Positions 1 to 52,415 of a stretch of 52,415 bases of DNA are shown here, in pieces. This DNA is from a virus: IMG/VR virus record IMGVR_UViG_3300030116_004169, positions 8,219 through 60,633 of that record; one strand, 5' to 3'. The first letter of the stretch is position 1. Each line of letters opens with the position of its first letter. A program made the position numbers and the translations under genes. The notes beneath the pieces were generated by a model. The model worked only from the letters and a program-made list of their open reading frames with translations. It was not told the DNA's origin and made no database searches.

Positions 1-48
1 AAGCCAGTCTATATCAGTGATTATTATTCTTGGTAATTATATTATACA

Positions 49-76
49 TAAAAAAAGGGGACTATGTAAGTCCCCC
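49..76 (-). terminator. Rho-independent terminator after the capsid gene
   Basis: Read on the minus strand, a perfect 7-bp stem GGGGACT/AGTCCCC (57-63 with 69-75) with a 5-base loop is followed by a run of Ts (A-run 49-56 on the plus strand). It lies 28 bp past the capsid stop codon and so should end the head operon. Bases 1-48 hold nothing I can recognise. Confidence 0.9.
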
Positions 77-103
77 TCTTTCAGTTTACATTGGAGAATG
101 TAC

Positions 104-1015
104 TTATGCTGCACCAGGTGAGCCAAATATACCTCTTGGGTCAGAAAATCCAAAAGAATATCTTTCTCTTGCCTTGAACCTTACATTACCAGTATCGAAG
201 TCACCTTCAATAGCAGTTTTGATTGGGCTTCTAACAAACATTTTCATGCCGTTAGGTGCATCGGTCATTATGAAAAAAGCATCAGTATCAGTTAAATAAT
301 GATTTACTCTATAACCTTGTGGGATCATTCCCATAGAAGCCATAGCATTAATATCGTTATCAGCTGTGCCGACTCTTTGTGGAGATCTTAAAATTCTCTC
401 AGCAGTAAATTGTAATTCTTTTGGAATTATTAATTTAACACCTTGCATAGCAATTTTAAGTCCTCTTTCATCTACGAAAGCTGCAATATCAATTAATGAT
501 TGCTCTAAAGAAGTTTCACTTAAGTCAGCTGCAGTTGATAATTCATTTCTGAAAGTACCACCATTAGCTAAAGGATGAGAGTCAGAACATAATTCTACGC
601 CATCACCACCTGCGAAACTTGAGTTAAAAGCATTGTTTAAAACATTAGCAGCTTTTACTTGCTTAGTATTTGACATTGATCTTGCTAAAGCTCTTGTATA
701 TCTTGCAGCTAATCTATCATAAAGATTATCCTCAATTGCTTCTTCAGTTATAGCAAATGCCATCGCAATAGTTTCGTGTGTGTATCTTGCTGTGAAAGAT
801 TCTGTTGCTTGGTCAAATGTTACACCAGAACCTTCTTCTTTAACAGGAGCACTTCCGAAACCTGATAACATTACCTCTTCTTCAAAAGCTCTGTCAGATG
901 CTTCAGATGCAAATATTTCAACATGCTCATTTTCGTATCTATTGTATTCTAAGCCAAAGAGAGCGTTTAAACCTGGCTCTAATTCTTTGACGAGTTGTGA
1001 TCTTGATATAGCCAT
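104..1015 (-). CDS. Major capsid protein
   Basis: 303 aa, probable main shell subunit. It carries no export signal or membrane segment. It has the acidic, aromatic pattern and the C-terminal stretch ending FKARERYSFGFSDPRG that I associate with HK97-fold / Mu gpT-like capsid proteins of marine podoviruses. Position agrees: last gene of the head operon, directly after the scaffold, two small head genes and a terminator-proximal stop. A GGGGG-type ribosome site precedes the ATG at 1015. The fold assignment is inferred from context and sequence style; no active site exists to confirm it. Confidence 0.85.
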   Translation of the reverse strand: MAISRSQLVKELEPGLNALFGLEYNRYENEHVEIFASEASDRAFEEEVMLSGFGSAPVKEEGSGVTFDQATESFTARYTHETIAMAFAITEEAIEDNLYDRLAARYTRALARSMSNTKQVKAANVLNNAFNSSFAGGDGVELCSDSHPLANGGTFRNELSTAADLSETSLEQSLIDIAAFVDERGLKIAMQGVKLIIPKELQFTAERILRSPQRVGTADNDINAMASMGMIPQGYRVNHYLTDTDAFFIMTDAPNGMKMFVRSPIKTAIEGDFDTGNVRFKARERYSFGFSDPRGIFGSPGAA

Positions 1016-1026
1016 AATTTACCCCC

Positions 1027-1614
1027 TTATACGCCAGTATCAGCATTATTATTTTGCTGATAGAAGTGGTTATTAATACGAACAACAATGTTAGCATTTG
1101 CATTGCCAGTATCTTCATTATTCACATCTTGTGAAATATCTACTGCCATTAGAGCATAACTAAACGATGTGCTCACCTCTGATACATCTAACTGTACTTT
1201 TGAGATACCAGTGTCAGTATTACCAGTCACGTTTGTTACTGAATAATTAGTAAACAAACCAGCTCTAGTAAAAGCTGCATCAGCATCAATTAAAAATAAA
1301 GTTTGTGGATCATCTATAACATTAGCAACAATATCATCAGCAGCGATGCTACCAGGATAGTAATTACTAAATGTTGGTTTTTTTGTTGTAGGATCAGTAT
1401 AGAAACATCCGTTAAACACACCTAAAACAGCTTGTCCGTTTCCAGCAGTATGTCTTTCGATGTCACCATCAGTTGCAGGTATCACTAAATCGCCTTGGAA
1501 AATTGCTGTTCCGTAGTTGTTTGATATAGTGTACCTATTCTGTTGGTTATTCCATGCATGTCCTCCAAGTGTCTTGTATGGTCTAAGACCAAATTTTTCA
1601 CTTACGTTTGCCAT
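1027..1614 (-). CDS. Putative capsid decoration / head-associated protein
   Basis: 195 aa, beta-rich, Asn/Thr-rich, without catalytic motifs. It ends with a low-complexity tail (QQNNNADTGV). It sits immediately upstream of the capsid gene with only 11 bp between, and has a perfect ribosome site (AAGGAGG, 6 bases before ATG), as expected of an abundant structural protein. Marine phages often carry a protein of this type next to the capsid gene. A decoration or cement role is inference; it could instead be a minor head protein. Confidence 0.6.
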   Translation of the reverse strand: MANVSEKFGLRPYKTLGGHAWNNQQNRYTISNNYGTAIFQGDLVIPATDGDIERHTAGNGQAVLGVFNGCFYTDPTTKKPTFSNYYPGSIAADDIVANVIDDPQTLFLIDADAAFTRAGLFTNYSVTNVTGNTDTGISKVQLDVSEVSTSFSYALMAVDISQDVNNEDTGNANANIVVRINNHFYQQNNNADTGV

Positions 1615-1672
1615 GTTTTACCTCCTTGTAAAAAAATAGGCTTGTTAAACAAATACGGCAGTTGTCTTTAGT

Positions 1673-2143
1673 CTAGGACTTACGACCACCACCAAAAGTT
1701 ACACGAGATTGTCTGTCAATATTGACAGGCATCTCTGGTCGTTGTTCCCTAAGAATATCGTTATCAACGGCTTTAACTTGGTCAGAAGTAATATTTTGAA
1801 AGTACTTCCTGCGTTGCTCGACCATTTCTTCAGGTATCCTTGCCAACACAAGGCCACCAACCCCTATTAACCCCTGATATTGTCCTTTATGAATTACTGG
1901 ATAATCGTGATCACCTAAAGTATTTTTAATTTCTTCGGCTCTTACAAAATCCCAACCTTCTCTGAGTTTTTTAGATACATTACCTGTATCCTCTTGACCC
2001 ATTACTTCGGTTCTAATCCATCTGTGTACAAATCCTTTCGGTGCAGGAGGTGCGTCCAGACTTGATGGAGGCGTCCAAGTTTTCGTTCTTTCTTTTCTTT
2101 CTTGCGACGCGCGTGAGGTTCTATTATTTTCTGCTTTTATCAT
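1673..2143 (-). CDS. Small head-module protein, function unknown
   Basis: 156 aa, basic N-terminus (RASQERKERTKTW) and a glycine-hydrophobic patch (LIGVGGLVLARIPEEM) near residue 95. It lies between scaffold and decoration genes, 4 bp after the scaffold stop, with an AAGGAG ribosome site. I recognise it only as a conserved neighbour of capsid genes in marine phages. Its place suggests a virion or assembly protein, but no motif supports a specific role. Confidence 0.6.
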   Translation of the reverse strand: MIKAENNRTSRASQERKERTKTWTPPSSLDAPPAPKGFVHRWIRTEVMGQEDTGNVSKKLREGWDFVRAEEIKNTLGDHDYPVIHKGQYQGLIGVGGLVLARIPEEMVEQRRKYFQNITSDQVKAVDNDILREQRPEMPVNIDRQSRVTFGGGRKS

Positions 2144-2147
2144 ATTT

Positions 2148-3050
2148 TTACTCCTTCACGTATTTAGCGTATTCTTCTAGTGGCACCCCTAATTTTTTTG
2201 CAATTGCTTGCTGTGACTTGGTGAGAGTCACTGTTCTGCGTCCTTCTTGTTTTCTTCCAGCTGAAGCAACAGTTTGAACGGGCTTCTTTTCACTAGCAAA
2301 TTTATGAGGAAAATTTTCCTGCATACTTTTGTCAATTTCATTATAGTACTCAGATGACTCTGGGTCAAACCCCTGTGTCACTAAATCTTCATGTATGGCA
2401 TAAGCTGCTGATGTCATAACTCTATCGTTACCAAACCATTCATTTTTTTGTGCCCAAGCTTCAGCAGCAGCTGAGGGTCTAGGGGCAGGTTGCTGTACCT
2501 GCTGAGTTTGTTGTTGAGGCTCTTGTTTTGTTTCTGCTTCAATCTCTGTTTTTTTGATTCTTGCTTTTTCTTTTTCTACTGCTAAACGAGTAAGCTCATC
2601 ATTAGCTTCCATAATTTTATCAGTGTTGTTGTCTTCTATCGCTGTTTTTAATTTTGCTTTTACTTGTTCTCTTTGTGCATCTACTCTTGCGTCAAACTCA
2701 TCAATATAAGTTTTTTCTTGTGCTTTTGAATTTTTTTCAAGACCAGCATATTTATTTTGTAAACCTTTTGCGTAATCTAAAGCAGCTTTTTCTCTTCTTT
2801 CAGCTTCCCTAAATTTCCTAGTAAGTTTATCAATTCTTTTTTGCACATTATCTGATACATCAGATAGGTTGTCTTTTTCAGTTTCTTCTTTTTCTACTAA
2901 TTTTGTTTTTGTTTCGTTTTTACTGTGATCAGTGTAACCTAAATCAACTTCAACTTGTTCAAGTTTTTCTTCTTTAGGTTGCTCTGGCACTGCTAGTTTT
3001 TGATCTTGTAAACCATCAGTGTCTAACTCTACATTTTCATTTACTGACAT
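2148..3050 (-). CDS. Scaffolding protein (probable)
   Basis: 300 aa, highly charged. It has an acidic N-terminal third, a long predicted coiled coil (about residues 65-170, rich in E, K, A), a Gln/Pro linker (about 175-195) and a compact basic C-terminus. This architecture and its place just upstream of the capsid genes are typical of phage scaffolds, which guide shell assembly through the C-terminal end and then leave. No protease domain is visible, so a separate or host protease would be needed if it is cleaved. Ribosome site AAGGAG, 5 bases from ATG. Confidence 0.75.
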   Translation of the reverse strand: MSVNENVELDTDGLQDQKLAVPEQPKEEKLEQVEVDLGYTDHSKNETKTKLVEKEETEKDNLSDVSDNVQKRIDKLTRKFREAERREKAALDYAKGLQNKYAGLEKNSKAQEKTYIDEFDARVDAQREQVKAKLKTAIEDNNTDKIMEANDELTRLAVEKEKARIKKTEIEAETKQEPQQQTQQVQQPAPRPSAAAEAWAQKNEWFGNDRVMTSAAYAIHEDLVTQGFDPESSEYYNEIDKSMQENFPHKFASEKKPVQTVASAGRKQEGRRTVTLTKSQQAIAKKLGVPLEEYAKYVKE

Positions 3051-3059
3051 AATTACTCC

Positions 3060-3476
3060 TTAGAATAATGCGAGGATGTCCTCGGGTTTAGCAATAGTAC
3101 CGATAATTTCATCATCATTTAATATACGATGTTCTCCGTACTTAGTTTTAAATCGAGCTCCAGAATATCGTCCATAGACAACAAACTGTCCCTCTTTACA
3201 CCAAGGTCCTGTTGGAAACTTATCTTTATCTTTGTAACATAGATCACCCATTTTAATAACTAAACCAACTACAGTAGTCATTTGTATGTTATCTCTTGTT
3301 GTATCAGATATGTATACACCACCTTCAGTTTTTTCTTTACCCTCATAAGGCCTTACTAAAAGTCTGTATCCAACTGGTTTTGGTATTATTTTTAGATATT
3401 CCTCAGTTTCTTTTGGTCCCTTCGGAACTTGAACGTCATTTTTTTGATAACGTTTTGGCTTGATTAAAGTCGTCAT
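3060..3476 (-). CDS. GroES-like co-chaperonin (Cpn10 family)
   Basis: 138 aa. Residues about 30-138 match a GroES barrel: entry strand 'PVGYRLLVRPYEGKEKTEGGVYISD' pattern (KTEGGV is the diagnostic start of the mobile loop), then VVGLVIKMG, the GQFVVYGRYSG strand and a C-terminal DDEIIGTI strand. An N-terminal extension of about 30 basic residues is unusual; host GroES is about 95 aa. Phage co-chaperonins such as T4 gp31 replace host GroES so that GroEL can fold a large capsid protein; the location directly before scaffold and capsid fits this. Ribosome site GAGG, 7 bases before ATG. Confidence 0.88.
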   Translation of the reverse strand: MTTLIKPKRYQKNDVQVPKGPKETEEYLKIIPKPVGYRLLVRPYEGKEKTEGGVYISDTTRDNIQMTTVVGLVIKMGDLCYKDKDKFPTGPWCKEGQFVVYGRYSGARFKTKYGEHRILNDDEIIGTIAKPEDILALF

Positions 3477-3660
3477 ATACTTCCTCTCTATTTTGCAGGT
3501 CTGTTAGATCCTGAAGCAACGCTTCTAATGCGTTGAGCTTACCTCTAGCATAGAGTAATTGTTCTTGGTTGTCTATACCATAACAGAGATGTTCTTTAAC
3601 ACTATCTATTTCTTTTCGTATATGCTTTCTTATTATTTGTAATGTATCAATATCATTCAT
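3436..3660 (-). CDS. Small helical protein, unknown
   Basis: 74 aa, mostly charged helix (residues 8-60). Its start overlaps the methyltransferase stop (ATGAATGA) and its end overlaps the GroES gene by 41 bp, so it is translated as part of the same run. A similar small protein occurs in other phages between DNA-modification and head genes as I recall, but the function is unknown. Confidence 0.6.
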   Translation of the reverse strand: MNDIDTLQIIRKHIRKEIDSVKEHLCYGIDNQEQLLYARGKLNALEALLQDLTDLQNREEVYDDFNQAKTLSKK

Positions 3661-4762
3661 TTTCTGCTTCCTTAATTGCTAGTCCCAGCTGTCTTACGAT
3701 TTGTGGTACAATAGAATTACCTAAAGCTTTTATTCGCTTGGCTCTATCTTTGTCCACCCCATAGGATACCCCATTAGGAACTCCACAAACTCTGGATTGA
3801 GTTTGCCACCAAGTTTCTCTGGCTCCTTTTGTTTTTTCTCTATTGCAATCTTCTCCCCCAAAGTTGGTTGTCTCCCTTTCTGAACTGACGGAGGAACTGA
3901 CATCACTGAATCTTTGTAATCCCTGGACCTTGGAGTCGGATAAGTTTGTACTGCGTCCCTCAACTTCACTCCCCATCTCTCGCCTTTCTTGTTCTCTCGA
4001 TAAAAATGACCATTCTTTATTTTCACATCCTTGACTGCTCCCCCCTCTATATCGGCGGCTCTTGGTGTTGGGTACATTTTTATCATCTCTGATAAATAGC
4101 CTGTCTTCCTGTTTGTCGCTGCTCTCGAAGGTCTCATTCCCTTTCGATCTATGTGATCCATTGTTGTTGGTGTCGGAAATAAAACTTGATCTGCTAATGC
4201 TATCGAGCCTCTTTTGATCCTGTGCTGATTGCCTCCTATATTGTTCGGTCCTATCCTTGCATCTTGCGTTGTTGGAGTTTGAAGCCAATATCCAGACTCT
4301 TTTTCTTTGATGCCAAGCACCGATGCCTGAAGCTGGAATAACGAAACATTGGACTTGGAAACCTTCACCTTCCAAGTCGTCTTGCACCTGTCTGAGAACC
4401 ATGCCGTTTTCGATGTTAATAATTCCTTGCACATTTTCTCCAATAACCCATCTTGGTTTGACTTGTTTAATAACATCAAACATTTCATTCCAGAGCCATC
4501 GGTCGTCACTTCTGCCCTTTTGTAATCCTGCTTGACTGAACGCTTGGCAGGGAAAGCCTCCAGAAACGACATCTGCTTGTATTCTTGTGTCATGTAAACT
4601 CCTTACATCATTATATATTGAAATATTAGGCCAATTCTTTTTCAAAACTTGTTTGCAAAAATCATCTTTTTCACAAAAAGCTACAGTTTCAAAAAAACCC
4701 GTTGACTCTAACCCTAGGCTAAAACCACCTATACCTGAAAATAAATCTAATACTTTTAACAC
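3653..4762 (-). CDS. DNA (cytosine-5) methyltransferase
   Basis: 369 aa, SAM-dependent enzyme that methylates C5 of cytosine in DNA. Seen motifs: I (DLFSGIGGFSLGLE, residues 6-19), IV with catalytic Cys72 (GGFPCQAFS), VI (ENV, 109-111), VIII (QRKRVW, about 152-157) and X (GNSIVPQ, near 350). The span about 160-330 is low-complexity (Ser/Arg/Asn-rich, repeated D-T/S-N/K units) and replaces a normal target-recognition domain; this is the part that also encodes a second protein in the +1 frame. Start is GTG at 4762 with AAGGA 6 bases upstream. Probable role: protection from host restriction. Confidence 0.9.
   Translation of the reverse strand: MLKVLDLFSGIGGFSLGLESTGFFETVAFCEKDDFCKQVLKKNWPNISIYNDVRSLHDTRIQADVVSGGFPCQAFSQAGLQKGRSDDRWLWNEMFDVIKQVKPRWVIGENVQGIINIENGMVLRQVQDDLEGEGFQVQCFVIPASGIGAWHQRKRVWILASNSNNARCKDRTEQYRRQSAQDQKRLDSISRSSFISDTNNNGSHRSKGNETFESSDKQEDRLFIRDDKNVPNTKSRRYRGGSSQGCENKEWSFLSREQERREMGSEVEGRSTNLSDSKVQGLQRFSDVSSSVSSERETTNFGGEDCNREKTKGARETWWQTQSRVCGVPNGVSYGVDKDRAKRIKALGNSIVPQIVRQLGLAIKEAENE
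3730..4593 (-). CDS. Overprinted gene inside the cytosine methyltransferase (+1 frame)
   Basis: 287 codons open in the +1 frame relative to the methyltransferase, covering its residues 57-344. It has its own ATG with AAGGAG 5 bases upstream. The product has four repeated TP(T/R)xxD units (residues 106-111, 141-146, 176-181, 220-225), a W-K...F-L-x-x-S segment (74-91) and a closing block with LNPEFVEFLMGYPMGWT (265-281). I recall the same pattern (PTPTAxD repeats and LNPxFVEWLMGFPxGWT) from proteins found beside cytosine methyltransferases in many phages, so this is unlikely to be a shadow. No catalytic motif is recognised. It may act as a specificity or partner subunit, which is inference. 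Confidence 0.72.
   Translation of the reverse strand: MTQEYKQMSFLEAFPAKRSVKQDYKRAEVTTDGSGMKCLMLLNKSNQDGLLEKMCKELLTSKTAWFSDRCKTTWKVKVSKSNVSLFQLQASVLGIKEKESGYWLQTPTTQDARIGPNNIGGNQHRIKRGSIALADQVLFPTPTTMDHIDRKGMRPSRAATNRKTGYLSEMIKMYPTPRAADIEGGAVKDVKIKNGHFYRENKKGERWGVKLRDAVQTYPTPRSRDYKDSVMSVPPSVQKGRQPTLGEKIAIEKKQKEPEKLGGKLNPEFVEFLMGYPMGWTKIEPSE
4599..4604 (-). promoter_or_regulatory. Internal Shine-Dalgarno for the overprinted gene
   Basis: AAGGAG on the minus strand, 5 bases before the internal ATG at 4593. It lies within methyltransferase codons 53-55 (V-R-S), where the codons used (GTA AGG AGT) include AGG, as needed to create the site. Confidence 0.75.
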
Positions 4763-4774
4763 TACCCATCCTTT

Positions 4775-4897
4775 TTATCTTATTCTAACACAAGACTTAG
4801 GACCTAATTTTTTCCTATGTCTTCTACCAATTGGATAGTATCTTCTTTTTGTTTTTTTTACAACAGATTTTTCTACTTTGTGAAATCTTTTAACCAT
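4775..4897 (-). CDS. Tiny very basic protein (40 aa)
   Basis: ATG overlaps the stop of the upstream membrane-protein gene by one base (TAATG), suggesting coupled translation; it stops 12 bp before the methyltransferase start. The product is about 45% Lys/Arg/His, with KKTKRRYYPIGRRHRKKLG as its core, resembling nucleic-acid-binding tails of ribosomal proteins. Function unknown; DNA or RNA binding is inferred from charge only. Confidence 0.55.
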   Translation of the reverse strand: MVKRFHKVEKSVVKKTKRRYYPIGRRHRKKLGPKSCVRIR

Positions 4898-5103
4898 TAC
4901 AATCTTAGAGTAAAAGTTCTAAAAAACCATCTCCACAAAGCAGACCTAATTATTGAAACTACTGTAAAAGCTAAAGCTATGCCTAAGCTATCATAAAAGG
5001 AGGGATACAAATCAAATAAAGGAAAAATTAATATTTGTATTACTATAGCCAGTAAAAAACCACTACCTACATCTATAATGCTATGTATAATATCTTTTTT
5101 CAT
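4897..5103 (-). CDS. Two-helix membrane protein, DUF7220-like
   Basis: 68 aa with two hydrophobic helices (about residues 11-30 and 39-55) split by a FPLFDLYPSFYDSLG turn, and a basic aromatic C-terminus (RSALWRWFFRTF). The pattern FPLF...S....A..FT..S..R....R..F matches the small phage family I know as DUF7220. It overlaps the holin stop by 4 bp (ATGA) and probably acts with it at the inner membrane, but the role in lysis is inference. Confidence 0.7.
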   Translation of the reverse strand: MKKDIIHSIIDVGSGFLLAIVIQILIFPLFDLYPSFYDSLGIALAFTVVSIIRSALWRWFFRTFTLRL

Positions 5104-5510
5104 TTTTTCATATTTTCTCTAGCGATACCTTTTGACTTCTCGAAGGATCTCATGGCTCCGAGTCCTAAGAGGCTCATAACTAACGTGACGAGCCCCTCCA
5201 TTTCAAGATTTAGTGGAACGAAATCAGGGTTAAAAAGAACAGCTACATAAGTTACAATCGGCTGAATGAAAAACTGCCATAACAGCCCTAAGCAGCAAAC
5301 CCACATTATTGCAGGACGGGCTCCTGACACAAATATACTAGGATGTTTAGCTTGTTCCTTGTTAATATCTATTTGACCTTTTGCTAATTCGTGAGCATGT
5401 TCCTCTGCCATACTTGCTAGCTTTGAAGCCAGCTCAGCTTTTTTAGCTTTGTTATCAATGTACTTACCAACTAATTTAGTTGCTGGTCCTATCAAACTAA
5501 GTAGCGCCAT
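5100..5510 (-). CDS. Holin (3-TM / gene-transfer-agent type)
   Basis: 136 aa from the ATG at 5510, chosen because AGGAG lies 8 bases upstream; a longer frame reaches 5576 but has no ribosome site. An N-terminal amphipathic/charged helix (about 1-58) is followed by GARPAIMWVCCLGLLWQFFIQP and a last membrane helix (about 103-121) ending GLGAMRSFEKSKG. The signature RP-x-x-x-W-V ... LLGLGAxRSxEKxKG is that of the phage holin family used by gene transfer agents. It should form the membrane lesion that times lysis. No endolysin is found next to it. Confidence 0.85.
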   Translation of the reverse strand: MALLSLIGPATKLVGKYIDNKAKKAELASKLASMAEEHAHELAKGQIDINKEQAKHPSIFVSGARPAIMWVCCLGLLWQFFIQPIVTYVAVLFNPDFVPLNLEMEGLVTLVMSLLGLGAMRSFEKSKGIARENMKK

Positions 5511-5649
5511 TATTTTTCTCCTTTTGAAATCTGTCCCAATGTATTTGACAGTAAAATTTAAAGTTGTGGTATTCAACAGCAGGATTGTTGCAAAAAGAAC
5601 ATTTTCTTTTAGCTATCGCAAACTTCCACGCTCTATCAAATATTCCCAT
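5497..5649 (-). CDS. Small zinc-finger protein (50 aa)
   Basis: Starts at ATG 5649 inside the end of the methyltransferase-like gene and stops 14 bp inside the holin gene. The product holds a CX2C-X13-CX2H array (CSFC ... CQIH), a likely zinc-binding treble-clef or ribbon. The upstream ribosome site (AAGAGA) is weak. The Cys/His spacing and tight fit between genes support it; the function is unknown. Confidence 0.6.
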   Translation of the reverse strand: MGIFDRAWKFAIAKRKCSFCNNPAVEYHNFKFYCQIHWDRFQKEKNNGAT

Positions 5650-6241
5650 CTGTTCTCTTAAAAATTAATTTTCTTTCGCCTTCTCGCACTCTTTGAAACC
5701 CTAATTTTTCTAAAGACCAATCTATTGTTTTAGTATTATAAGTTTTATGATCGTCTAAAATAATTAAGCTTTCATTTTCCATATGTCTCATAAAAAAATT
5801 TACCTCATCATTAACTGCGTTAGTAGTGTGAGGTCCATCTAAATGCACAACAGAATATGTATCCTTCATATATACTTGCCCATCTATACTTATAGGATAA
5901 CCACGTTTCATTGTCTCAAAAAAATAAGTATCTGGAAACTCAAAGAAAGCAAACTCTTTATACTTAACTAAATCATACAAAGTTTCTATTTTCATACTAT
6001 CTGTGTAATCTGCTGTGTATGGAGGTCTGTCATCATAGTGTTTGTAATTTAAGTTACCATACGGATCGACTGCTATGTGTCTATAATATTCTGAACCTTT
6101 AGCAATCACAGCATCCATAATTGTTTGAGAACCTAGTCCTCTGCGTAACCCTATCTCACAAGTTAATACAACAGGAGGTAAATTTAACTTTTGTATTTCC
6201 TCTGTTATAAATTCGTATTCTGTTGAATCACCAGCTATCAC
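5636..6241 (-). CDS. Class I SAM methyltransferase-like protein
   Basis: 201 aa. A Rossmann-like core is visible: motif I (VVLTCEIGLRRGLGS, residues 24-38), an acidic second strand (HIAVDPYG), then SVVHLDGPHTT and NESLIILDDHKTYN, the D-x-x-H/ D-D-H pattern of the methyltransferase-24 / cephalosporin-hydroxylase-like group. GTG start overlaps the upstream stop (GTGA). The substrate is unknown; small molecules or sugars are common in this group. The adjacent genes are portal and holin, which gives no clue. Confidence 0.7.
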   Translation of the reverse strand: MIAGDSTEYEFITEEIQKLNLPPVVLTCEIGLRRGLGSQTIMDAVIAKGSEYYRHIAVDPYGNLNYKHYDDRPPYTADYTDSMKIETLYDLVKYKEFAFFEFPDTYFFETMKRGYPISIDGQVYMKDTYSVVHLDGPHTTNAVNDEVNFFMRHMENESLIILDDHKTYNTKTIDWSLEKLGFQRVREGERKLIFKRTDGNI

Positions 6242-6417
6242 TTAACACCAATAAATTTTTTGCCTTTTACTTGTATATCTTTAATACCTTGAATATCACT
6301 TTTTACACCATTTTCACGATGAGGGCAACCTATATTTGATAAAGCTCCTATTTTCAAACCTTGTGGTAAAGGTCCTTTCTTTGGTGGTGGTCCTGATTTT
6401 TTACCCTTTTGGTTCAT
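6238..6417 (-). CDS. Conserved small Pro/Gly/Lys-rich phage protein
   Basis: 59 aa from ATG 6417 (GAAGAGA upstream), overlapping the portal stop by 17 bp. Contains GPPPKKGP, an IGCPHRENG segment and IQVKGKKFIGVK at the end. I recall near-identical short proteins following portal genes in marine podoviruses. Function unknown; the conserved C-P-H-R could bind metal, but one Cys is too little to claim it. Confidence 0.65.
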   Translation of the reverse strand: MNQKGKKSGPPPKKGPLPQGLKIGALSNIGCPHRENGVKSDIQGIKDIQVKGKKFIGVK

Positions 6418-8737
6418 CACGATTCTCTTCGTTTTGTATTTTTCTCTCAGCAAGATCAAGTTTTTCATCTGCAACTCTAATTCTTTCTTGACCAGCTACC
6501 TCGGCATCTTCACGTTTCATTCTATCTAAATCAATCTTCTCATCAAACTCATAATTCTTTCTAACTTGATCTACTTTAAACTCTTCTGTTTTACGTTGTA
6601 AGTCCATAGCTCTTAAATCAAGCTCTCTTTGTTTAAGTGCTACAATCGGGTCTTGTTTTGTTGTACCACTTTCTTGAGAAACGAGAGCAGCTGTAAGTTC
6701 TGCTATTTGTCTAGCAATCATACTTTCTGTTTCAGCTTGAAATGCTTGAGGATCAGTATTCTGTAAATCTAATAGCTCAGGTCTTTCTTGTTGTAGATGT
6801 AAAAATACTTGTGCTCTAGCTTTAAAAGATAAATGTTCTGATATATGAGCTTGTAATAATGCATAAACTTTTGGATTAATTTGCACCATTCTTGATCTTA
6901 AAAAAGCAGCGTGTGCCTCTATGTGAGCATCGTGGTTTTGAAAGTAAAAAGCTTTTGGTATCTCCATACGTAATGCACCAGCATTTTCTACACCAGGGTC
7001 CATAGGTGTGTTTGTTCTAGGTGGAGGTAATAAACTTTCTATTTTTTTTGTTCCTAGAGCTTCATAAACTCTATAATAAGCTTCTCTTATGTTATGTATC
7101 TGTGGATTAGATTGTGCTATTTGCAACTGCTGAGAGGCTAATGTTACCCTTTGTGCTAATGAGAACGTATTTGGATCGGCAACAGGAATAACATCAACCT
7201 CAGCAGAAAAGTCTAAAGCTTTTATTTGTCGGTTTGCACCATACACTGCATAGGGATACAGTGGTGGGAGATAGGTGGCAAACACATCTGATAAAAGTCT
7301 AAACTCTTGACGCATAGAATAATAACATCTTTTGTGTATCGCACTCATAACTCTAGAGCCACGTTCTAATAACGCCAAGGTGGTGCCAACTGCACGATTC
7401 TGCTTATCTTCTCCAACATTCATGTCAGCAATAGCTGCGAATCGTTGACCTGCTTGTACAACAAAACCTAACAATTGAAATAAAACACTTGAAGGTTCTT
7501 TGAAAGGCAGTATTTGGAATTGATCTTTGATGTTGCCTCCTGGAGCATCAACATCTCTAAACTCACCAGGTTGAAAAGGTTGTTCATCATCTCGTATCCT
7601 CAAACCTCTAGATTTAAAACCTGCTGGCAAATTAGCTAAAGTACCTGCATCAAGTAGTTGTCTTAAAGCTGCGGTAGCAGTTTTTGACAGTCCACCTATC
7701 ATATGTATCAAACCAAACCCATAAAAACCTAGTCCTGGTAGAAATTTGTAGTGACAAAAGTACTCTTTTCTTTGAAATAAGGGGTCATCTGGAGAATAAT
7801 TTCTATAAATAGACAAAATTTCTTGTGATCCCTCATCAATCGTTACAATATAAGGAACTTTTACCTTTTTTTCTGCATCTTCAACACGAAATTGGTCTAA
7901 ATCTATGTCAACATGCATCTCAAGGATGTTAAATTGATAATCTTTATCGCTTGAGGGCGTAATTCCTTCCATTTCATTGTATTTATCTTGTATTTCGTTG
8001 TCTTCTGCCTGAGTTGGTGTAATTTCAACGTCTCTGTAGAACCCTGTTGTCATTTTTTTAAGTAAATCGTTCTCACTCATCTTAATAACGTGGGTAATTC
8101 TTTCACAATCTTTTAAATCTGATGCGTAATACGGCACCACTAAGTCTTCAGCTGGTATAAATTTACTTACAGCTCTATTCATAAGGTCATCATAGTATAC
8201 TTTTTTGAAAGAAGAGCCAGCTAAGGGTAGATAAAACAGTAATTGATCAAATTCTGGTGTATATTCTTCCATTACTTCGGTAATCATATAATTCATAAAG
8301 TCACTAACACGTTGAGCCTGTGCTTCTTTTGCAGGATTAGTGTCACCTACCACCATTGTTTTCACTGGACCATCAGCTGGTAATAATTCTTTGTATGCTT
8401 GTGATTGAAATTGAGTTACTGCTTCAGATAGCAAAGGATGTGTTACACTTGAAGCTCCTCTAAATGGTTGACCTTCACCATCGTACTTAAATCCTAACAA
8501 GTCAAGCCCACCTGTGTAAGCTTTTTCCCAATCGCTTCTTGATTCTCTGTCTTTTTTATAATCAGTTATAAGTGTTGATGCTAAAGACCCAAGTGTTCTA
8601 TCATCTAAAGTCTCTGCAAGATTTGCAAAAAAATCCTGTTCTTCTTCTACTTGCTCTTCTACTACCTCATCAACACCTTCATCTGATATTTCAAATTGCA
8701 CAGATTCTTGTTCATCTAAATTTTCTTCTATTGCCAT
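6401..8737 (-). CDS. Portal protein
   Basis: 778 aa. The dodecameric head-tail connector through which DNA passes. It begins with an acidic stretch (1-45), then YTGGLDLLGFKYDGEGQPFRGASSVTHPLL and SQAYKELLP, the membrane-free entry region of portal proteins of this podovirus type. The middle part carries PYYASDLKDCERITHVIKM and GFGLIHMIGGLSKTATAALRQLLDAGTLAN. The C-terminus is a long charged coiled coil (about 690-778), matching the barrel of P22-like portals. Its size (P22 portal is 725 aa) and place after TerL support the call. Confidence 0.87.
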   Translation of the reverse strand: MAIEENLDEQESVQFEISDEGVDEVVEEQVEEEQDFFANLAETLDDRTLGSLASTLITDYKKDRESRSDWEKAYTGGLDLLGFKYDGEGQPFRGASSVTHPLLSEAVTQFQSQAYKELLPADGPVKTMVVGDTNPAKEAQAQRVSDFMNYMITEVMEEYTPEFDQLLFYLPLAGSSFKKVYYDDLMNRAVSKFIPAEDLVVPYYASDLKDCERITHVIKMSENDLLKKMTTGFYRDVEITPTQAEDNEIQDKYNEMEGITPSSDKDYQFNILEMHVDIDLDQFRVEDAEKKVKVPYIVTIDEGSQEILSIYRNYSPDDPLFQRKEYFCHYKFLPGLGFYGFGLIHMIGGLSKTATAALRQLLDAGTLANLPAGFKSRGLRIRDDEQPFQPGEFRDVDAPGGNIKDQFQILPFKEPSSVLFQLLGFVVQAGQRFAAIADMNVGEDKQNRAVGTTLALLERGSRVMSAIHKRCYYSMRQEFRLLSDVFATYLPPLYPYAVYGANRQIKALDFSAEVDVIPVADPNTFSLAQRVTLASQQLQIAQSNPQIHNIREAYYRVYEALGTKKIESLLPPPRTNTPMDPGVENAGALRMEIPKAFYFQNHDAHIEAHAAFLRSRMVQINPKVYALLQAHISEHLSFKARAQVFLHLQQERPELLDLQNTDPQAFQAETESMIARQIAELTAALVSQESGTTKQDPIVALKQRELDLRAMDLQRKTEEFKVDQVRKNYEFDEKIDLDRMKREDAEVAGQERIRVADEKLDLAERKIQNEENRDEPKG

Positions 8738-9111
8738 TAAGTTATCCTAGTTTTTTTTGTTCTACCTAATCTTGTTTTTACTCTAACAAATTTTCCTTTT
8801 TTTGCACCAAGTTCTGGCACCACATTTCTCTGCATAATTTGTTGTAAATCTGATGTTATATCTGATACTGGTAAAGGATAAAATTTTACTCCTTTATAAG
8901 CATCTTGCAAAGCTTCTTTTTTCTTTCTTATAAAATCAAGACCCTCTGCATCAGTATCTAATTTAGGTGAAGCTGGAGGTTTAAAAAAAGCATCCATAAG
9001 AGAATCTTTGTCAAAACCTGCAACCCCAAAATTTTTCTCAAAGTAACTTTTCTCTTTTGCTCTTGCTTCATCTACTTCAGTAAAATCAAAATCTTTATTT
9101 TTTTTTGCCAT
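8737..9111 (-). CDS. Small Lys-rich protein before portal, unknown
   Basis: 124 aa with basic ends and no recognised domain; the C-terminus (RVKTRLGRTKKTRIT) is strongly basic. Its last base is the first base of the portal start, so the two are coupled. Possibly a head-closure or DNA-contacting protein, but only context supports this. Confidence 0.55.
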   Translation of the reverse strand: MAKKNKDFDFTEVDEARAKEKSYFEKNFGVAGFDKDSLMDAFFKPPASPKLDTDAEGLDFIRKKKEALQDAYKGVKFYPLPVSDITSDLQQIMQRNVVPELGAKKGKFVRVKTRLGRTKKTRIT

Positions 9112-9119
9112 ATTTTATC

Positions 9120-11324
9120 CTACCATTTAAAAAGGTTTACGACTAGACCACCTGTCTTCTTATATAACTTGAAGGGTTTTTCTTTCATCTCAGGTGTTAT
9201 TCTTAAAGACATAGTATCGTAATACATACGTGGGTCAGTAGATTTTATTTTTCTCATTCTTAAATCACTGCCATAATTTTCTCTCATAGCTCTATCCATA
9301 AATTGTCTAGCCTCAACTTCTGATTTAAAAGCAGCAACGTGTTCATTAGTTTCATTTAAAACTTTAAATTCTTTTCTAGGATCACTTTTTGATATTGTTC
9401 TTTTTTCTACCTTAGAGTTATATTGTTTAGCTAATCTAACCATAGCATCATACATAACACTTTTTGGATTATCTGCACTAGCTCCATAAAACTCTTTTAA
9501 TCCTGTGGCTGTTGTCCTTTTTCCGTGTTGTACTGCAACTGAGTTTACAGATACAAAATCAACATCATCCATTATAGCTTTTCTTACTAAAGTTTTTAAA
9601 GCGTGTTCTCCATAATCTTTTCTATCAACCATCGGAAGATAAGGTTGTCCACGAGCGTAAGCTTCTGGTGAAGGAACCTTTTGGTTTGATCTTAATAGAT
9701 TATCTACCTTAGAATTTATTTCTTGTAATTCTTCTCTTTCTGCTTTCGTAGCAGCTACTCCTTTATTCACCAATTCTCTAGCTCTAGGTGTTAATTGTTT
9801 TGCTCTCATCAATCCCATATTCTTTATAAAATCTAAATTGTAAGGATTAAACCTACGAAAGTTAGGATCGTTACTATCTCTCGCTGCTCTCATAGATTTA
9901 CCCACAGATTGATTGATGTCTGCTTGTATTTCATCTATTGCATAATTTTTTATATTAGGGTTTTCAATATCTGATCGCATACCAAAACGCATAAAATATA
10001 ATTGGTCGGAGTGTTTAGGAGCTAACTCAGAACGTTCTTTGTAATGTTGTCCTCCTTCGGGAACATGTAGTTTATATCCTGGTGTTTTAGCTTTAGGATC
10101 TATATACACGACAAGTTCATTGTAATTTTCTGGACCATGTAATCTATAGGCACCTTCTCTACCATACACACTCGGTAATCTTTTATACATATCTATTTCA
10201 TTACTCATAGTGCGTTGATGTTTATTTAATTCTTGCACAAGTCTTTTGCCAGCTGTGTTATCAAATATAGCCATAGTCTGTTCTGCTTTTCTCATTTTAT
10301 CTGCACTAGAAGAGGGTAGTAACTGTCCCTTAAAGTTTTCGATAAAATTATTTTGAAAATTTTTTAAATCATTAGATTGTTGCATATGTTCTGGTCGATA
10401 GGCTCTTGTTGTATTCTGACTTGATAAACCTTGTTTTACAAAAAATTCGTTTTGTGCATTTATGTCACTAGCGTCTTTTACATAACCTTGCACACCTCTT
10501 TCAAACTTTTGTACATCTGTAGCAGTATACCCAAGTCTTTTTAATTTTGGCTTCATAAACTCTATGAGTTCTGATGCATACTTATCTCTTGTATCAGCAT
10601 AGTTATCCATAGCATCTACCATTTTTCTTGTTGGTCCAAACTCCATAACTCTTGCTTGTGCCATAGGATTACTTTTAATAATTTGAAGTAAATCATACTT
10701 TCCAACATCAAGGTCAGCATCTTGTGCATATTTTAAAAAACCACCGATAATTTTATTCTTATCATCAAACACTGCAATATTTAAATCTTCTAATTCTCTT
10801 CTTGTAACGTTATTTGTTATATCTGCATACCCTGGAGTAGGTATACGTAGCGTATTCATTTTGCCTTCATTCTTAAAAGCGTTCACCCATTCTTTTGCTT
10901 TTAATAATTTATTTGTAGGATATAAAGCTACATAGTCATATAAAGCTGAGCCCATATGTAAATTAAACCCAGTCTTTTGTAAACCTTCTTTGAAAGCAGG
11001 ACTTTGTCCACCAAATGTCAATGGATTCTTTTTAACAGCTTTCATAATATCTTGAAGCTCTTCTTCTTCTTTTGCTGTAATTTTTTTTATCTTATCTAAT
11101 GCTTTGGTAGGAACTACAGTCAACTCTTGTGATGGTACTGTCTCCATAGCTTCTTCTACATTCATTAATTTGGGAGAAGGTTCTGGCTTCTTGAACAGTG
11201 ATGAGACTGCCTTGATTCCTCTCTTCCTTAACCCTGGTACAAGAAGGCCAGCAACACCGAGTCCAACTCCTGTAGCGATCGTTCCTATACCAGTAGAATC
11301 TGTTTGTGTTTCGTTCTCTTCCAT
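9120..11324 (-). CDS. Large virion-associated protein with EIQ-D motif
   Basis: 734 aa. One membrane-like helix near the N-terminus (about residues 12-32, TIATGVGLGVAGLLVPG), then a long soluble part. The C-terminal half resembles a domain common in phage polyvalent proteins, with IDEIQADINQSVGKSMRAAR (about 460-480), a later HALKTLVRKAIMDDVDFVSVNS helix-strand and a YYDTMSLRITPEM end. I know that domain by its E-(I/V)-Q-(S/A)-D signature; its enzymatic role is unsettled. It ends in KKTGGLVVNLFKW. Placement between TerL and portal suggests an ejected or head-internal protein. Confidence 0.6.
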   Translation of the reverse strand: MEENETQTDSTGIGTIATGVGLGVAGLLVPGLRKRGIKAVSSLFKKPEPSPKLMNVEEAMETVPSQELTVVPTKALDKIKKITAKEEEELQDIMKAVKKNPLTFGGQSPAFKEGLQKTGFNLHMGSALYDYVALYPTNKLLKAKEWVNAFKNEGKMNTLRIPTPGYADITNNVTRRELEDLNIAVFDDKNKIIGGFLKYAQDADLDVGKYDLLQIIKSNPMAQARVMEFGPTRKMVDAMDNYADTRDKYASELIEFMKPKLKRLGYTATDVQKFERGVQGYVKDASDINAQNEFFVKQGLSSQNTTRAYRPEHMQQSNDLKNFQNNFIENFKGQLLPSSSADKMRKAEQTMAIFDNTAGKRLVQELNKHQRTMSNEIDMYKRLPSVYGREGAYRLHGPENYNELVVYIDPKAKTPGYKLHVPEGGQHYKERSELAPKHSDQLYFMRFGMRSDIENPNIKNYAIDEIQADINQSVGKSMRAARDSNDPNFRRFNPYNLDFIKNMGLMRAKQLTPRARELVNKGVAATKAEREELQEINSKVDNLLRSNQKVPSPEAYARGQPYLPMVDRKDYGEHALKTLVRKAIMDDVDFVSVNSVAVQHGKRTTATGLKEFYGASADNPKSVMYDAMVRLAKQYNSKVEKRTISKSDPRKEFKVLNETNEHVAAFKSEVEARQFMDRAMRENYGSDLRMRKIKSTDPRMYYDTMSLRITPEMKEKPFKLYKKTGGLVVNLFKW

Positions 11325-11331
11325 CTAATGC

Positions 11332-12804
11332 CTAATAATAATTATACTCTTTAGGTGGTAGATCCTCATTATCCACATAATCAGAATATAAAGAAACAAA
11401 ATTACCTTGTCTATATCTTAACACTGCTTGTGTCGTGCTGTCTACATAGTCATCATTAGCACCATTAGGAAAAGCTGCACATTCATCAATAACATCTTCA
11501 GCAAACTTTTCACCATAAGGATAGAACACTTGACCACTTTCAAATACAGGTGCACAAGCATTTACTCTTGTATGTTTATCATTACCCTTCGTTGGTACAA
11601 ATGGTACTACAGGTATACCCATCCTTCTAAACTCTTGTGTCAATGGTTCACCACTTGCTTTTTGTTCTATAATAATTGTTTCAGGTTCCCAATATTTATT
11701 CGCATCTAACGCCACAGCTTTTAGTTCTGGAAAATCATATTTACCTCGTAACGCATCTAGTAGTATCATAGCAGGAGCTCCACCCTCTTCTGGATAAAAT
11801 ATACCCCAAGTTGTAATAGCAGAATAATCAGCAGTTTCTTTTTTACTAAACGCTGTATCATAACTTTGTATTACGTGCATAAGATTAGGGATATGACCCT
11901 TCCACGGAATCCACCATTCTCTTTTTAAAATAGCACCCTCTTCAGATGTAGGGTTTTGCATATACTGAGCAGACCAGTTTCTAATAGGTAAAGATGCTTT
12001 TATTTTTTCTAATTCTTCTAAACTCCAATACTCAGGCCATACTGGGTTCCCTGAGTCGAGAATCGCTGAGAATGAAATCTGTCTCCACGTATCAGCTTTC
12101 GGTTCTGTTTGAGCCTTCAATAATCTGCCAGTTAAGTCATCCTCTGCCCATCGTGTCATTACCAAAAGAATTGAGCCTCCAGGTTGCAATCTTTGTCGAG
12201 GTCCAGCTGTGTACCACTCATACGCACGTTCCATAGCAATATCAGACATAGCATCTTGTTCCGTGTGTGGGTCATCAATAATCAGTAAATCTGCACCACG
12301 ACCAGTGATACTCGCACCGACGCCAGCTGCATAATATTCTCCACCATGATTTGTTTCCCATCTACCTTTTGCTTTGGAGTCCTCACGAAGCTTCACATCT
12401 CCAAATATTTGTTTGTATTCTGGTGAACCCACAATATTACGAACCTTACTACCAAACCTTACTGCAAGTTCTGTGTTGTGTGACACTTGCATAATTTTCA
12501 TTTTTGGAAACTTCCCTATGATCCAAGCTGGAAAATAAATTGATGCAAATTCAGACTTCGTATGTCTAGGAGGCATATTTATTATGAGCCTCCCTTTTTT
12601 TTCTTTAGCGATATTTGTAAACTCATTTGCTATTATTTGATGATGTCCCCATTGGTCTTTATCAGGTGTATTACGATAAATGAAGTCTGGCCACATCTCT
12701 TTTACAAAAAATAAAAAATTATCCTGAGCCAGCTGAATGCTTTTTATCATGAGCCTCTCTACTTCGAGCCTTAGTTTTTCAGTAGGTAGGTTTTGTAGTG
12801 CCAT
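11332..12804 (-). CDS. terL: Terminase large subunit
   Basis: 490 aa motor-nuclease that drives DNA into the prohead. ATPase part: adenine/Q region near 50, Walker A variant NMPPRHTKSE (76-85), Walker B LLIIDDPH (173-180, D177-D178), coupling motif VMTRW (215-219). The nuclease part starts near residue 310 with SYDTAFSK, continues with TIIIEQKASGEPL and ends with NDDYVDSTTQAVLRY, giving the acidic RNase-H-like cluster. The RHTKSE loop is usual for this terminase class. No clear ribosome site precedes the ATG. The small subunit gene is unusually far away (16252-16776). Confidence 0.95.
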   Translation of the reverse strand: MALQNLPTEKLRLEVERLMIKSIQLAQDNFLFFVKEMWPDFIYRNTPDKDQWGHHQIIANEFTNIAKEKKGRLIINMPPRHTKSEFASIYFPAWIIGKFPKMKIMQVSHNTELAVRFGSKVRNIVGSPEYKQIFGDVKLREDSKAKGRWETNHGGEYYAAGVGASITGRGADLLIIDDPHTEQDAMSDIAMERAYEWYTAGPRQRLQPGGSILLVMTRWAEDDLTGRLLKAQTEPKADTWRQISFSAILDSGNPVWPEYWSLEELEKIKASLPIRNWSAQYMQNPTSEEGAILKREWWIPWKGHIPNLMHVIQSYDTAFSKKETADYSAITTWGIFYPEEGGAPAMILLDALRGKYDFPELKAVALDANKYWEPETIIIEQKASGEPLTQEFRRMGIPVVPFVPTKGNDKHTRVNACAPVFESGQVFYPYGEKFAEDVIDECAAFPNGANDDYVDSTTQAVLRYRQGNFVSLYSDYVDNEDLPPKEYNYY

Positions 12805-12969
12805 AATCGCATACTACAATAGCCATAAGAAAAGAGCAAGAAGTACACGTATATCTCTTGTCTAACGCTTGCGTTCGTGTAAGAACCTAATAGTCGTAGG
12901 TTGGGAAAATCTACGTTTTTAATTATCGATTTTAGAATAGAGAATGAGCCTTTTTTTTAGATGGGAAAC
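12805..12969. other. Intergenic leader of the head operon
   Basis: 165 bp between the terminator and TerL. On the minus strand it holds two short inverted repeats, CGTAG...CTACG and AACGC-AA-GCGTT, but no good sigma70 promoter that I can see. A late promoter recognised by a phage factor would be expected here; this is inference. Confidence 0.35.
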
Positions 12970-13005
12970 AAAAAAAATGCCTAGTTAAATTAATAACTAG
13001 GCATT
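12970..13005 (-). terminator. Rho-independent terminator between early block and TerL
   Basis: Perfect 12-bp stem AATGCCTAGTTA/TAACTAGGCATT (12976-12987 with 12994-13005), 6-base loop, then a T-run on the minus strand (A-run 12970-12977). It lies 21 bp after the stop of the last early gene and separates that operon from the packaging operon. Confidence 0.92.
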
Positions 13006-13026
13006 AAAAGAATTAACTATGTAAAC

Positions 13027-13215
13027 TTATTCTTTTAATTCTTTAGGATAATGATTAGGAACATTTCCAAAGTCTTCTAAATACTTTGCAATTCCTTCCC
13101 TATCTAATATTTTTATGCCTTCACTTGTTAACTTTATAAAGCCCATTTTTTCGAAGTCTTTAATTGCTTGTATAAAGTGTTTATCTTTTTTTAGTATATC
13201 TGTAAAAATATCCAT
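13027..13215 (-). CDS. Small protein, winged-helix-like, unknown
   Basis: 62 aa. Pattern of helix, then MGFIKLTSEGIKILDREGIAKYLEDFG, resembling the second half of a winged-helix domain (helix-strand-strand). It lies last in its operon, 4 bp after the next gene. A DNA-binding role is a guess. Confidence 0.5.
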   Translation of the reverse strand: MDIFTDILKKDKHFIQAIKDFEKMGFIKLTSEGIKILDREGIAKYLEDFGNVPNHYPKELKE

Positions 13216-13219
13216 AACC

Positions 13220-13474
13220 TTAACCTTTCAATATATATAATCTAACTTGATTTAATGCATTACTAACTTCACTCATTAACTCATTAGATTGTTGATTATT
13301 AAATTTACTACAATGTTCTACAATAATATCTTCTAAAACTTTTGCGACTAATGCATTATTAAGTTTTATTTGTGGATTAGTATTATTAGTAGGTTGAGTA
13401 AAATCCCTATTGTTAATCTCACTACTAGATATAGTAGTGAGATTAGTGTTTCTAATGTTGTCTAATATACTCAT
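13220..13474 (-). CDS. Small Asn-rich protein, unknown
   Basis: 84 aa, disordered Asn/Thr-rich first half and a helical second half (about residues 38-82). Starts at the last base of the upstream gene (overlap of one base), so translation is coupled. No domain recognised. Confidence 0.5.
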   Translation of the reverse strand: MSILDNIRNTNLTTISSSEINNRDFTQPTNNTNPQIKLNNALVAKVLEDIIVEHCSKFNNQQSNELMSEVSNALNQVRLYILKG

Positions 13475-13854
13475 TAGTCATTCACTTTAATGTCTAATTT
13501 AATTTCTTTAGACTTACTAGGAACTAAACACTCTTTCCATATATTAGGATATTTTTCTTTCAAGAGTTTACTATCGATACGACCATTTAATAAATTGCCG
13601 TTTTCATCTCTTTTACTTTCCCTAACAATTAAGGTTGCAACACTTCCCATATATTTATCTGAAGTAAAAAATATAGTATTTGATTTTTTATCTTCAAATA
13701 ATTTTAGTACTTGTGGTTTTAGATAACCTTCAACCTTCTCTTCGTCTAATCTTTTTTGTTTAGTGGTTGCATAATCAAGAAAGAGTTTTTCTTGTTCATC
13801 ACTTAACTCTCTATGAAAGTTAAGGTCTTTTATAGTTAGTTTTTTTAGTGTCAT
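13474..13854 (-). CDS. Charged early protein, unknown
   Basis: 126 aa from ATG 13854, chosen because AAGGAAAGGA lies just upstream; an in-frame start at 13887 sits at the predicted transcription start and would lack a leader. Lys-rich alpha/beta sequence with a core SNTIFFTSDKYMGSVATLIVRES. First gene of a three-gene unit with its own promoter (13894-13922) and terminator (12970-13005). No family recognised; small operons like this in phages often hold host-takeover genes. Confidence 0.6.
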   Translation of the reverse strand: MTLKKLTIKDLNFHRELSDEQEKLFLDYATTKQKRLDEEKVEGYLKPQVLKLFEDKKSNTIFFTSDKYMGSVATLIVRESKRDENGNLLNGRIDSKLLKEKYPNIWKECLVPSKSKEIKLDIKVND

Positions 13855-13886
13855 AATTTTTTCCTTTCCTTGTAAAATGTTTAACA

Positions 13887-13922
13887 CAAGTAAATTATAT
13901 AAAATTTTTTAACAAATTAAAA
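13887..13922 (-). promoter_or_regulatory. Promoter P1 (sigma70-like)
   Basis: Minus strand: perfect -10 TATAAT (13899-13894), weak -35 TTTTAA (13922-13917) at 17 bp, and six bases on a GTGTTAAAC start region at about 13887. The GTGTTAAA start sequence and the 6-base gap recur at P2 and P3. Confidence 0.65.
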
Positions 13923-14020
13923 GCATTAATTTATATTTTTTTACATTTTTTTATATGTTAATTCCTGGTGTTGCTGCTTTTTGCTTTCCCTGGTAGGATC
14001 TGCTGCTGGCGCTTTTCTAT

Positions 14021-14061
14021 GGGAAGGGAAATGGGAAATGTGGGAAACTATGGGAAATGGG
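14021..14061 (+). repeat. Six-tract G-quadruplex motif (GGGAAA-type repeat)
   Basis: Six GGG tracts at 14021, 14026, 14033, 14042, 14052 and 14059 with loops of 2, 4, 6, 7 and 4 bases, all within the usual 1-7 limit for a three-layer G-quadruplex. It is intergenic, in a genome where GGG is rare. It precedes GC-rich repeat copy 1. Confidence 0.8.
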
Positions 14062-14088
14062 AAAATATAAAATGGCAAGACGCACACC

Positions 14089-14180
14089 TCCGTGATGTCC
14101 CCGAGGCGCGCGCCCGTGCCAGCTTCTTAACTAACTATAATAAAGAAGATCTTTTTGCTTAAAAACGGCAAACGGCAAAT
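14089..14180 (+). repeat. GC-rich structured repeat, copy 1
   Basis: Order of parts on the plus strand: CCGTGATGTCC, the palindrome GGCGCGCGCC (14105-14114), TGCCAGC, an AT-rich hairpin CTTCTT...AAGAAG, and the tail AAACGGCAAACGGCAAAT (14163-14180). The same order occurs at four other places in 14951-15956. Strand is arbitrary. The rest of the 13888-14250 gap holds the G-tract repeat and the hairpin at 14206-14233. Confidence 0.8.
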
Positions 14181-14205
14181 TAATTAAATAGAAATATGAT
14201 TAGTA

Positions 14206-14233
14206 GAGTTGCTCCTAAATATAAGAGCAACTC
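14206..14233 (-). repeat. 9-bp inverted repeat after the 198-aa gene
   Basis: GAGTTGCTC (14206-14214) and GAGCAACTC (14225-14233) with a 10-base loop, 17 bp past the stop of the minus-strand gene. It could stop transcription or protect an RNA end, but no T-run follows on the minus strand, so it is not a standard terminator. Confidence 0.55.
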
Positions 14234-14250
14234 AAAAAATTCAACTAGAA

Positions 14251-14847
14251 CTAACATATTTTAAAACCACCACTCGCTCTACAAAAACGCATAAAGTCTA
14301 CTACGTTCTCCTCTGAAAATGGATAGCTTGACCTATGGTCTAGCATCTTATAAATATCGTCCCATTGGCTTTTGAAAGGTTCTGGATAACTAACTGGTGC
14401 AATATTTTCATCATTTGTCTTATCTATAACTATCTGATGAAGTTCTTTCATTTTTATTCTTAACTTATTATTATGGTCAGACGCTTTCTTATTAACTTCA
14501 TCATACTTCTTTTGAATTTGTCTTACTCTTGACGTCTTGAGTTCTTGCTCCAATCTATCAGCAATTTTCAAGGCAACATCTTCTTCAACTCTATGTCCGT
14601 CATTATGATGCCAAGATGCGTGCTCCTCACTTGGTATAATGCCTCCCATTAAATTTAAAACATAATCTGCTAATGGTCTCCACCACCAAACATTATTTCT
14701 AAAATAATGCCCAACATTTTCCTTTAAAAATTTTTCTCTATCTTTAAAGTATTGTCTTTTTTCTTCGCTTGAAGGTTTGTCCTCCCAATTAATAGAAGGT
14801 TCTTTACTTTTTAATTTTGGATTTAATCCGTATAAATCGAATCCCAT
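14251..14847 (-). CDS. Conserved phage protein (MGFDLYGLNP family)
   Basis: 198 aa. Begins MGFDLYGLNPKLKS and has GHYFRNNVWWWRPLADYVLNL (residues 46-66), then ASWHHNDGHRVEEDVALKIADRL and a long helix (about 105-140), ending FMRFCRASGGFKIC. I recall the FRNNVWWWRPLW.Y pattern from many phage and prophage proteins of unknown function. Strong ribosome site AAGGAG and its own promoter P2. It stands alone between repeat copies 1 and 2. Confidence 0.75.
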   Translation of the reverse strand: MGFDLYGLNPKLKSKEPSINWEDKPSSEEKRQYFKDREKFLKENVGHYFRNNVWWWRPLADYVLNLMGGIIPSEEHASWHHNDGHRVEEDVALKIADRLEQELKTSRVRQIQKKYDEVNKKASDHNNKLRIKMKELHQIVIDKTNDENIAPVSYPEPFKSQWDDIYKMLDHRSSYPFSEENVVDFMRFCRASGGFKIC

Positions 14848-14872
14848 TTTATTCTCCTTTTTAAGTTTAACA

Positions 14873-14907
14873 CAATATTATTGTACACTATTATATATAT
14901 AAAACAA
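14873..14907 (-). promoter_or_regulatory. Promoter P2 (sigma70-like)
   Basis: Minus strand: -35 TTGTTT (14907-14902), 16-bp spacer, -10 TACAAT (14885-14880), then 6 bases to a GTGTTAAAC start region at about 14873, 26 bases before the ATG of the 198-aa gene. Same arrangement as P1 and P3. Confidence 0.65.
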
Positions 14908-14950
14908 GAAAAAAATTTTTAGAAGGTAATGATACAGCTCCTAGTGTAAA

Positions 14951-15036
14951 CCACTCCCGGTCAGGCGCGCGCTGCCAGCCCATTAGACTAAAGTCAGAAA
15001 CTCCAGCTTTTCCGTAAAAAACGGCAAACGGCAAAT
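14951..15036 (+). repeat. GC-rich structured repeat, copy 2
   Basis: Has CACTCCCGG, GGCGCGCGCTGCCAGC (14964-14979), the small hairpin GACT-AA-AGTC, a second hairpin CCGT...ACGG, and the tail ACGGCAAACGGCAAAT (15021-15036). The hairpin sequence differs from copy 1 while pairing is kept. Confidence 0.8.
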
Positions 15037-15077
15037 CAGGTCCCGGGGATCGGCCAGGCAGCCAGATCCAGGACCTG

Positions 15078-15096
15078 AAAAAGATGGGGACCAAAA
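15078..15096 (+). repeat. 19-bp exact repeat beside copy 3
   Basis: A 19-bp A-flanked block centred on GATGGGGACC, repeated exactly at 15713-15731. In both places it lies about 33-44 bp before a GC-rich repeat copy on the same strand, so it may be part of a longer unit. Confidence 0.85.
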
Positions 15097-15128
15097 CCCT
15101 TGGAAAACGGGGGTTTGGGAAATGCCAT

Positions 15129-15220
15129 TCCGTGATTTCCACTCGCCACGCGGCGCGCGCCAGCTCCTTAGACTATAATTATAAAAGTGTGCGTTTCCGT
15201 TAGAAACGGGAACGGGAATT
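15129..15220 (+). repeat. GC-rich structured repeat, copy 3
   Basis: CCGTGATTTCC (15130-15140), GCGGCGCGCGCCAGC, an AT-rich core around TTAGACTATAATTATAA, the hairpin CCGTT-AGA-AACGG, then GGGAACGGGAATT to 15220. The rest of the gap 14848-15325 holds copy 2, the 19-bp block and 15221-15325, in which I see nothing more. Two long open frames across this gap have tryptophan- and proline-heavy composition unlike any gene here and are not counted. Confidence 0.8.
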
Positions 15221-15325
15221 AGAAGACCATAGAAACCACCACACACAAAAGTACTACCCCCAACCACACAAGCAATCGAGGGCAGAACAAAACGATGAAC
15301 GCTAAAAAAATATAAAATCCCATTT

Positions 15326-15649
15326 CTACCTACATTTTATATTGTACCATAATTCTTCATAATAGTCATCTAGACCTTGAGCGTCCTCTCTGTAGTCACA
15401 GGTAGCACGATCATTCCACCAATAACCCTCTACTTGTTGAGTCTTGGTGTTGATCCAAATGCCTGGACCTCCTGTTGCTACGCACAGACGTGCACCAAGA
15501 TAATCACCTTTATAATCCACTATATAGTTGACATCTAAGATGCGTTCTAATAGTTCTTCCCAGGTAGAGCCCCCGGCTTCAACCCACGCTGCCTCCTGCT
15601 GGCAGATCTCCAGCAACAACTGCTGCCCTGTTTTCTTTGCTTTCTCCAT
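15326..15649 (-). CDS. Conserved phage protein with GGPxIWxxT motif
   Basis: 107 aa from ATG 15649 (AGGAG 8 bases upstream, leader 25 bases from promoter P3). Contains YLGARLCVATGGPGIWINTKTQQVEGYWWNDRA, a pattern I recall from many phage proteins of unknown function (DYLG...GGPN(I)xV(N/D)T...VxGYWWGD). Its GC content is clearly above that of neighbouring genes, like the repeats on either side, which hints at a shared outside origin. Confidence 0.72.
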   Translation of the reverse strand: MEKAKKTGQQLLLEICQQEAAWVEAGGSTWEELLERILDVNYIVDYKGDYLGARLCVATGGPGIWINTKTQQVEGYWWNDRATCDYREDAQGLDDYYEELWYNIKCR

Positions 15650-15669
15650 GTTTTCTCTCCTTTTCATTT

Positions 15670-15709
15670 AACACAGGTTCAGGATAACGGCAGCACGCGC
15701 AGCTGTCAA
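15670..15709 (-). promoter_or_regulatory. Promoter P3 (strong sigma70-like)
   Basis: Minus strand: perfect -35 TTGACA (15709-15704), 17-bp GC-rich spacer, -10 TATCCT (15686-15681), 6 bases, then GTGTTAAA at 15674. It drives the 107-aa gene. This is the clearest of three promoters sharing the same start region. Confidence 0.75.
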
Positions 15710-15712
15710 CAA

Positions 15713-15731
15713 AAAAAGATGGGGACCAAAA
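15713..15731 (+). repeat. 19-bp exact repeat beside copy 4
   Basis: Exact copy of the block at 15078-15096 (core GATGGGGACC), next to promoter P3 and 44 bp before repeat copy 4. The gap 15650-15862 holds P3, this block and copy 4. Confidence 0.85.
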
Positions 15732-15774
15732 AGCACGGAAATCAAGGCTTTGTAACAATTTGCCCGGGTCGAAA

Positions 15775-15856
15775 TTCCCGCACGCGCCCTGGCCATCCTG
15801 TCTAAAGACTTTTAAAAAAACCCAGAAACATAGGTTAAAACGGGAAACGGGAAACT
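15775..15856 (+). repeat. GC-rich structured repeat, copy 4
   Basis: TTCCCGCACGCGCCCTGGCC head, hairpin GTCT-AA-AGAC (15800-15809), then AAAACGGGAAACGGGAAAC tail to 15856. The head is less palindromic than in the other copies, but order and spacing (58 bases head to tail) are the same. Confidence 0.72.
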
Positions 15857-15862
15857 GGAAAA

Positions 15863-16255
15863 TCAGGTTTCCGTGCAGCGCGCGCTGCCCAGCAACAGGA
15901 TCTCTTTAACTATAGAGACCATAGAGCCATTAATCTTTAAACGGGAAACGGGAATTACGGAACTCGGCTCACGGATCACGAGAAGTTTGAGCTCTCTCTG
16001 CTTAGGTGCTAGATGCAGAATAAAACTTTTACCACCAGCTTTATGTCTTTTAAGATGCCAGTTAATTTGGAACTTTGATAAGCCATAATTCTTAGCATCA
16101 TTACATTTTAATTCTAACCAAAATTCTATTCCGTGCATAACACAGTTAACATCAGGGATTCCGTTGACTGTAGCAGATTCAATCCTAATAAAATGCCAAT
16201 GTTTTTCTTTCTTTTGAACTTGGTTAAGGTAAGACCACAATTGTGATTCTTTCAT
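15863..16255 (-). CDS. VRR-NUC-type nuclease with repeat-derived C-terminus
   Basis: 130 aa. PD-(D/E)XK nuclease of the VRR-NUC kind: N-terminal E3-S-Q-L helix, IESATVNGIPDVNCV (GxPD, residues 25-39), FWLELKC (E48-x-K50), then LSKFQINWHLKRHKAGGKSFIL (conserved Q and H-K). These form a metal-dependent active site; such phage enzymes act on branched or damaged DNA. About the last 30 residues are encoded by repeat copy 5 and look unlike the family, so the natural end was probably near residue 98. Start overlaps the TerS stop. Confidence 0.82.
   Translation of the reverse strand: MKESQLWSYLNQVQKKEKHWHFIRIESATVNGIPDVNCVMHGIEFWLELKCNDAKNYGLSKFQINWHLKRHKAGGKSFILHLAPKQRELKLLVIREPSSVIPVSRLKINGSMVSIVKEILLLGSARCTET
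15866..15956 (+). repeat. GC-rich structured repeat, copy 5 (inside a gene end)
   Basis: CAGGTTTCCGTG, the palindrome CAGCGCGCGCTG (15876-15887), CCCAGC, hairpin TCTCT...AGAGA (15901-15918), and tail AAACGGGAAACGGGAATT (15939-15956). It overlaps the 3' end of the nuclease gene and directly follows copy 4. Confidence 0.8.
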
Positions 16256-16776
16256 TCTACTTTTTCTGGTGTAATATCTATAATATTTTTTGAGTCACTA
16301 ATTTTATTTTCTAATTCTTTTAGTCTTTGTTCTAATTTTTCTCTACTCATTCCCTCTAATGTAGTGTGAGAAATTTCTTTTTTATCAACAAACTGACCTG
16401 CTAATTGACCTGATCTAAATTCTGCATTTATAGCTCCTGTGTATTGTCCTTTTTGTTCTGCTCCATCTCGTAATCTATCAAATATTTTATATCTTCTTAA
16501 TTTATCCTTTTCATATTTTGCTGTTTCTTCTGCTAATTTAATTTCAAGATACCTAGCAATATGTGGGTTCATATTTGGATTCATCAGTTTACTAGCCATA
16601 ACCATAGTAGCATCTTTTTTTTCTTCAGAGCCGTAACCTGCTTTTATGGCAGCATCTACTTGTGATATTTGACCCCAGTTGTTAACAAGAATGTCTACAA
16701 ACTTTTTCTGTTTGTCTGTCAAGTCGTCAATCGTTTTTAATGTGTTTTTTTTAGCTGGCATACAAATAGTATACAC
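16252..16776 (-). CDS. terS: Terminase small subunit
   Basis: 174 aa DNA-binding partner of TerL that selects phage DNA for packaging. The N-terminal helix-turn-helix pattern LTDKQKKFVDILVNNWGQISQVDAAIKAGYGS (residues 18-50) is that of the terminase-2 family, followed by AxxxLMxNPxIxxYLE and a central and C-terminal coiled coil (about 85-165) for ring assembly. GTG start at 16776 with AAGAGG 5 bases upstream; an ATG five codons later is possible. It is separated from TerL by 3.4 kb, whereas the pair is usually adjacent. Confidence 0.82.
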   Translation of the reverse strand: MYTICMPAKKNTLKTIDDLTDKQKKFVDILVNNWGQISQVDAAIKAGYGSEEKKDATMVMASKLMNPNMNPHIARYLEIKLAEETAKYEKDKLRRYKIFDRLRDGAEQKGQYTGAINAEFRSGQLAGQFVDKKEISHTTLEGMSREKLEQRLKELENKISDSKNIIDITPEKVE

Positions 16777-17115
16777 ACATACCTCTTACTTAGAACTTTT
16801 TTTTTAAAAAAAAATTGTATTTTTTGCCCATAAGAGTAATTTATTGTTTTATTTTCCTACTTTTTGGGAATAATTCCTAGTTTTTTCCTAAAACTTTTTC
16901 TCTGTAATAGTATGTTTTCTATTGTTTTTCCTAGTTTCCTAAAACTTTTACTATGTTTTGTTAATTTTTAAAAAAAGTTTGTAAGAGCTAGGTATGTGAA
17001 AAATTAAGAAAAAATACAAAATAACTTGTGCTTTGATAAATTTTAGGTTAAAAGTATTTATGTAGGGTAAAGTTGTTTAACACACCATTCTACCTTTCCA
17101 CTTTATCCTACTTCT
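16777..17115. other. 339-bp AT-rich gap with AGGAAA repeats
   Basis: No gene found. On the minus strand it holds two near copies of AAGTTTTAGGAAA(AA)ACTAGGAA (about 16884-16909 and 16928-16951) plus a further TAGGAAAAT, giving five AGGAA units in about 100 bp, and a TGTGTTAAAC (17087-17078) like that at P1-P3. Repeated short units in an AT-rich gap fit a replication origin or a regulatory site upstream of terS; this is inference. Confidence 0.5.
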
Positions 17116-17589
17116 CTAAAATATTTTTGATAAAGCTTCAGTAAATAAAGTAGAAATCGTTTCTGTTGAGCTAGTTACAACAGCTGGTCGCATTTTATTT
17201 AATTCACCACGTAATAATTTTCTTTTTGTCTTCTCACTACTCAACATTTTCTTATATAATATATCGTATTTGTACCAGGCAATTTGTTTCCAAGAAAACT
17301 GTACAACTCTGTTCTTTATTGCAACTATATAACAAGATCTCATTGTGTAAGAGTCTAACTTACCAAAATCACAAACTGTGTCAAATGCATCTTTATTCAT
17401 AATCCAATCGTGTGATGTGCATTTAATTAAACTTGATTTTCTATCTGATTTTTTGATTAAACAATCTTCTATTCCGTTGACTACAACAGCTCTCCATAAT
17501 TTTTCTTCTGGATGTAAAAAATCATAACTTAAGATTTCTCTTGCAAATTTATAACCCATTTTTTTTAAAAACACAGGAGATATTATCAT
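17116..17589 (-). CDS. Conserved phage protein (EKLWRAVV family), unknown
   Basis: 157 aa. Has FLHPEEKLWRAVVVNGIEDCLI (residues 25-46), a pattern I recall from small marine phage proteins of unknown role, then SHDWIMNKDAFDTVCDFGKLD and a basic second half. It starts at the stop of the upstream gene (TAAATG). No enzyme motif is visible; the basic charge fits DNA binding. Confidence 0.65.
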   Translation of the reverse strand: MIISPVFLKKMGYKFAREILSYDFLHPEEKLWRAVVVNGIEDCLIKKSDRKSSLIKCTSHDWIMNKDAFDTVCDFGKLDSYTMRSCYIVAIKNRVVQFSWKQIAWYKYDILYKKMLSSEKTKRKLLRGELNKMRPAVVTSSTETISTLFTEALSKIF

Positions 17590-17838
17590 TTAGTGTCCGA
17601 ATTTTTTTATTAACCTCGACAATAGTTTTCCGTATTTACTAGCAAATGTTACCATCATTGGAAGTTCTTTTTGATCTTTGAACATCATATAATCTTTCAT
17701 TATACCATCGATAAATTCTGTACGATCTGAAGCCTGCATCTTTGCAGGGTCAATTATCTCTATTATTTCATCATCGTCAAAAAAATCTTCCCAAAATGTT
17801 TTTTTATCAGTCATACTATCATCATAAGATTTTGTCAT
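17590..17838 (-). CDS. Small acidic protein, unknown
   Basis: 82 aa, very acidic centre (DFFDDDEIIEIID, residues 18-30), methionine-rich later half. One base separates it from the upstream gene. Acidic small early proteins sometimes mimic DNA or bind host polymerase; nothing here proves this. Confidence 0.5.
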   Translation of the reverse strand: MTKSYDDSMTDKKTFWEDFFDDDEIIEIIDPAKMQASDRTEFIDGIMKDYMMFKDQKELPMMVTFASKYGKLLSRLIKKFGH

Positions 17839-17839
17839 A

Positions 17840-18106
17840 TTATTTTCTACCTGTTCTTGGAGTAAATTTATAAATATTTTTACCTTTAGGCACTTGACTA
17901 TTTGGTAAATCTACTTTTGCTTGTATGTCCTCTATCCCCATTCTGTACCACACATCAATCATTTTTTTGTGCAAAGTACCATCCTCATTAAAATTTACAC
18001 CACTGGACATAGCGTATATATAATCCATTACTATTTTGTAATCTTTTCTATCTAAATTATTCGATAAAATATGTATTATTTTATCTGTTTCTGTATGTTT
18101 TGACAT
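17840..18106 (-). CDS. Small early protein, unknown
   Basis: 88 aa, helical, no family recognised. AGGGG ribosome site 6 bases before the ATG; its start overlaps the end of the HNH gene by 26 bp. Confidence 0.5.
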   Translation of the reverse strand: MSKHTETDKIIHILSNNLDRKDYKIVMDYIYAMSSGVNFNEDGTLHKKMIDVWYRMGIEDIQAKVDLPNSQVPKGKNIYKFTPRTGRK

Positions 18107-18494
18107 TTACGACCCCTGTTTTAATTGTTACATATACTGGCCGTGCTTCGTGATTCGTGTTTCGTTTGTTCTTCATTCTTCGGTGCCCTAAACTAAATGT
18201 ATTTGTCTGAGAATTACAGTTAGGACACAAAAATCTTAAGTTCTGTAATCTATTATCGTTATTTACACCATTAATATGATCAAGTACTAAAGTCAAGGAT
18301 TTACTTTGCCATCTTGATTTTAACCCACAAACAGCACAACGATAAGGCAAAAGCCTTTCCATTATTATACGTTCCTTGACTCTATGTCTTGGATGAGAGG
18401 AGTTAGATATAAACACCTTTCGATTGTGTATTTTTCTCATACGGATCTTGGCAGCCAGCGACATTTTCTTGCCTTTGTTCCAAGCTTTTACCAC
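18081..18494 (-). CDS. HNH endonuclease
   Basis: 137 aa. Begins with an AWNKGKK segment typical of homing-type HNH proteins, then a basic helix. HNH core: YRCAVCGLKS (first CxxC), LTLVLDHINGVNNDNRLQNLRFLCPNC (catalytic D-H, N, second CxxC) and NTF. This is a zinc-stabilised nicking or cutting nuclease. GTG start at 18494 (GGGGA upstream) overlaps the preceding zinc-finger gene by 92 bp; an ATG at 18464 is the alternative. It may be a free-standing selfish nuclease rather than a packaging HNH, since it is far from TerL. Confidence 0.85.
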   Translation of the reverse strand: MVKAWNKGKKMSLAAKIRMRKIHNRKVFISNSSHPRHRVKERIIMERLLPYRCAVCGLKSRWQSKSLTLVLDHINGVNNDNRLQNLRFLCPNCNSQTNTFSLGHRRMKNKRNTNHEARPVYVTIKTGVVNVKTYRNR

Positions 18495-18609
18495 GTATAA
18501 CTTCCCCTACATGACCTGATGAGTTACACTCATTACATTGTATAACCTTATTTACAATGATAACATACCCATTCCCTTTACACACCTCACACACCTTATA
18601 TTTTTCCAT
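18403..18609 (-). CDS. DnaJ-like zinc-finger protein
   Basis: 68 aa from ATG 18609 (AAAGG 8 bases upstream). Two CxxCxxxG units, CEVCKGNGYV and CNECNSSGHVG, match one half of the DnaJ central cysteine-rich repeat and should bind one zinc. There is no J-domain. Such mini zinc ribbons are frequent in phages, of unknown use. The HMO-2011-type marine phages carry a DnaJ-like central domain within their polymerase; here it stands free. Confidence 0.75.
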   Translation of the reverse strand: MEKYKVCEVCKGNGYVIIVNKVIQCNECNSSGHVGEVIRGKSLEQRQENVAGCQDPYEKNTQSKGVYI

Positions 18610-18808
18610 TTGCATTACCTTTCAATAAATTACTTTTATATTTTTCAAACGATACGTTCTCTTTTTCTGCTTTATACTTCATATGATCTAAAATTAATTT
18701 TTCAACAAAAGCTCCAGGTCTTCTAAAGTCTTTAGTACATAAAGACTTCAACAGCTTATGTGTTTCTTCATTTATAGCTACATTCTTTTTACTAGAAAGT
18801 TGGCTCAT
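18596..18808 (-). CDS. Ribbon-helix-helix-like DNA-binding protein
   Basis: 70 aa. KKNVAINEETHKLLKSLCTKDFRRPGAFVEKLILDHMKY fits a ribbon-helix-helix fold: beta strand with alternating residues (NVAINEE), helix A, turn, and helix B with hydrophobic spacing. It would act as a dimeric repressor or antitoxin-like regulator. No toxin partner is evident; neighbours overlap by about 15 bp on each side. Confidence 0.6.
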   Translation of the reverse strand: MSQLSSKKNVAINEETHKLLKSLCTKDFRRPGAFVEKLILDHMKYKAEKENVSFEKYKSNLLKGNANGKI

Positions 18809-18971
18809 ACATTTCTCCTTTCTTAATTAAATCTTCATAATGTTTAATTTGTTTTAAAATAGGCATAATGTCATCAACATTACCCTCCCACTCGGCATCT
18901 GAAAGCTTTCTATACCATTTCTTTAGTTCGCTTTCACAACTTCTTATTCGTACATCCATTAAACTACACAT
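18792..18971 (-). CDS. Small helical protein, unknown
   Basis: 59 aa, two charged helices, with pattern CESELKKWYRKLSDAEWEGN. A strong AGGAGG lies upstream; the second of two adjacent ATGs (18971) has workable 4-base spacing, the first does not. Function unknown. Confidence 0.5.
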   Translation of the reverse strand: MCSLMDVRIRSCESELKKWYRKLSDAEWEGNVDDIMPILKQIKHYEDLIKKGEMYEPTF

Positions 18972-19128
18972 CATCCCTCCTTATTTTTTGTACTTTACTT
19001 AAAACTTCTTCTAACTTCTTAGAATAAACATCTACTGCATCGTCAGCTATTTTAGCTTTACGTTGCCAATGCTTAATTTTTGCCTGATAATATCTTATTT
19101 CTTCTTGTAATGAATGAAAATTAATCAT
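18964..19128 (-). CDS. Small coiled-coil protein, unknown
   Basis: 54 aa from ATG 19128, which overlaps the stop of the PAPS-reductase-like gene (CATGATTAA). One long helix with Q/E/K heptads. Similar in style to the next gene; both may be small partners of DNA enzymes, without evidence. Confidence 0.5.
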   Translation of the reverse strand: MINFHSLQEEIRYYQAKIKHWQRKAKIADDAVDVYSKKLEEVLSKVQKIRRDDV

Positions 19129-19969
19129 GACAAAAACACGCATCATCAGCTTTATCAAATTCAAATAAATCCATTTGTCTTTCTGTTATTTCACGAAGCA
19201 CGGCATAACTTGGTCTATCTTTTCTAAAATATGCAGCTCTATCGTTACCTGTTCCTAATTTTTTGCTCTCCATTTCTATCCACCAATCTGCTAGTTTAGG
19301 ATCTGATTTTATAATATTTAACAAAGTATTTTTACCCTTTAAAAAACATAAGTCACAGTTACCTTGTGGTGTTTTACCACCTATGTTTGGTAATCGTAAA
19401 TCAAAATTGTTATTAGTCCAATATTTAAAAACATCTCTTACACTTTTTTTTGCTTCATACAATGGTGCTTTTGTTTCCCATCTTTCTTTTTTATTTCTAT
19501 TGTGTATTCTAGCTACTCGGTGCGATTCATCGTAACGCAAACCCACATAACTATTCCAATGCTCAAAACCTTTATGACCCATACAATATCCACGCATAGC
19601 TTTTATCTTTAAATATGAGGTACAATAACGTGTAACAGGATTTGGTAAAAATCTTTTTTCGTCAATTAATTTTTTATAAGGTTCCCCGTTCCGTGATGCG
19701 CTGTTATGGTTTACAACATTTATTTTATGTTCAGCATCTTTATCATATTCAATCCACACGATCGGCACTGACCATTGTTGACTACACTCTTCTACAAAGT
19801 CTAATGTCTGAGGCATTTCTTTTCCTGTGTTTGCAAACACTACAGGTAGATCATCTGGCAATTTATTATCATAAGCATCTAATATCTTACGTAACATATA
19901 ACCAGATGTTCTCCCTCCAGAAAAGTTAATCACTCCTGGTGTTTCTAATTTAAATATTTCCTTCGTCAT
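19121..19969 (-). CDS. PAPS-reductase-family (PP-loop) protein
   Basis: 282 aa from ATG 19969 (GGAGG 6 bases upstream). PP-loop SGGRTSGYML near residues 17-26 with ANTGKEMPQTLDFVEEC, the ATP-pyrophosphatase fold of PAPS reductase and DndC-like enzymes. Then RYCTSYLKIKAM (C-x-x-x-L-K) and a later CDLCFLKGK plus terminal CFCHD, so four or more Cys could hold an iron-sulfur cluster. Phage members may take part in sulfur activation, for example DNA phosphorothioation or tRNA thiolation, but no Dnd partner is seen. True sulfate assimilation is unlikely. Confidence 0.82.
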   Translation of the reverse strand: MTKEIFKLETPGVINFSGGRTSGYMLRKILDAYDNKLPDDLPVVFANTGKEMPQTLDFVEECSQQWSVPIVWIEYDKDAEHKINVVNHNSASRNGEPYKKLIDEKRFLPNPVTRYCTSYLKIKAMRGYCMGHKGFEHWNSYVGLRYDESHRVARIHNRNKKERWETKAPLYEAKKSVRDVFKYWTNNNFDLRLPNIGGKTPQGNCDLCFLKGKNTLLNIIKSDPKLADWWIEMESKKLGTGNDRAAYFRKDRPSYAVLREITERQMDLFEFDKADDACFCHD

Positions 19970-20225
19970 CTGTGACCTCCATCTTCGCATCTATTTCTTG
20001 AAATATTAATGCTCTTGCTGTACTCATACCAAACAAAGGACTAGCTAAACCATTTGACGGATCTATAATATCTATTTTTTTTAGTTCATCCATTTTTATC
20101 TGTAAATCCTGATCGCTTGTTGGTTGACCACCGAAGTCATAATGATGAGTGTCGTGTAGTATATCATCAATCTTTTCAACAATACTGTGAAAAAATTTAC
20201 TCTTACTTCTAAATTTATATTGCAT
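19950..20225 (-). CDS. Small protein before PAPS-reductase, unknown
   Basis: 91 aa. Has HHYDFGGQPTSDQDLQIKMDELKK and an acidic end. AAGGAG ribosome site. It overlaps the PP-loop gene by 20 bp, suggesting co-production. No family recognised. Confidence 0.5.
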   Translation of the reverse strand: MQYKFRSKSKFFHSIVEKIDDILHDTHHYDFGGQPTSDQDLQIKMDELKKIDIIDPSNGLASPLFGMSTARALIFQEIDAKMEVTDDEGNI

Positions 20226-20526
20226 ACTTTGCTCCTTGTGCTGTCGTTACATTTTTTTCGTTAGTTTCATAATACACTATATCACTACGTTTGTAATTCT
20301 TGACCAGCACAGGTTCGTTAGCCAATACACCCATACCTTTTTTCTGGTTTCCCTGTAGTATCTTCACCCACATTTTTTCTTTTGCTATTTTATTTTTACC
20401 TTGCTCTTCAATAAAATAACAATACACGTGATATTTGTCATACTTTTCCTGCTCTTTGATTTTAAAATACAACTCTTCTCCGTGTTCTTCACAAGTAAAT
20501 ACTACATTTTCTTTTGGTTCTTTCAT
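20215..20526 (-). CDS. DUF2314-like small protein
   Basis: 103 aa. EKMWVKILQGNQKKGMGVLANEPVLVKNYKRSDIVYYE (about residues 50-88) matches the DUF2314 pattern (MWV.V......G.L.N.P.......D.V). Function of that family is unknown. A strong GGAGGAG precedes the ATG. Second gene of the early operon. Confidence 0.6.
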   Translation of the reverse strand: MKEPKENVVFTCEEHGEELYFKIKEQEKYDKYHVYCYFIEEQGKNKIAKEKMWVKILQGNQKKGMGVLANEPVLVKNYKRSDIVYYETNEKNVTTAQGAKYAI

Positions 20527-20531
20527 AATAT

Positions 20532-20852
20532 TTACTCCTCCACAAATTCAACGTTAATTAAGTTATTCATTCGTATTTTTCTCATAATTGAATGACCAAT
20601 AAATGTATTTTCATCTTCTTCTAGTCGTTGTAAATTTCTAAGATTCATACCTAAGATACCTATTGTGACCATATCTTTTTGTGAGATACCATATTTTAAC
20701 CTCCATTTAATTAGTTCCTCCATATTAAGTATACAAATTTTAAGTCTTTTTTTTGATGAACTAGTTTCAATTAGTTTTAATTTAAGAGTAAATCTGTTTT
20801 CTTTACAAATTTTATATAAGTAGTCTTTTTCTTCTTGTTTTAATGTTGTCAT
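20532..20852 (-). CDS. Putative HTH regulator, first early gene
   Basis: 106 aa. LIKWRLKYGISQKDMVTIGILGMNLRNLQRLEEDE (about 48-82) has the look of an HTH: recognition of 'GISQKDMV' as helix 2 start and 'NLRNLQRLE' as helix 3. It is the first gene after a divergent promoter pair, a usual place for a phage regulator. AAAGGA ribosome site. Call is tentative. Confidence 0.5.
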   Translation of the reverse strand: MTTLKQEEKDYLYKICKENRFTLKLKLIETSSSKKRLKICILNMEELIKWRLKYGISQKDMVTIGILGMNLRNLQRLEEDENTFIGHSIMRKIRMNNLINVEFVEE

Positions 20853-20875
20853 AGTCTATCCTTTCCATTTATATT

Positions 20876-20903
20876 ATTATGTATAAATATATATTAAAGT
20901 CAA
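20876..20903 (-). promoter_or_regulatory. Early promoter, minus strand
   Basis: TTGACT (20903-20898), 16-bp spacer, CATAAT (20881-20876), reading toward the early operon. With the plus-strand promoter it forms a divergent pair: GTCAA-GGGTTA-TTGAC is an inverted repeat made of both -35 boxes. Confidence 0.65.
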
Positions 20904-20909
20904 GGGTTA

Positions 20910-20938
20910 TTGACAAACTATGTATATACATATATCAA
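20910..20938 (+). promoter_or_regulatory. Early promoter, plus strand
   Basis: Perfect -35 TTGACA (20910-20915), 17-bp spacer, -10 TATCAA (20933-20938), with an AAGGAG ribosome site and an ATG following at 20956. Confidence 0.75.
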
Positions 20939-20955
20939 TATATTAAGGAGTAAAA

Positions 20956-21126
20956 ATGCAAGAATTACTTGACAAAAAAACTGCTCTAGAAAAAGAATGG
21001 ACGGATACCTATACTAAACAAGGTGTTTATTCAACTGATATGATAGCTATTGATAAAAAGATAAATAAAGTAAGACAGTTAATTATCATAGAAGATATTA
21101 GAAGAGCAAAAAAACAAACTAAGTAG
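20956..21126 (+). CDS. Small plus-strand helical protein (56 aa)
   Basis: ATG with AAGGAG 5 bases upstream and its own promoter at 20910-20938. Product is charged and helical (MQELLDKKTALEKEW ... IEDIRRAKKQTK). It runs convergent to the polymerase gene and overlaps its stop by 8 bp. It is one of only two plus-strand genes. Function unknown; an early regulator or a small antisense unit against polA are possible. Confidence 0.7.
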   Translation: MQELLDKKTALEKEWTDTYTKQGVYSTDMIAIDKKINKVRQLIIIEDIRRAKKQTK

Positions 21127-22990
21127 CTTCTCCAAAGTCCTTACCGAGAGCTACGTCAACCACACTTGGAACTTTCAGTTTCACGCAAGACTCCATCTCT
21201 CTCTTTATTTTATCTACATCACTTTTATCCTCTACGTTAAAACACAGTTCATCGTGTATTTGTAATAATGGTAAGTAACCAGCTTCATAACAACTAACTA
21301 CTGCTTGTTTAGTTTGATCCGCAGCAGATCCTTGTATCAATCTATTTAAAGCCTTGTAAGTAAAAGCACGTTTAATATTTGCCTGGCCATACTTAGCACT
21401 AGCATTCTCAAACTTTTCAGGAGTGTGCACACCAAAATCTCTTGGCTCCCACATATCAAAACGACACTTACGACCTAATTTTGTTCTTATAATACCTTCA
21501 TCATTTGCTTTTGCCATACAACGATCCGATAATAATTTTACAAACGGAGCTTTGGTATTGTATTTATTTATTAGGTCCTGGGCTTCGTCATAAGATACAC
21601 CTAACATATTAGAAAGTTTATGCTTGCCCATACCATACATCAAACCAAGTCCAATAGTCTTTGCCTGCTTTCGATCTATACCAACTAAGTCAGCTACTGT
21701 TTGATGAAAGTCAGCACTTGCATTTGTGTAAGCATCTACTAACTCGTGAGAACCCTCATAGCCCTCACCAATACTTGCAGCGTAGTGCACTACCAGTCTA
21801 GGCTCTTGTTGACTATAATCAAAACTTCCCCATTGACATCCTTCTTCGGGCAAAAATAAACCTCTAATTAAAGGACCATATTCTTTGTTTCTGGCAGGAA
21901 GCTGTTGCAAATTAGGATTTGACATAGACAACCTACCAGAAACTGTTCCACCTGTGTCACTTCTTAGCTGTTGAATCTCAGCGTGAATTCTACCAGCGTG
22001 TTCATACTTCATTATAGAATTTAAGAAAGTGTTGTGGAATTTGTTTATTTCTCTAGCTTGAACTATAAGCTTTGATATTTCGTGATTAGAATTTAATAGC
22101 CAACTCTGTGTAAAAGATGGCTCACCACTTTTTGGTGTTTTAGGATATTCTATATTTAATTTATCGAAGGCATAACCAATCTGTCTTGCTGCCCATATGT
22201 CAATATCTTTTCCTACTAATTTTTTAATATTATGTAATAAACTTTTCTCCTTGTTGACAAAATCAATTTTTAATGACTCTGCTTTTTCTTTGTTAACCCT
22301 AATACCACGCTTTCTCATTTTAATTAAGATAGGTAATAATTTCTTTTCTAACTCCCATACTGTTTCTAAATTTTGTTTATATATTTCGTGTTTAAATCTT
22401 TGCCACAAAAGGTACGTGAGCCGTGCATCTTGTTCAGCGTAATATCCCACGTGTTCAGCTGGCAACATCCACATCTCAGCTTTTGGATCTACACCATGTG
22501 CTTTAGCTGCTTCTACTAAATCTGTCTCTGCTTTTATCTCACCAAGATAATCTTTTGCTAATGCATTTAATCTGTAAGAGTATCTATTTTCATCAATCAA
22601 TGCGCCAGCAATCATAGTATCTATAATCTCTCCATTAACTTCTATACCATAAGTGTTTAACCAACCTACATCGTATTGAGCGTTATGAAATATTTTTGTA
22701 CAAGGTAATGCACAAACATCTTGCATATACTGTAAGACTTGTTCTTTGATCAAATTACCTCCACCAAAGTGATCTATGGGGTAATATCCTTGCCAACCTT
22801 CTGTAGCAACTGCAAAACCTATAATTTTACCTTTACCTGTTGCCCACCCAGCTCCAAGACCTTCATTAATACCATCATCTCTAGTTTCTAAATCAATTGC
22901 GATCTCTTTTGCTTCACTTAAATCTTTATATTCACTAGGTGTTGACCATATGTGTTTCTTAAATGTGAAATTTAACTGCATACTAGGCAT
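21119..22990 (-). CDS. polA: DNA polymerase I (A family) with 3'-5' exonuclease
   Basis: 623 aa from ATG 22990 (GGGGG 4 bases upstream; a longer frame begins with TTG). Exonuclease: DLE (33-35), HNAQYD (102-107), YYAEQD (183-188). Polymerase: RLS...NLQQLP, motif A DYSQQEPR (from Asp391), motif B RKQAKTIGLGLMYG with Leu448 where E. coli has Phe762, motif C HDE (579-581). It copies the phage genome with primase, helicases and SSB coded just upstream. Leu at the 762 site is a known minority form, linked to slower polymerisation. Confidence 0.95.
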   Translation of the reverse strand: MPSMQLNFTFKKHIWSTPSEYKDLSEAKEIAIDLETRDDGINEGLGAGWATGKGKIIGFAVATEGWQGYYPIDHFGGGNLIKEQVLQYMQDVCALPCTKIFHNAQYDVGWLNTYGIEVNGEIIDTMIAGALIDENRYSYRLNALAKDYLGEIKAETDLVEAAKAHGVDPKAEMWMLPAEHVGYYAEQDARLTYLLWQRFKHEIYKQNLETVWELEKKLLPILIKMRKRGIRVNKEKAESLKIDFVNKEKSLLHNIKKLVGKDIDIWAARQIGYAFDKLNIEYPKTPKSGEPSFTQSWLLNSNHEISKLIVQAREINKFHNTFLNSIMKYEHAGRIHAEIQQLRSDTGGTVSGRLSMSNPNLQQLPARNKEYGPLIRGLFLPEEGCQWGSFDYSQQEPRLVVHYAASIGEGYEGSHELVDAYTNASADFHQTVADLVGIDRKQAKTIGLGLMYGMGKHKLSNMLGVSYDEAQDLINKYNTKAPFVKLLSDRCMAKANDEGIIRTKLGRKCRFDMWEPRDFGVHTPEKFENASAKYGQANIKRAFTYKALNRLIQGSAADQTKQAVVSCYEAGYLPLLQIHDELCFNVEDKSDVDKIKREMESCVKLKVPSVVDVALGKDFGEAT

Positions 22991-23093
22991 GTAACCCCCT
23001 GTCAGCTTGACTTTCAAATAAAAACCCGTTTAAATGGCCGCTGAGTGCCTGTAAAAATGTTTTGCTTATGATTCTACCTCGTTTTTTACTCAT
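22983..23093 (-). CDS. 36-aa peptide linking DUF3310 gene and polA
   Basis: ATG overlaps the stop of the DUF3310 gene (TATGAGTAA) and its stop overlaps the polA start (ATGCCTAG). Product is basic, MSKKRGRIISKTFLQAL... The double overlap makes a continuous chain of coupled translation. It may be a real small protein or only a bridge for ribosomes. Confidence 0.45.
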   Translation of the reverse strand: MSKKRGRIISKTFLQALSGHLNGFLFESQADRGLHA

Positions 23094-23298
23094 AATCTCT
23101 TTCTAATATCATTTCTAAGTAATGTATTGCCTTTTTAATATCATCAGCCTTACCTTTATCCTGGTGACGACAAACATACTTAATTACATTACCCTCAGCA
23201 AACTTTAATTTGTTCTCATTGATGAACTGTGAAGGTTGTATTTTATAATTGTGATAATGCTTGCTGCCCTTTTCCCACAAGTTGTTTTTCTCTCTCAT
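23086..23298 (-). CDS. DUF3310-family protein
   Basis: 70 aa. HYHNYKIQPSQFINENKLKFAEGNVIKYVCRHQDKGKADDIKKAIHYLEMIL is the DUF3310 signature (HY....QP.......L....GN.IKY..R...K....D..KA..YL). The family is near universal in phage replication regions. Function unproven; it is related in pattern to MazG-like nucleotide enzymes. AGGAGG precedes the ATG. Confidence 0.85.
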   Translation of the reverse strand: MREKNNLWEKGSKHYHNYKIQPSQFINENKLKFAEGNVIKYVCRHQDKGKADDIKKAIHYLEMILERDYE

Positions 23299-23416
23299 GT
23301 TCCTCCTTTGTTTTTAGTACAAAACCATCTCTAAGTAAATCAAATAATTTGTGTTCTACCTCTGCTTTTGTTGGTCTTGTTTTAAAGTGCATAGTTAAAT
23401 TAATTTTATAAGTCAT
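23243..23416 (-). CDS. Small protein (57 aa), unknown
   Basis: ATG 23416 with AGGAG 5 bases upstream. MTYKINLTMHFKTRPTKAEVEHKLFDLLRDGFVL then a helical tail overlapping the DUF3310 gene by 56 bp in another frame. The first 35 residues look like a small beta-alpha fold. A good ribosome site in an otherwise empty gap supports it. Confidence 0.6.
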   Translation of the reverse strand: MTYKINLTMHFKTRPTKAEVEHKLFDLLRDGFVLKTKEEHEREKQLVGKGQQALSQL

Positions 23417-23424
23417 TTTTTCTC

Positions 23425-24090
23425 CTAATATGGTAAATTACAATACGATCTAGCTAGACCCAACATAGGCCTCCCATCATACTTATTTTCTCTTGCCTTC
23501 TTTGTGCACTCATTATAATGAAAGAAAACTTGACCACACATTTTACCTGTAAATTTTTCTCTCCAGTGTTCACATAAATTACCCCTATAAACCATCATAT
23601 CACCTGGGTTTAACATTATTTTAACTCCTTCAGACTTACCTCTATGATAAACCATATAATCTCCTTCATGTTTATATCCCCCAATTTTTTTATCTGGCTC
23701 TATATATATTGCCCATTTATCTCCACCTAAATTCATAGTCGTTGATATTTCACACTCAAATCTATCTTTATGTCGTTTCAACACATTACCTTTTATATAA
23801 AGTCTTGCATACGAATAATTTGGTACTAATTTTTTATTTATTTTTTTTTCTATAATATCAGTACAAGACTGTAATAAAGTTTCCATAACAATGTCACTAT
23901 AATTTGAGAAAGCTCCATCTGCTTGATCATCAAAAAAAAATCCCCAATAATCTGTTTCTACCTTTCTATTATCCCATAACCACTTTGATACTTTTGATTT
24001 GTTTTGAAAATATTTGAATGCAAAATCACAAATCAATGGATCCATTGCTTGTTTAATAACGCAATAATTATCAATATCAAATTTATTCAT
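23425..24090 (-). CDS. Fe(II)/2-oxoglutarate oxygenase (replication module)
   Basis: 221 aa. Double-stranded beta-helix metal site: H107-x-D109 (KRHKDRFECEIS), distal H175 with R177 in CEHWREKF, and PGDMMVYRG before it. This is the prolyl-hydroxylase-like class, which hydroxylates or demethylates using O2 and 2-oxoglutarate. Unlike the four others it lies between helicase and PolA genes, so a nucleic-acid substrate (repair or base modification) is possible. Overlaps the helicase stop by 4 bp. Confidence 0.83.
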   Translation of the reverse strand: MNKFDIDNYCVIKQAMDPLICDFAFKYFQNKSKVSKWLWDNRKVETDYWGFFFDDQADGAFSNYSDIVMETLLQSCTDIIEKKINKKLVPNYSYARLYIKGNVLKRHKDRFECEISTTMNLGGDKWAIYIEPDKKIGGYKHEGDYMVYHRGKSEGVKIMLNPGDMMVYRGNLCEHWREKFTGKMCGQVFFHYNECTKKARENKYDGRPMLGLARSYCNLPY

Positions 24091-25712
24091 TTTTTCTCCT
24101 GTAAATATACAAAATAATCCTCTCCTATCGGATAGTTATACTTGTAGTCACTTGATAAAATATGTAAAGAACTTTTGGCTCTTGTTACACCAGTATAATA
24201 TACTCTTTTTTCATCAGATTTCTCATCTGTATTTTTATTAGAAAAAGATGAGGGGTAATTACCTTTACTATATATTAGCACATTATCTGCTTCACCACCT
24301 TTAACACTGTGTATAGTATCAATTATTATTTGTGGTTCAGTGTTCAATTGTTTTTGTCCATATCTTTTCAGTAGTCTAATAAAATATGTTACTTGCTCTG
24401 GCTTGAAATTTCTTTGTAGTATTTCCCACCAAGGTTGATTATGTTGATCATCTTCTAAATCTAAACCACACCATTGTTTTAATTCTTGAAAGTTATATTC
24501 TTGATAATCTGGTAGACCTAACCAAAACTTATCTCTTCTGTAAGATAAGTCTTTAAGTTCTCTTATATATTTAAACATATTCTCAGCTTCTTTTTTTGAT
24601 ATTCTTTTTTCTTTAGATATTTTTGTCCAGCTTTTTATTGCTTGCCATTGTTTTTGATCAAAAGATTTATTACCTCTGTTGTCTCCATAATACAAGCCAG
24701 CATCTTTTGCTGCAACTCGTAACTCATTAACTGTACTATTGACCCTCCCTAATATATACCAAGTTCCAGGTAAGTCACCTACAGGCACTTCACTAAATCT
24801 TAAATATCTTCTTACAAAACCTGTTTTGTCTAGAGCCCTATATTCTTTTTCTACACTATCTAATATACCTCTTCTTATAATCTGACTAAAATGATGTATA
24901 GCCTCACCAAATCTCCTAGTCTTTCTAAGTATCACTGTTCTACCAGGAAAGTATTTAGTAAAGTATGCTGGATCTGCTCCATTCCATTTGTAAATACCCT
25001 GGTCATCATCACCAGCCAAATATATTCTTTTAACATTCATAGACATTTTATATATAACACTCCACTGTAGAGGTGTAAAATCTTGGGCTTCATCTAATAT
25101 TAAAACTTCTAAATCAGGAAAGTTAACTTCATCTATTGTTCTTTCAATCATATCGGTAAAATCTATAAAACTATCTTTTTTGTAGTGTTCATAGGTATCT
25201 ATCTTTCGTAAGAACACATCTAAATTATCTCTTTTATAGGTCTCTTTTTTGTATATCAAAACAGGATCTTCAAGCATATTTCTAGCTTTATCGTATATAC
25301 CAAGTGACCAATCTTTGTAAGTAAAATTATCATCAGCAAGACGTGCATCACTTGTTTTAATTATTTTAGCTTGTAGTGCATAATCTAACATACAGGCTTT
25401 CGGATCAAAAACTTCTTCTTCAAAATATCTTCTACAATACTTATGTAAAGTTTTAAATCTTTGGAAATCATCAGCATTATATTTTGGAAAAGCTTCAAGC
25501 GCACGATCTCTAGCTGTATCTACAGCTTTATTTGTAAATGATATAAAGGCTATCTTAATTGGTTCAATTCCTTTATTTAAATAACCTTTCAAAACTCTTT
25601 CTATAAGAGTGTGTGTTTTACCAGTTCCCGGAGGACCAAATATCTTTATTGTCTTTTTAAAAATCCTCTTGTGTCGTAGGAGATCTAAATTTGTTTGCGT
25701 GGTATTGTTCAT
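24087..25712 (-). CDS. SF1 DNA helicase (UvrD/Dda-like)
   Basis: 541 aa from ATG 25712. Motif I GPPGTGKT (26-33), Ia SFTNKAVDTAR, II DEAQD (207-211), III GDDDQGIYKWNGAD, IV-like RKTRRF, V TIHSVKGGEADNVLI, VI YYTGVTRAKSSL. These place it in superfamily 1A. It should unwind DNA at the fork or in repair. It overlaps the primase gene by 56 bp, so both are made together. Confidence 0.92.
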   Translation of the reverse strand: MNNTTQTNLDLLRHKRIFKKTIKIFGPPGTGKTHTLIERVLKGYLNKGIEPIKIAFISFTNKAVDTARDRALEAFPKYNADDFQRFKTLHKYCRRYFEEEVFDPKACMLDYALQAKIIKTSDARLADDNFTYKDWSLGIYDKARNMLEDPVLIYKKETYKRDNLDVFLRKIDTYEHYKKDSFIDFTDMIERTIDEVNFPDLEVLILDEAQDFTPLQWSVIYKMSMNVKRIYLAGDDDQGIYKWNGADPAYFTKYFPGRTVILRKTRRFGEAIHHFSQIIRRGILDSVEKEYRALDKTGFVRRYLRFSEVPVGDLPGTWYILGRVNSTVNELRVAAKDAGLYYGDNRGNKSFDQKQWQAIKSWTKISKEKRISKKEAENMFKYIRELKDLSYRRDKFWLGLPDYQEYNFQELKQWCGLDLEDDQHNQPWWEILQRNFKPEQVTYFIRLLKRYGQKQLNTEPQIIIDTIHSVKGGEADNVLIYSKGNYPSSFSNKNTDEKSDEKRVYYTGVTRAKSSLHILSSDYKYNYPIGEDYFVYLQEKK

Positions 25713-27231
25713 CCATCTCACTCATTTGTTTATCGTTTACTTTTTTCTTTATTGCTTTATGGTTTACAAAGTCTGGCATCTCTACATACCAAACATTTTT
25801 CTCACCTTCGTGATAATCTTTTCTTTTACATTTTAACATACGTAGTGCATCAGCTGTAGTATTAAAAACACCATTTGCTTTCTTCTTTAAAAATCTATCT
25901 AGTGTAAGTTTTTTAAAATGACACACGTTTGATTTAGAATCTAAAACCACATATCCATCTTTTAGTTTTTCATATTTATCTTGCTCAATATGAGATTCAA
26001 AAAAATCTTTTAACACAGTATATCTTTCCTCTTCTAAAGTATCCTCATAAGTATGCTCTTTACTTTCTTCAGCTTTTTCTACTATACCTTTCATCAGTAA
26101 TTCAAATGGGCTTGGTCCTTTTCTTGGTTTTGGTAACGTTAGCCAGTATACACGATGCTTTAACAATTTTACTCTAAAAGATTTTTCATCTTTCATATCC
26201 TCTGGTGTCATTGTAATATCCTGGTCTTTATATTTAAATTGATACCAAACATTTTTAGTATCTTGTATATACTTTATGTTATCAAAATTTTCTATAATAT
26301 CTGGGACAGCATCACCTATACCTAAAGCCCTAGATTTACATAAATCTTTATTACAAATGGATTGATATTCTGGATGTTTTGGAGGGCATTGAAATGTATA
26401 CCCACCCTTCATAACTGATCTTGCTAAAGATGCCACTTCATTTTGTGGTAAGGGAGTTACAAATATCTGCCTGTTTCTATCTTGAGCTATATCTTCTAAA
26501 TTTTGCACAGTTAACGCAGCATTCTTTTTCATTTCTAAAACTAATACGTTAAACAAAAAATTATTTCGATTATTACCACTCCAACCCTCTTGAATAAGTT
26601 TTTGAACACAGGGAGGATATTTATTCCATTGTGACTCTGCTTCATATTCCTCAACCTTAAGGTCAAAAAAAGCTTTGCCATCAATCATTTTATCATTAGC
26701 TAGTTCTATAAATTTACCTGCCATAACTGGTGTATTGTTGTCATCAAATGCAAACTCCATAGAGGCATTCATATTATGATAAGGCATATTTAAAGCTTTA
26801 TTACACGGAAAAATTTCTTGTGCTAAAAAATATTGTTGGTTTATCTCTGATAATTTATCTACTACTTTTTTACTTGATACGAAATCATTAAAAAAAACAA
26901 AAATGTGTAACCCACCAGATTTTGATTTGACTGGCACAAAAGGTAATTTGTACTTTCTAATAATTTCAACATATTTCTTTTCAGAATAATCTTTGTAGTT
27001 AGCTGGGTCTACGTCAATACAAGCCCATTTACATTTACCATTTACTTCAGGTCTTAACCCTAAACGTAATTTACCTTGTAAATGTTGCTCCCATAACTCG
27101 CTGGTCACTGGTTCGTGCATCGTGATATATTTAGCAGACTTCTTTCCTCTCTCATCGTCCTCTCCTGTTAGAGAGGACTTGATGTATTGAGAGGTATCGC
27201 CACTAAATAGTGCGAAAAGTTCTTTGTGCAT
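25657..27231 (-). CDS. Archaeo-eukaryotic primase (PrimPol-like)
   Basis: 524 aa. AEP catalytic pattern: CIDVDP (D73-x-D75), KSKSGGLHIFVFF (S-G-x-H109), then a third acidic site. PriCT-like helical region with PPCVQKLIQEGW...NNFLFN (207-227) and a CPPKHPEYQSICNKDLC cluster (C282, H286, C293, C298) that could hold zinc or iron-sulfur. The remaining C-terminus (about 310-524) is charged and not recognised. It makes primers for PolA. Start overlaps the SSB stop (TAATG). No DnaB-type helicase is seen, so SF1/SF2 enzymes may serve. Confidence 0.88.
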   Translation of the reverse strand: MHKELFALFSGDTSQYIKSSLTGEDDERGKKSAKYITMHEPVTSELWEQHLQGKLRLGLRPEVNGKCKWACIDVDPANYKDYSEKKYVEIIRKYKLPFVPVKSKSGGLHIFVFFNDFVSSKKVVDKLSEINQQYFLAQEIFPCNKALNMPYHNMNASMEFAFDDNNTPVMAGKFIELANDKMIDGKAFFDLKVEEYEAESQWNKYPPCVQKLIQEGWSGNNRNNFLFNVLVLEMKKNAALTVQNLEDIAQDRNRQIFVTPLPQNEVASLARSVMKGGYTFQCPPKHPEYQSICNKDLCKSRALGIGDAVPDIIENFDNIKYIQDTKNVWYQFKYKDQDITMTPEDMKDEKSFRVKLLKHRVYWLTLPKPRKGPSPFELLMKGIVEKAEESKEHTYEDTLEEERYTVLKDFFESHIEQDKYEKLKDGYVVLDSKSNVCHFKKLTLDRFLKKKANGVFNTTADALRMLKCKRKDYHEGEKNVWYVEMPDFVNHKAIKKKVNDKQMSEMDEQYHANKFRSPTTQEDF

Positions 27232-28064
27232 TAGAAAGGAACGTCTTCAGACTGTTTCTTTTCTCTTACTTCTGGCTGTTCTTTAGTAGAATCCTTAATA
27301 TATCCCTCGTGATCTACTTTAGAAAAAATATCAGACTCTTTTGCTTGTTTATAAAACTCTGCACAAACATCAAAAGTATCTTGCTCTTTTAAAAAGTCTA
27401 CAAAATCAATAGACCATCCGTGCCAAGAACCTTTACTATTTGATTCTGGTATAGTCTTTAACTTATATACTGTACCGAAGGATGGTGGTTGAAAAAAAGT
27501 TCCATCTTTTCTTTTCATTCTTCTAGTTTGCATCATAGAATTCCAAAGCCTAGATTTCTTTTTTTGCGTAGATTTCATAGTAATCAAAACCTGTTCTAAA
27601 GGCTTCATATTTTCATCTAATAAATAACAAAAATGATTTCCTGTGTCTTCAACATACCTTCTTGGTTTATTTACACCTCTGACCCAATCCTTATTATCTT
27701 CACCTCTCTCGGTATTTTTCATAATAGAAGAATCAGTGTGTATCGCATAAGGTCTACCTTGTCCTTGTCCACGTTCCTCCCACTCATTATAAGTGTTTAT
27801 GTAATAACAAGGTACAGCTAAAACACCTTTATCACCTGCATATATAGATCCTGATACAGAATTATATATATCACCTATTTTAAGTTTTTCATTATACGAT
27901 GGACTTTGAGGCTTTATAAAGTCACTCATTGATCCAACTACTTTTAGTATTGGTAATTTAACATCAGTCGCTGTTATGTTTTCATTACCTTGACCAGCAA
28001 ACTCCTCCATTAAACTTATTGGGTTTGCTACTTCGTTCTTCTTTGTTTTTTGCACTTGTTGCAT
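27231..28064 (-). CDS. Single-stranded DNA-binding protein (T7 gp2.5-like)
   Basis: 277 aa. Ends in an acidic tip EDVPF, the hallmark by which phage and bacterial SSBs contact partner proteins. The body (about 35-230) is beta-rich with KLPILKVVGSMSDFIKP and FGTVYKLKTIPESNSKGSWHGW, in line with a diverged OB fold. AAGGAG ribosome site. Position between a DUF7173-like gene and primase supports the role. Confidence 0.8.
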   Translation of the reverse strand: MQQVQKTKKNEVANPISLMEEFAGQGNENITATDVKLPILKVVGSMSDFIKPQSPSYNEKLKIGDIYNSVSGSIYAGDKGVLAVPCYYINTYNEWEERGQGQGRPYAIHTDSSIMKNTERGEDNKDWVRGVNKPRRYVEDTGNHFCYLLDENMKPLEQVLITMKSTQKKKSRLWNSMMQTRRMKRKDGTFFQPPSFGTVYKLKTIPESNSKGSWHGWSIDFVDFLKEQDTFDVCAEFYKQAKESDIFSKVDHEGYIKDSTKEQPEVREKKQSEDVPF

Positions 28065-28066
28065 TT

Positions 28067-28612
28067 TTACTCCTTTGTTTTGATTTTTGTTTCATTATGA
28101 ACATAAACGCCAAACAACTCCATAGGCACACTGTTACCTTTATTAATCTCTTCTTTCACAAAAGATTTTAAAGTTTGTGGTTCTATTTTAGTTTTGGCAA
28201 CAACATTATGTCCCTTACCTTTTAAGTCTTCTAACAATGATACAGCTTCATTATCTTTGTATCTGCCAAATGAAACTACAACATCATTTTTTATAATATG
28301 GTCAAAGTTATGTTGTCTTAACCACTCATATGCCTCATCCTTCTTTGATACAGGTATTTTTGCAGCATAGTTTATTTTAACTTCAACCGATGATCCATCT
28401 GGCAACTTAATACCAGACACACCAGCTTTTCGCATAAGATCAGGAACTTCATGTTCAGATATTCTTCGTTCTTGTTCTTTCAAACTTTTCAGTTTTTCTT
28501 CTTCTTTCTTAATCTGTTCACGAAGTTCTAATAATCTATTGCAAGTTGTTGCGATGTCAGATGTAGCCTCTGTATCGACTTCAATCTTCATCGCTTCTTT
28601 TTCTAGATCCAT
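28067..28612 (-). CDS. DUF7173-like replication-module protein
   Basis: 181 aa. N-terminal coiled coil (about 25-52), then HEVPDLMRKAGVSGIKLPDGSSVEV, DEAYEWLRQHNFDHIIKNDVVVSFGR and LKSFVKEEINKGNSVPMELFGVYV. I know this series from a phage family next to SSB genes (DUF7173); function unknown. First gene of the replication operon, with AGGAGG 5 bases before ATG. Confidence 0.72.
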   Translation of the reverse strand: MDLEKEAMKIEVDTEATSDIATTCNRLLELREQIKKEEEKLKSLKEQERRISEHEVPDLMRKAGVSGIKLPDGSSVEVKINYAAKIPVSKKDEAYEWLRQHNFDHIIKNDVVVSFGRYKDNEAVSLLEDLKGKGHNVVAKTKIEPQTLKSFVKEEINKGNSVPMELFGVYVHNETKIKTKE

Positions 28613-28633
28613 AAGACCTCCTTTCCGTATATT

Positions 28634-28685
28634 GTTTTAATCGTTTTTATTTGACTTGTCAAACATTTTTTTGTATGTCTATATA
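28634..28685. promoter_or_regulatory. Divergent promoters sharing a palindromic -35 region
   Basis: The perfect palindrome TTTGAC-TT-GTCAAA (28650-28663) contains TTGACT on the plus strand and TTGACA on the minus strand. Minus: TTGACA, 17 bp, TAAAAC (28639-28634). Plus: TTGTCA (28656-28661), 18 bp, TATATA (28680-28685). One regulator dimer on the palindrome could control both the SNF2 helicase and the replication operon; two polymerases cannot bind at once. Confidence 0.68.
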
Positions 28686-28708
28686 TGAGAATGTAAAAGG
28701 AGAATGGA

Positions 28709-30112
28709 ATGGCTTATAATTATAAAACAAAACCTTATGAACATCAAAGACAAGCTCTGATAAAAGGTGCAGAAAAAAATGACTTTGCTTACTTTATGGA
28801 GATGGGTACGGGTAAAACCAAAGTTGCTATTGATAATGCATCATACTTATATACACAAGATAAAGTAAAAGGGGTTTTGGTAATCGCACCTAACTCTGTT
28901 TATAGAAACTGGGCTAATGAAATAGATATACATTGTCCTGTAGAACACGATGTAAAAATACACAAGAAAAATAAAATTTTTGATTGGAATGATTCTAAAT
29001 TAAATTTTTATCTTATGAACGTTGAAGCTTTTTCGACAGCAAAAGCATACAAAGTAATAGAGAAAATAATTATTGAACACTATAAAGAAATGATGGTTAT
29101 TGTTGATGAGTCAACTACGATCAAAAACAGATCAGCTAAAAGAACAAAAAATCTTACGACTATATGTAGAATTATAAATTACAAAAGAATATTGACTGGT
29201 TCACCTGTAACAAAATCACCACTTGATTTATTTAGTCAATGTGAATTTTTAAATCCTAATTTATTAGGCTTCTCTAACTTTTATGTTTTTAGAGCCAGGT
29301 ATTGTGTTATGAGAAACATTACAGTCGGAGGTAGTAGACAAGTTCCTTTACCTATGTATTATACCAACCTAGATGATTTAGAAATGAAATTGAAAAATTT
29401 TTCATACAGAGTAAGAAAAGAGGAATGCCTGGACCTGCCTGAAAAAGTTTATGTAAAAAGATACGTGCAACTTAAAGGTGAGCAACTAGAAGTGTATAGT
29501 GATTTAAAAAAATACGCTAGAGCAATCTTTGAAAACGAAGAGGCCTCATATGCTAATAAGTTGACTGAAATATTAAAACTACATCAAGTGTGCTGTGGAT
29601 ATTTTGTATCTGATGAAGGACTAAAAAAAGACATAGATAACCCTAAGCTTGATGAGCTATTGAACACCATAGAAGAGAATGAAGGCAAGATAATAATATG
29701 GGCTAATTATATACATAGTTTAGAAAAGATTATTAGTAAGTTAGAAACTAAATATGGAAAAGAATCTACTGTTGCAATTTATGGAGCAGTTAGTGTTGAC
29801 CAAAGACAAGAAGCTGTAAAAAGATTTCAAGAGGATAAAAATACAAGATTTTTTGTTGGTAATCCTGTAACAGGAGGGTATGGTTTAAATCTCACTAAAG
29901 CACACACAGTAATTTATTTTAGCAATAGTTATGATCTTGAGGTAAGACAACAGTCAGAAGACAGGGCTCATAGAATAGGCCAGACAAGTAAAGTAACTTA
30001 TATAGACATTATTGCTCAAGGCACTATTGATGAGTTTATAATAAAAGCACTAAACAATAAAATAAAAATAAGTGCTCAAACTTTAGGTGAAGATGTATTG
30101 ACCTTTTTATAA
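28709..30112 (+). CDS. SNF2-type SF2 helicase
   Basis: 467 aa. Motif Q/I: YEHQRQAL and MGTGKT (32-37), Ia IAPNSVYRNW, II VDES (132-135), III LTGSPVTKSP, IV IIWANYIHSLEKI, V GGYGLNLTKAHTVIYFS, VI QQSEDRAHRIGQ. The QxxxRxxRxGQ box marks the SNF2 group. It likely moves on double-stranded DNA; phage members may aid recombination, fork restart or displacement of bound proteins. It is the only large plus-strand gene. AAGGAG site upstream. Its end overlaps the convergent nuclease gene by 37 bp. Confidence 0.93.
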   Translation: MAYNYKTKPYEHQRQALIKGAEKNDFAYFMEMGTGKTKVAIDNASYLYTQDKVKGVLVIAPNSVYRNWANEIDIHCPVEHDVKIHKKNKIFDWNDSKLNFYLMNVEAFSTAKAYKVIEKIIIEHYKEMMVIVDESTTIKNRSAKRTKNLTTICRIINYKRILTGSPVTKSPLDLFSQCEFLNPNLLGFSNFYVFRARYCVMRNITVGGSRQVPLPMYYTNLDDLEMKLKNFSYRVRKEECLDLPEKVYVKRYVQLKGEQLEVYSDLKKYARAIFENEEASYANKLTEILKLHQVCCGYFVSDEGLKKDIDNPKLDELLNTIEENEGKIIIWANYIHSLEKIISKLETKYGKESTVAIYGAVSVDQRQEAVKRFQEDKNTRFFVGNPVTGGYGLNLTKAHTVIYFSNSYDLEVRQQSEDRAHRIGQTSKVTYIDIIAQGTIDEFIIKALNNKIKISAQTLGEDVLTFL

Positions 30113-30843
30113 TATTTATATGTTCTTTCAAACCATTTGTGTTCGTATTCTAATATCATATCTTCTGTCATCTTAAATTCTTGATACACTAAATCTTTTG
30201 TGCATACACATATTAAACCTTGCGTAATTGGTCCGTGATTATGTTTATGAGCTATAGCATAAGCAGCTATTTGATAGTAATAATCTTCAATCCATTCTTC
30301 TCTTTTAGGTTTATTAGCTTGTTTGAAATCTATAATTGTAGGTTGATCATCATACAAGCCAACAAGATCGGTGCACCCTGCCCAAGCTATTTTTTTTGGG
30401 TTAGGATATAAAGAGGGGCAGTAATCACTATATTGTAAATTAACTTCGCTACCCCAAACCTCTGATAGTTTTTCTAAATTATCTACAACTGTATGAGCCA
30501 TCATTCTAGGTAATGAGCCTTTATCAGATAAATTTAAATATCCTTTACCTCTACAATACTGCTCTAATACATAATGCATTTCTGTGCCTCTGCTGGCTGC
30601 TTGGTTCGTGATACGAGCTGCTTCCTGGTATCCTACTTTATCTCTCCATCTGTCTAATGATTCTATCTTTTCTTGACTTTGTGTTTTTGATAAGATGGTT
30701 GTTACAGAGGGTATTTTTTCTTCACCAACATTATAAGTTCTTCCTGTGTCTTCATCATTTCTTGTATACTCTGAGTACTTGTATTTATCTACAATACTAA
30801 AGTCTGTTATAGTAAACGATTTATTTTTTTTTATTATCTTCAT
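30076..30843 (-). CDS. PD-(D/E)XK exonuclease (MGME1/Cas4-like)
   Basis: 255 aa from ATG 30843; the frame is open upstream, but that part lies inside the preceding gene and looks random. Motifs: IPSVTTIL, RGTEMHYVLEQYC (His of the first motif), WAGCTDLVGLY (D), TIIDFKQANK (D-x-K site), DYYYQIAAYAIAH (Q-x-x-x-Y). This series is typical of RecB-like exonucleases, close in style to mitochondrial MGME1. Expected role: processing DNA ends or RNA-DNA flaps. No ribosome site; the start overlaps the upstream gene, so coupling is likely. Confidence 0.85.
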   Translation of the reverse strand: MKIIKKNKSFTITDFSIVDKYKYSEYTRNDEDTGRTYNVGEEKIPSVTTILSKTQSQEKIESLDRWRDKVGYQEAARITNQAASRGTEMHYVLEQYCRGKGYLNLSDKGSLPRMMAHTVVDNLEKLSEVWGSEVNLQYSDYCPSLYPNPKKIAWAGCTDLVGLYDDQPTIIDFKQANKPKREEWIEDYYYQIAAYAIAHKHNHGPITQGLICVCTKDLVYQEFKMTEDMILEYEHKWFERTYKYYKKVNTSSPKV

Positions 30844-31525
30844 CAGGAGCGTACAAATTATTAAATGTATACTCAGGGTCAAGGTATGATTCGTCCTCTT
30901 CAGATGAAAAAACATATTGAGATGGTCTAAAATCAGGTGCACCTTTCCCTGTCACCCATAATGCAGGATTTGTGGCTCTTATTCTATTGTTAGGTTGAGC
31001 TACAATTTGACCTGCAAATTCACCACTTGTTAATCTTAAAATATGAGATTGCTTATGTTGAGCTGGATCATCACCTAAAGATGTCAACTCATCACCATTC
31101 GTATAATCAATAGTAAAGTAATATTGAGCATTATAGAATTGACCATCTATCTTTACGATCCACGGACTAGAACTTGTCCTATCATATTTAATGATTGCAA
31201 AATGTCTGGAACTACAATCCCAGGGCTGAACAAAATGGTTAGGTAATCTGGGAGGAAAACCATCCATTATTTCATCAGCGACAAGGGATTGTATAGGCAT
31301 TCTTGCCCACATAGCTCCACCATGCACATTAGAATCAGATAGCCTATTATCTTCATCTTCGCAACCAGTAAACACAACTTGAAAACTTAAACTTCGATCA
31401 GGTATTGCTGTGACTGCGATTGCGTGAGCATGTAAAAACTCACCATGATATAAGGAGTGATTGTGTGTGAATTCTCTTCTTACCCAAACTGGGAAGTGAG
31501 GTATGTTTGCAGTTAAGTATGCCAT
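30821..31525 (-). CDS. Conserved marine-phage protein, unknown
   Basis: 234 aa. Segments HFPVWVRREFTHNHSLYHGEF, HGGAMWARMPI, QPWDCSSRHFAI, DDPAQHKQSHILRLT and GAPDFRPSQYVFS are ones I recall as strongly conserved in uncultured marine phages. Many His/Trp/Asp suggest a metal-binding or carbohydrate-active fold, but no known catalytic set is recognised. It sits between internal virion genes and the nuclease. Confidence 0.75.
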   Translation of the reverse strand: MAYLTANIPHFPVWVRREFTHNHSLYHGEFLHAHAIAVTAIPDRSLSFQVVFTGCEDEDNRLSDSNVHGGAMWARMPIQSLVADEIMDGFPPRLPNHFVQPWDCSSRHFAIIKYDRTSSSPWIVKIDGQFYNAQYYFTIDYTNGDELTSLGDDPAQHKQSHILRLTSGEFAGQIVAQPNNRIRATNPALWVTGKGAPDFRPSQYVFSSEEDESYLDPEYTFNNLYAPDEDNKKK

Positions 31526-31554
31526 ACCTCAATATAACTAAAGTAAGTTATTAA

Positions 31555-31899
31555 TCAACTACCTTTTTTATTTTTAGTTAATGTAAATCCCATTTTACTT
31601 GCTACTGTTCTTAATTTATTTAAAGTCATATTGCCTGGTGCGCCAGATAATGCTTTTCTTCTAGCAATAAAAGCTGAGTCTTTTGCTTTTATCATTTTAC
31701 CAGCTTTAGCGTAGCTTTTGGTTCCCATCATTTTACCAGCTTTGGCATAACTCTTAGTACCCATCATTTTACCAGCTTTGGCATAACTCTTAGTACCCAT
31801 CATTTTACCAGCTCTAGCGTAACTTTTAGTACCCATACCACCTACTTTTTTCTTAACTATTTTTTTGTTCATAGGTTTTTTTGCACTAGCTCTTTTCAT
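31555..31899 (-). CDS. Basic protein with four 12-residue repeats
   Basis: 114 aa, about 30% Lys/Arg. Residues 22-69 are four tandem copies of MGTKSYAKAGKM (one R for K). A Lys-rich N-terminus precedes and a C-terminal GNMTLNKLRTVASKMGFTLTKNKKG follows, which resembles a SAP/ LEM-like helix-turn. Such charge and repeats fit DNA condensation or binding in the head. Function is inferred from composition. Confidence 0.65.
   Translation of the reverse strand: MKRASAKKPMNKKIVKKKVGGMGTKSYARAGKMMGTKSYAKAGKMMGTKSYAKAGKMMGTKSYAKAGKMIKAKDSAFIARRKALSGAPGNMTLNKLRTVASKMGFTLTKNKKGS
31693..31836 (-). repeat. Four 36-bp tandem repeats in the coding region
   Basis: 4 x 36 bp, encoding MGTKSYA(K/R)AGKM. The middle copies are nearly identical at DNA level (plus-strand unit contains TTTGGCATAACTCTTAGTAC), the outer ones differ at silent sites, so copy number may change by slippage. 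Confidence 0.9.
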
Positions 31900-31914
31900 T
31901 TTACTCTCCTTTAT

Positions 31915-32580
31915 TTACTGATTATTATACATTTCTTCATCTTCAATTTCAATCCAATTACCACGCATTTTTTTTTGATCTAAATACAATTCCATATCAG
32001 CCCATTCACGACCCTCATTCATACATATATAAAAATACTTTGGCTCATAAATGAGACAGCTGTGATCATCATATTCTAAATTGTGTGCACGAAGTGGTTG
32101 ACCTAAACTTACAAAAAATTTAAAAGTAACACCAGCAGCCACACCTATAAAAGCAAGCGTAACAACTGTGATCAATCCATATTTTATATATTCCTCTATC
32201 TCTTGTCTTTTTTTTAGTCGTCTAGCTCTTTCTTCTTTTATAGCTTGTTTCCTCGCATCAATACGTTTTTTTCTCTCTTGTAATATATATTCCCAAGTTC
32301 CCGGCCCGAAGCGGAGATTTACTAGATTTTTTAACTCATTTAATTGCTCACGAGCTAACTTAGCGTCAATAACTTCTTTTGCAACATTTTCGGTTGCAAA
32401 CACGTCGACATTTGCCTTATCACGAGCTTTAATCGTTTGTTGCTCACCCATCATAGCCTTATCAATATGGCCTATTATGTCACCTATATCGTTGCAAGTT
32501 TGTATCTGTTGTTTGACAAAATCGACACTTTTTTTGACTAGGGCTATGCCAGCTAAAGCCGTGGATATTGGTTCAACCAT
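31915..32580 (-). CDS. Membrane-anchored virion/lysis-region protein
   Basis: 221 aa from ATG 32580, which overlaps the upstream stop. Begins MVEPISTALAGIALVKKSVDFVKQQIQTCNDIGDI, a pattern common in marine phages, then a long charged helix (about 80-135) and one membrane segment (about 137-160, GLITVVTLAFIGVAAGVTFKFF). C-terminal 55 residues with three Cys would lie in the periplasm. Role unknown; in this place a spanin-like or DNA-entry role could be imagined. Confidence 0.6.
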   Translation of the reverse strand: MVEPISTALAGIALVKKSVDFVKQQIQTCNDIGDIIGHIDKAMMGEQQTIKARDKANVDVFATENVAKEVIDAKLAREQLNELKNLVNLRFGPGTWEYILQERKKRIDARKQAIKEERARRLKKRQEIEEYIKYGLITVVTLAFIGVAAGVTFKFFVSLGQPLRAHNLEYDDHSCLIYEPKYFYICMNEGREWADMELYLDQKKMRGNWIEIEDEEMYNNQ

Positions 32581-32803
32581 TTTGACGCTCAATAAACCTA
32601 TCTAGCTTTGCTTCTAATCTTCGAAGTTGTTCTAGTATTTGAGTAGTCTGTGACTGTGCATCATCACGAGGCAGGTACTCTTCCCTGGTTTTATTGAGTA
32701 GTATTTGTAGTCTCTTTACTTCAGAAAACATTTTACTAAATGCCCAACCAAATGCTGATATAAGCACTGTAAGTAAAATATTCCAAAGCATCATGTTATC
32801 CAC
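32573..32803 (-). CDS. Small membrane + coiled-coil protein
   Basis: 76 aa: one N-terminal membrane helix (about 5-24), then a coiled coil (about 27-72) ending LEAKLDRFIERQNG. This matches an inner-membrane spanin subunit (Rz-like) or a pore-forming helper; no outer-membrane partner (lipobox) is seen. GTG start with AGAGGA 7 bases upstream, inside the end of the previous gene; ATG at 32794 is the alternative. Confidence 0.55.
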   Translation of the reverse strand: MDNMMLWNILLTVLISAFGWAFSKMFSEVKRLQILLNKTREEYLPRDDAQSQTTQILEQLRRLEAKLDRFIERQNG

Positions 32804-35800
32804 GTTGCATTCCTCTAGTTGCTAATAGTTCTCCTATTTCATCATCTGGAAATAAAGCTTTGTAAACACCTTGTCTATTAGTGTTAGGATCAAACATAGC
32901 TGTTTGCATAGAGGATTTGGGTTGATTCTGTGCTACTTGTGTAGTTTGTTCATCATCTTGTTGCATCTCTTCCTGCATCTGGTTAGCTCTTGCATTATCA
33001 AAATTCATTTGATCTATTTCATCAGCGTTTTGTATTTCTATATTTTTTGCACTTGCTGTGTTAGTTCCTTTTAATATCTCATCATATTTAGCTTTGTCTT
33101 CAACACTAGCGTTTTGATAAAGGTAAGCATCAGGAAACATTCTTTTTAAATTTGCTTGTGGTAAATATTTAGTTCTGAAAGTTGTATCAGGAATCTTAGT
33201 TTTTTTACTATTCAAATAGTCCATTAATTGTTGTGCTGATATTTTATCTACATCAATTTTTACTTCATCATCTTCATCAGCAAAGTAATTTAAAAGTATA
33301 CCTAGTGATCTTCTTTTCTTAGGAGATAAATACTTTCCAAAAGGTTGTGTTAAAGATATGAAAGGAAAGTCTTGTAGACCACCTTTACCTAGTCTTTCTA
33401 ATCTCTCCTCTGGAGAATACAAATCTAATAGAGCTTTTCCATATTTAGGATTTGATAGCAAACTACCAAAGCCTCTTAATAACATAGGCATCAAAATTAA
33501 GCCAGCGATACCCATACCAACCATTGGTGCTCCCATAAATCCAGCTACAGCACCAGCACCTAAAGTTATACCTGTTAATTGGATTCTTCTGTTAGCGTAT
33601 TTTGATGAGTCACCAATAGCTTGAGAATAATACTGGTCTACTACTTTAAGAAAATTATTTAAATTAGAAACTATTTCCTCACCTTTCTTACCACCACCAA
33701 ATATTTTTGCTAACCTTTGTTCACCATAAGGATTTACATTTCCATTTCTATCTATTAAACCTAGATTTTGTTTTACTTGATCAATACCTTTAAATGAACC
33801 TAATTCAGCAGGATCTAACTGTTTTTCTATCATATCTCCTTTAATTACACCAACATCACCCTCTATACTTTTTTGCCCTTTTAACGCTCTTTGACTTAGT
33901 AAATCTTCCGTGCCTGTTTTTTGTAATATCTCATCAGCAAAAACAGTTCTCAACATACCTTGATCCTGAAGTTGTTTTAATTGTGTAGTGCTTATGGCTT
34001 TACCTTCTTTTGGCTGATAATCAAAGGCTCTGTAAAAAGCATCATACATAAATCGTGAACCAAGTCTATCCATAAAAGCTCTGCCTGTTTTTTGCGCTAC
34101 ACCTTTATCAGTTGCACCTACTAAAAACGTTAATTCATCTAAAGCCTCAATAGGACCATCTTTGAGTATTGCTGTGATAGTTTTATCAAACATAGTTGAA
34201 GGATAAAAATCTTTACCTTTAGCAGTTCCTGGAATACCTAATGTAGATTTAGCAGTAAATAAGTAGTCACCAAACTTCTGCAATTCTTTAGCTGTCATAC
34301 TATTAAATGGATCTGTCAGAGCTGAAAAAGAATGAAATTGAGCTCGGAGATTATCTCCAAACATTTTAAGTTTATCAGATTTTTCTTTAAATTGTTGTCT
34401 ATTTAAACCTTGAAAAGATGGGCTATCTTTTAATATATTAGCTTGTGTTCCAGCATCTCCGACACTAGCAAAATCTTTATCCATAGCTAATCGCATATCT
34501 GTTGCAGCTGTTAATATTTTCTTGCTGTTAGGAGAGTTTCTTACAGCATCATTTAATTGTTCTTTTAAACCCATATATTGTAAAGGTGTTAAAAAATCTT
34601 TGTCTGTAAAAACACCTGCGTCTGCGAACTTAAGTAATAAAGCATTTGTAGGTGTCATATTAAATTGACTTTTTTTTAAGACTTCATCATCTGCTAAATT
34701 TAATTTTGATATTTGAAATAAATCTATATTTTCTTGAAGGTTTGTAGCTGCTGCTCTTATGTTGCTTACTGGTATCATTTCAGGATTACCAAATTCCAAT
34801 GCTTCATTTTTTAAAGTTTTAAAACCTTCATCTATCATATTTTGAAATTGTCTGTAGTTATTGTTTAATACATCCATAGCTTGATACCCTAAAACTTGTG
34901 ATGTTGTAATTGGAGATAAATTTTGTGCAAATTTAAACATACCAGATACAAGAGCTTTTTCAGATTCTACTCTATCTTTTTTAGCTTGTTTTGCAACACC
35001 TGGGAAAATACCAATAGTTGTATAAAAGTCTTTTGTTTGTCCTCCAGCTACACCCTTTCCTCTTTCTGACAACTGTCCTATATTTAGGTTGACACCATAT
35101 TCAATAGCTGCATCACCAATCTCTTTTGCATTTGTTTTACTTCCTGTACCAGTCAAGCCTTTAGCAAAAGCTTTAGCTAGTATTGATGCAGATTGAATCA
35201 ATGCAGTAGCACCACCAGCCCATAGTAAAGAGTTTCTTGCTGCATCTATGGCGTGTATCGTGCTTCTTGTTAAAGGGTCTTGCTGATCTATTTCTTTTTC
35301 AGACAAGTCTGCTAAATCATAAGTTGCTTGAGCAGCAAAATCTTTATCAAAATTATTCACAACATCAAAAGCTAAAGAACCACCAGCTGCACCTAAACTA
35401 CCTGCTGCTACTGATTTTAATTCTGTTTTTGCTACTTGTGTCAAACCTGCTCGACTTGCGTCAAGGGTTTTATTGGCTGCATTTTCTAATACTCCTACTG
35501 TTCTTGCAAACAATCTTCCTGGCAGACCAAATCTTTTGACCAAAGGTGCCTTCTCTAAAAAATTACTTAACTTTGCTACTGTAGGAGAGAAGCCAGCTCT
35601 GTAATTAGGAGCAAAAGTTTGTTTGCCTCCTGATTGCACAAAAGCATCTATCAATTTTTGTCTGTCTACAGCGTACATAGAAAACGACCCAACTACATCA
35701 GACATTGTCTCATAACTACCTCTGGTAGTAAGAACCTCACCTAATCCTGGTAAATTTACACCGGGCACAGTTTCTTCTGCTGTTTCTATTTTGGAAGCTA

Positions 35801-35972
35801 ATTCAGACTTACCTCTTTGTCTATACCTTATAAGATCATTAACACCATCAAAACCAGTAAGCACTCCACTTTTAAAACCTTTATCTAAAGCTTGTAGCTG
35901 CTCTTGATTTAAAGTATCTGTGTCCAAAGCATTATTATTTATTTGCTCTTGTATTTCTTTTATCTTGCTCAT
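32796..35972 (-). CDS. Giant internal virion protein (1058 aa)
   Basis: 1058 aa, mainly helical. Hydrophobic stretches near 185-205 (AAGSLGAAGGSLAFDVV), 250-270 and 795-830 (GITLGAGAVAGFMGAPMVGMGIAGLILMP) could insert in membranes. Gln-rich end with NRQGVYKALFPDDEIGELLATR. Size, helicity, membrane-active segments and its place next to a second giant protein match T7 gp15/gp16-type proteins ejected before DNA to form a channel. No lytic transglycosylase motif is seen. Function by analogy. Confidence 0.65.
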   Translation of the reverse strand: MSKIKEIQEQINNNALDTDTLNQEQLQALDKGFKSGVLTGFDGVNDLIRYRQRGKSELASKIETAEETVPGVNLPGLGEVLTTRGSYETMSDVVGSFSMYAVDRQKLIDAFVQSGGKQTFAPNYRAGFSPTVAKLSNFLEKAPLVKRFGLPGRLFARTVGVLENAANKTLDASRAGLTQVAKTELKSVAAGSLGAAGGSLAFDVVNNFDKDFAAQATYDLADLSEKEIDQQDPLTRSTIHAIDAARNSLLWAGGATALIQSASILAKAFAKGLTGTGSKTNAKEIGDAAIEYGVNLNIGQLSERGKGVAGGQTKDFYTTIGIFPGVAKQAKKDRVESEKALVSGMFKFAQNLSPITTSQVLGYQAMDVLNNNYRQFQNMIDEGFKTLKNEALEFGNPEMIPVSNIRAAATNLQENIDLFQISKLNLADDEVLKKSQFNMTPTNALLLKFADAGVFTDKDFLTPLQYMGLKEQLNDAVRNSPNSKKILTAATDMRLAMDKDFASVGDAGTQANILKDSPSFQGLNRQQFKEKSDKLKMFGDNLRAQFHSFSALTDPFNSMTAKELQKFGDYLFTAKSTLGIPGTAKGKDFYPSTMFDKTITAILKDGPIEALDELTFLVGATDKGVAQKTGRAFMDRLGSRFMYDAFYRAFDYQPKEGKAISTTQLKQLQDQGMLRTVFADEILQKTGTEDLLSQRALKGQKSIEGDVGVIKGDMIEKQLDPAELGSFKGIDQVKQNLGLIDRNGNVNPYGEQRLAKIFGGGKKGEEIVSNLNNFLKVVDQYYSQAIGDSSKYANRRIQLTGITLGAGAVAGFMGAPMVGMGIAGLILMPMLLRGFGSLLSNPKYGKALLDLYSPEERLERLGKGGLQDFPFISLTQPFGKYLSPKKRRSLGILLNYFADEDDEVKIDVDKISAQQLMDYLNSKKTKIPDTTFRTKYLPQANLKRMFPDAYLYQNASVEDKAKYDEILKGTNTASAKNIEIQNADEIDQMNFDNARANQMQEEMQQDDEQTTQVAQNQPKSSMQTAMFDPNTNRQGVYKALFPDDEIGELLATRGMQRG

Positions 35973-38635
35973 TTAAATGCTTCCTCTATACTTTTTTGTG
36001 CATCTAAGGCAAAATTTTGTGTTGCACTTAAATTTTGATCTGTTGCAAAAGTTTTACCCATTTGTGTTAGCCCTTGTATGATGTAAGGATTATTAGGAAA
36101 CATTTTTGCTAAAGCTCTAGGATCACCTCCAACTCTCATATATTCTCTTGATACCCCTTGCATAATGTCTAGTGTTTCATTGTAGATAGCACCATAGTTT
36201 TTTCTTATAATATCTTTAGAGCCAATAGTTTTGATAATTGTAGTTCTTTTACCTGATTGTTTTAAATCCTCATTAGAAATCCTGTCTCTTGTTTTATTCA
36301 TACGTGCAAGTAAATATCTTGCTCTTGATTCAATAATAAGCATAGTAGATAAAGCTTTAATCTCTTCATCAGAAGCATTTCTGCCAGCCGTTCTTCTTAG
36401 ATAATTCATATCCTGAGACCTTTCAACTGCTTTATCATAATTCTTTTTGTATTCATTAAAAACTTCTTCTTTCATTTCATTGGCAGTTCCTGCACCTCTA
36501 ACGTTTGCTAAAAAATCGTCGTGAGAGGCATCACTAACATCAAATATAGTGTTAGCTTCTGGATTGCTTGTAAAAAAATCAGACACAGTTTTATATGCTG
36601 AACCTAAAATAGGTCCTGCTACAGGAATATCCTCAGCTGTTGATTGAATTATTTGATTTAGTAATTTTAATGAACCAGATAAACCGATTACTTTACCACC
36701 AGTAGCTTTATCTGTTTGTGCAAATAAAGTAGCTAATTTAGTCAACTGATTAGCAGCTGTCATTCTATCTTTCAAATCAGCTTGTCTTCCTAAATCATAC
36801 TGCCCTTCCTCAAATTGTGCTGGATCAAATTCTGTTGGTATAGGTCTAAGTTGACCTCCCACCTCGATAAATTTCAAGTTAGCGTTTTCTTTATTTCTAT
36901 ATATTTTTAACAAGGATTCACCAGCCCAAGTAGGTTGTAAACCTAATTGTGGGTTTGCCTTTATATAATCATTAGATACAATTCTATATTCTGGTTTACC
37001 AACATTATATAATTTAGATGCCATTGTATTTTTAGCAGTAATGTTTGCAACATCTAACGCATTTTGAGCTTTAATTCTTGCAACATAAATACTACTCGCT
37101 CTTCGTAGCTGTTCATCTTTTGTTTTTGCTTCTGTTTGTAATTCAGAATTAATAATACCTATATTTTGTGTAAAGACATCTTTTAAACCTTTATTGTATT
37201 CTTGATCTAAATTTTGTATAAAATTCATATAACTGTCTGCTAAAGCTTTTGACTTTGCTTTTTCGTGCATATCAATAGCCATCATATCTTGTGCTAAACT
37301 TTCAGTTGACTGACCAAGCACATCCATAAATCCACTAAATCCAGTTTGAGAAGTCTTACCAGACATCATGCGACTTGCCCATTTTAACAAAGCATAATTT
37401 CTATAATTATTTCCTGTATCACCTGTCATATCTTGATACATTTTTTTGTATTGCTCAAAAGTTTTTCTTTTTTCTTTGTCTCTTGCTTCTATTTTTGATT
37501 CATAGTTTGCTACTGCATCAGATGCTTTTTGAAAATCAATTTTTGTCTGTGTAAGTAGGACAGATAAGTCACCTGCGTTCAATGCACCAATTAAATCTGT
37601 TGCACCAGCATTGTTTATATTACCAGTAGGATTAGCTCCATCAGCAATCATACCTTTAGCATTGTAACTACTATACCTAGCATCTGCAATATCTTGATCC
37701 TCTTTTGCTACTGGTCCTTGCCCACCTGATTTAACTTCTTTATATAAAGCAGGGTCTTCTTTATCAACCACTTCAAGATTACCCTCTTGGTTAACGTTAA
37801 CAATAGGTTGTTTATCATCTTGTATCTCCTTATTAACTTGATTATTTACCTGCATTGTTTTGTTAATTTTTTCATCGGTAACTTTGTTGGCCTCATCTAC
37901 AGCTGATACGATGTCTGTTTGATTTACATCATCATCAAGAAAAGGAACTTCCAAGTTTAATTCACTAGCAGTTAAAGGTCTTCCTAATATTTTTGCTTTT
38001 GCTGCATTTTTTTCTTTAAGTGTCAAATCTGAATCATCAATCTTTTTAAAGGCCATATTTTTTTGTTCATTAAAACTTTGTTCCTCATCAGCACCAAAAA
38101 CCAAACCTGGCGCCATTGTCAGTGCACCAATACCTAACGCAGACTTGATAGGGTTTTTCCTCAAAATTTTAGGTGTTATTCTTAAAGCTTCTCTTGCTAA
38201 TCTTCCTCCAGGTTTTACCATTTGAGCACCTTGTGCCATAAACGGATAGCTTATACCTGCTGTGCCAAAATCTTGTAAAGCCTCTTCATAATCACCTTGC
38301 ATAAAATTCACAGCACCACTACCTGCAAAGTATGGCGCTGCACCAAGTTCCAAAGCTCCAAGACCTTTTTTACCACCTCTGTATAACATATTATCTTTTA
38401 AAATATTTGGTGTTCTTTGAGATATTTGACCAGCAACATTGGAAGCACCAGATTTAATCCTACTTGCTACAGGAGCAACGGAACGTCCTAAACCAGATCG
38501 CATAGCACCAACCCCCAATCCAGTTAAATAAGGTAAACCAAAATTAACAGCTGTCCCAAATAAATGTTTTGGTACTTTTTTATGTTTTATTTGTGCTTTA
38601 TGCCTAAATAACTTTCTATTTAATACGCTATTCAT
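35969..38635 (-). CDS. Large internal virion protein (888 aa)
   Basis: 888 aa. Basic N-terminus (RKLFRHKAQIKHKK), glycine-rich hydrophobic stretches near 30-45, 95-115 and 165-190 (KSALGIGALTMAPGLVFGA), an acidic/Asn linker (about 225-290), then a long helical domain with coiled coil (350-520). It overlaps the next giant gene by 4 bp (ATGA). Same class of ejected channel proteins is likely. It could instead be a tail-tape-like protein, but that would suit a long tail, which other genes do not support. Confidence 0.62.
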   Translation of the reverse strand: MNSVLNRKLFRHKAQIKHKKVPKHLFGTAVNFGLPYLTGLGVGAMRSGLGRSVAPVASRIKSGASNVAGQISQRTPNILKDNMLYRGGKKGLGALELGAAPYFAGSGAVNFMQGDYEEALQDFGTAGISYPFMAQGAQMVKPGGRLAREALRITPKILRKNPIKSALGIGALTMAPGLVFGADEEQSFNEQKNMAFKKIDDSDLTLKEKNAAKAKILGRPLTASELNLEVPFLDDDVNQTDIVSAVDEANKVTDEKINKTMQVNNQVNKEIQDDKQPIVNVNQEGNLEVVDKEDPALYKEVKSGGQGPVAKEDQDIADARYSSYNAKGMIADGANPTGNINNAGATDLIGALNAGDLSVLLTQTKIDFQKASDAVANYESKIEARDKEKRKTFEQYKKMYQDMTGDTGNNYRNYALLKWASRMMSGKTSQTGFSGFMDVLGQSTESLAQDMMAIDMHEKAKSKALADSYMNFIQNLDQEYNKGLKDVFTQNIGIINSELQTEAKTKDEQLRRASSIYVARIKAQNALDVANITAKNTMASKLYNVGKPEYRIVSNDYIKANPQLGLQPTWAGESLLKIYRNKENANLKFIEVGGQLRPIPTEFDPAQFEEGQYDLGRQADLKDRMTAANQLTKLATLFAQTDKATGGKVIGLSGSLKLLNQIIQSTAEDIPVAGPILGSAYKTVSDFFTSNPEANTIFDVSDASHDDFLANVRGAGTANEMKEEVFNEYKKNYDKAVERSQDMNYLRRTAGRNASDEEIKALSTMLIIESRARYLLARMNKTRDRISNEDLKQSGKRTTIIKTIGSKDIIRKNYGAIYNETLDIMQGVSREYMRVGGDPRALAKMFPNNPYIIQGLTQMGKTFATDQNLSATQNFALDAQKSIEEAFK

Positions 38636-39516
38636 TATGTTAATTTACCCTTTGACAATAAGTCATATGCTTGATAAGCACCAACTCCAGCACCAGCTGC
38701 TTGTGCAAAAGGATTAACTCCAGGACCAGTACCTGCTGTCACTTGAGATGCAGCTGTTGGTAAGGCAGTCATAATGCCTTTTTGAAATTCTATTCTTTGA
38801 AATGGCTCATAAGCTCTTGCTACTTCTGTTTGTCTTTCAGCAGTCAGACCTCTTTGAGCTATATCTCTTTGTATAGCACCAGCTTGTAAAGCACTACCAA
38901 TATCTCTTTGTGCCATCGCTTGTGCCTGAGTCGCTGCTCCAGCTAAATTTTGTGCTTGTTGCATTTCTGCTTGTGTTTCAAATTGTTGTTGAGCCTGTGC
39001 TGCTCCTAATGCTTGACCAAACCCCTGAGCTCTTAATTGACCAATAGTAGCTAATCTTGCTCTTTCTGATTCAGCTCTTTGTACTCCTTCTCTTCCTCCA
39101 CCAAAAGCACCAGCACCTACTGCTTGAGCAGCTATTTCATTTTCCCTCATAGCAGCTTGTCTATTAATTTCATCTATTGTGTATCTCTCATAAGGGTTCA
39201 TAAAAGCTTCTATGTCTGGCATACCTCTAGCTACATCACCTGCTCTACCTAAAGCAGTAATACCCTGTGTTAAATAATCTTGACCTACTCCCGGTGTTAC
39301 CATACCGAAGCCTTGCATTTCTAAAGGACTAGGTCCAGCAACTCGATAAGCTGGCACTTCAACAGGTTGTTTTGCTAGATTTATACTCTCATCATAGAGA
39401 GCTAGTTTTCTTGCTTCTATTTCTGGTGCTTCTCTTGTAATTGTAGTAGATGTCCCACCTGCTGCTGGAGCAGGAGCAGGAGCTGGAGAACCACCTCCAC
39501 CAAATAAACCACTCAT
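38635..39516 (-). CDS. Ala/Gln/Gly-rich internal virion protein
   Basis: 293 aa. Pro/Ala-rich start (SPAPAPAPAAGG), then a long helix series with QAQAMAQRDIGSALQAGAIQRD, and a glycine-rich hydrophobic end (AAGAGVGAYQAYDLL). EAFMNPYERYTIDEINRQA is a stretch I recall from marine podovirus virion proteins. It probably travels with the two giant proteins; its stop and the next start share a base. Confidence 0.65.
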   Translation of the reverse strand: MSGLFGGGGSPAPAPAPAAGGTSTTITREAPEIEARKLALYDESINLAKQPVEVPAYRVAGPSPLEMQGFGMVTPGVGQDYLTQGITALGRAGDVARGMPDIEAFMNPYERYTIDEINRQAAMRENEIAAQAVGAGAFGGGREGVQRAESERARLATIGQLRAQGFGQALGAAQAQQQFETQAEMQQAQNLAGAATQAQAMAQRDIGSALQAGAIQRDIAQRGLTAERQTEVARAYEPFQRIEFQKGIMTALPTAASQVTAGTGPGVNPFAQAAGAGVGAYQAYDLLSKGKLT

Positions 39517-39851
39517 ATTATTTCCTTCCTAAGTAATACACTTTGCTTTTTAAAACCAGGTAATACTTTTTGCCACCCCTCTCTACCTAATATATCAATA
39601 GCATTAAAATGTCTTTTTCTAGCAAAATCTTCTATGTCTTTTGCTATCTCTTTCATATCTGCCATTTCTCCACCACCTAAAGCAATTCGTAAAGTATTTT
39701 TTAATTTAATACAAACAGCAGCACTTTTATTTCTTTTGAATAAATATAATTGATGTCCGTTCAAACCTTTTTCAAGATCTTCTTTGGTAAAACCTTCACC
39801 TAAACGAGCTGATGGTTCTAAAATCTTCCATGTCTCATCAGTCAGCTTCAT
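39513..39851 (-). CDS. T7 gp13 / GNAT-like internal protein
   Basis: 112 aa. End pattern DIEDFARKRHFNAIDILGREGWQKVLPGFKKQSVLLRKEI (GR.GW.K.L..GF....V.L.K) is shared by small phage proteins with an acetyltransferase-like fold, including internal virion protein A of T7-like phages. The acetyl-CoA loop is not obvious, so enzymatic activity is doubtful. It overlaps both neighbours by 1-4 bp. Confidence 0.65.
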   Translation of the reverse strand: MKLTDETWKILEPSARLGEGFTKEDLEKGLNGHQLYLFKRNKSAAVCIKLKNTLRIALGGGEMADMKEIAKDIEDFARKRHFNAIDILGREGWQKVLPGFKKQSVLLRKEII

Positions 39852-40633
39852 TAGCTTACCATATCATATATTCTTTTAAGTTGATCTTGTTGTTTGTAAA
39901 AGAACTGTGCTCCTCTTCTTCTCATTTCTTTAAAATCCTCTGGGGATGCACCTGACATTATTCCTGCTCCTAAAACGGCATCAGCACGACTTACAAATTC
40001 ACCATCTGCTAATTGTGCAAGCATAGTATCTTCGTCTTTATCGCCATTACCAGATCCATCTTCCACATATCCTGTTGCTCTAGTATAATTATTTATATCA
40101 TTCTCATCGTGTGTCATCTTACTTGGTAGATAATTAACACCTCCTTCTGCATAATGAGGAACTAATTCAGCTATCCCACCTTCTTTTAATTGATACATAG
40201 GAGAGGTAAAGTTATAAACTGATTGATCTTGACCTGCTGCTGCATCTGCATACTGAGCTCTGTCTGTCAAACCAGACAAATCCCCTCTCGCTCTAGCGTA
40301 AGCATCTGAATATTCTTGATCTGAATAAGGTGATGAGCCTTTGAGCATGTCTTGCACACTAGGTTGATTCATAGCCATCTGCGAACCTAATGTACCACCA
40401 GCTGCTCCGACACCAAATGCAGCACCCTTACCTAAAGTTGCTGCTCCTCCATAACTAGATGCACTTGTTCCAGCAAGTCCTAATCCTGCTGATTGCAAAC
40501 CATAAGCTCCTACACCACTTAAAGCAGCTCCGAACGCCATTGATTTTAATACATTTCTGTTTGATTCCCCTCTTGCCAAAGCTGAGATGCCTCCGATTCC
40601 AGCACCAATTAGCATAGCCATTTGAATTGCCAT
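39851..40633 (-). CDS. Virion protein with glycine-rich membrane-active N-terminus
   Basis: 260 aa. Residues 1-85 are Gly/Ala-rich and hydrophobic; residues about 150-255 contain GGIAELVPHYAEGGV, EDTMLAQLADGEFVSRADAVLGAG and RRRGAQFFYKQQ, a conserved C-terminal block I recall from many marine phage structural proteins. AAGGAG ribosome site. Presumably part of the ejected set or tail tip. Confidence 0.65.
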   Translation of the reverse strand: MAIQMAMLIGAGIGGISALARGESNRNVLKSMAFGAALSGVGAYGLQSAGLGLAGTSASSYGGAATLGKGAAFGVGAAGGTLGSQMAMNQPSVQDMLKGSSPYSDQEYSDAYARARGDLSGLTDRAQYADAAAGQDQSVYNFTSPMYQLKEGGIAELVPHYAEGGVNYLPSKMTHDENDINNYTRATGYVEDGSGNGDKDEDTMLAQLADGEFVSRADAVLGAGIMSGASPEDFKEMRRRGAQFFYKQQDQLKRIYDMVS

Positions 40634-40662
40634 AAAAATCTCCTTTATTGCCTATAATACCC

Positions 40663-41487
40663 TTATTTTTGTTGACTATCAACACCCATAGCAACCATTT
40701 CGTCTATAAGTCTACCAGTAAACTGATGCTCACCTACGTGAGTAATATATTCTGTGATTAAAGCCATACATTTACCACCTATTTTTGTCCATAATCTTGA
40801 AAAAGCAAAGTCTTCCCCAAAGTATAGCTTTGTTTCTTTATCGTAATAAGTATCAAAAAAATTGTATAAATTTTTTCTTAATTGCTTTTCCCCATCAATC
40901 ATCGTTTCTTGTTTAATTGTTAAATCTGGATAAGCCTCAATCATTTTTTCTAAGGCTTGTCTTTTAATTAATAAACAACCAGTCATAGAATGTGATAATT
41001 CAATCATTCCATCTCTTACTTCTATGTCATCCTCTTTATCTTTTATACGCACAGGAAACATATTACCACTTGTTTTTGCTTGTGTAGAATTCATACTAGG
41101 TATATCTCTCCACTTATTTAACACTTTGTCCCATTGTATTACTTTCATAGGATATGGAATACTTAATACCTCTTGGTCTTTCTCTATCATTTTGAATATA
41201 GAATCGGCATTAAATAATATATCGCTATCTATGAACAATAAGTGTGTATAACCAGAATTTAAAAACTCAGACACACATAAATTTCTACCTTGCGTCACTA
41301 ATGATGACTTCATTAGCTGTAACATAATAGGTATTTTCTTTTCATTACATTGTGCTTGTAATTTAAATACTGACTGCATGTAATGTATAGACACTTCACT
41401 ATGCACTGGTGTAGCTACAAACAATTTTATTTTTTTATTATCTATCCAGTTTGCATCTGGTGTGTATATAGGTTCATGGTTTTGCAT
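40663..41487 (-). CDS. Glycosyltransferase (GT-A fold)
   Basis: 274 aa. KLFVATPVHSEVSIHYMQSV opens a nucleotide-sugar fold; metal site DSD at 87-89 (LLFIDSDILF); SMTGCLLIKRQALEKM and LYFGEDFAFSRLW (ED) complete a GT2/Anp1-like active site. It transfers a sugar from a nucleotide donor. The acceptor is unknown: tail or fibre protein, host O-antigen or DNA. It overlaps the second glycosyltransferase by 14 bp and has AAGGAG upstream. Confidence 0.8.
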   Translation of the reverse strand: MQNHEPIYTPDANWIDNKKIKLFVATPVHSEVSIHYMQSVFKLQAQCNEKKIPIMLQLMKSSLVTQGRNLCVSEFLNSGYTHLLFIDSDILFNADSIFKMIEKDQEVLSIPYPMKVIQWDKVLNKWRDIPSMNSTQAKTSGNMFPVRIKDKEDDIEVRDGMIELSHSMTGCLLIKRQALEKMIEAYPDLTIKQETMIDGEKQLRKNLYNFFDTYYDKETKLYFGEDFAFSRLWTKIGGKCMALITEYITHVGEHQFTGRLIDEMVAMGVDSQQK

Positions 41488-42403
41488 TTAAAGCTCCTTG
41501 TAAAAAACTTGTCCACTCTAATTTTTTCTTTTCCCAATTATAAAATCTTTTGACAAAATCTTGTTGTGTTTTTAAATGATTTAAAACCTCTGGCTCGTGG
41601 AGCGTGGACACTGCTCCTCGGATAGCGTGAGCGAAAGCAGTAGCTAAATTACGATAATTTCTATCATAGGTTACATAAACAGGAAACTCGGAGCAGGTTT
41701 CATACAAAGCACCAAAGTTTGTAACTATACACATCAATCCTGCTGCCATAGCTTCAAGAGCTGCATTACAACTTGTTTCTTCCCATATACTAGGATAAGC
41801 AAACATATGGTAGCGATATATATATTTTTGTATAAAAGAATGATCTTTGTATCCTATATAATTAACGTTTTCTAATTTTCTAGCTTGTTCATATAAAGGC
41901 TCATATATATGTTCATTTGCTTTTTCAAAATCTTCACCATATATTTTACAACTACTAAATACATCCAAATGTACTTTACAATCTTGTAATTGTTGCATAG
42001 CACCTAGTAATACATTTAAACCTCTCCAAGGAGTGACATGAAATAACATACGAACCATATCACCCTCTTTGTAAGGTATTATCTCTGGAAAGTTAGTTAC
42101 TCCATTTTTAATAACATGGCATTTGTGAGTAGGCACATCAAACTTATATCTAAACTTTTCATAATTCCAATGTGAGTTAAAAATATACCAATCAAATTTA
42201 TCGTGGTTACTTTTATCTTCAAACCAAGGATAAATATTTGGTTGATCATAACTATTTTTTTGCCAAAGTATATTTATTTTATCTTCAGATAAAGGAATTT
42301 TGCCTGGTATAGATGTGCAGATTTGAAAATTAGATAATAATTTTTCATCTACATAGTGTGATAAAAAATGATGCTGTAGCTCTGTTCCCCCTCTAGGTAA
42401 CAT
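41474..42403 (-). CDS. Glycosyltransferase (GT-B fold, GT4-like)
   Basis: 309 aa. C-terminal donor site: MLFHVTPWRGLNVLLGAM, then FAYPSIWEETSCNAALEAMAAGLMCIVTNFGALYE, the E-x7-E signature of GT4. The N-terminal domain is short compared with usual 350-400 aa, beginning MLPRGGTELQHHFL, where the G-G-x-E loop binds substrate. Start overlaps the upstream stop (TAATG). Works with the adjacent GT-A gene, probably building a short glycan. Confidence 0.85.
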   Translation of the reverse strand: MLPRGGTELQHHFLSHYVDEKLLSNFQICTSIPGKIPLSEDKINILWQKNSYDQPNIYPWFEDKSNHDKFDWYIFNSHWNYEKFRYKFDVPTHKCHVIKNGVTNFPEIIPYKEGDMVRMLFHVTPWRGLNVLLGAMQQLQDCKVHLDVFSSCKIYGEDFEKANEHIYEPLYEQARKLENVNYIGYKDHSFIQKYIYRYHMFAYPSIWEETSCNAALEAMAAGLMCIVTNFGALYETCSEFPVYVTYDRNYRNLATAFAHAIRGAVSTLHEPEVLNHLKTQQDFVKRFYNWEKKKLEWTSFLQGALNAKP

Positions 42404-42597
42404 TATTTTTTTGTACCACTTGCTAAACTTAAAGCTTCTGGCGGCACAATGACTTTTACGTCAGTGACTATATCCTCTAGTTTTGTATCTGTATTAGGGT
42501 TGTTTACATCATGGTCTGCATCTTTTTTAGTTGCATAAACCATATTAGTTTTTTTATTTCTATAAACTTCTTCGGTAGTGCATTGTATTTTTTTCAT
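42403..42597 (-). CDS. Conserved small marine-phage protein
   Basis: 64 aa from ATG 42597. MKKIQCTTEEVYRNKKTNMVYATKKDADHDVNNPNTDT...DVKVIVPPEALSL. I recall this sequence type as common in uncultured marine phage tail modules, of unknown function. An upstream ATG at 42615 is possible. Confidence 0.65.
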   Translation of the reverse strand: MKKIQCTTEEVYRNKKTNMVYATKKDADHDVNNPNTDTKLEDIVTDVKVIVPPEALSLASGTKK

Positions 42598-42628
42598 TTG
42601 TAAAATATCCCACATTTGTTAATAATTT

Positions 42629-43294
42629 TCAACTAATACTTATCCACTCTCTTGTTTGAGGAGGATCATCTACATCTTTCGACATAGGAAAACTTATAGA
42701 TAATCTTTTTGATATAGATGTTGCTTGATGAACTATATTTTTAGGAATGTATATTACATCTCCTTCATTTAAAATAATATCTAACATAGGTTTTTTATCT
42801 GTACTTACTTGACGTTCTCCTTCATACAAATACACATCCCATATTTTAAAATTAGTTTGACCAGCTACTTGTACAATTATGTTATCTGATCTATCCCAGT
42901 GTTTATTTAAACTTGTATTTTTTTCTCCTATGTGTAAATCAAAATAAATATGTGCATCTACAGCAGCTTTATTTTTTTTTTCTAAATAATTACATATGGT
43001 ATTAATATTTTTATTTGCTCTAGACATATCAGAAATCCAACACACTCCTTGTTCCATAACTGATTTTAAACAATCTGCTGGTATAGATTTGTGATCGCTT
43101 ACCCAAGGTGATGATTGCCAGCCTATATTATTATGAATAGCTGTTGTGTGAAATCTGTCTACATTTGTAAGTGGTCTTATGTTTATTAAAGTTTCAAGTT
43201 CTTTCCAACTAAACAAATTGTAACAAACTTTTTCTTTATAGTTTGTTTTATTTTCTTTTACACAATCTAATATTTTATGTAAGCCAAGAGACAA
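42629..43294 (-). CDS. JmjC/cupin-4-like Fe(II) oxygenase
   Basis: 221 aa. Metal triad H132-x-D134 ... H189 (KHWDRSDNIIVQVAGQTNFKIW; GDVIYIPKNIVHQATSI). The HxD plus Y-I-P-x-x-x-x-H series is that of the JmjC-like cupins (ribosomal oxygenases, FIH-like), which hydroxylate amino-acid side chains. So a protein substrate is likely. Overlaps the next oxygenase gene by 20 bp; the pair may act in series. Confidence 0.8.
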   Translation of the reverse strand: MSLGLHKILDCVKENKTNYKEKVCYNLFSWKELETLINIRPLTNVDRFHTTAIHNNIGWQSSPWVSDHKSIPADCLKSVMEQGVCWISDMSRANKNINTICNYLEKKNKAAVDAHIYFDLHIGEKNTSLNKHWDRSDNIIVQVAGQTNFKIWDVYLYEGERQVSTDKKPMLDIILNEGDVIYIPKNIVHQATSISKRLSISFPMSKDVDDPPQTREWISIS

Positions 43295-43838
43295 TGCTGT
43301 ACCTAACGCCTTTTTTTAAAGGTGTTACTTGATGAGGATATAAAAAATTACTTGGAAATAATAAAATATCTCCAGCTTTTAATTTTGGTTTAGAATATGG
43401 TTTATCAGTAAAAGGATTTGTAAAAATTACATCTCCTCCTTCATATTCTTCATTTAAATTTATAATTATAGATAAAGTTCTATTCAAAGATGCAGATTGA
43501 TCAACGTGTTTAATATAAAAATTTCCTTTTTCATATTTTAAAAGGTTTATTTCATTTAATGCTAATCTACCTAAAAATTTTATGTGTTTAGAATATTTAA
43601 TGACAGCACTTTTTATACCCTGTTCAACTATATTAAAATATTCAGGAGCACCATAATCGTTAGGGTTTAACCAATGAGATAAAACATCTCTTGTTTTAGT
43701 GTCAGTAACAGGTTTGTTTCGCGCACCCACAACTTCAGCTTTAGTCTTACAATTAATATCCATATAAGAAATCATTTTTTTACAATCTTTTATAGATATA
43801 ACTTTTTTAATATGAAAAATAGCATCAGAAACTTGCAT
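43275..43838 (-). CDS. Prolyl-4-hydroxylase-like 2OG oxygenase
   Basis: 187 aa. H111-x-D113 (KHVDQSASLNRTLSIIINLN), GGDVIF, GDILLFPSNFLYPHQVTPLKKGVRYSIVSW with H169 and R179: the full set for Fe(II) and 2-oxoglutarate. Typical phage P4H-like enzyme of about 190-200 aa. Substrate unknown; a tail protein is possible given the setting. Confidence 0.87.
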   Translation of the reverse strand: MQVSDAIFHIKKVISIKDCKKMISYMDINCKTKAEVVGARNKPVTDTKTRDVLSHWLNPNDYGAPEYFNIVEQGIKSAVIKYSKHIKFLGRLALNEINLLKYEKGNFYIKHVDQSASLNRTLSIIINLNEEYEGGDVIFTNPFTDKPYSKPKLKAGDILLFPSNFLYPHQVTPLKKGVRYSIVSWLT

Positions 43839-43856
43839 CCACGTATTTTACATTAA

Positions 43857-44198
43857 CTATCCGTTTTGTAAAGAACGATCTACTAAAGCATAAGATACTA
43901 TACCTTGTATTTCATTAGCAGTTCCTGCTGTCATTTTTAAAACATCACCCTCTTCTAATACCAAAGTATGTGAAATAATTTGTCTCGTAGTATTAGCTGC
44001 AATAGAAGCATTATCTATTCTAAAAGTAGCAGTAGCACTTGTATCAGTGACTTGTGTAACTAAATTTACAGCACCAGAAGATCCATTGTGAGCTTGTATT
44101 TGTTTAATCAAACATCTACCACTTGTAGGAGCTGTAAGTATAGAAGTAGTGCCAGTGGTAGATAAATTAAATCCTGCATTTTTGTATTGTATTGTCAT
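43857..44198 (-). CDS. Small beta-rich virion protein
   Basis: 113 aa from ATG 44198, overlapping the stop of the gene before it (TCATGA). Thr/Ser-rich beta protein (TGTTSILTAPTSGRCLIKQIQAHN ... EEGDVLKMTAGTANEIQGIVSYALV), the style of tail or decoration proteins that display at the surface. I recall similar proteins in tail modules. No enzyme motif. Confidence 0.65.
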   Translation of the reverse strand: MTIQYKNAGFNLSTTGTTSILTAPTSGRCLIKQIQAHNGSSGAVNLVTQVTDTSATATFRIDNASIAANTTRQIISHTLVLEEGDVLKMTAGTANEIQGIVSYALVDRSLQNG

Positions 44199-44359
44199 GA
44201 CAAAAACCACTCAAAAGTTTGTTGTTCTTTTTTTAAATCATCTTGATAAGAAAAATTTAATTTTTGTATTATCTGTTGTAAAGCCAAATTTATTAGTCTT
44301 TGATTTTCGACAGAGTATTCTGTTTTAGGATCGGGTATATGTGTTACTATCTTTGCCAT
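44195..44359 (-). CDS. Small conserved tail-module protein (54 aa)
   Basis: MAKIVTHIPDPKTEYSVENQRLINLALQQIIQKLNFSYQDDLKKEQQ ... FFLS-like end. ATG 44359 lies within the end of the upstream gene; its stop overlaps the next start by 4 bp. I recall the DPKTEYSxENQRLINxAL pattern from marine podoviruses, which supports a real gene despite its length. Function unknown. Confidence 0.72.
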   Translation of the reverse strand: MAKIVTHIPDPKTEYSVENQRLINLALQQIIQKLNFSYQDDLKKEQQTFEWFLS

Positions 44360-44667
44360 AATTTGTCTCCATAAAGTCCTTGTGATCCACTAACTAAGCC
44401 ACAAGTCATACCAAATCTATTAGAAAATATTATAGTCCATTTTTGAGATTTTGTATTTAAAAAAATTTCAATAAGTTCATCGCTGTCACTTACTGCCCAA
44501 GCAATTCTTTCTTTTTTTCCTATTTTTTTTAAATCATTTGTAACATAACTATGTGAACTACAAGCATATATTTTTGTCATTTCAACATATTGTATGGGTT
44601 TAGAGAATAATGCATTTATTATTAAATAAATACAAATTACCATTACTGTAATATCTAACATTTTCAT
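44347..44667 (-). CDS. Small exported or membrane-anchored protein
   Basis: 106 aa with one N-terminal hydrophobic helix (about 3-21, signal or anchor), then a globular part with FLNTKSQKWTIIFSNRFGMTCGLVSGSQGL. Marine phages often code such short proteins with a signal and G-x-(S/T)-C near the end. The role outside the membrane is unknown (superinfection exclusion is one idea). Confidence 0.6.
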   Translation of the reverse strand: MKMLDITVMVICIYLIINALFSKPIQYVEMTKIYACSSHSYVTNDLKKIGKKERIAWAVSDSDELIEIFLNTKSQKWTIIFSNRFGMTCGLVSGSQGLYGDKLWQR

Positions 44668-44954
44668 TTTTTATTTTCTCTTCTTATTGCCTCTTTACAT
44701 TGTTTAGCTAGTCTTGCTACCTCAGTTTTTCCCATAACTTTTGCTCTTTGTTCCATAACAGTTAATATTTGTATTTTTCTAGCAAAAGGTTTACTTACTC
44801 TTTTTACTTTTCTACAAGTGGCTTTCGCATCTGATAAAGTGGCAAACTTTATACGCACTGTATCTTTAGGATTTTCATCTGTGTAAAGCCTTCTCCCACT
44901 ACCTTTGGGTTTTTTACCTGTTCCTTTTACTGGATCTTTTACTTTTTTTATCAT
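44664..44954 (-). CDS. Conserved basic small protein (KGTGKKPKGSGRRLYTDENPKD)
   Basis: 96 aa. The N-terminal part GTGKKPKGSGRRLYTDENP is one I recall as nearly invariant in marine podovirus proteins; the rest is basic helical (residues 38-96). It probably binds nucleic acid or acts in the neck. Overlaps both neighbours. Confidence 0.7.
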   Translation of the reverse strand: MIKKVKDPVKGTGKKPKGSGRRLYTDENPKDTVRIKFATLSDAKATCRKVKRVSKPFARKIQILTVMEQRAKVMGKTEVARLAKQCKEAIRRENKK

Positions 44955-45237
44955 CTTGTTTTCTAACAGCTCTATATATTATATCAGGAGGTGCCATAAA
45001 ATAACAATACTCCTTTATAGTTAACACTTTAAATGATTTCTGTTTTTGCAAACCCCATCTAAAATCTTGTGCGTTTTCTTTTATCATCGCAGAGTAAAAT
45101 TTATATTTGTCAGGCCACTCGTGTTTTGTAAACTTCCATATTTTTTTTGCATTTAACACTATTGCATATGGATTTGATGTATGGTCACTTTTCCATATAT
45201 TTTCATCATCAATGCTTACTATGTTCTTTATGTCCAT
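44914..45237 (-). CDS. Small protein after the tail hub, unknown
   Basis: 107 aa, W/K/Y-rich, with basic end KKSKRSSKRNR. Starts 3 bp after the hub gene stop. No family recognised. Confidence 0.5.
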   Translation of the reverse strand: MDIKNIVSIDDENIWKSDHTSNPYAIVLNAKKIWKFTKHEWPDKYKFYSAMIKENAQDFRWGLQKQKSFKVLTIKEYCYFMAPPDIIYRAVRKQDDKKSKRSSKRNR

Positions 45238-45240
45238 TCA

Positions 45241-47415
45241 TCAACGCCTACCATCAATCTGTGTATCTGCCTTAAATGTTCCGTAACGCCATGTTTCATC
45301 TCTAGAAGTGTTTTCTATTTTTAAATTTGCTGCTCTGGCTCTCGCTCTTGTATCAACTTTTTGTGTAGATGAAGAAACAGTAAATGGTCCTAGACTACTA
45401 CTGGCCTCCGTGTCACTAGGAAAATCTTTAAGATTTATTGTGACTTGGGCGTTGCCAGATAAAGCTCTAAAGTCTGGAATGAATCTTCTCACTTTTATAA
45501 AAAATTCTCCTGTGCCTAACTCTGGTGAATTTACTTCAAAGTCTCCACTTTGTATACTACCCACTATAGCATTAGTGTCATCATTATTAACTTCATTGTT
45601 ACCTTTTTCATGTGCATATAATATAGAAGAACCATTTACATTAGTTACACCTTGTATAGTAGGAAATGAGGGCACACCAGTTTCATTAAATTTAGTTCCA
45701 TAAGGATTATCAAAAACAGTTTTATCATAGTATGTTGTTCTTGCTAATGAACCTATAGTCCAAACACCTTCTAAATAATTATAAGTTACAACCCTATCAA
45801 TTTGATTTGTTGCAGCTGATGGATAAAACCAGTTTATTTCACCAAATAAAGAGTTATATCCAGCAAATATGACATCCGACGCATTAAAATTTAAACCTAG
45901 ATCACCCTCATCAATAGTAGTAAAAACAAAATCCTCTACAGAGCAAGGTATCTTTTTAACTGTACCATCAAATAAATAAAAACCACCAGCTTGACCCATC
46001 CAATACACAACACCATTTACAGCAACAACTCCGTGCTGTGATATTAAGCCACAGTTAGCTCCAGCTTGTTCAATACCAAAAGTAAAAGGAGGTCCTATAA
46101 ATCTCATTGTATACGCTGCTGTATCAGTTAAAATTAAATTATATGCACCAGCGTTTACTCCTCCAACTATTTTAGCTCCATTATCTATTCTAAATGTACC
46201 CGCAGTGTTTGTTGAAGTAGGTGTGTAATCAGTCAAACTTTCTTGATCTGAAAATCTAATAAACATTTTATCTTGTGTACCACTTGCTATTGTGGGCTCT
46301 GTGCCTAAATGAATTAAATGTCTATCTCTGTCCGACACTAAAGTCATTACACTTTTTTCTGGAGCACCAGATATTACAGTAGCTCGTGTACCTAAAGAAT
46401 TAGATGCTGATGGATCCCACTGAAAACTTTTATTATTTCTAACTGTGCCTATAAGTATTTCACCAAAATTATCTAAAGACCAATTACCCGGTTCTAATAT
46501 TGTCACCACTTGATCTGTAGCATCTCCCCAACCAGCATAAGTTGATGCTTCAACAACTTGAGTGCCATCACTATGAGCGGCTGTGGCTGTTCCTAATGCA
46601 CCTCTTGTAATTCCAGTTAAATCATTACTTGATATTCCAGTATAAGTAATTAATTCACTATCAATCAAAATAGTACCTCCAGATGAAGAAAAGTTTGAGG
46701 TAGAGTCAAGCGTTATAGAAGTTCCTGATCCACCAGTGCCAGCACTATCATTTAGTAAAGCTCCGTTTAAAGTATCTGATGCAAGAGGAAAAGTTTCACC
46801 TCCCCATCTTCCAGTACCCCAACCATAACCAGCTACTTGAAAAGCATCTCCTATTTTAAAATAAGGAGTGACTGTAACACTGCCTGCAGCACTCATACCA
46901 GTACCAGACTCGTTACTAGCCATAGTGATAGTAAAATTATCTGAAGTTGCTGTAATTACTTGAAAAGTATTAGTAGTAAAATTAGCTGTATTAAAACCAG
47001 TTGCTCCTCCACCGGGTAAAGTAACACTACTAAACAAAAATAAATCTCCCTCCACTAAACCATGAGCTGCTTTGTTTATAGTAATTGTAGCCGAACCATT
47101 AGAGGATGTAAAAGTACAAGATGTTAAAGCTGTGCCTAAAGGTGTAATGTCATAAAATTTGCCATCATAGTATACAAATAATGCTTTATTAGTGCCGATA
47201 CCAATAAATCTTCTACCAGTTGTATCAGCCCAAATGTGCATAGCTCTTGTGACACCAACTAAAGTATCAGTGGTAGTTTGTTCCCAACCACCTATTTTCT
47301 CTGGATAGCCATAACGAAATCTTACGTTATCGCAATCAATCCATTTTCCTTCAGCTCCTGTTGGTGTGACCTGTTTATTTATACCAGGTGCTATTTTAAC
47401 TTCACTCAAAGGCAT
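45241..47415 (-). CDS. Tail hub / head-completion protein (P22 gp10-like)
   Basis: 724 aa. Begins LSEVKIAPGINKQVTPTGAEGKWIDCDNVRFRYGYPEKIGGW, the start of phage stabilisation proteins, then beta-propeller-like repeats (LIHLGTEPTIAS, VVYWMGQAGGFYLFDGTVKKIPCSVEDFVF), and ends RARAANLKIENTSRDETWRYGTFKADTQIDGRR. In P22 gp10 closes the portal and joins it to the tail needle. An inserted beta-rich domain (about 100-300) is Ser/Thr/Gly-rich. Strong support for a short-tailed phage. Confidence 0.85.
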   Translation of the reverse strand: MPLSEVKIAPGINKQVTPTGAEGKWIDCDNVRFRYGYPEKIGGWEQTTTDTLVGVTRAMHIWADTTGRRFIGIGTNKALFVYYDGKFYDITPLGTALTSCTFTSSNGSATITINKAAHGLVEGDLFLFSSVTLPGGGATGFNTANFTTNTFQVITATSDNFTITMASNESGTGMSAAGSVTVTPYFKIGDAFQVAGYGWGTGRWGGETFPLASDTLNGALLNDSAGTGGSGTSITLDSTSNFSSSGGTILIDSELITYTGISSNDLTGITRGALGTATAAHSDGTQVVEASTYAGWGDATDQVVTILEPGNWSLDNFGEILIGTVRNNKSFQWDPSASNSLGTRATVISGAPEKSVMTLVSDRDRHLIHLGTEPTIASGTQDKMFIRFSDQESLTDYTPTSTNTAGTFRIDNGAKIVGGVNAGAYNLILTDTAAYTMRFIGPPFTFGIEQAGANCGLISQHGVVAVNGVVYWMGQAGGFYLFDGTVKKIPCSVEDFVFTTIDEGDLGLNFNASDVIFAGYNSLFGEINWFYPSAATNQIDRVVTYNYLEGVWTIGSLARTTYYDKTVFDNPYGTKFNETGVPSFPTIQGVTNVNGSSILYAHEKGNNEVNNDDTNAIVGSIQSGDFEVNSPELGTGEFFIKVRRFIPDFRALSGNAQVTINLKDFPSDTEASSSLGPFTVSSSTQKVDTRARARAANLKIENTSRDETWRYGTFKADTQIDGRR

Positions 47416-47424
47416 TTTATAGCC

Positions 47425-48000
47425 CTATCTTTTTAAATCTTTAACTGAACTATCGTCACTCCATCTATTAACACGAGCTACCTCTGTAACTTTGCCATCA
47501 ACCACAGTGTCTGTGTATAATGCTTTTATTTCAGTCATATTAGAAGCTCCATCTATGGCTGAACAAATGTCATCACAATCCTTACGTATTTTAGCACAGT
47601 AATCAGTGACTGATGTAGGAATCGTTTTTGAACTATCCATTGTTACTCTTGCCACTAGCCAGTCAAACTGTCTCATTTTATCATAAGCAGTTTGCTGAGC
47701 TGAAGATTTTGCTTCAACTTTAAAATTAGCTAAATCTTTATCTATTAACTTTATAGTTTCAGTGACTTTTTTTGATGACGCATCATAAGCATACTTTGCA
47801 TCACCATCCCAGTCATTAAATCTAGTGTCGCCAGTATCTGCTCTTACAATCGTAAACAATCTTACAGCGTTTAATTCACTTTCAGACCATAAAGAAAAAA
47901 TTTCTTTAGGATGTTTAATGCCATCAATTGTCATTGACTTAGGTGCAGATATAACCTCGGTAACACTATTATCGCCATTAGTATCTACTAAAGCCCACAT
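47425..48000 (-). CDS. Tail-fibre-associated protein, unknown
   Basis: 191 aa. MWALVDTNGDNSVTEVISAPKSMTIDGIKHPKEIFSLWSESELNA resembles the start of small tail-tip or fibre-assembly proteins, then a helical part (85-160). I recall similar proteins beside the gp10-like hub in marine phages. The next gene downstream is the hub itself. Confidence 0.6.
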   Translation of the reverse strand: MWALVDTNGDNSVTEVISAPKSMTIDGIKHPKEIFSLWSESELNAVRLFTIVRADTGDTRFNDWDGDAKYAYDASSKKVTETIKLIDKDLANFKVEAKSSAQQTAYDKMRQFDWLVARVTMDSSKTIPTSVTDYCAKIRKDCDDICSAIDGASNMTEIKALYTDTVVDGKVTEVARVNRWSDDSSVKDLKR

Positions 48001-48021
48001 ATTTATCTCCTTTATAATTAA

Positions 48022-48585
48022 TTAACTATATGGAGATTGTACCACATAAGGAGTGCTTGACGCTACACTGTAATCAATTGCCCAACGTTTTTTTTCACAA
48101 TAAATATCTCCTGCTTTATGAGGTATCCAAGGATTAAAAATCATAAAAGAACCAGGAGGTGCATAATAATCTTTTCCATCCCAATGAAAACCACCTCCCC
48201 AATCTTCTTTCCAGTCTGATTCTAAAAGACCTAAAACTTTAATCACATTGGCTTCTGCTGGTAGATCGTGCTTATGATCTGTGTGCATATTATTATTAGT
48301 ATGTTTGTCCCTAACTCCAATACCAGCACAGTAAACGTGCATAGTAATTAATTTACATTTTTGATGTATCATAGACAAGATAGCATAAGCCATACCTGCT
48401 CCTGTTGCCTTTGATATAGTGTTGTTAGCGTTATTGATTAAATTAATTTTCGGAAATCTTTCATCTACTGAATGATTTATTGGGTATTGCAAACTCCATT
48501 CTTCACATTGTATTGACCAATCTTTAAGTAAATCCAATAAATGTAAAGGAACTGCATCTTTAACTATTGTTAGTTTGTGTTTCAC
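48022..48585 (-). CDS. 2OG/Fe(II) oxygenase near tail fibres (a)
   Basis: 187 aa. NNNMHTDHKHDL (H101-x-D103), GGGFHWDGKDYYAPPGSFMIFNPWIPHKAGDI (H156) and R167: the metal triad and the Arg for 2-oxoglutarate in correct order. Overlaps the next upstream oxygenase gene by 26 bp. No ribosome site of note, so coupled expression is likely. Substrate unknown. Confidence 0.78.
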   Translation of the reverse strand: MKHKLTIVKDAVPLHLLDLLKDWSIQCEEWSLQYPINHSVDERFPKINLINNANNTISKATGAGMAYAILSMIHQKCKLITMHVYCAGIGVRDKHTNNNMHTDHKHDLPAEANVIKVLGLLESDWKEDWGGGFHWDGKDYYAPPGSFMIFNPWIPHKAGDIYCEKKRWAIDYSVASSTPYVVQSPYS

Positions 48586-49192
48586 TTTCTCTCTCTACTG
48601 AAAAATTTGCAGATACTGATATTCTTTCTTTATTAGAATTATTTACTGATACAGAATGAGGTAAATGTCCAGGCAGTATTATCAAACTATTTTCTTTAGG
48701 AGTATGTACATATTTTAATCTTGTAAAAATAGAATCAATATTTAAAGGTATACAATAAAATCTTTGATAATTTCTAACATTATCAACGCTTTCTATTATT
48801 AAATCACCACTATCAAGAGGAACATCAAAATAAACTGTTGATGTAAAATCAGTCTGTGGATGAATGTGTGTAATATTCCAACTTTGAGGATAATTTATAT
48901 TTACCCATATTGCAGTGCAAATTAATTTAAATTTACCTGGTCCGTAAGCTTGTACTGCTTCACCCATATGCTTTGATAATTCATTTAAAAATTTATCTTT
49001 TATTGGATTTTGAGACCTTATAAAATCATTTGATTGAAAACCACCGATGTTACTTACTTTTCTACCACCTTGTTTTTTTGCAAATTCAATTAAATCGTTT
49101 TTTTCTTTATATACAAAATCTTTTTCAAACATAGGCACTCCAAAAAGACCTATGATTTGCCTATTTTCTTCTGCTGATTTTTTTTGATCCAT
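48560..49192 (-). CDS. 2OG/Fe(II) oxygenase near tail fibres (b, PF13759-like)
   Basis: 210 aa. WNITHIHPQTDFTSTVYFDVPLDSGDLIIES, then ENSLIILPGHLPHSVSVNNSNKERISVSANF. The H-x-H-P ... SG(x)L(x)IES ... LP-x-x-L-x-H-x-V ... ER-x-S-x-S-x-N order is that of the phage-rich putative 2OG-Fe(II) family PF13759. H111, H179 and R190 are the probable metal and 2OG residues; the acidic ligand is less clear (D115). Confidence 0.8.
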   Translation of the reverse strand: MDQKKSAEENRQIIGLFGVPMFEKDFVYKEKNDLIEFAKKQGGRKVSNIGGFQSNDFIRSQNPIKDKFLNELSKHMGEAVQAYGPGKFKLICTAIWVNINYPQSWNITHIHPQTDFTSTVYFDVPLDSGDLIIESVDNVRNYQRFYCIPLNIDSIFTRLKYVHTPKENSLIILPGHLPHSVSVNNSNKERISVSANFSVERESETQTNNS

Positions 49193-49234
49193 TACGCTAT
49201 GATAACGAATTTTTTGGCAAAGACAATAATTTTT

Positions 49235-49873
49235 TTAGAATTGCGTTACTTGATCAAATTGATAAGGATTACCACTTTTTATAGGTTCAAAATCCCATCG
49301 AGAACCTGGTGATATACCATCAAAACCAGCGTGATAAACATTCCAAGTTTGTCCTGTATCAGCTGCAAAACCCATTTGTCTTATTAGTTGTGCATTTTGT
49401 CCATGGTATAAATATATTTTTACACCAGGTGCATTACCACCAGGCACACTAGCTTGAAAATCTGTAATAAGAAAAGGTGGATTAGTTGGACTTGCAGGTT
49501 GAGTGTAAGGGCTACTTGATGTTTGATAACTTGTATTGTCTCCTTGAAACCTGAAATGTGTGTGACCATTTGGTCTCCAATTAAACCACGTACCAGGTGA
49601 TTGTATTTGACTTAATTGTCCATTAACACTTGTTCCAGATGAAATAGCCATATAGACATTGGCTTTCTCGTGCATACCAAAAGCCACAATAGGACCATCA
49701 GCTGAACTATTATAAGAAACTGTACTAGGGTATCTATATTGCAAAAGACCTCCAGGACCAACACCTGCTCCTCTAACTTGTGTATATGGACTTCCTAAAG
49801 TGCCACCCCAATCGTCAAAATTATAAGGATTAAGAGTAACAAAATTAAAATTAGAACCTTGGTTAACAGGCAT
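49235..49873 (-). CDS. Tail fibre / host-contact protein
   Basis: 212 aa, aromatic- and glycine-rich beta protein (NFDDWGGTLGSPYTQVRGAGVGPGG, WFNWRPNGHTHFRF). No enzymatic motif. AAGGAG site. Composition and place between fibres and oxygenases fit an exposed tail part; Gly/Tyr/Asn content resembles adhesin tips. Confidence 0.6.
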   Translation of the reverse strand: MPVNQGSNFNFVTLNPYNFDDWGGTLGSPYTQVRGAGVGPGGLLQYRYPSTVSYNSSADGPIVAFGMHEKANVYMAISSGTSVNGQLSQIQSPGTWFNWRPNGHTHFRFQGDNTSYQTSSSPYTQPASPTNPPFLITDFQASVPGGNAPGVKIYLYHGQNAQLIRQMGFAADTGQTWNVYHAGFDGISPGSRWDFEPIKSGNPYQFDQVTQF

Positions 49874-49882
49874 AAAAACTCC

Positions 49883-50896
49883 TTATTGAAAATCTACTTG
49901 AGCTGCACCAAGTAAAATATTATCAGCACTTTGAACAAAATATGGTAGAATATCTACATCATTAGCTCCTGTTGATATGGTAATACCAGAACCACCAGCA
50001 GTTTCATAATCTGTACCTAATGATAATGTTCTACTACCAGTGCCATCTTGTATGATCATTATTACTCCAGCTTGACCAACTGCTTCTGTAGATGGGTTTG
50101 CTAAAGTTACATTACCTGTAAAAGTCAAGACAAAATTCTGGTAAAGATCGAAGTCCAGCGTGGTTGAGCCAGTTGCGTTTGCAGTTTGTGTTGCACCTCT
50201 TTGTCCAGCAGTAAAAGTATTTGCCACATCTTTTAACACAGTATCTGCATTGTATGCTTGTACATCACTTCCTATTGCTAAACCTAAAGCAGTTCTTGCA
50301 TCTGATGCAGAGGTTGATCCTGTACCTCCACCAGCTACTGCTAATGCTCCAAACTCTAAAGCACTTGCTCCACTGTTGACTTTAAGTGGTAAATTTGCAG
50401 AACCTAAGGCTGTAAGACCTGTACCTCCTTTTGTTACAGGCACAGTTGGTAAACTTGCAGAACCTACAGCTCCACCTAAACTGTCTAGTGATACTTCAAC
50501 AATGTTTGTTCCGTTTGAATATGCAAAATATATTTTTGCTTGATCTGGAGAAAAGCCAGTTCCACTTGCAGTTTTGATTGTTAAGTTAGTTGGATTTGTA
50601 ACTGCTGTTACATCAAAGATATACATTTTTTCAATGCTATCAGGCACTGTTAATACAGTGGCTCCTGATAGGGTAACAGTAGCCACTTTAACAACCATAT
50701 TTCTTGCATTTGAAATAGTACCATCTGTCATTGCTAAAGCAACTGTTGCTCCATCTCCAACGGTTACTTGCTCAAAACCCCCTATTGCTTGTTGTACTAA
50801 ATTTAAATTTGTGTTTGTTTTATCACCCCAGGTACCAGCGTTTTCACCTGTAGCCATAAGTTCTAATTTTAAATCTGATGAATATGTAGATGCCAT
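49883..50896 (-). CDS. Tail fibre protein
   Basis: 337 aa. STYSSDLKLELMATGENAGTWGDKTNTNLNLVQQAIGG is the common N-terminus of marine phage fibre proteins; the middle has TKGGTGLTALGSANLPLKV and AVAGGGTGSTSASDARTALGLAIGSDVQAYN, the GGTG-x-ALG repeat of fibre shafts. The end is beta-rich (about 240-337). It attaches distally to the tail hub and contacts the host. Confidence 0.82.
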   Translation of the reverse strand: MASTYSSDLKLELMATGENAGTWGDKTNTNLNLVQQAIGGFEQVTVGDGATVALAMTDGTISNARNMVVKVATVTLSGATVLTVPDSIEKMYIFDVTAVTNPTNLTIKTASGTGFSPDQAKIYFAYSNGTNIVEVSLDSLGGAVGSASLPTVPVTKGGTGLTALGSANLPLKVNSGASALEFGALAVAGGGTGSTSASDARTALGLAIGSDVQAYNADTVLKDVANTFTAGQRGATQTANATGSTTLDFDLYQNFVLTFTGNVTLANPSTEAVGQAGVIMIIQDGTGSRTLSLGTDYETAGGSGITISTGANDVDILPYFVQSADNILLGAAQVDFQ

Positions 50897-50906
50897 ATAT
50901 TTTCCT

Positions 50907-52319
50907 TTATGCTGCTGTTGTTATCTCAGTCCAAGTAGTTTGAGTACCTGTATCTATCTCTGACCATGCTATTATTATTACACTTCCCATAGAACTCGTC
51001 AATACCACTCCAGTTACATTATCTACTACTCCAGTACCTGTTACTTCTGTTGGTGTACCTACTGCTGATGTTAAAGATACTCCAGTTACATCATATCCAG
51101 ATACAGGAACAATAGAACCAACTGAACTAGTAGAGGAAACTCCAGTTGGCGAAACAGAACCAGTAATTGTAAAAGTAACAGAACCTACTGAGCCAGTTAG
51201 AGCCACGCCTGTTACATCTACTTCTATTTTAGGAGCTACGATTACTGAACCAACTGCACTTGTAGAAGAGACACCTGTCACTACAGCACCAAAAGTGATT
51301 TCTACAGATGAACTTCCAACTGCACTTGTAAGACCTAAGCCAGTTTGTGTAATTAAAACATCTGCTGATATACCTGCAACAGTTCCAATTGCACTAGTAG
51401 CTGCCACACCAGTAACAGTAACATCTGCATTTGCAGTGGTAGTTACGCTTCCGTTAGCTGAAGTTACACTAACTCCTGTTGGTATAACTGCGTATGCTCC
51501 ACCCCATACTTGGTTACCCCAACTTAATCTACCCCAACCAGAACCAACTAAAAATCTATCATCTATACTTACACTACCAGTAGATGTAGTTACTGACACT
51601 CCAGAAGGTGCTACTAATCCTGTGTGTGTTACTACAACACTACCGACTGAAGTTGTTGCACTTACTCCAGTGGCTGTTACTTCTTGAACAATTGTTTGTG
51701 TAGTTGAGCCTACAGAACTTGTTGCAGATACTCCTGTTGCAGCTGTTGAACCTGTTATAGTTAAAGAGGGAGACCCTATCGCACTTGTAGAAGAAACACC
51801 TGATGCTACTACTTGACCACCAATACCCCAACCAAATTCTCCCCAACCTACTCTACCCCATCCAGTATTTATAACAGCATCAATAGTTACAGATCCAACA
51901 GAACTAGTTGCAGAAACACCACTAACAGTTAGTCCACCATCAGCTTGATTACCCCAAGTTCCTATATTCCAACTTAATAAACCCCACGAGGTAGCAGATT
52001 CAGTATTAATCTGCCCACCCATATTGGGATGGTTTTGACAATAATAATATAAAGTAGGTGCTGATGCAGCAACTGTAATAGTGGTCTTATACGCACCATC
52101 ATTTTTAGTTACACCAGTAGTGTATTCAGTACCTCCACCTGCGTGTGTTCCATCTGAATTTGTAGAAAATCTTAATGGATGACTTGTGGCAGCAGACCAA
52201 TCAAATACATATGTGCCATTTTCAGCTAATACTAAAGTAGGCTGTTGTACTCCATCAATGAAATACTTATTATTTCCACTAACATTTACTACTGTAACTG
52301 TAAATGTTCTAGTAGTCAC
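50907..52319 (-). CDS. Tail fibre with cupredoxin-like domain and 13 short repeats
   Basis: 470 aa, GTG start (AGGAG 9 bases upstream). Residues 1-105: cupredoxin-like beta domain with H47 (SHPLRFS) and YYYCQNHPNMGG giving C94, H97, M100, the complete ligand set of a type-1 copper site. From about 128, thirteen copies of (T/S)GV(S/A)xTSxxGS(V/x), spaced 20-35 residues. Three W-G units (GWGRxxWGxxxWG type) lie near 111-122, 151-166 and 258-272. Similar N-terminal domains occur in marine phage fibres as I recall. Role in adhesion is inferred; copper binding is untested. Confidence 0.75.
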   Translation of the reverse strand: MTTRTFTVTVVNVSGNNKYFIDGVQQPTLVLAENGTYVFDWSAATSHPLRFSTNSDGTHAGGGTEYTTGVTKNDGAYKTTITVAASAPTLYYYCQNHPNMGGQINTESATSWGLLSWNIGTWGNQADGGLTVSGVSATSSVGSVTIDAVINTGWGRVGWGEFGWGIGGQVVASGVSSTSAIGSPSLTITGSTAATGVSATSSVGSTTQTIVQEVTATGVSATTSVGSVVVTHTGLVAPSGVSVTTSTGSVSIDDRFLVGSGWGRLSWGNQVWGGAYAVIPTGVSVTSANGSVTTTANADVTVTGVAATSAIGTVAGISADVLITQTGLGLTSAVGSSSVEITFGAVVTGVSSTSAVGSVIVAPKIEVDVTGVALTGSVGSVTFTITGSVSPTGVSSTSSVGSIVPVSGYDVTGVSLTSAVGTPTEVTGTGVVDNVTGVVLTSSMGSVIIIAWSEIDTGTQTTWTEITTAA

Positions 52320-52337
52320 TGAACAAAACTCCTGTTA

Positions 52338-52415
52338 CTATGCTATTCTTAAAATACCACTTGAAGCATCAGCAGTTGGAAACTGTATAGTAAATGTACC
52401 AGAAGTAGCTGTTTT
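52338..52415 (-). CDS. 3' end of a truncated tail protein gene
   Basis: 26 codons to a TAG, running off the window: KTATSGTFTIQFPTADASSGILRIA. A beta-rich C-terminus of a structural protein. Its start lies outside the window. It precedes the fibre gene by 18 bp. Confidence 0.65.
   Translation of the reverse strand, partial: KTATSGTFTIQFPTADASSGILRIA

Follow-up and report, generated by a model that had tools for sequence, protein, structure and literature searches.

We examined a window of 52,415 nt, i.e. the whole stretch of DNA analysed here, which is part of a 61,543-bp IMG/VR virus record of a marine phage. Its minus strand carries a gene for the large chain of a C5-cytosine DNA methyltransferase, here termed alpha. 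Alpha matched PF00145 (3.8e-50; end to end, profile 1-323), phrog_363 (6.4e-72) and TIGR00675 (9.5e-43). The initial annotation had proposed an overprinted gene of 287 codons inside the methyltransferase, and this was borne out. The second gene, beta, lies wholly inside the alpha gene in another frame (alpha+1) and matched phrog_1008 (4.9e-31, residues 3-283). The four TP(T/R)xxD repeats noticed earlier are present in beta as TPTTQD, TPTTMD, TPRAAD and TPRSRD, together with the LNPEFVEFLMGYPMGWT block. Read in the alpha frame, the DNA of these units gives a D-T/S-N-K low-complexity stretch. The features of the locus are as follows.

3653-4762, minus strand: alpha, large chain of the C5-cytosine methyltransferase with motifs I-VIII and X; 369 aa, GTG start
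4280-4762, minus strand: catalytic domain of alpha, residues 1-161; aligns with M.HhaI 12-171 (E 5.7e-20)
3749-4279, minus strand: low-complexity linker of alpha, residues 162-338; the alpha-frame reading of the DNA for the proposed target-recognition domain (TRD) and motif IX of beta
3701-3748, minus strand: motif X of alpha (DRAKRIKALGNSIVPQ); positions 28-43 of the single-chain C-terminal profile
4599-4604, minus strand: AAGGAG, predicted ribosome-binding site of beta, 5 nt before the ATG (4591-4593)
3730-4593, minus strand: beta, nested in frame alpha+1; proposed to be the chain for target recognition and motif IX; 287 aa, ATG start
4282-4593, minus strand: N-terminal part of beta, residues 1-104; overprints alpha motifs IV-VIII
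4174-4278, minus strand: beta cassette 1 (TPTTQDARIGPNNIGG...); cluster 4, in 7 non-redundant loci at differing positions
4069-4173, minus strand: beta cassette 2 (TPTTMDHIDRKGMRPS...); cluster 0, in 19 non-redundant loci
3937-4068, minus strand: beta cassette 3 (TPRAADIEGGAVKDVK...); cluster 5, in 7 non-redundant loci
3811-3936, minus strand: beta cassette 4 (TPRSRDYKDSVMSVPP...); common to locus L004
3751-3807, minus strand: motif IX of beta (GKLNPEFVEFLMGYPMGWT); positions 3-21 of the single-chain C-terminal profile (E 1.4e-6)

The catalytic domain of alpha contains motifs I (DLFSGIGG), IV (GFPCQ), VI (ENV) and VIII (QRKRVW). The C5-cytosine DNA methyltransferase features I, IV (PCQ), VI (ENV), VIII and X are all found in alpha; a TRD plus motif IX between VIII and X of the same chain is not found in alpha alone. 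Judged from the sequences, this defining feature appears to be a property of the alpha-beta pair and not of alpha. The match to motif X in the window was weak (E 0.098), and motif X is at the same place in other nested loci. In the DNA, motif IX of beta and motif X of alpha are 2 nt apart, in different frames. Invariant residues in the N-terminal part of beta are G35, L39, L51, M54, L59, W74, F86-L88, S91, V92 and G101.

The neighbourhood is a phage structural region with genes for a capsid protein, a chaperonin-10-like protein and a holin-like protein, and no restriction enzyme was recognised among the scanned neighbours of the pair. The chaperonin-10 (GroES)-like protein (3060-3476, minus strand; PF00166, 6.2e-11) adjoins the methyltransferase and the capsid-region genes. 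A 74-aa ORF (3436-3660, minus strand) shares 41 bases with the start of the chaperonin-like gene and 8 with the end of alpha; a family search with it gave no match. The product of 5100-5576 (minus strand) resembles the three-TM holin of gene-transfer agents (PF11351, 3.8e-15). A second, unrelated methyltransferase-like protein (PF13578 Methyltransf_24, 7.5e-7) is encoded at 5636-6241 (minus strand), some 900 bases upstream of alpha.

The open frame of beta was compared with a null model in which the alpha protein was kept, its codons were resampled synonymously and stops in the +1 frame were counted. Reshuffling of the window gave a mean of 6.9 stops in this frame, and none of 300 shuffles was stop-free. 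At 38 non-redundant loci no +1-frame stop was observed against 6.5-14.6 expected; the third frame had 15-39 stops. An SD-like site precedes beta in 37 of these 38 relatives. Synonymous resampling of alpha predicts 15.4, and 500 resamplings never yielded more than 25 of 38. The ribosome-binding site of beta is spelled by different alpha codons in different lineages. In the window, the exact AAGGAGNNNNNATG pattern occurs eight times (0.66 expected), and at least four of the seven other copies mark starts of listed ORFs. These data indicated that the open frame of beta is not a product of chance.

How widely is the arrangement distributed? A search of IMG/VR with beta returned 80 loci, all of which have beta in frame alpha+1. 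The catalytic part of alpha, a query not aimed at beta cassettes or motif IX, likewise returned 80 loci, each with a beta match in frame +1; the strict motif-IX pattern was present in that frame in 71 of the 75 complete ones. Among the best 80 loci of a profile-based scan of bacterial genomes, alpha was readable in 79. All 79 had beta in frame +1, and 75 were strictly nested. They include loci from Bacteroidota, Bacillota, Pseudomonadota, Chloroflexota, Chlorobiota, Nitrospirota, Planctomycetota, Verrucomicrobiota, Myxococcota, Thermodesulfobacteriota and Actinomycetota. Overlaps measured about 500-1,300 nt, and no readable locus had beta without alpha. The initial annotation had expected relatives of beta beside or inside phage C5-methyltransferases. 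These proved abundant, and conservation of the frame in phages and bacteria reaches far wider than it had said. Its suggestion of a general two-protein modification system gains support from the nested pairs in many phages and bacterial phyla. Locus L265 (CP070831.1, Lokiarchaeota bin108), which has no readable alpha, was left out of the evidence; the C-terminal part of its beta is very like those of marine phages and lies beside a masked stretch, and it looks like phage sequence within an archaeal bin. In a deep-sea phage (KT997847.1, L081:1737-2680) alpha is seemingly broken by a frame change after motif I, with motif I in one ORF and IV-X in another, by sequencing error or decay; beta is intact.

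No family for beta was found in Pfam, NCBIfam or PADLOC, and searches of PDB sequences with beta, as single sequence and as profile, gave no match. Its nature became evident from actinophage enzymes. IrishSherpFalk gp71 is a single chain in which residues 1-177 resemble alpha (31% identity, 1e-28) and residues 198-357 resemble beta (7e-14); motif X comes after these. Such single-chain homologues combine in one frame alpha-like motifs I-VIII, beta-like TPT units, a motif IX of the beta type and motif X, and relatives of gp71 have up to five PTP-type units in frame. From the motif IX and following X stretch of the actinophage enzymes a single-chain C-terminal profile was built. Its IX positions matched beta and its X positions matched alpha in 67 of 67 nested loci, i.e. 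motif IX is in the small chain and motifs I-VIII plus X are in the large chain. In the split actinophage pairs Catdawg gp6/gp5 and Lilbooboo gp32/gp33 the first gene carries I-VIII and the second TRD-IX-X, and the two genes of each pair overlap in frame +1. PHROG 1008 matched beta and each of the 36 A1 members; in the single-chain and split actinophage enzymes it matched the TRD-IX-X part. The X-containing end of this profile was unmatched by the window beta because motif X is in alpha. Because they share these motifs, the nested, split and single-chain forms represent one enzyme in three arrangements. A tree of the catalytic part has a branch (support 100/99) that separates 49 nested rows from the single-chain and split actinophage forms. 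The tree is compatible with one change of arrangement; being unrooted, it does not give the direction. These homologies indicated that beta is not a second, unrelated protein and that it carries the missing motif IX; very probably it also carries the TRD.

A chimera of alpha (1-161) and beta matched PF00145 over profile positions 1-293 of 324. Modelled alone by AF2, beta had a pLDDT of 42.8, and no PDB structure matched this model. The +1-shifted alpha-beta chimera reached 65.2, with the catalytic part mostly above 75 and a dip at residues 73-81. The match of this model to M.HhaI was limited to the catalytic part (163-167 columns), and the cassettes were left unresolved; thus the structure gives no confirmation of the TRD assignment.

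Selection was examined in both frames. In the non-overlapping start of alpha the rates at codon positions 1/2/3 were 0.160/0.071/0.344, the pattern of an ordinary gene; the sequence pairs behind these and the following rates are not independent. Where the overlap covers the catalytic motifs of alpha, its position 3, which is position 2 of beta, fell to 0.188. Past motif VIII the fastest site was alpha position 1, equal to beta position 3 (0.363). The frame of the codon-position rates thus switches at the motif VIII boundary. dN/dS ratios agreed; they were computed ignoring the other frame and rank the frames rather than measure absolute constraint. Over the cassettes they were 0.02-0.58 for beta vs 0.77-2.4 for alpha. 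In the upstream overlap alpha had about 0-0.43 and beta mostly 0.5-2.8, the latter because alpha dominates there. The N-terminal part of beta is nevertheless constrained: at four-fold sites of alpha 30.1% differed inside the overlap vs 54.2% outside (difference -0.239, bootstrap 95% -0.275 to -0.193). A motif IX in the alpha frame was considered, as alpha 'RVCGVPNGV' aligns with 'RVMGYPDSY' of M.HhaI. It was rejected because in this block position 3 of the beta codon is fastest (0.368 vs 0.121 and 0.163) and because the single-chain profile matches beta. In the unit-repeat stretch the rates point to purifying selection on beta, with alpha nearly free and bound only to stay open. This bears on the initial annotation in two ways. 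The low-complexity segment which it placed where a TRD would be expected is indeed there, as a nearly unconstrained linker, and constraint is not confined to the methyltransferase frame. Its proposal that one repeated DNA unit serves two proteins is not supported; read in the alpha frame, the repeats are a by-product under little constraint and are not put to a further use. The earlier interpretation as a whole is thus supported as regards the overprinted gene and the two-protein system, but not as regards the dual use of the repeat; a role for beta had not been named.

Between an N-terminal part of about 104 aa and motif IX, beta has 1-7 units, mostly of about 30-50 aa and usually beginning with (Y/F)PTPxxxD. 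The window beta has four of about 35-44 aa. Boundaries were set by a regular expression and are approximate. Like units recur across loci in differing combinations and positions, a feature of methyltransferases with modular TRDs. The order of cassette clusters is 4-0-5-15 in the window, 4-5-16-15-17 in locus L004 and 4-0-27 in L006. By analogy with multispecific phage C5-methyltransferases, we infer that the cassettes are target-recognition modules, which would contact the DNA. Since alpha has to extend to motif X, each unit must be open in both frames. On balance we favour the view that this is one old, widespread overlap in which the complete part for DNA recognition is overprinted on the catalytic chain's linker, as exchangeable, double-coded cassettes that phages and bacteria swap to change the specificity of methylation.

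We consider it highly probable that alpha and beta, two chains read from overlapping frames, associate to form a single C5-cytosine DNA methyltransferase. Alpha would contribute motifs I-VIII, for SAM binding and catalysis, and motif X at its C-terminus. Beta would be translated from an ATG within alpha, served by a ribosome-binding site of its own, to yield the N-terminal part, the target-recognition array of four cassettes and motif IX. Upon association beta would furnish in trans the part which an ordinary C5-methyltransferase has between its motifs VIII and X, and both chains would be needed for a complete enzyme. Because the DNA for TRD and motif IX sits between VIII and X, alpha would read through it as a linker in another frame. 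The enzyme probably methylates phage DNA against host restriction. Such a two-chain enzyme would account for three observations: the stretch of alpha between VIII and X is open but nearly unconstrained, beta occurs together with alpha, and the start of beta is conserved in its own right.

Alternatively, beta might be an independent protein, such as a regulator, an anti-restriction protein or an accessory DNA-binding factor, overprinted on a self-sufficient methyltransferase. In favour of this, about 100 N-terminal residues of beta were not seen in the single-chain mycobacteriophage enzymes, and Pfam matched alpha over its full length. However, the C-terminal part of beta is homologous to the in-frame TRD-IX of single-chain enzymes, alpha is nearly unconstrained between VIII and X, its apparent motif IX is a by-product of beta codons, and alpha accompanies beta in every readable locus. 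We regard an independent beta as improbable. Even less credit is given to a +1 shift of ribosomes from alpha into the beta frame, by which one fused chain would be made and beta would not be translated separately. A shift near alpha codon 161 could join I-VIII to TRD and IX without a stop, yet motif X would require a second shift back; in addition, beta has its own conserved SD and start, and its N-terminal part is constrained upstream of any useful shift site. Finally, long alternative ORFs are known to arise by chance in some genomes, but an open frame as a functionless accident of composition or of alpha codons is virtually inconceivable here: G+C is 34%, no synonymous shuffle stayed open, the frame is kept in many phyla, purifying selection in it is strong, and the stop counts and codon-position rates rule out a chance ORF.

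The two-chain enzyme has consequences for annotation. As a rule, gene finders retain a single ORF for any stretch of DNA, so that many phage and bacterial records show one half as 'DNA methyltransferase'. Of 59 phage records with a beta match, about half have two features annotated at the locus, and all of these are P. larvae phages. In P. larvae phage Redbud the nested ORF is annotated 'g50 internal gene'; for P. larvae phage HB10c2 only alpha is listed. In the E. coli Kagunavirus VIPECOMC04 (L281:918-1883 and 1027-1839) the annotated 'DNA methyltransferase' is the nested beta, and the catalytic alpha ORF is unannotated; a megablast of this nested pair against E. coli genomes gave no match. 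The earlier statement that such genes are mostly unannotated holds insofar as the three family collections searched contain no beta family; it is weakened by the PHROG 1008 label and by the P. larvae records that list both ORFs. Prediction of specificity from alpha alone would seek a TRD absent from alpha. The pair is among the few long overlaps known across many phyla, and the single-chain, split and nested forms together allow the origin of a nested gene to be studied. The literature searched, which included few subscription journals, yielded no account of how widespread the arrangement is or of its selection pattern. New here are the arrangement across at least ten phyla, on one tree branch, the proposed assignment of target recognition to beta, and the 1-7 reshuffled cassettes in beta.

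Several known enzymes invite comparison. The multispecific C5-methyltransferases of Bacillus phages (SPbeta/phi3T type) have consecutive target-recognition modules of about 40 aa in one enzyme. Unlike these modules, which are in the frame of the catalytic chain, those of the window would be in a separate, overprinted chain. The actinophage proteins IrishSherpFalk gp71, Catdawg gp6/gp5 and Lilbooboo gp32/gp33 share the motifs, the TPT units and their order with the window pair; they consist, however, of one chain or have motif X in the second of two genes, whereas the window beta is wholly nested. The PHROG 1008 label 'DNA methyltransferase' is silent on members as non-catalytic partners overprinted on phrog_363-type alpha chains. 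In the ShiLan element an actinophage methylase hides an HNH endonuclease in another of its frames (PMC11855218); this parallel was considered and judged a different phenomenon. Like the window enzyme, M.AquI is naturally two-chain, being split in the variable region; its small chain holds motifs IX and X (PMC3404938). In contrast to M.AquI, Catdawg and Lilbooboo, where motif X is in the small or second chain, motif X of the window is in alpha.

The closest counterpart is M.EcoHK31I, an alpha/beta C5-methyltransferase with the target YGGCCR. Lee, Kam and Shaw are said to have reported in 1995 that the gene of its large chain also encodes the small one, in another frame, and both chains were reportedly needed in vitro. 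Motifs I-VIII and X are in its large polypeptide and IX is in the small one; the TRD has been predicted in the large chain (PMC3404938). The window pair likewise has a small chain nested in another frame, with IX in the small and I-VIII plus X in the large chain. It differs in that beta is larger (287 aa) and has four cassettes, and in that selection and the single-chain homologues place the TRD in beta. This raises the question whether the small chain of nested C5-methyltransferases sets the target sequence. Set beside M.EcoHK31I by description rather than by sequence, the window pair is most likely an enzyme of the M.EcoHK31I kind in its anatomy.

Follow-up and report, generated by a model that had tools for sequence, protein, structure and literature searches.

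Polar repeat elements between the terminase genes of HTVC023P-like pelagiphages: a possible recognition array for the small terminase

The window analysed here, a stretch of 52,415 nucleotides from a viral record, belongs by comparison to an HTVC023P-like pelagiphage, a phage infecting the most abundant bacteria of the ocean. Its terminase genes lie on the minus strand: terL (11332-12804), whose product is 74% identical to that of HTVC023P, and terS (16252-16776), whose Terminase_2-like product scores slightly below the Pfam cut-off. In a structure model of TerS, helices are predicted at residues 39-46 and 51-64, positioned as in a helix-turn-helix (HTH), and the best viral match of the model is a small terminase (E 5.5e-5). 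Comparison of the model with PDB folds gave no significant match, and that of the TerS profile with the PDB only chance matches of ferritin type. The interval between the two genes holds, also on the minus strand, a PD-(D/E)XK nuclease of VRR-NUC/Hjc-like type (15863-16255) in the ORF adjoining terS, a variable small gene (g113, 15326-15667) and a gene for a conserved protein without known function (g198, 14251-14847). A sigma-70-like promoter, TTGACA-17-TATCCT, is found on the same strand at 15681-15709. Integron attC sites have RYYYAAC/GTTRRRY core boxes and go with a tyrosine integrase; no integrase was named among the large ORFs of the window compared with profiles (10 with Pfam and 10 with PHROGs). 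A terminal direct repeat is absent from the record (G000).

Five copies of an element are located on the plus strand of this interval. Copy 1 (14089-14180, with the tail AACGGCAAACGGCAA at 14164-14178) and copy 2 (14951-15036, tail 15020-15034) lie downstream and upstream of g198, respectively. Copy 3 (15129-15220) ends its tail AACGGGAACGGGAA, built of 6-nt units, at 15218. Copies 5 (15866-15956, tail 15940-15954) and 4 (15775-15856, tail 15839-15853) form a pair at the nuclease 3' end, of which copy 4 is the second; g113 lies between elements, and the promoter between copies 4/5 and g113. The two-unit tail occurs five times on the plus strand of the window and never on the minus strand, against a mean of 0.03 and a maximum of 1 in 200 order-1 Markov resamples, so that the five same-strand copies placed between TerL and TerS by the initial annotation are real. 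The GC-richness that it ascribed to the region is likewise borne out (47% in 15001-16000 and 26-42% in the other 1-kb windows), as is the exact 19-bp block AAAAAGATGGGGACCAAAA ahead of two copies, present on the plus strand at 15078-15096 (before copy 3) and 15713-15731 (before copy 4). Other parts of that description stand in amended form. The head is GC-rich, but the fixed GCGCGCGC assigned to it is missing in copy 4; the two-unit tail is present in all five copies, although its unit length, otherwise 7 nt, is 6 nt in copy 3; and the copies do lie between the terminase genes, but not all are intergenic, as copy 5 runs into the nuclease ORF at its 3' end. The earlier observation of the repeats is thus confirmed in part, and its reading of them supported in part. 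A probable decayed sixth copy (13977-14066, plus strand, outer limits set by eye) carries GGGAAATGGGAAA at 14026 and 14052, the two together spanning 14026-14064.

Across relatives, the element measures about 95 bp; its head is GC-rich and is followed by an A-rich stretch, and at least two short direct repeats make up the tail. A GC-rich stretch located about 52 nt ahead of the tail and an A-rich stretch about 27 nt ahead of it are kept over 143 non-redundant elements, which remained of 214 after removal of those at least 75% alike, near-duplicate genomes persisting among the 42 loci mapped. The spacing of element pairs has a median of 94 nt (IQR 87-100, n=76). The tail is conserved and the remainder of the element drifts: between close relatives the tail diverges by 4.7% and the surroundings by 13-19% (293 directed comparisons, the tail being required in one member of each pair). 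Selection on hairpin structure, which had been proposed from the differing but paired AT-rich parts, is not supported over the larger set. Stems of at least 4 bp in the AT part are present in 81 of 142 elements (72.4 +/- 5.4 in shuffles) and stems of at least 5 in 23 of 142 (25.4 in shuffles), while 59% of random 32-mers of the window contain a stem of at least 4; a conserved AT-rich hairpin was therefore rejected. In a minority of elements, stems of at least 7 bp occur above chance in the head (13/142, 4.3 by chance) and in the tail arm (19/142, 2.2 by chance), but an upstream control stretch also gave such stems (8/141 vs 4.5). The suggested family of small RNAs is not supported and a structured RNA was rejected, as the window has no Rfam match and AT-part pairing is at chance, though some head and tail stems exceed it.

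From the perspective of their distribution, the elements are tied to this one interval. Among contigs found by TerS alone, the tail form (CGG(G/C)A1-3)n is present in 39/49, another motif in 3/49 and neither in 7/49; this is the figure free of motif choice, because 11 of the 42 mapped loci, hand-picked from 108, came from motif-based scans. TerS or TerL is missing from 8 of the 42, for which "outside the interval" is consequently partly empty. The 34 loci with both terminases, counted separately, carry 181 tails inside the interval on the strand opposite to the genes, five on the gene strand and none in 155,858 flanking bases outside the interval. CGGGAA-N0-1-CGGGAA occurs in 12 of 14 viral records as a single one-strand cluster each, with no hit for the reversed-pattern control. 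A pattern-only scan (CCAGC..AACGGGAAACGGGAA) returned 23 stretches, each of which carries relatives of the genes that adjoin the element; in a pattern scan of viral contigs, 17 of 35 stretches carried none of these genes. The element is absent from 12 other spacers of at least 120 nt in the window's genome (one more, an uncalled gene, was omitted).

Polarity is also regular in relatives with other motifs. HTVC027P carries GCTTGNRGCTTG 15 times forward, always inside the interval, and once in reverse elsewhere, and 023Pt_psg01 carries GGGCCCACCC five times forward and never in reverse. In 73 psg01-like loci, which come from the best 80 of 283 relatives, all 221 occurrences of GGGCCCACC are forward and none is reversed, in gaps of all orientations, so the polarity follows the genome axis and not transcription. 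By gap orientation, copies number 46 in -+, 30 in --, 17 in ++ and 12 in +- gaps. For HTVC027P, the annotated gp32 (16499-16747, minus strand), which covers the first repeats, was set aside in this assignment in favour of an unannotated nuclease ORF, and an unannotated nuclease ORF was likewise used for 023Pt_psg01.

The motif itself is specific to the lineage. Unrelated motifs occupy the same place in relatives whose TerL is 85-89% identical, HTVC023P and HTVC027P, cultured on one host strain, have unrelated versions of the locus, and HTVC023P and DSL-LC04 (loci L054 and L057) show other or unclear repeats. Motif families were assigned from motif counts of at least 3; for family c, chance hits are likely because its motif is AT-rich, and in 2 of 7 records (G032, G033) that motif is unclustered. 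The loci with neither motif (7/49 TerS loci), termed the L038 type, have TerS 70-79% identical to that of the window and, in the three that reach TerL, TerL 84-89% identical. No tail was found in the 4-9 kb available for the seven loci, no TCCCG cluster in up to 10 kb of seven loci, and a search of two loci for a repeat family gave no clear one. L038-like terminases may work without repeats, or the repeats may sit elsewhere.

Motif family correlates with TerS, most strongly in the putative recognition helix, and not with TerL. In 55 genomes, Mantel r with motif family is 0.44 for the TerS N-terminal part (TerS-N), 0.33 for the C-terminal part (TerS-C) and 0.28 for the nuclease. The correlation of TerS-N persists when the nuclease is controlled for (r 0.36, p 0.001), whereas that of the nuclease vanishes when TerS-N is controlled for (r -0.09, p 0.91). 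TerL alone gives r -0.02 (n=26), and under control for TerL all three correlate with family (TerS-C 0.64, TerS-N 0.62, nuclease 0.53; n=26). Family-informative columns are densest at TerS 51-68, with a mean normalised MI of 0.45 compared with 0.35 in 1-30 and 0.17 in 91-165; in the model this segment is predicted to fold as helix 51-64 following helix 39-46. Equally informative single columns exist outside the helix, at TerS 18, 79, 125 and 128 and at nuclease 31, and TerS-N is similar between families b and c (0.76, with one b genome), whose motifs differ. The length of the tail unit behaves otherwise: classes split by it are separated best by the nuclease (AUC 0.97), then by TerS-C (0.95) and TerL (0.85-0.87), and worst by TerS-N (0.81), and within the CGGGA family, too, unit length is tracked better by the nuclease (partial r 0.24 vs 0.11). 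TerS, nuclease and repeats are adjacent, and they may be co-inherited.

In the array, confinement to the interval goes together with one polarity, tail conservation, tandem spacing of about 94 nt and motif replacement from lineage to lineage, and the motif family co-varies with TerS, chiefly in the recognition-helix region. Among the four roles offered at the outset, packaging recognition by TerS is favoured, because of the confinement, the genome-axis polarity, the lineage-specific motif and the co-variation with TerS. We tentatively propose, at slightly less than an even chance, that the small terminase uses the dispersed, multi-copy elements as a pac-like recognition array; they lie in or beside terS and are short direct repeats of fixed polarity, as pac sites are. 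The HTH domains of a TerS ring would bind the repeated tail, with the element of about 95 bp wrapped around the ring; the bound element would show TerL which DNA is viral and in which direction it runs, initiation would become likelier with several copies, and the nuclease beside terS may aid cutting or debranching. To our knowledge, recognition of their own genome by small terminases is poorly resolved, with pac sites known for few phages. In the P1 pac hexamer array, multiple short direct repeats are read by the small terminase, as is proposed here, but in a single compact, methylation-controlled region. The closest parallel is the pac of SPP1/SF6, which have a Terminase_2-type TerS: this pac has direct repeats arranged in sets close to terS, DNA that alternates between AT-rich and GC-rich, a wrap length of about 100 bp and overlap with or proximity to promoters, and there helicoidal DNA of about 100 bp would suit wrapping a ring of about 300 Å in circumference (PMC4737164, PMC6316719). 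Unlike in SPP1/SF6, copies here occupy successive terS-terL gaps over about 3 kb and the nuclease gene end, and phages whose TerL is 85-89% identical have entirely different motifs. In lambda cosB, too, a short sequence, the R-sequence, is present several times and is recognised by the HTH of TerS, in one compact site (PMC4856287). Against the pac reading, the DNA-binding domain of SF6 TerS was found nearly indifferent to pac repeats (PMC4737164). Also against it, L038-type loci have close terminases and no repeats in the stretches available, adjacent TerS, nuclease and repeats may be co-inherited, single columns outside the recognition helix are as informative as those in it, families b and c differ in motif but little in TerS-N, unit length follows the nuclease better, and the copies extend across some 3 kb, in between genes, whereas a classical pac is compact. 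A more far-reaching form of the proposal, which we hold to be doubtful, is a packaging locus that is distributed and whose evolution resembles that of a centromere: polar elements of about 95 bp in most gaps from the nuclease gene to the last genes ahead of terL, with the motif replaced outright between phages with TerL about 87% identical, in step with the TerS recognition helix, and with co-infecting phages competing over packaging as the cause. Hundreds of related contigs from an abundant marine phage group show how a candidate recognition sequence varies in nature next to its candidate reader; if the proposal is true, the TerS-DNA code and the cause of the fast turnover become directly testable.

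The adjacent nuclease provides the main rival, although we consider it unlikely. The repeats would be the substrate or recognition region of this enzyme, in recombination, concatemer debranching or homing-like spread, and cutting and repair would copy and homogenise them between neighbouring gaps. In the inspected lineages, DSL-LC04 excepted, repeats lie over or just past the nuclease 3' end, including HTVC023P, HTVC027P and 50 of the 73 psg01-like loci, where GGGCCCACC is found within 150 nt past the nuclease stop. In the CGGGA group, 44 of the 50 elements inside recurrent ORFs fall in the nuclease gene, in the AATCTCTACC and CAATCATAT groups the repeats encode the nuclease C-terminus, and L038-type loci have neither nuclease nor repeats in the available stretches. 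Repeated 9-mers are also abundant in 250 nt of sequence at the 3' end of the nuclease gene (rank at most 0.05 in 48/137 and 16/72 loci), and unit length is best tracked by the nuclease. It nevertheless fails to explain motif family once TerS-N is controlled for, and nucleases of VRR-NUC/Hjc type read structure, not sequence. That such repeats are a generic trait of these nuclease genes was rejected on gene context, as four relatives in other phages sit among nucleotide-metabolism or replication genes. Very unlikely, in our view, is a replication origin, with the repeats as iterons of a lineage-specific initiator and their polarity set by fork direction. Direct repeats, A-rich stretches, fixed polarity and a single locus per record are consistent with it, but the genes for polymerase, helicase and primase are located at 21-30 kb of the window, more than 4 kb from TerS, genes interrupt the copies, none of the scanned interval genes was recognised as an initiator, and GC skew keeps its sign at the locus, though AT skew becomes positive in 15001-16000.

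Selfish or recombinogenic repeats, either REPIN-like or products of gene conversion, could persist in a tolerant region and aid swaps of small genes. The small genes between elements indeed differ widely among relatives, several homology breaks fall at the tail start (for example in L019, L020 and L024), and 52/321 ends of homology blocks are no more than 20 nt away from a tail, compared with 33.4 for non-coding positions chosen at random (at most 50 in 500). Block starts, however, are not enriched (27/297 vs 30.8), the tail is under constraint, and the repeats show no dispersal and hardly ever a change of orientation; we consider this explanation quite unlikely. A cassette-exchange junction at the tail was rejected, the suggestive examples being accompanied by unenriched starts and only modestly enriched ends. 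REP/REPIN sequences are likewise GC-rich, partly palindromic intergenic repeats, but REP/REPIN or MITE families are dispersed genome-wide in both orientations, whereas the elements here occupy one interval in one orientation, and no transposase was recognised among the interval genes scanned. The lack of dispersal and of turned copies likewise speaks against the miniature mobile element of the initial annotation, whose view that no described family fits holds within the limited literature searched.

The elements have finally been considered as boundary modules of transcription units, a terminator joined to a promoter, which we judge highly improbable. Gene-sense sigma-70 promoters (at least 10 of 12 positions) follow elements in 32 of 62 non-redundant gaps, against a shuffle mean of 2.3 (maximum 6 in 20 shuffles) and 7 in antisense, and strong gene-sense terminators are found in 17 of 143 elements, compared with 3.0 on average over ten shuffles and 2 on the other strand. 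Most elements, however, are no terminator, the distance to the next start is not fixed, and one polarity is kept in convergent, divergent and both co-directional kinds of gap. By energy, 43 of 143 elements reach -6 kcal/mol or lower (32-34 in three shuffles) and 21 reach -10 or lower (8-15). A universal intrinsic terminator was rejected, as a hairpin with a T-tract in gene sense is present in 17/143 by the strict rule. PeSL mobile regulatory cassettes of T4-type phages resemble the elements in that they are intergenic, separate small genes that are shuffled, and bring promoters and in some cases stem-loops; unlike them, the present elements occur at one locus only and their polarity is independent of gene direction. 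If the elements are instead TerS recognition sites, bound TerS could also damp the expression of neighbouring genes, which is conceivable because the elements lie near sigma-70 promoters; in SPP1/SF6, the TerS-pac complex is reported to down-regulate transcription (PMC4737164, PMC6316719).

The five repeat copies reported in the initial annotation between the two terminase genes, on one strand, were all recovered (14089-15956) on the plus strand, opposite to the genes, with five tails on this strand and none on the other against 0.03 expected from resampling. What remains constant across elements is the order of the parts and their composition: the tail, (CGG(G/C)A1-3)n, is preceded by a GC-rich head (near 78% G+C) at a distance of about 52 nt and by an A-rich stretch (52% A) at about 27 nt. 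The members of tandem pairs are spaced by a median of 94 nt (n=76). The tail is the conserved part of the element, and the head retains composition, not sequence: between orthologous elements, placed by alignment of their flanks, 4.7% of the sites differ in the 13-nt tail, versus 16-19% in the flank, 13-14% in the middle and 18% in the head (293 directed comparisons). The selection on an AT-rich hairpin that had been proposed did not hold up, as stems of at least 4 occur in 81 of 142 non-redundant elements versus 72.4 +/- 5.4 in shuffles, and those of at least 5 in 23 versus 25.4.

The full viral record comprises 61,543 bases, and the identity of its TerL (11332-12804, minus strand) and TerS (16252-16776, minus strand) to those of Pelagibacter phage HTVC023P, 74% and 57% respectively, indicates an HTVC023P-like pelagiphage. 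The interval between both terminases contains a PD-(D/E)XK nuclease (15863-16255, GIPD...ELK...Q motif), g113, g198 and three more small genes. The nuclease matches PDB entry 4qbo, 'Nuclease' (E 0.0049), which we take to be a phage VRR-NUC, and 6 of 17 nuclease members match Hjc at E <= 0.1. The conserved protein g198 (14251-14847), usually flanked by elements in mapped loci, has matches in the phage collection in HTVC023P and DSL-LC01 only. An HNH endonuclease lies near TerS (18081-18494), and the window also contains an auxiliary gene similar to phosphoadenosine phosphosulfate reductase (19121-19990).

Among 49 loci collected through TerS, without the repeat as a criterion, 39 carry at least one tail, three (L045-L047) another motif, of the AATCTCTACC type, and seven, the L038 type, neither. 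A scan with the tail pattern only yielded 23 stretches, all with relatives of the neighbouring genes. Of 14 records searched whole, 12 contain the exact two-unit tail, each in one cluster on one strand and nowhere else; the other two have 5-nt units (G004) or the AATCTCTACC type (G013). Tails in the 42 mapped loci lie opposite to the genes in 222 cases and on the gene strand in 8, and the 34 loci with both terminases hold 181 tails opposite to the genes inside the interval and none in 155,858 flanking bases, with 5 more on the gene strand. The 214 merged elements include 50 that lie within recurrent ORFs, in 44 cases at the 3' end of the nuclease, 68 that form the second member of a tandem pair and 95 that come after a stop codon, with distance peaks at 0-10, 70-80 and 100-110 nt. 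No element separates the last genes before terL in mapped loci, and in the window's genome the element is absent from 12 other spacers that are at least 120 nt long. In the otherwise near-identical gaps before g198 of loci L016 and L017, a deletion of about 54 nt takes out one element tail.

The polarity of the repeats tracks the genome, not the genes. Phage 023Pt_psg01 carries five same-polarity copies across convergent, co-directional and divergent gaps, and HTVC027P has copies in all three types as well, provided that gp32, which is annotated across the first repeats, is disregarded. In the psg01-like loci, 93 of 226 copies lie inside a predicted ORF at least 60 aa long, and those flanked by ORFs on both sides are distributed over -+ (46), -- (30), ++ (17) and +- (12) gaps. 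In the CGGGA group, sigma-70 promoters often occur a short way downstream (in 32 of 62 gaps versus 2.3 expected), and some elements, a minority (17 of 143 versus 3.0), make good terminators; however, copies that keep their polarity whatever the orientation of the flanking genes do not fit easily with a function as promoter or terminator.

Within the CGGGA-type family, to which the window belongs, the tail unit has 5, 6 or 7 nt, and the GTCCCGCCGT variant marks another clade, with 27 matches over 8/8 records, confined to one strand in each. Unrelated motifs occupy the same neighbourhood in relatives with TerL 85-89% identical (76% for one fragment). One is AATCTCTACC, with 37 matches in 6/6 records, always on a single strand within a record, against 1 match in the control; another is CAATCATATY, which was matched 34 times in 7 records and forms clusters in 5 of them. 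In both groups copies lie within the nuclease ORF, coding for a repetitive C-terminus. Such C-termini, encoded by lineage-specific repeats (G013, L109 at about 950-1375; L264/L267), show LPDSES units in one group and NHI-type units in another. In HTVC027P, the interval holds 15 forward copies of GCTTGNRGCTTG, and a single reverse copy lies elsewhere; in 023Pt_psg01 all five GGGCCCACCC copies are forward and in the interval, with none in reverse. The 73 psg01-like loci, from the best 80 of 283 relatives, contain GGGCCCACC 221 times forward and never in reverse, and in 50 of these 73 loci it occurs no more than 150 nt past the nuclease stop. In addition, AAATCCCATA recurs in psg01-like loci (L190, L198 and L205 among others), in places right after sigma-70-like promoters, and is perhaps an operator.

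Since HTVC023P and HTVC027P have different motifs in the same host strain, HTCC1062, their sequences point to a phage-encoded reader. When motif families (CGGGA type, AATCTCTACC, CAATCATAT) were compared with protein distances, TerL gave no correlation (r -0.02, n=26), and TerS-N, TerS-C and nuclease gave 0.44, 0.33 and 0.28 (n=55); TerS-N still reached 0.36 with the nuclease controlled for, and the nuclease -0.09 with TerS-N controlled for. Columns informative on motif family are densest at TerS 51-68, DAAMV-like in CGGGA-type proteins and GKPYE-like in others. The predicted TerS structure (mean pLDDT 75.6, pTM 0.54), whose best viral matches are small terminases, places helices at 39-46 and 51-64, arranged as those of an HTH would be. 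Against a simple interpretation of TerS as the reader, correlations controlled for TerL are about equal (TerS-N 0.62, TerS-C 0.64, nuclease 0.53), columns elsewhere (TerS 18, 79, 125 and 128; nuclease 31) carry as much information as the helix, and the nuclease does best (AUC 0.97) and TerS-N worst (0.81) at separating classes defined by unit length. Co-inheritance also contributes to the correlation, because TerS, nuclease and repeats are adjacent.

That the repeats form a pac-like array read by TerS is a tentative proposal, to which we give slightly less than an even chance. It would explain their confinement, polarity, direct repetition, lineage specificity and co-variation; by extension from these sequence-level steps, TerS would bind the elements, and cleavage and packaging initiation would take place there. 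The spacing of about 94 nt is close to the approximately 100 bp said, in PMC4737164, to suit a wrap round a TerS ring (circumference about 300 A), and for SPP1/SF6 that source and PMC6316719 describe an overlap with promoters that goes along with down-regulation. PMC4737164 also describes little preference of the SF6 TerS DNA-binding domain for pac repeats, a reason for caution in treating repeats as binding sites. What speaks most strongly against a pac-like array is the L038 type, which has close terminases: its gene order, as seen in L038, is the compact TerL-portal-TerS, and its contigs, which are fragments, show neither tail nor nuclease over the 4-10 kb that each covers. The loci are L038, L039, L040, L041, L043, L044 and L053.

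No account of these repeats was recognised in text searches of titles and abstracts, weak evidence of absence given that most subscription papers fall outside their coverage. The papers covered included PMC10504331 and PMC9599517; in the latter, on the HTVC023P type, the word 'intergenic' is absent from the main text, and the passages covered do not mention repeats of this kind. Elsewhere in the window, a SNF2-type helicase gene (28709-30112) lies on the plus strand among minus-strand genes, where the GC skew flips. A tandem repeat with a 36-bp unit in 4.1 copies follows at 31691-31836, and inside it (31716-31734, minus strand) the 19-bp block found before two element copies is matched with 2 mismatches.
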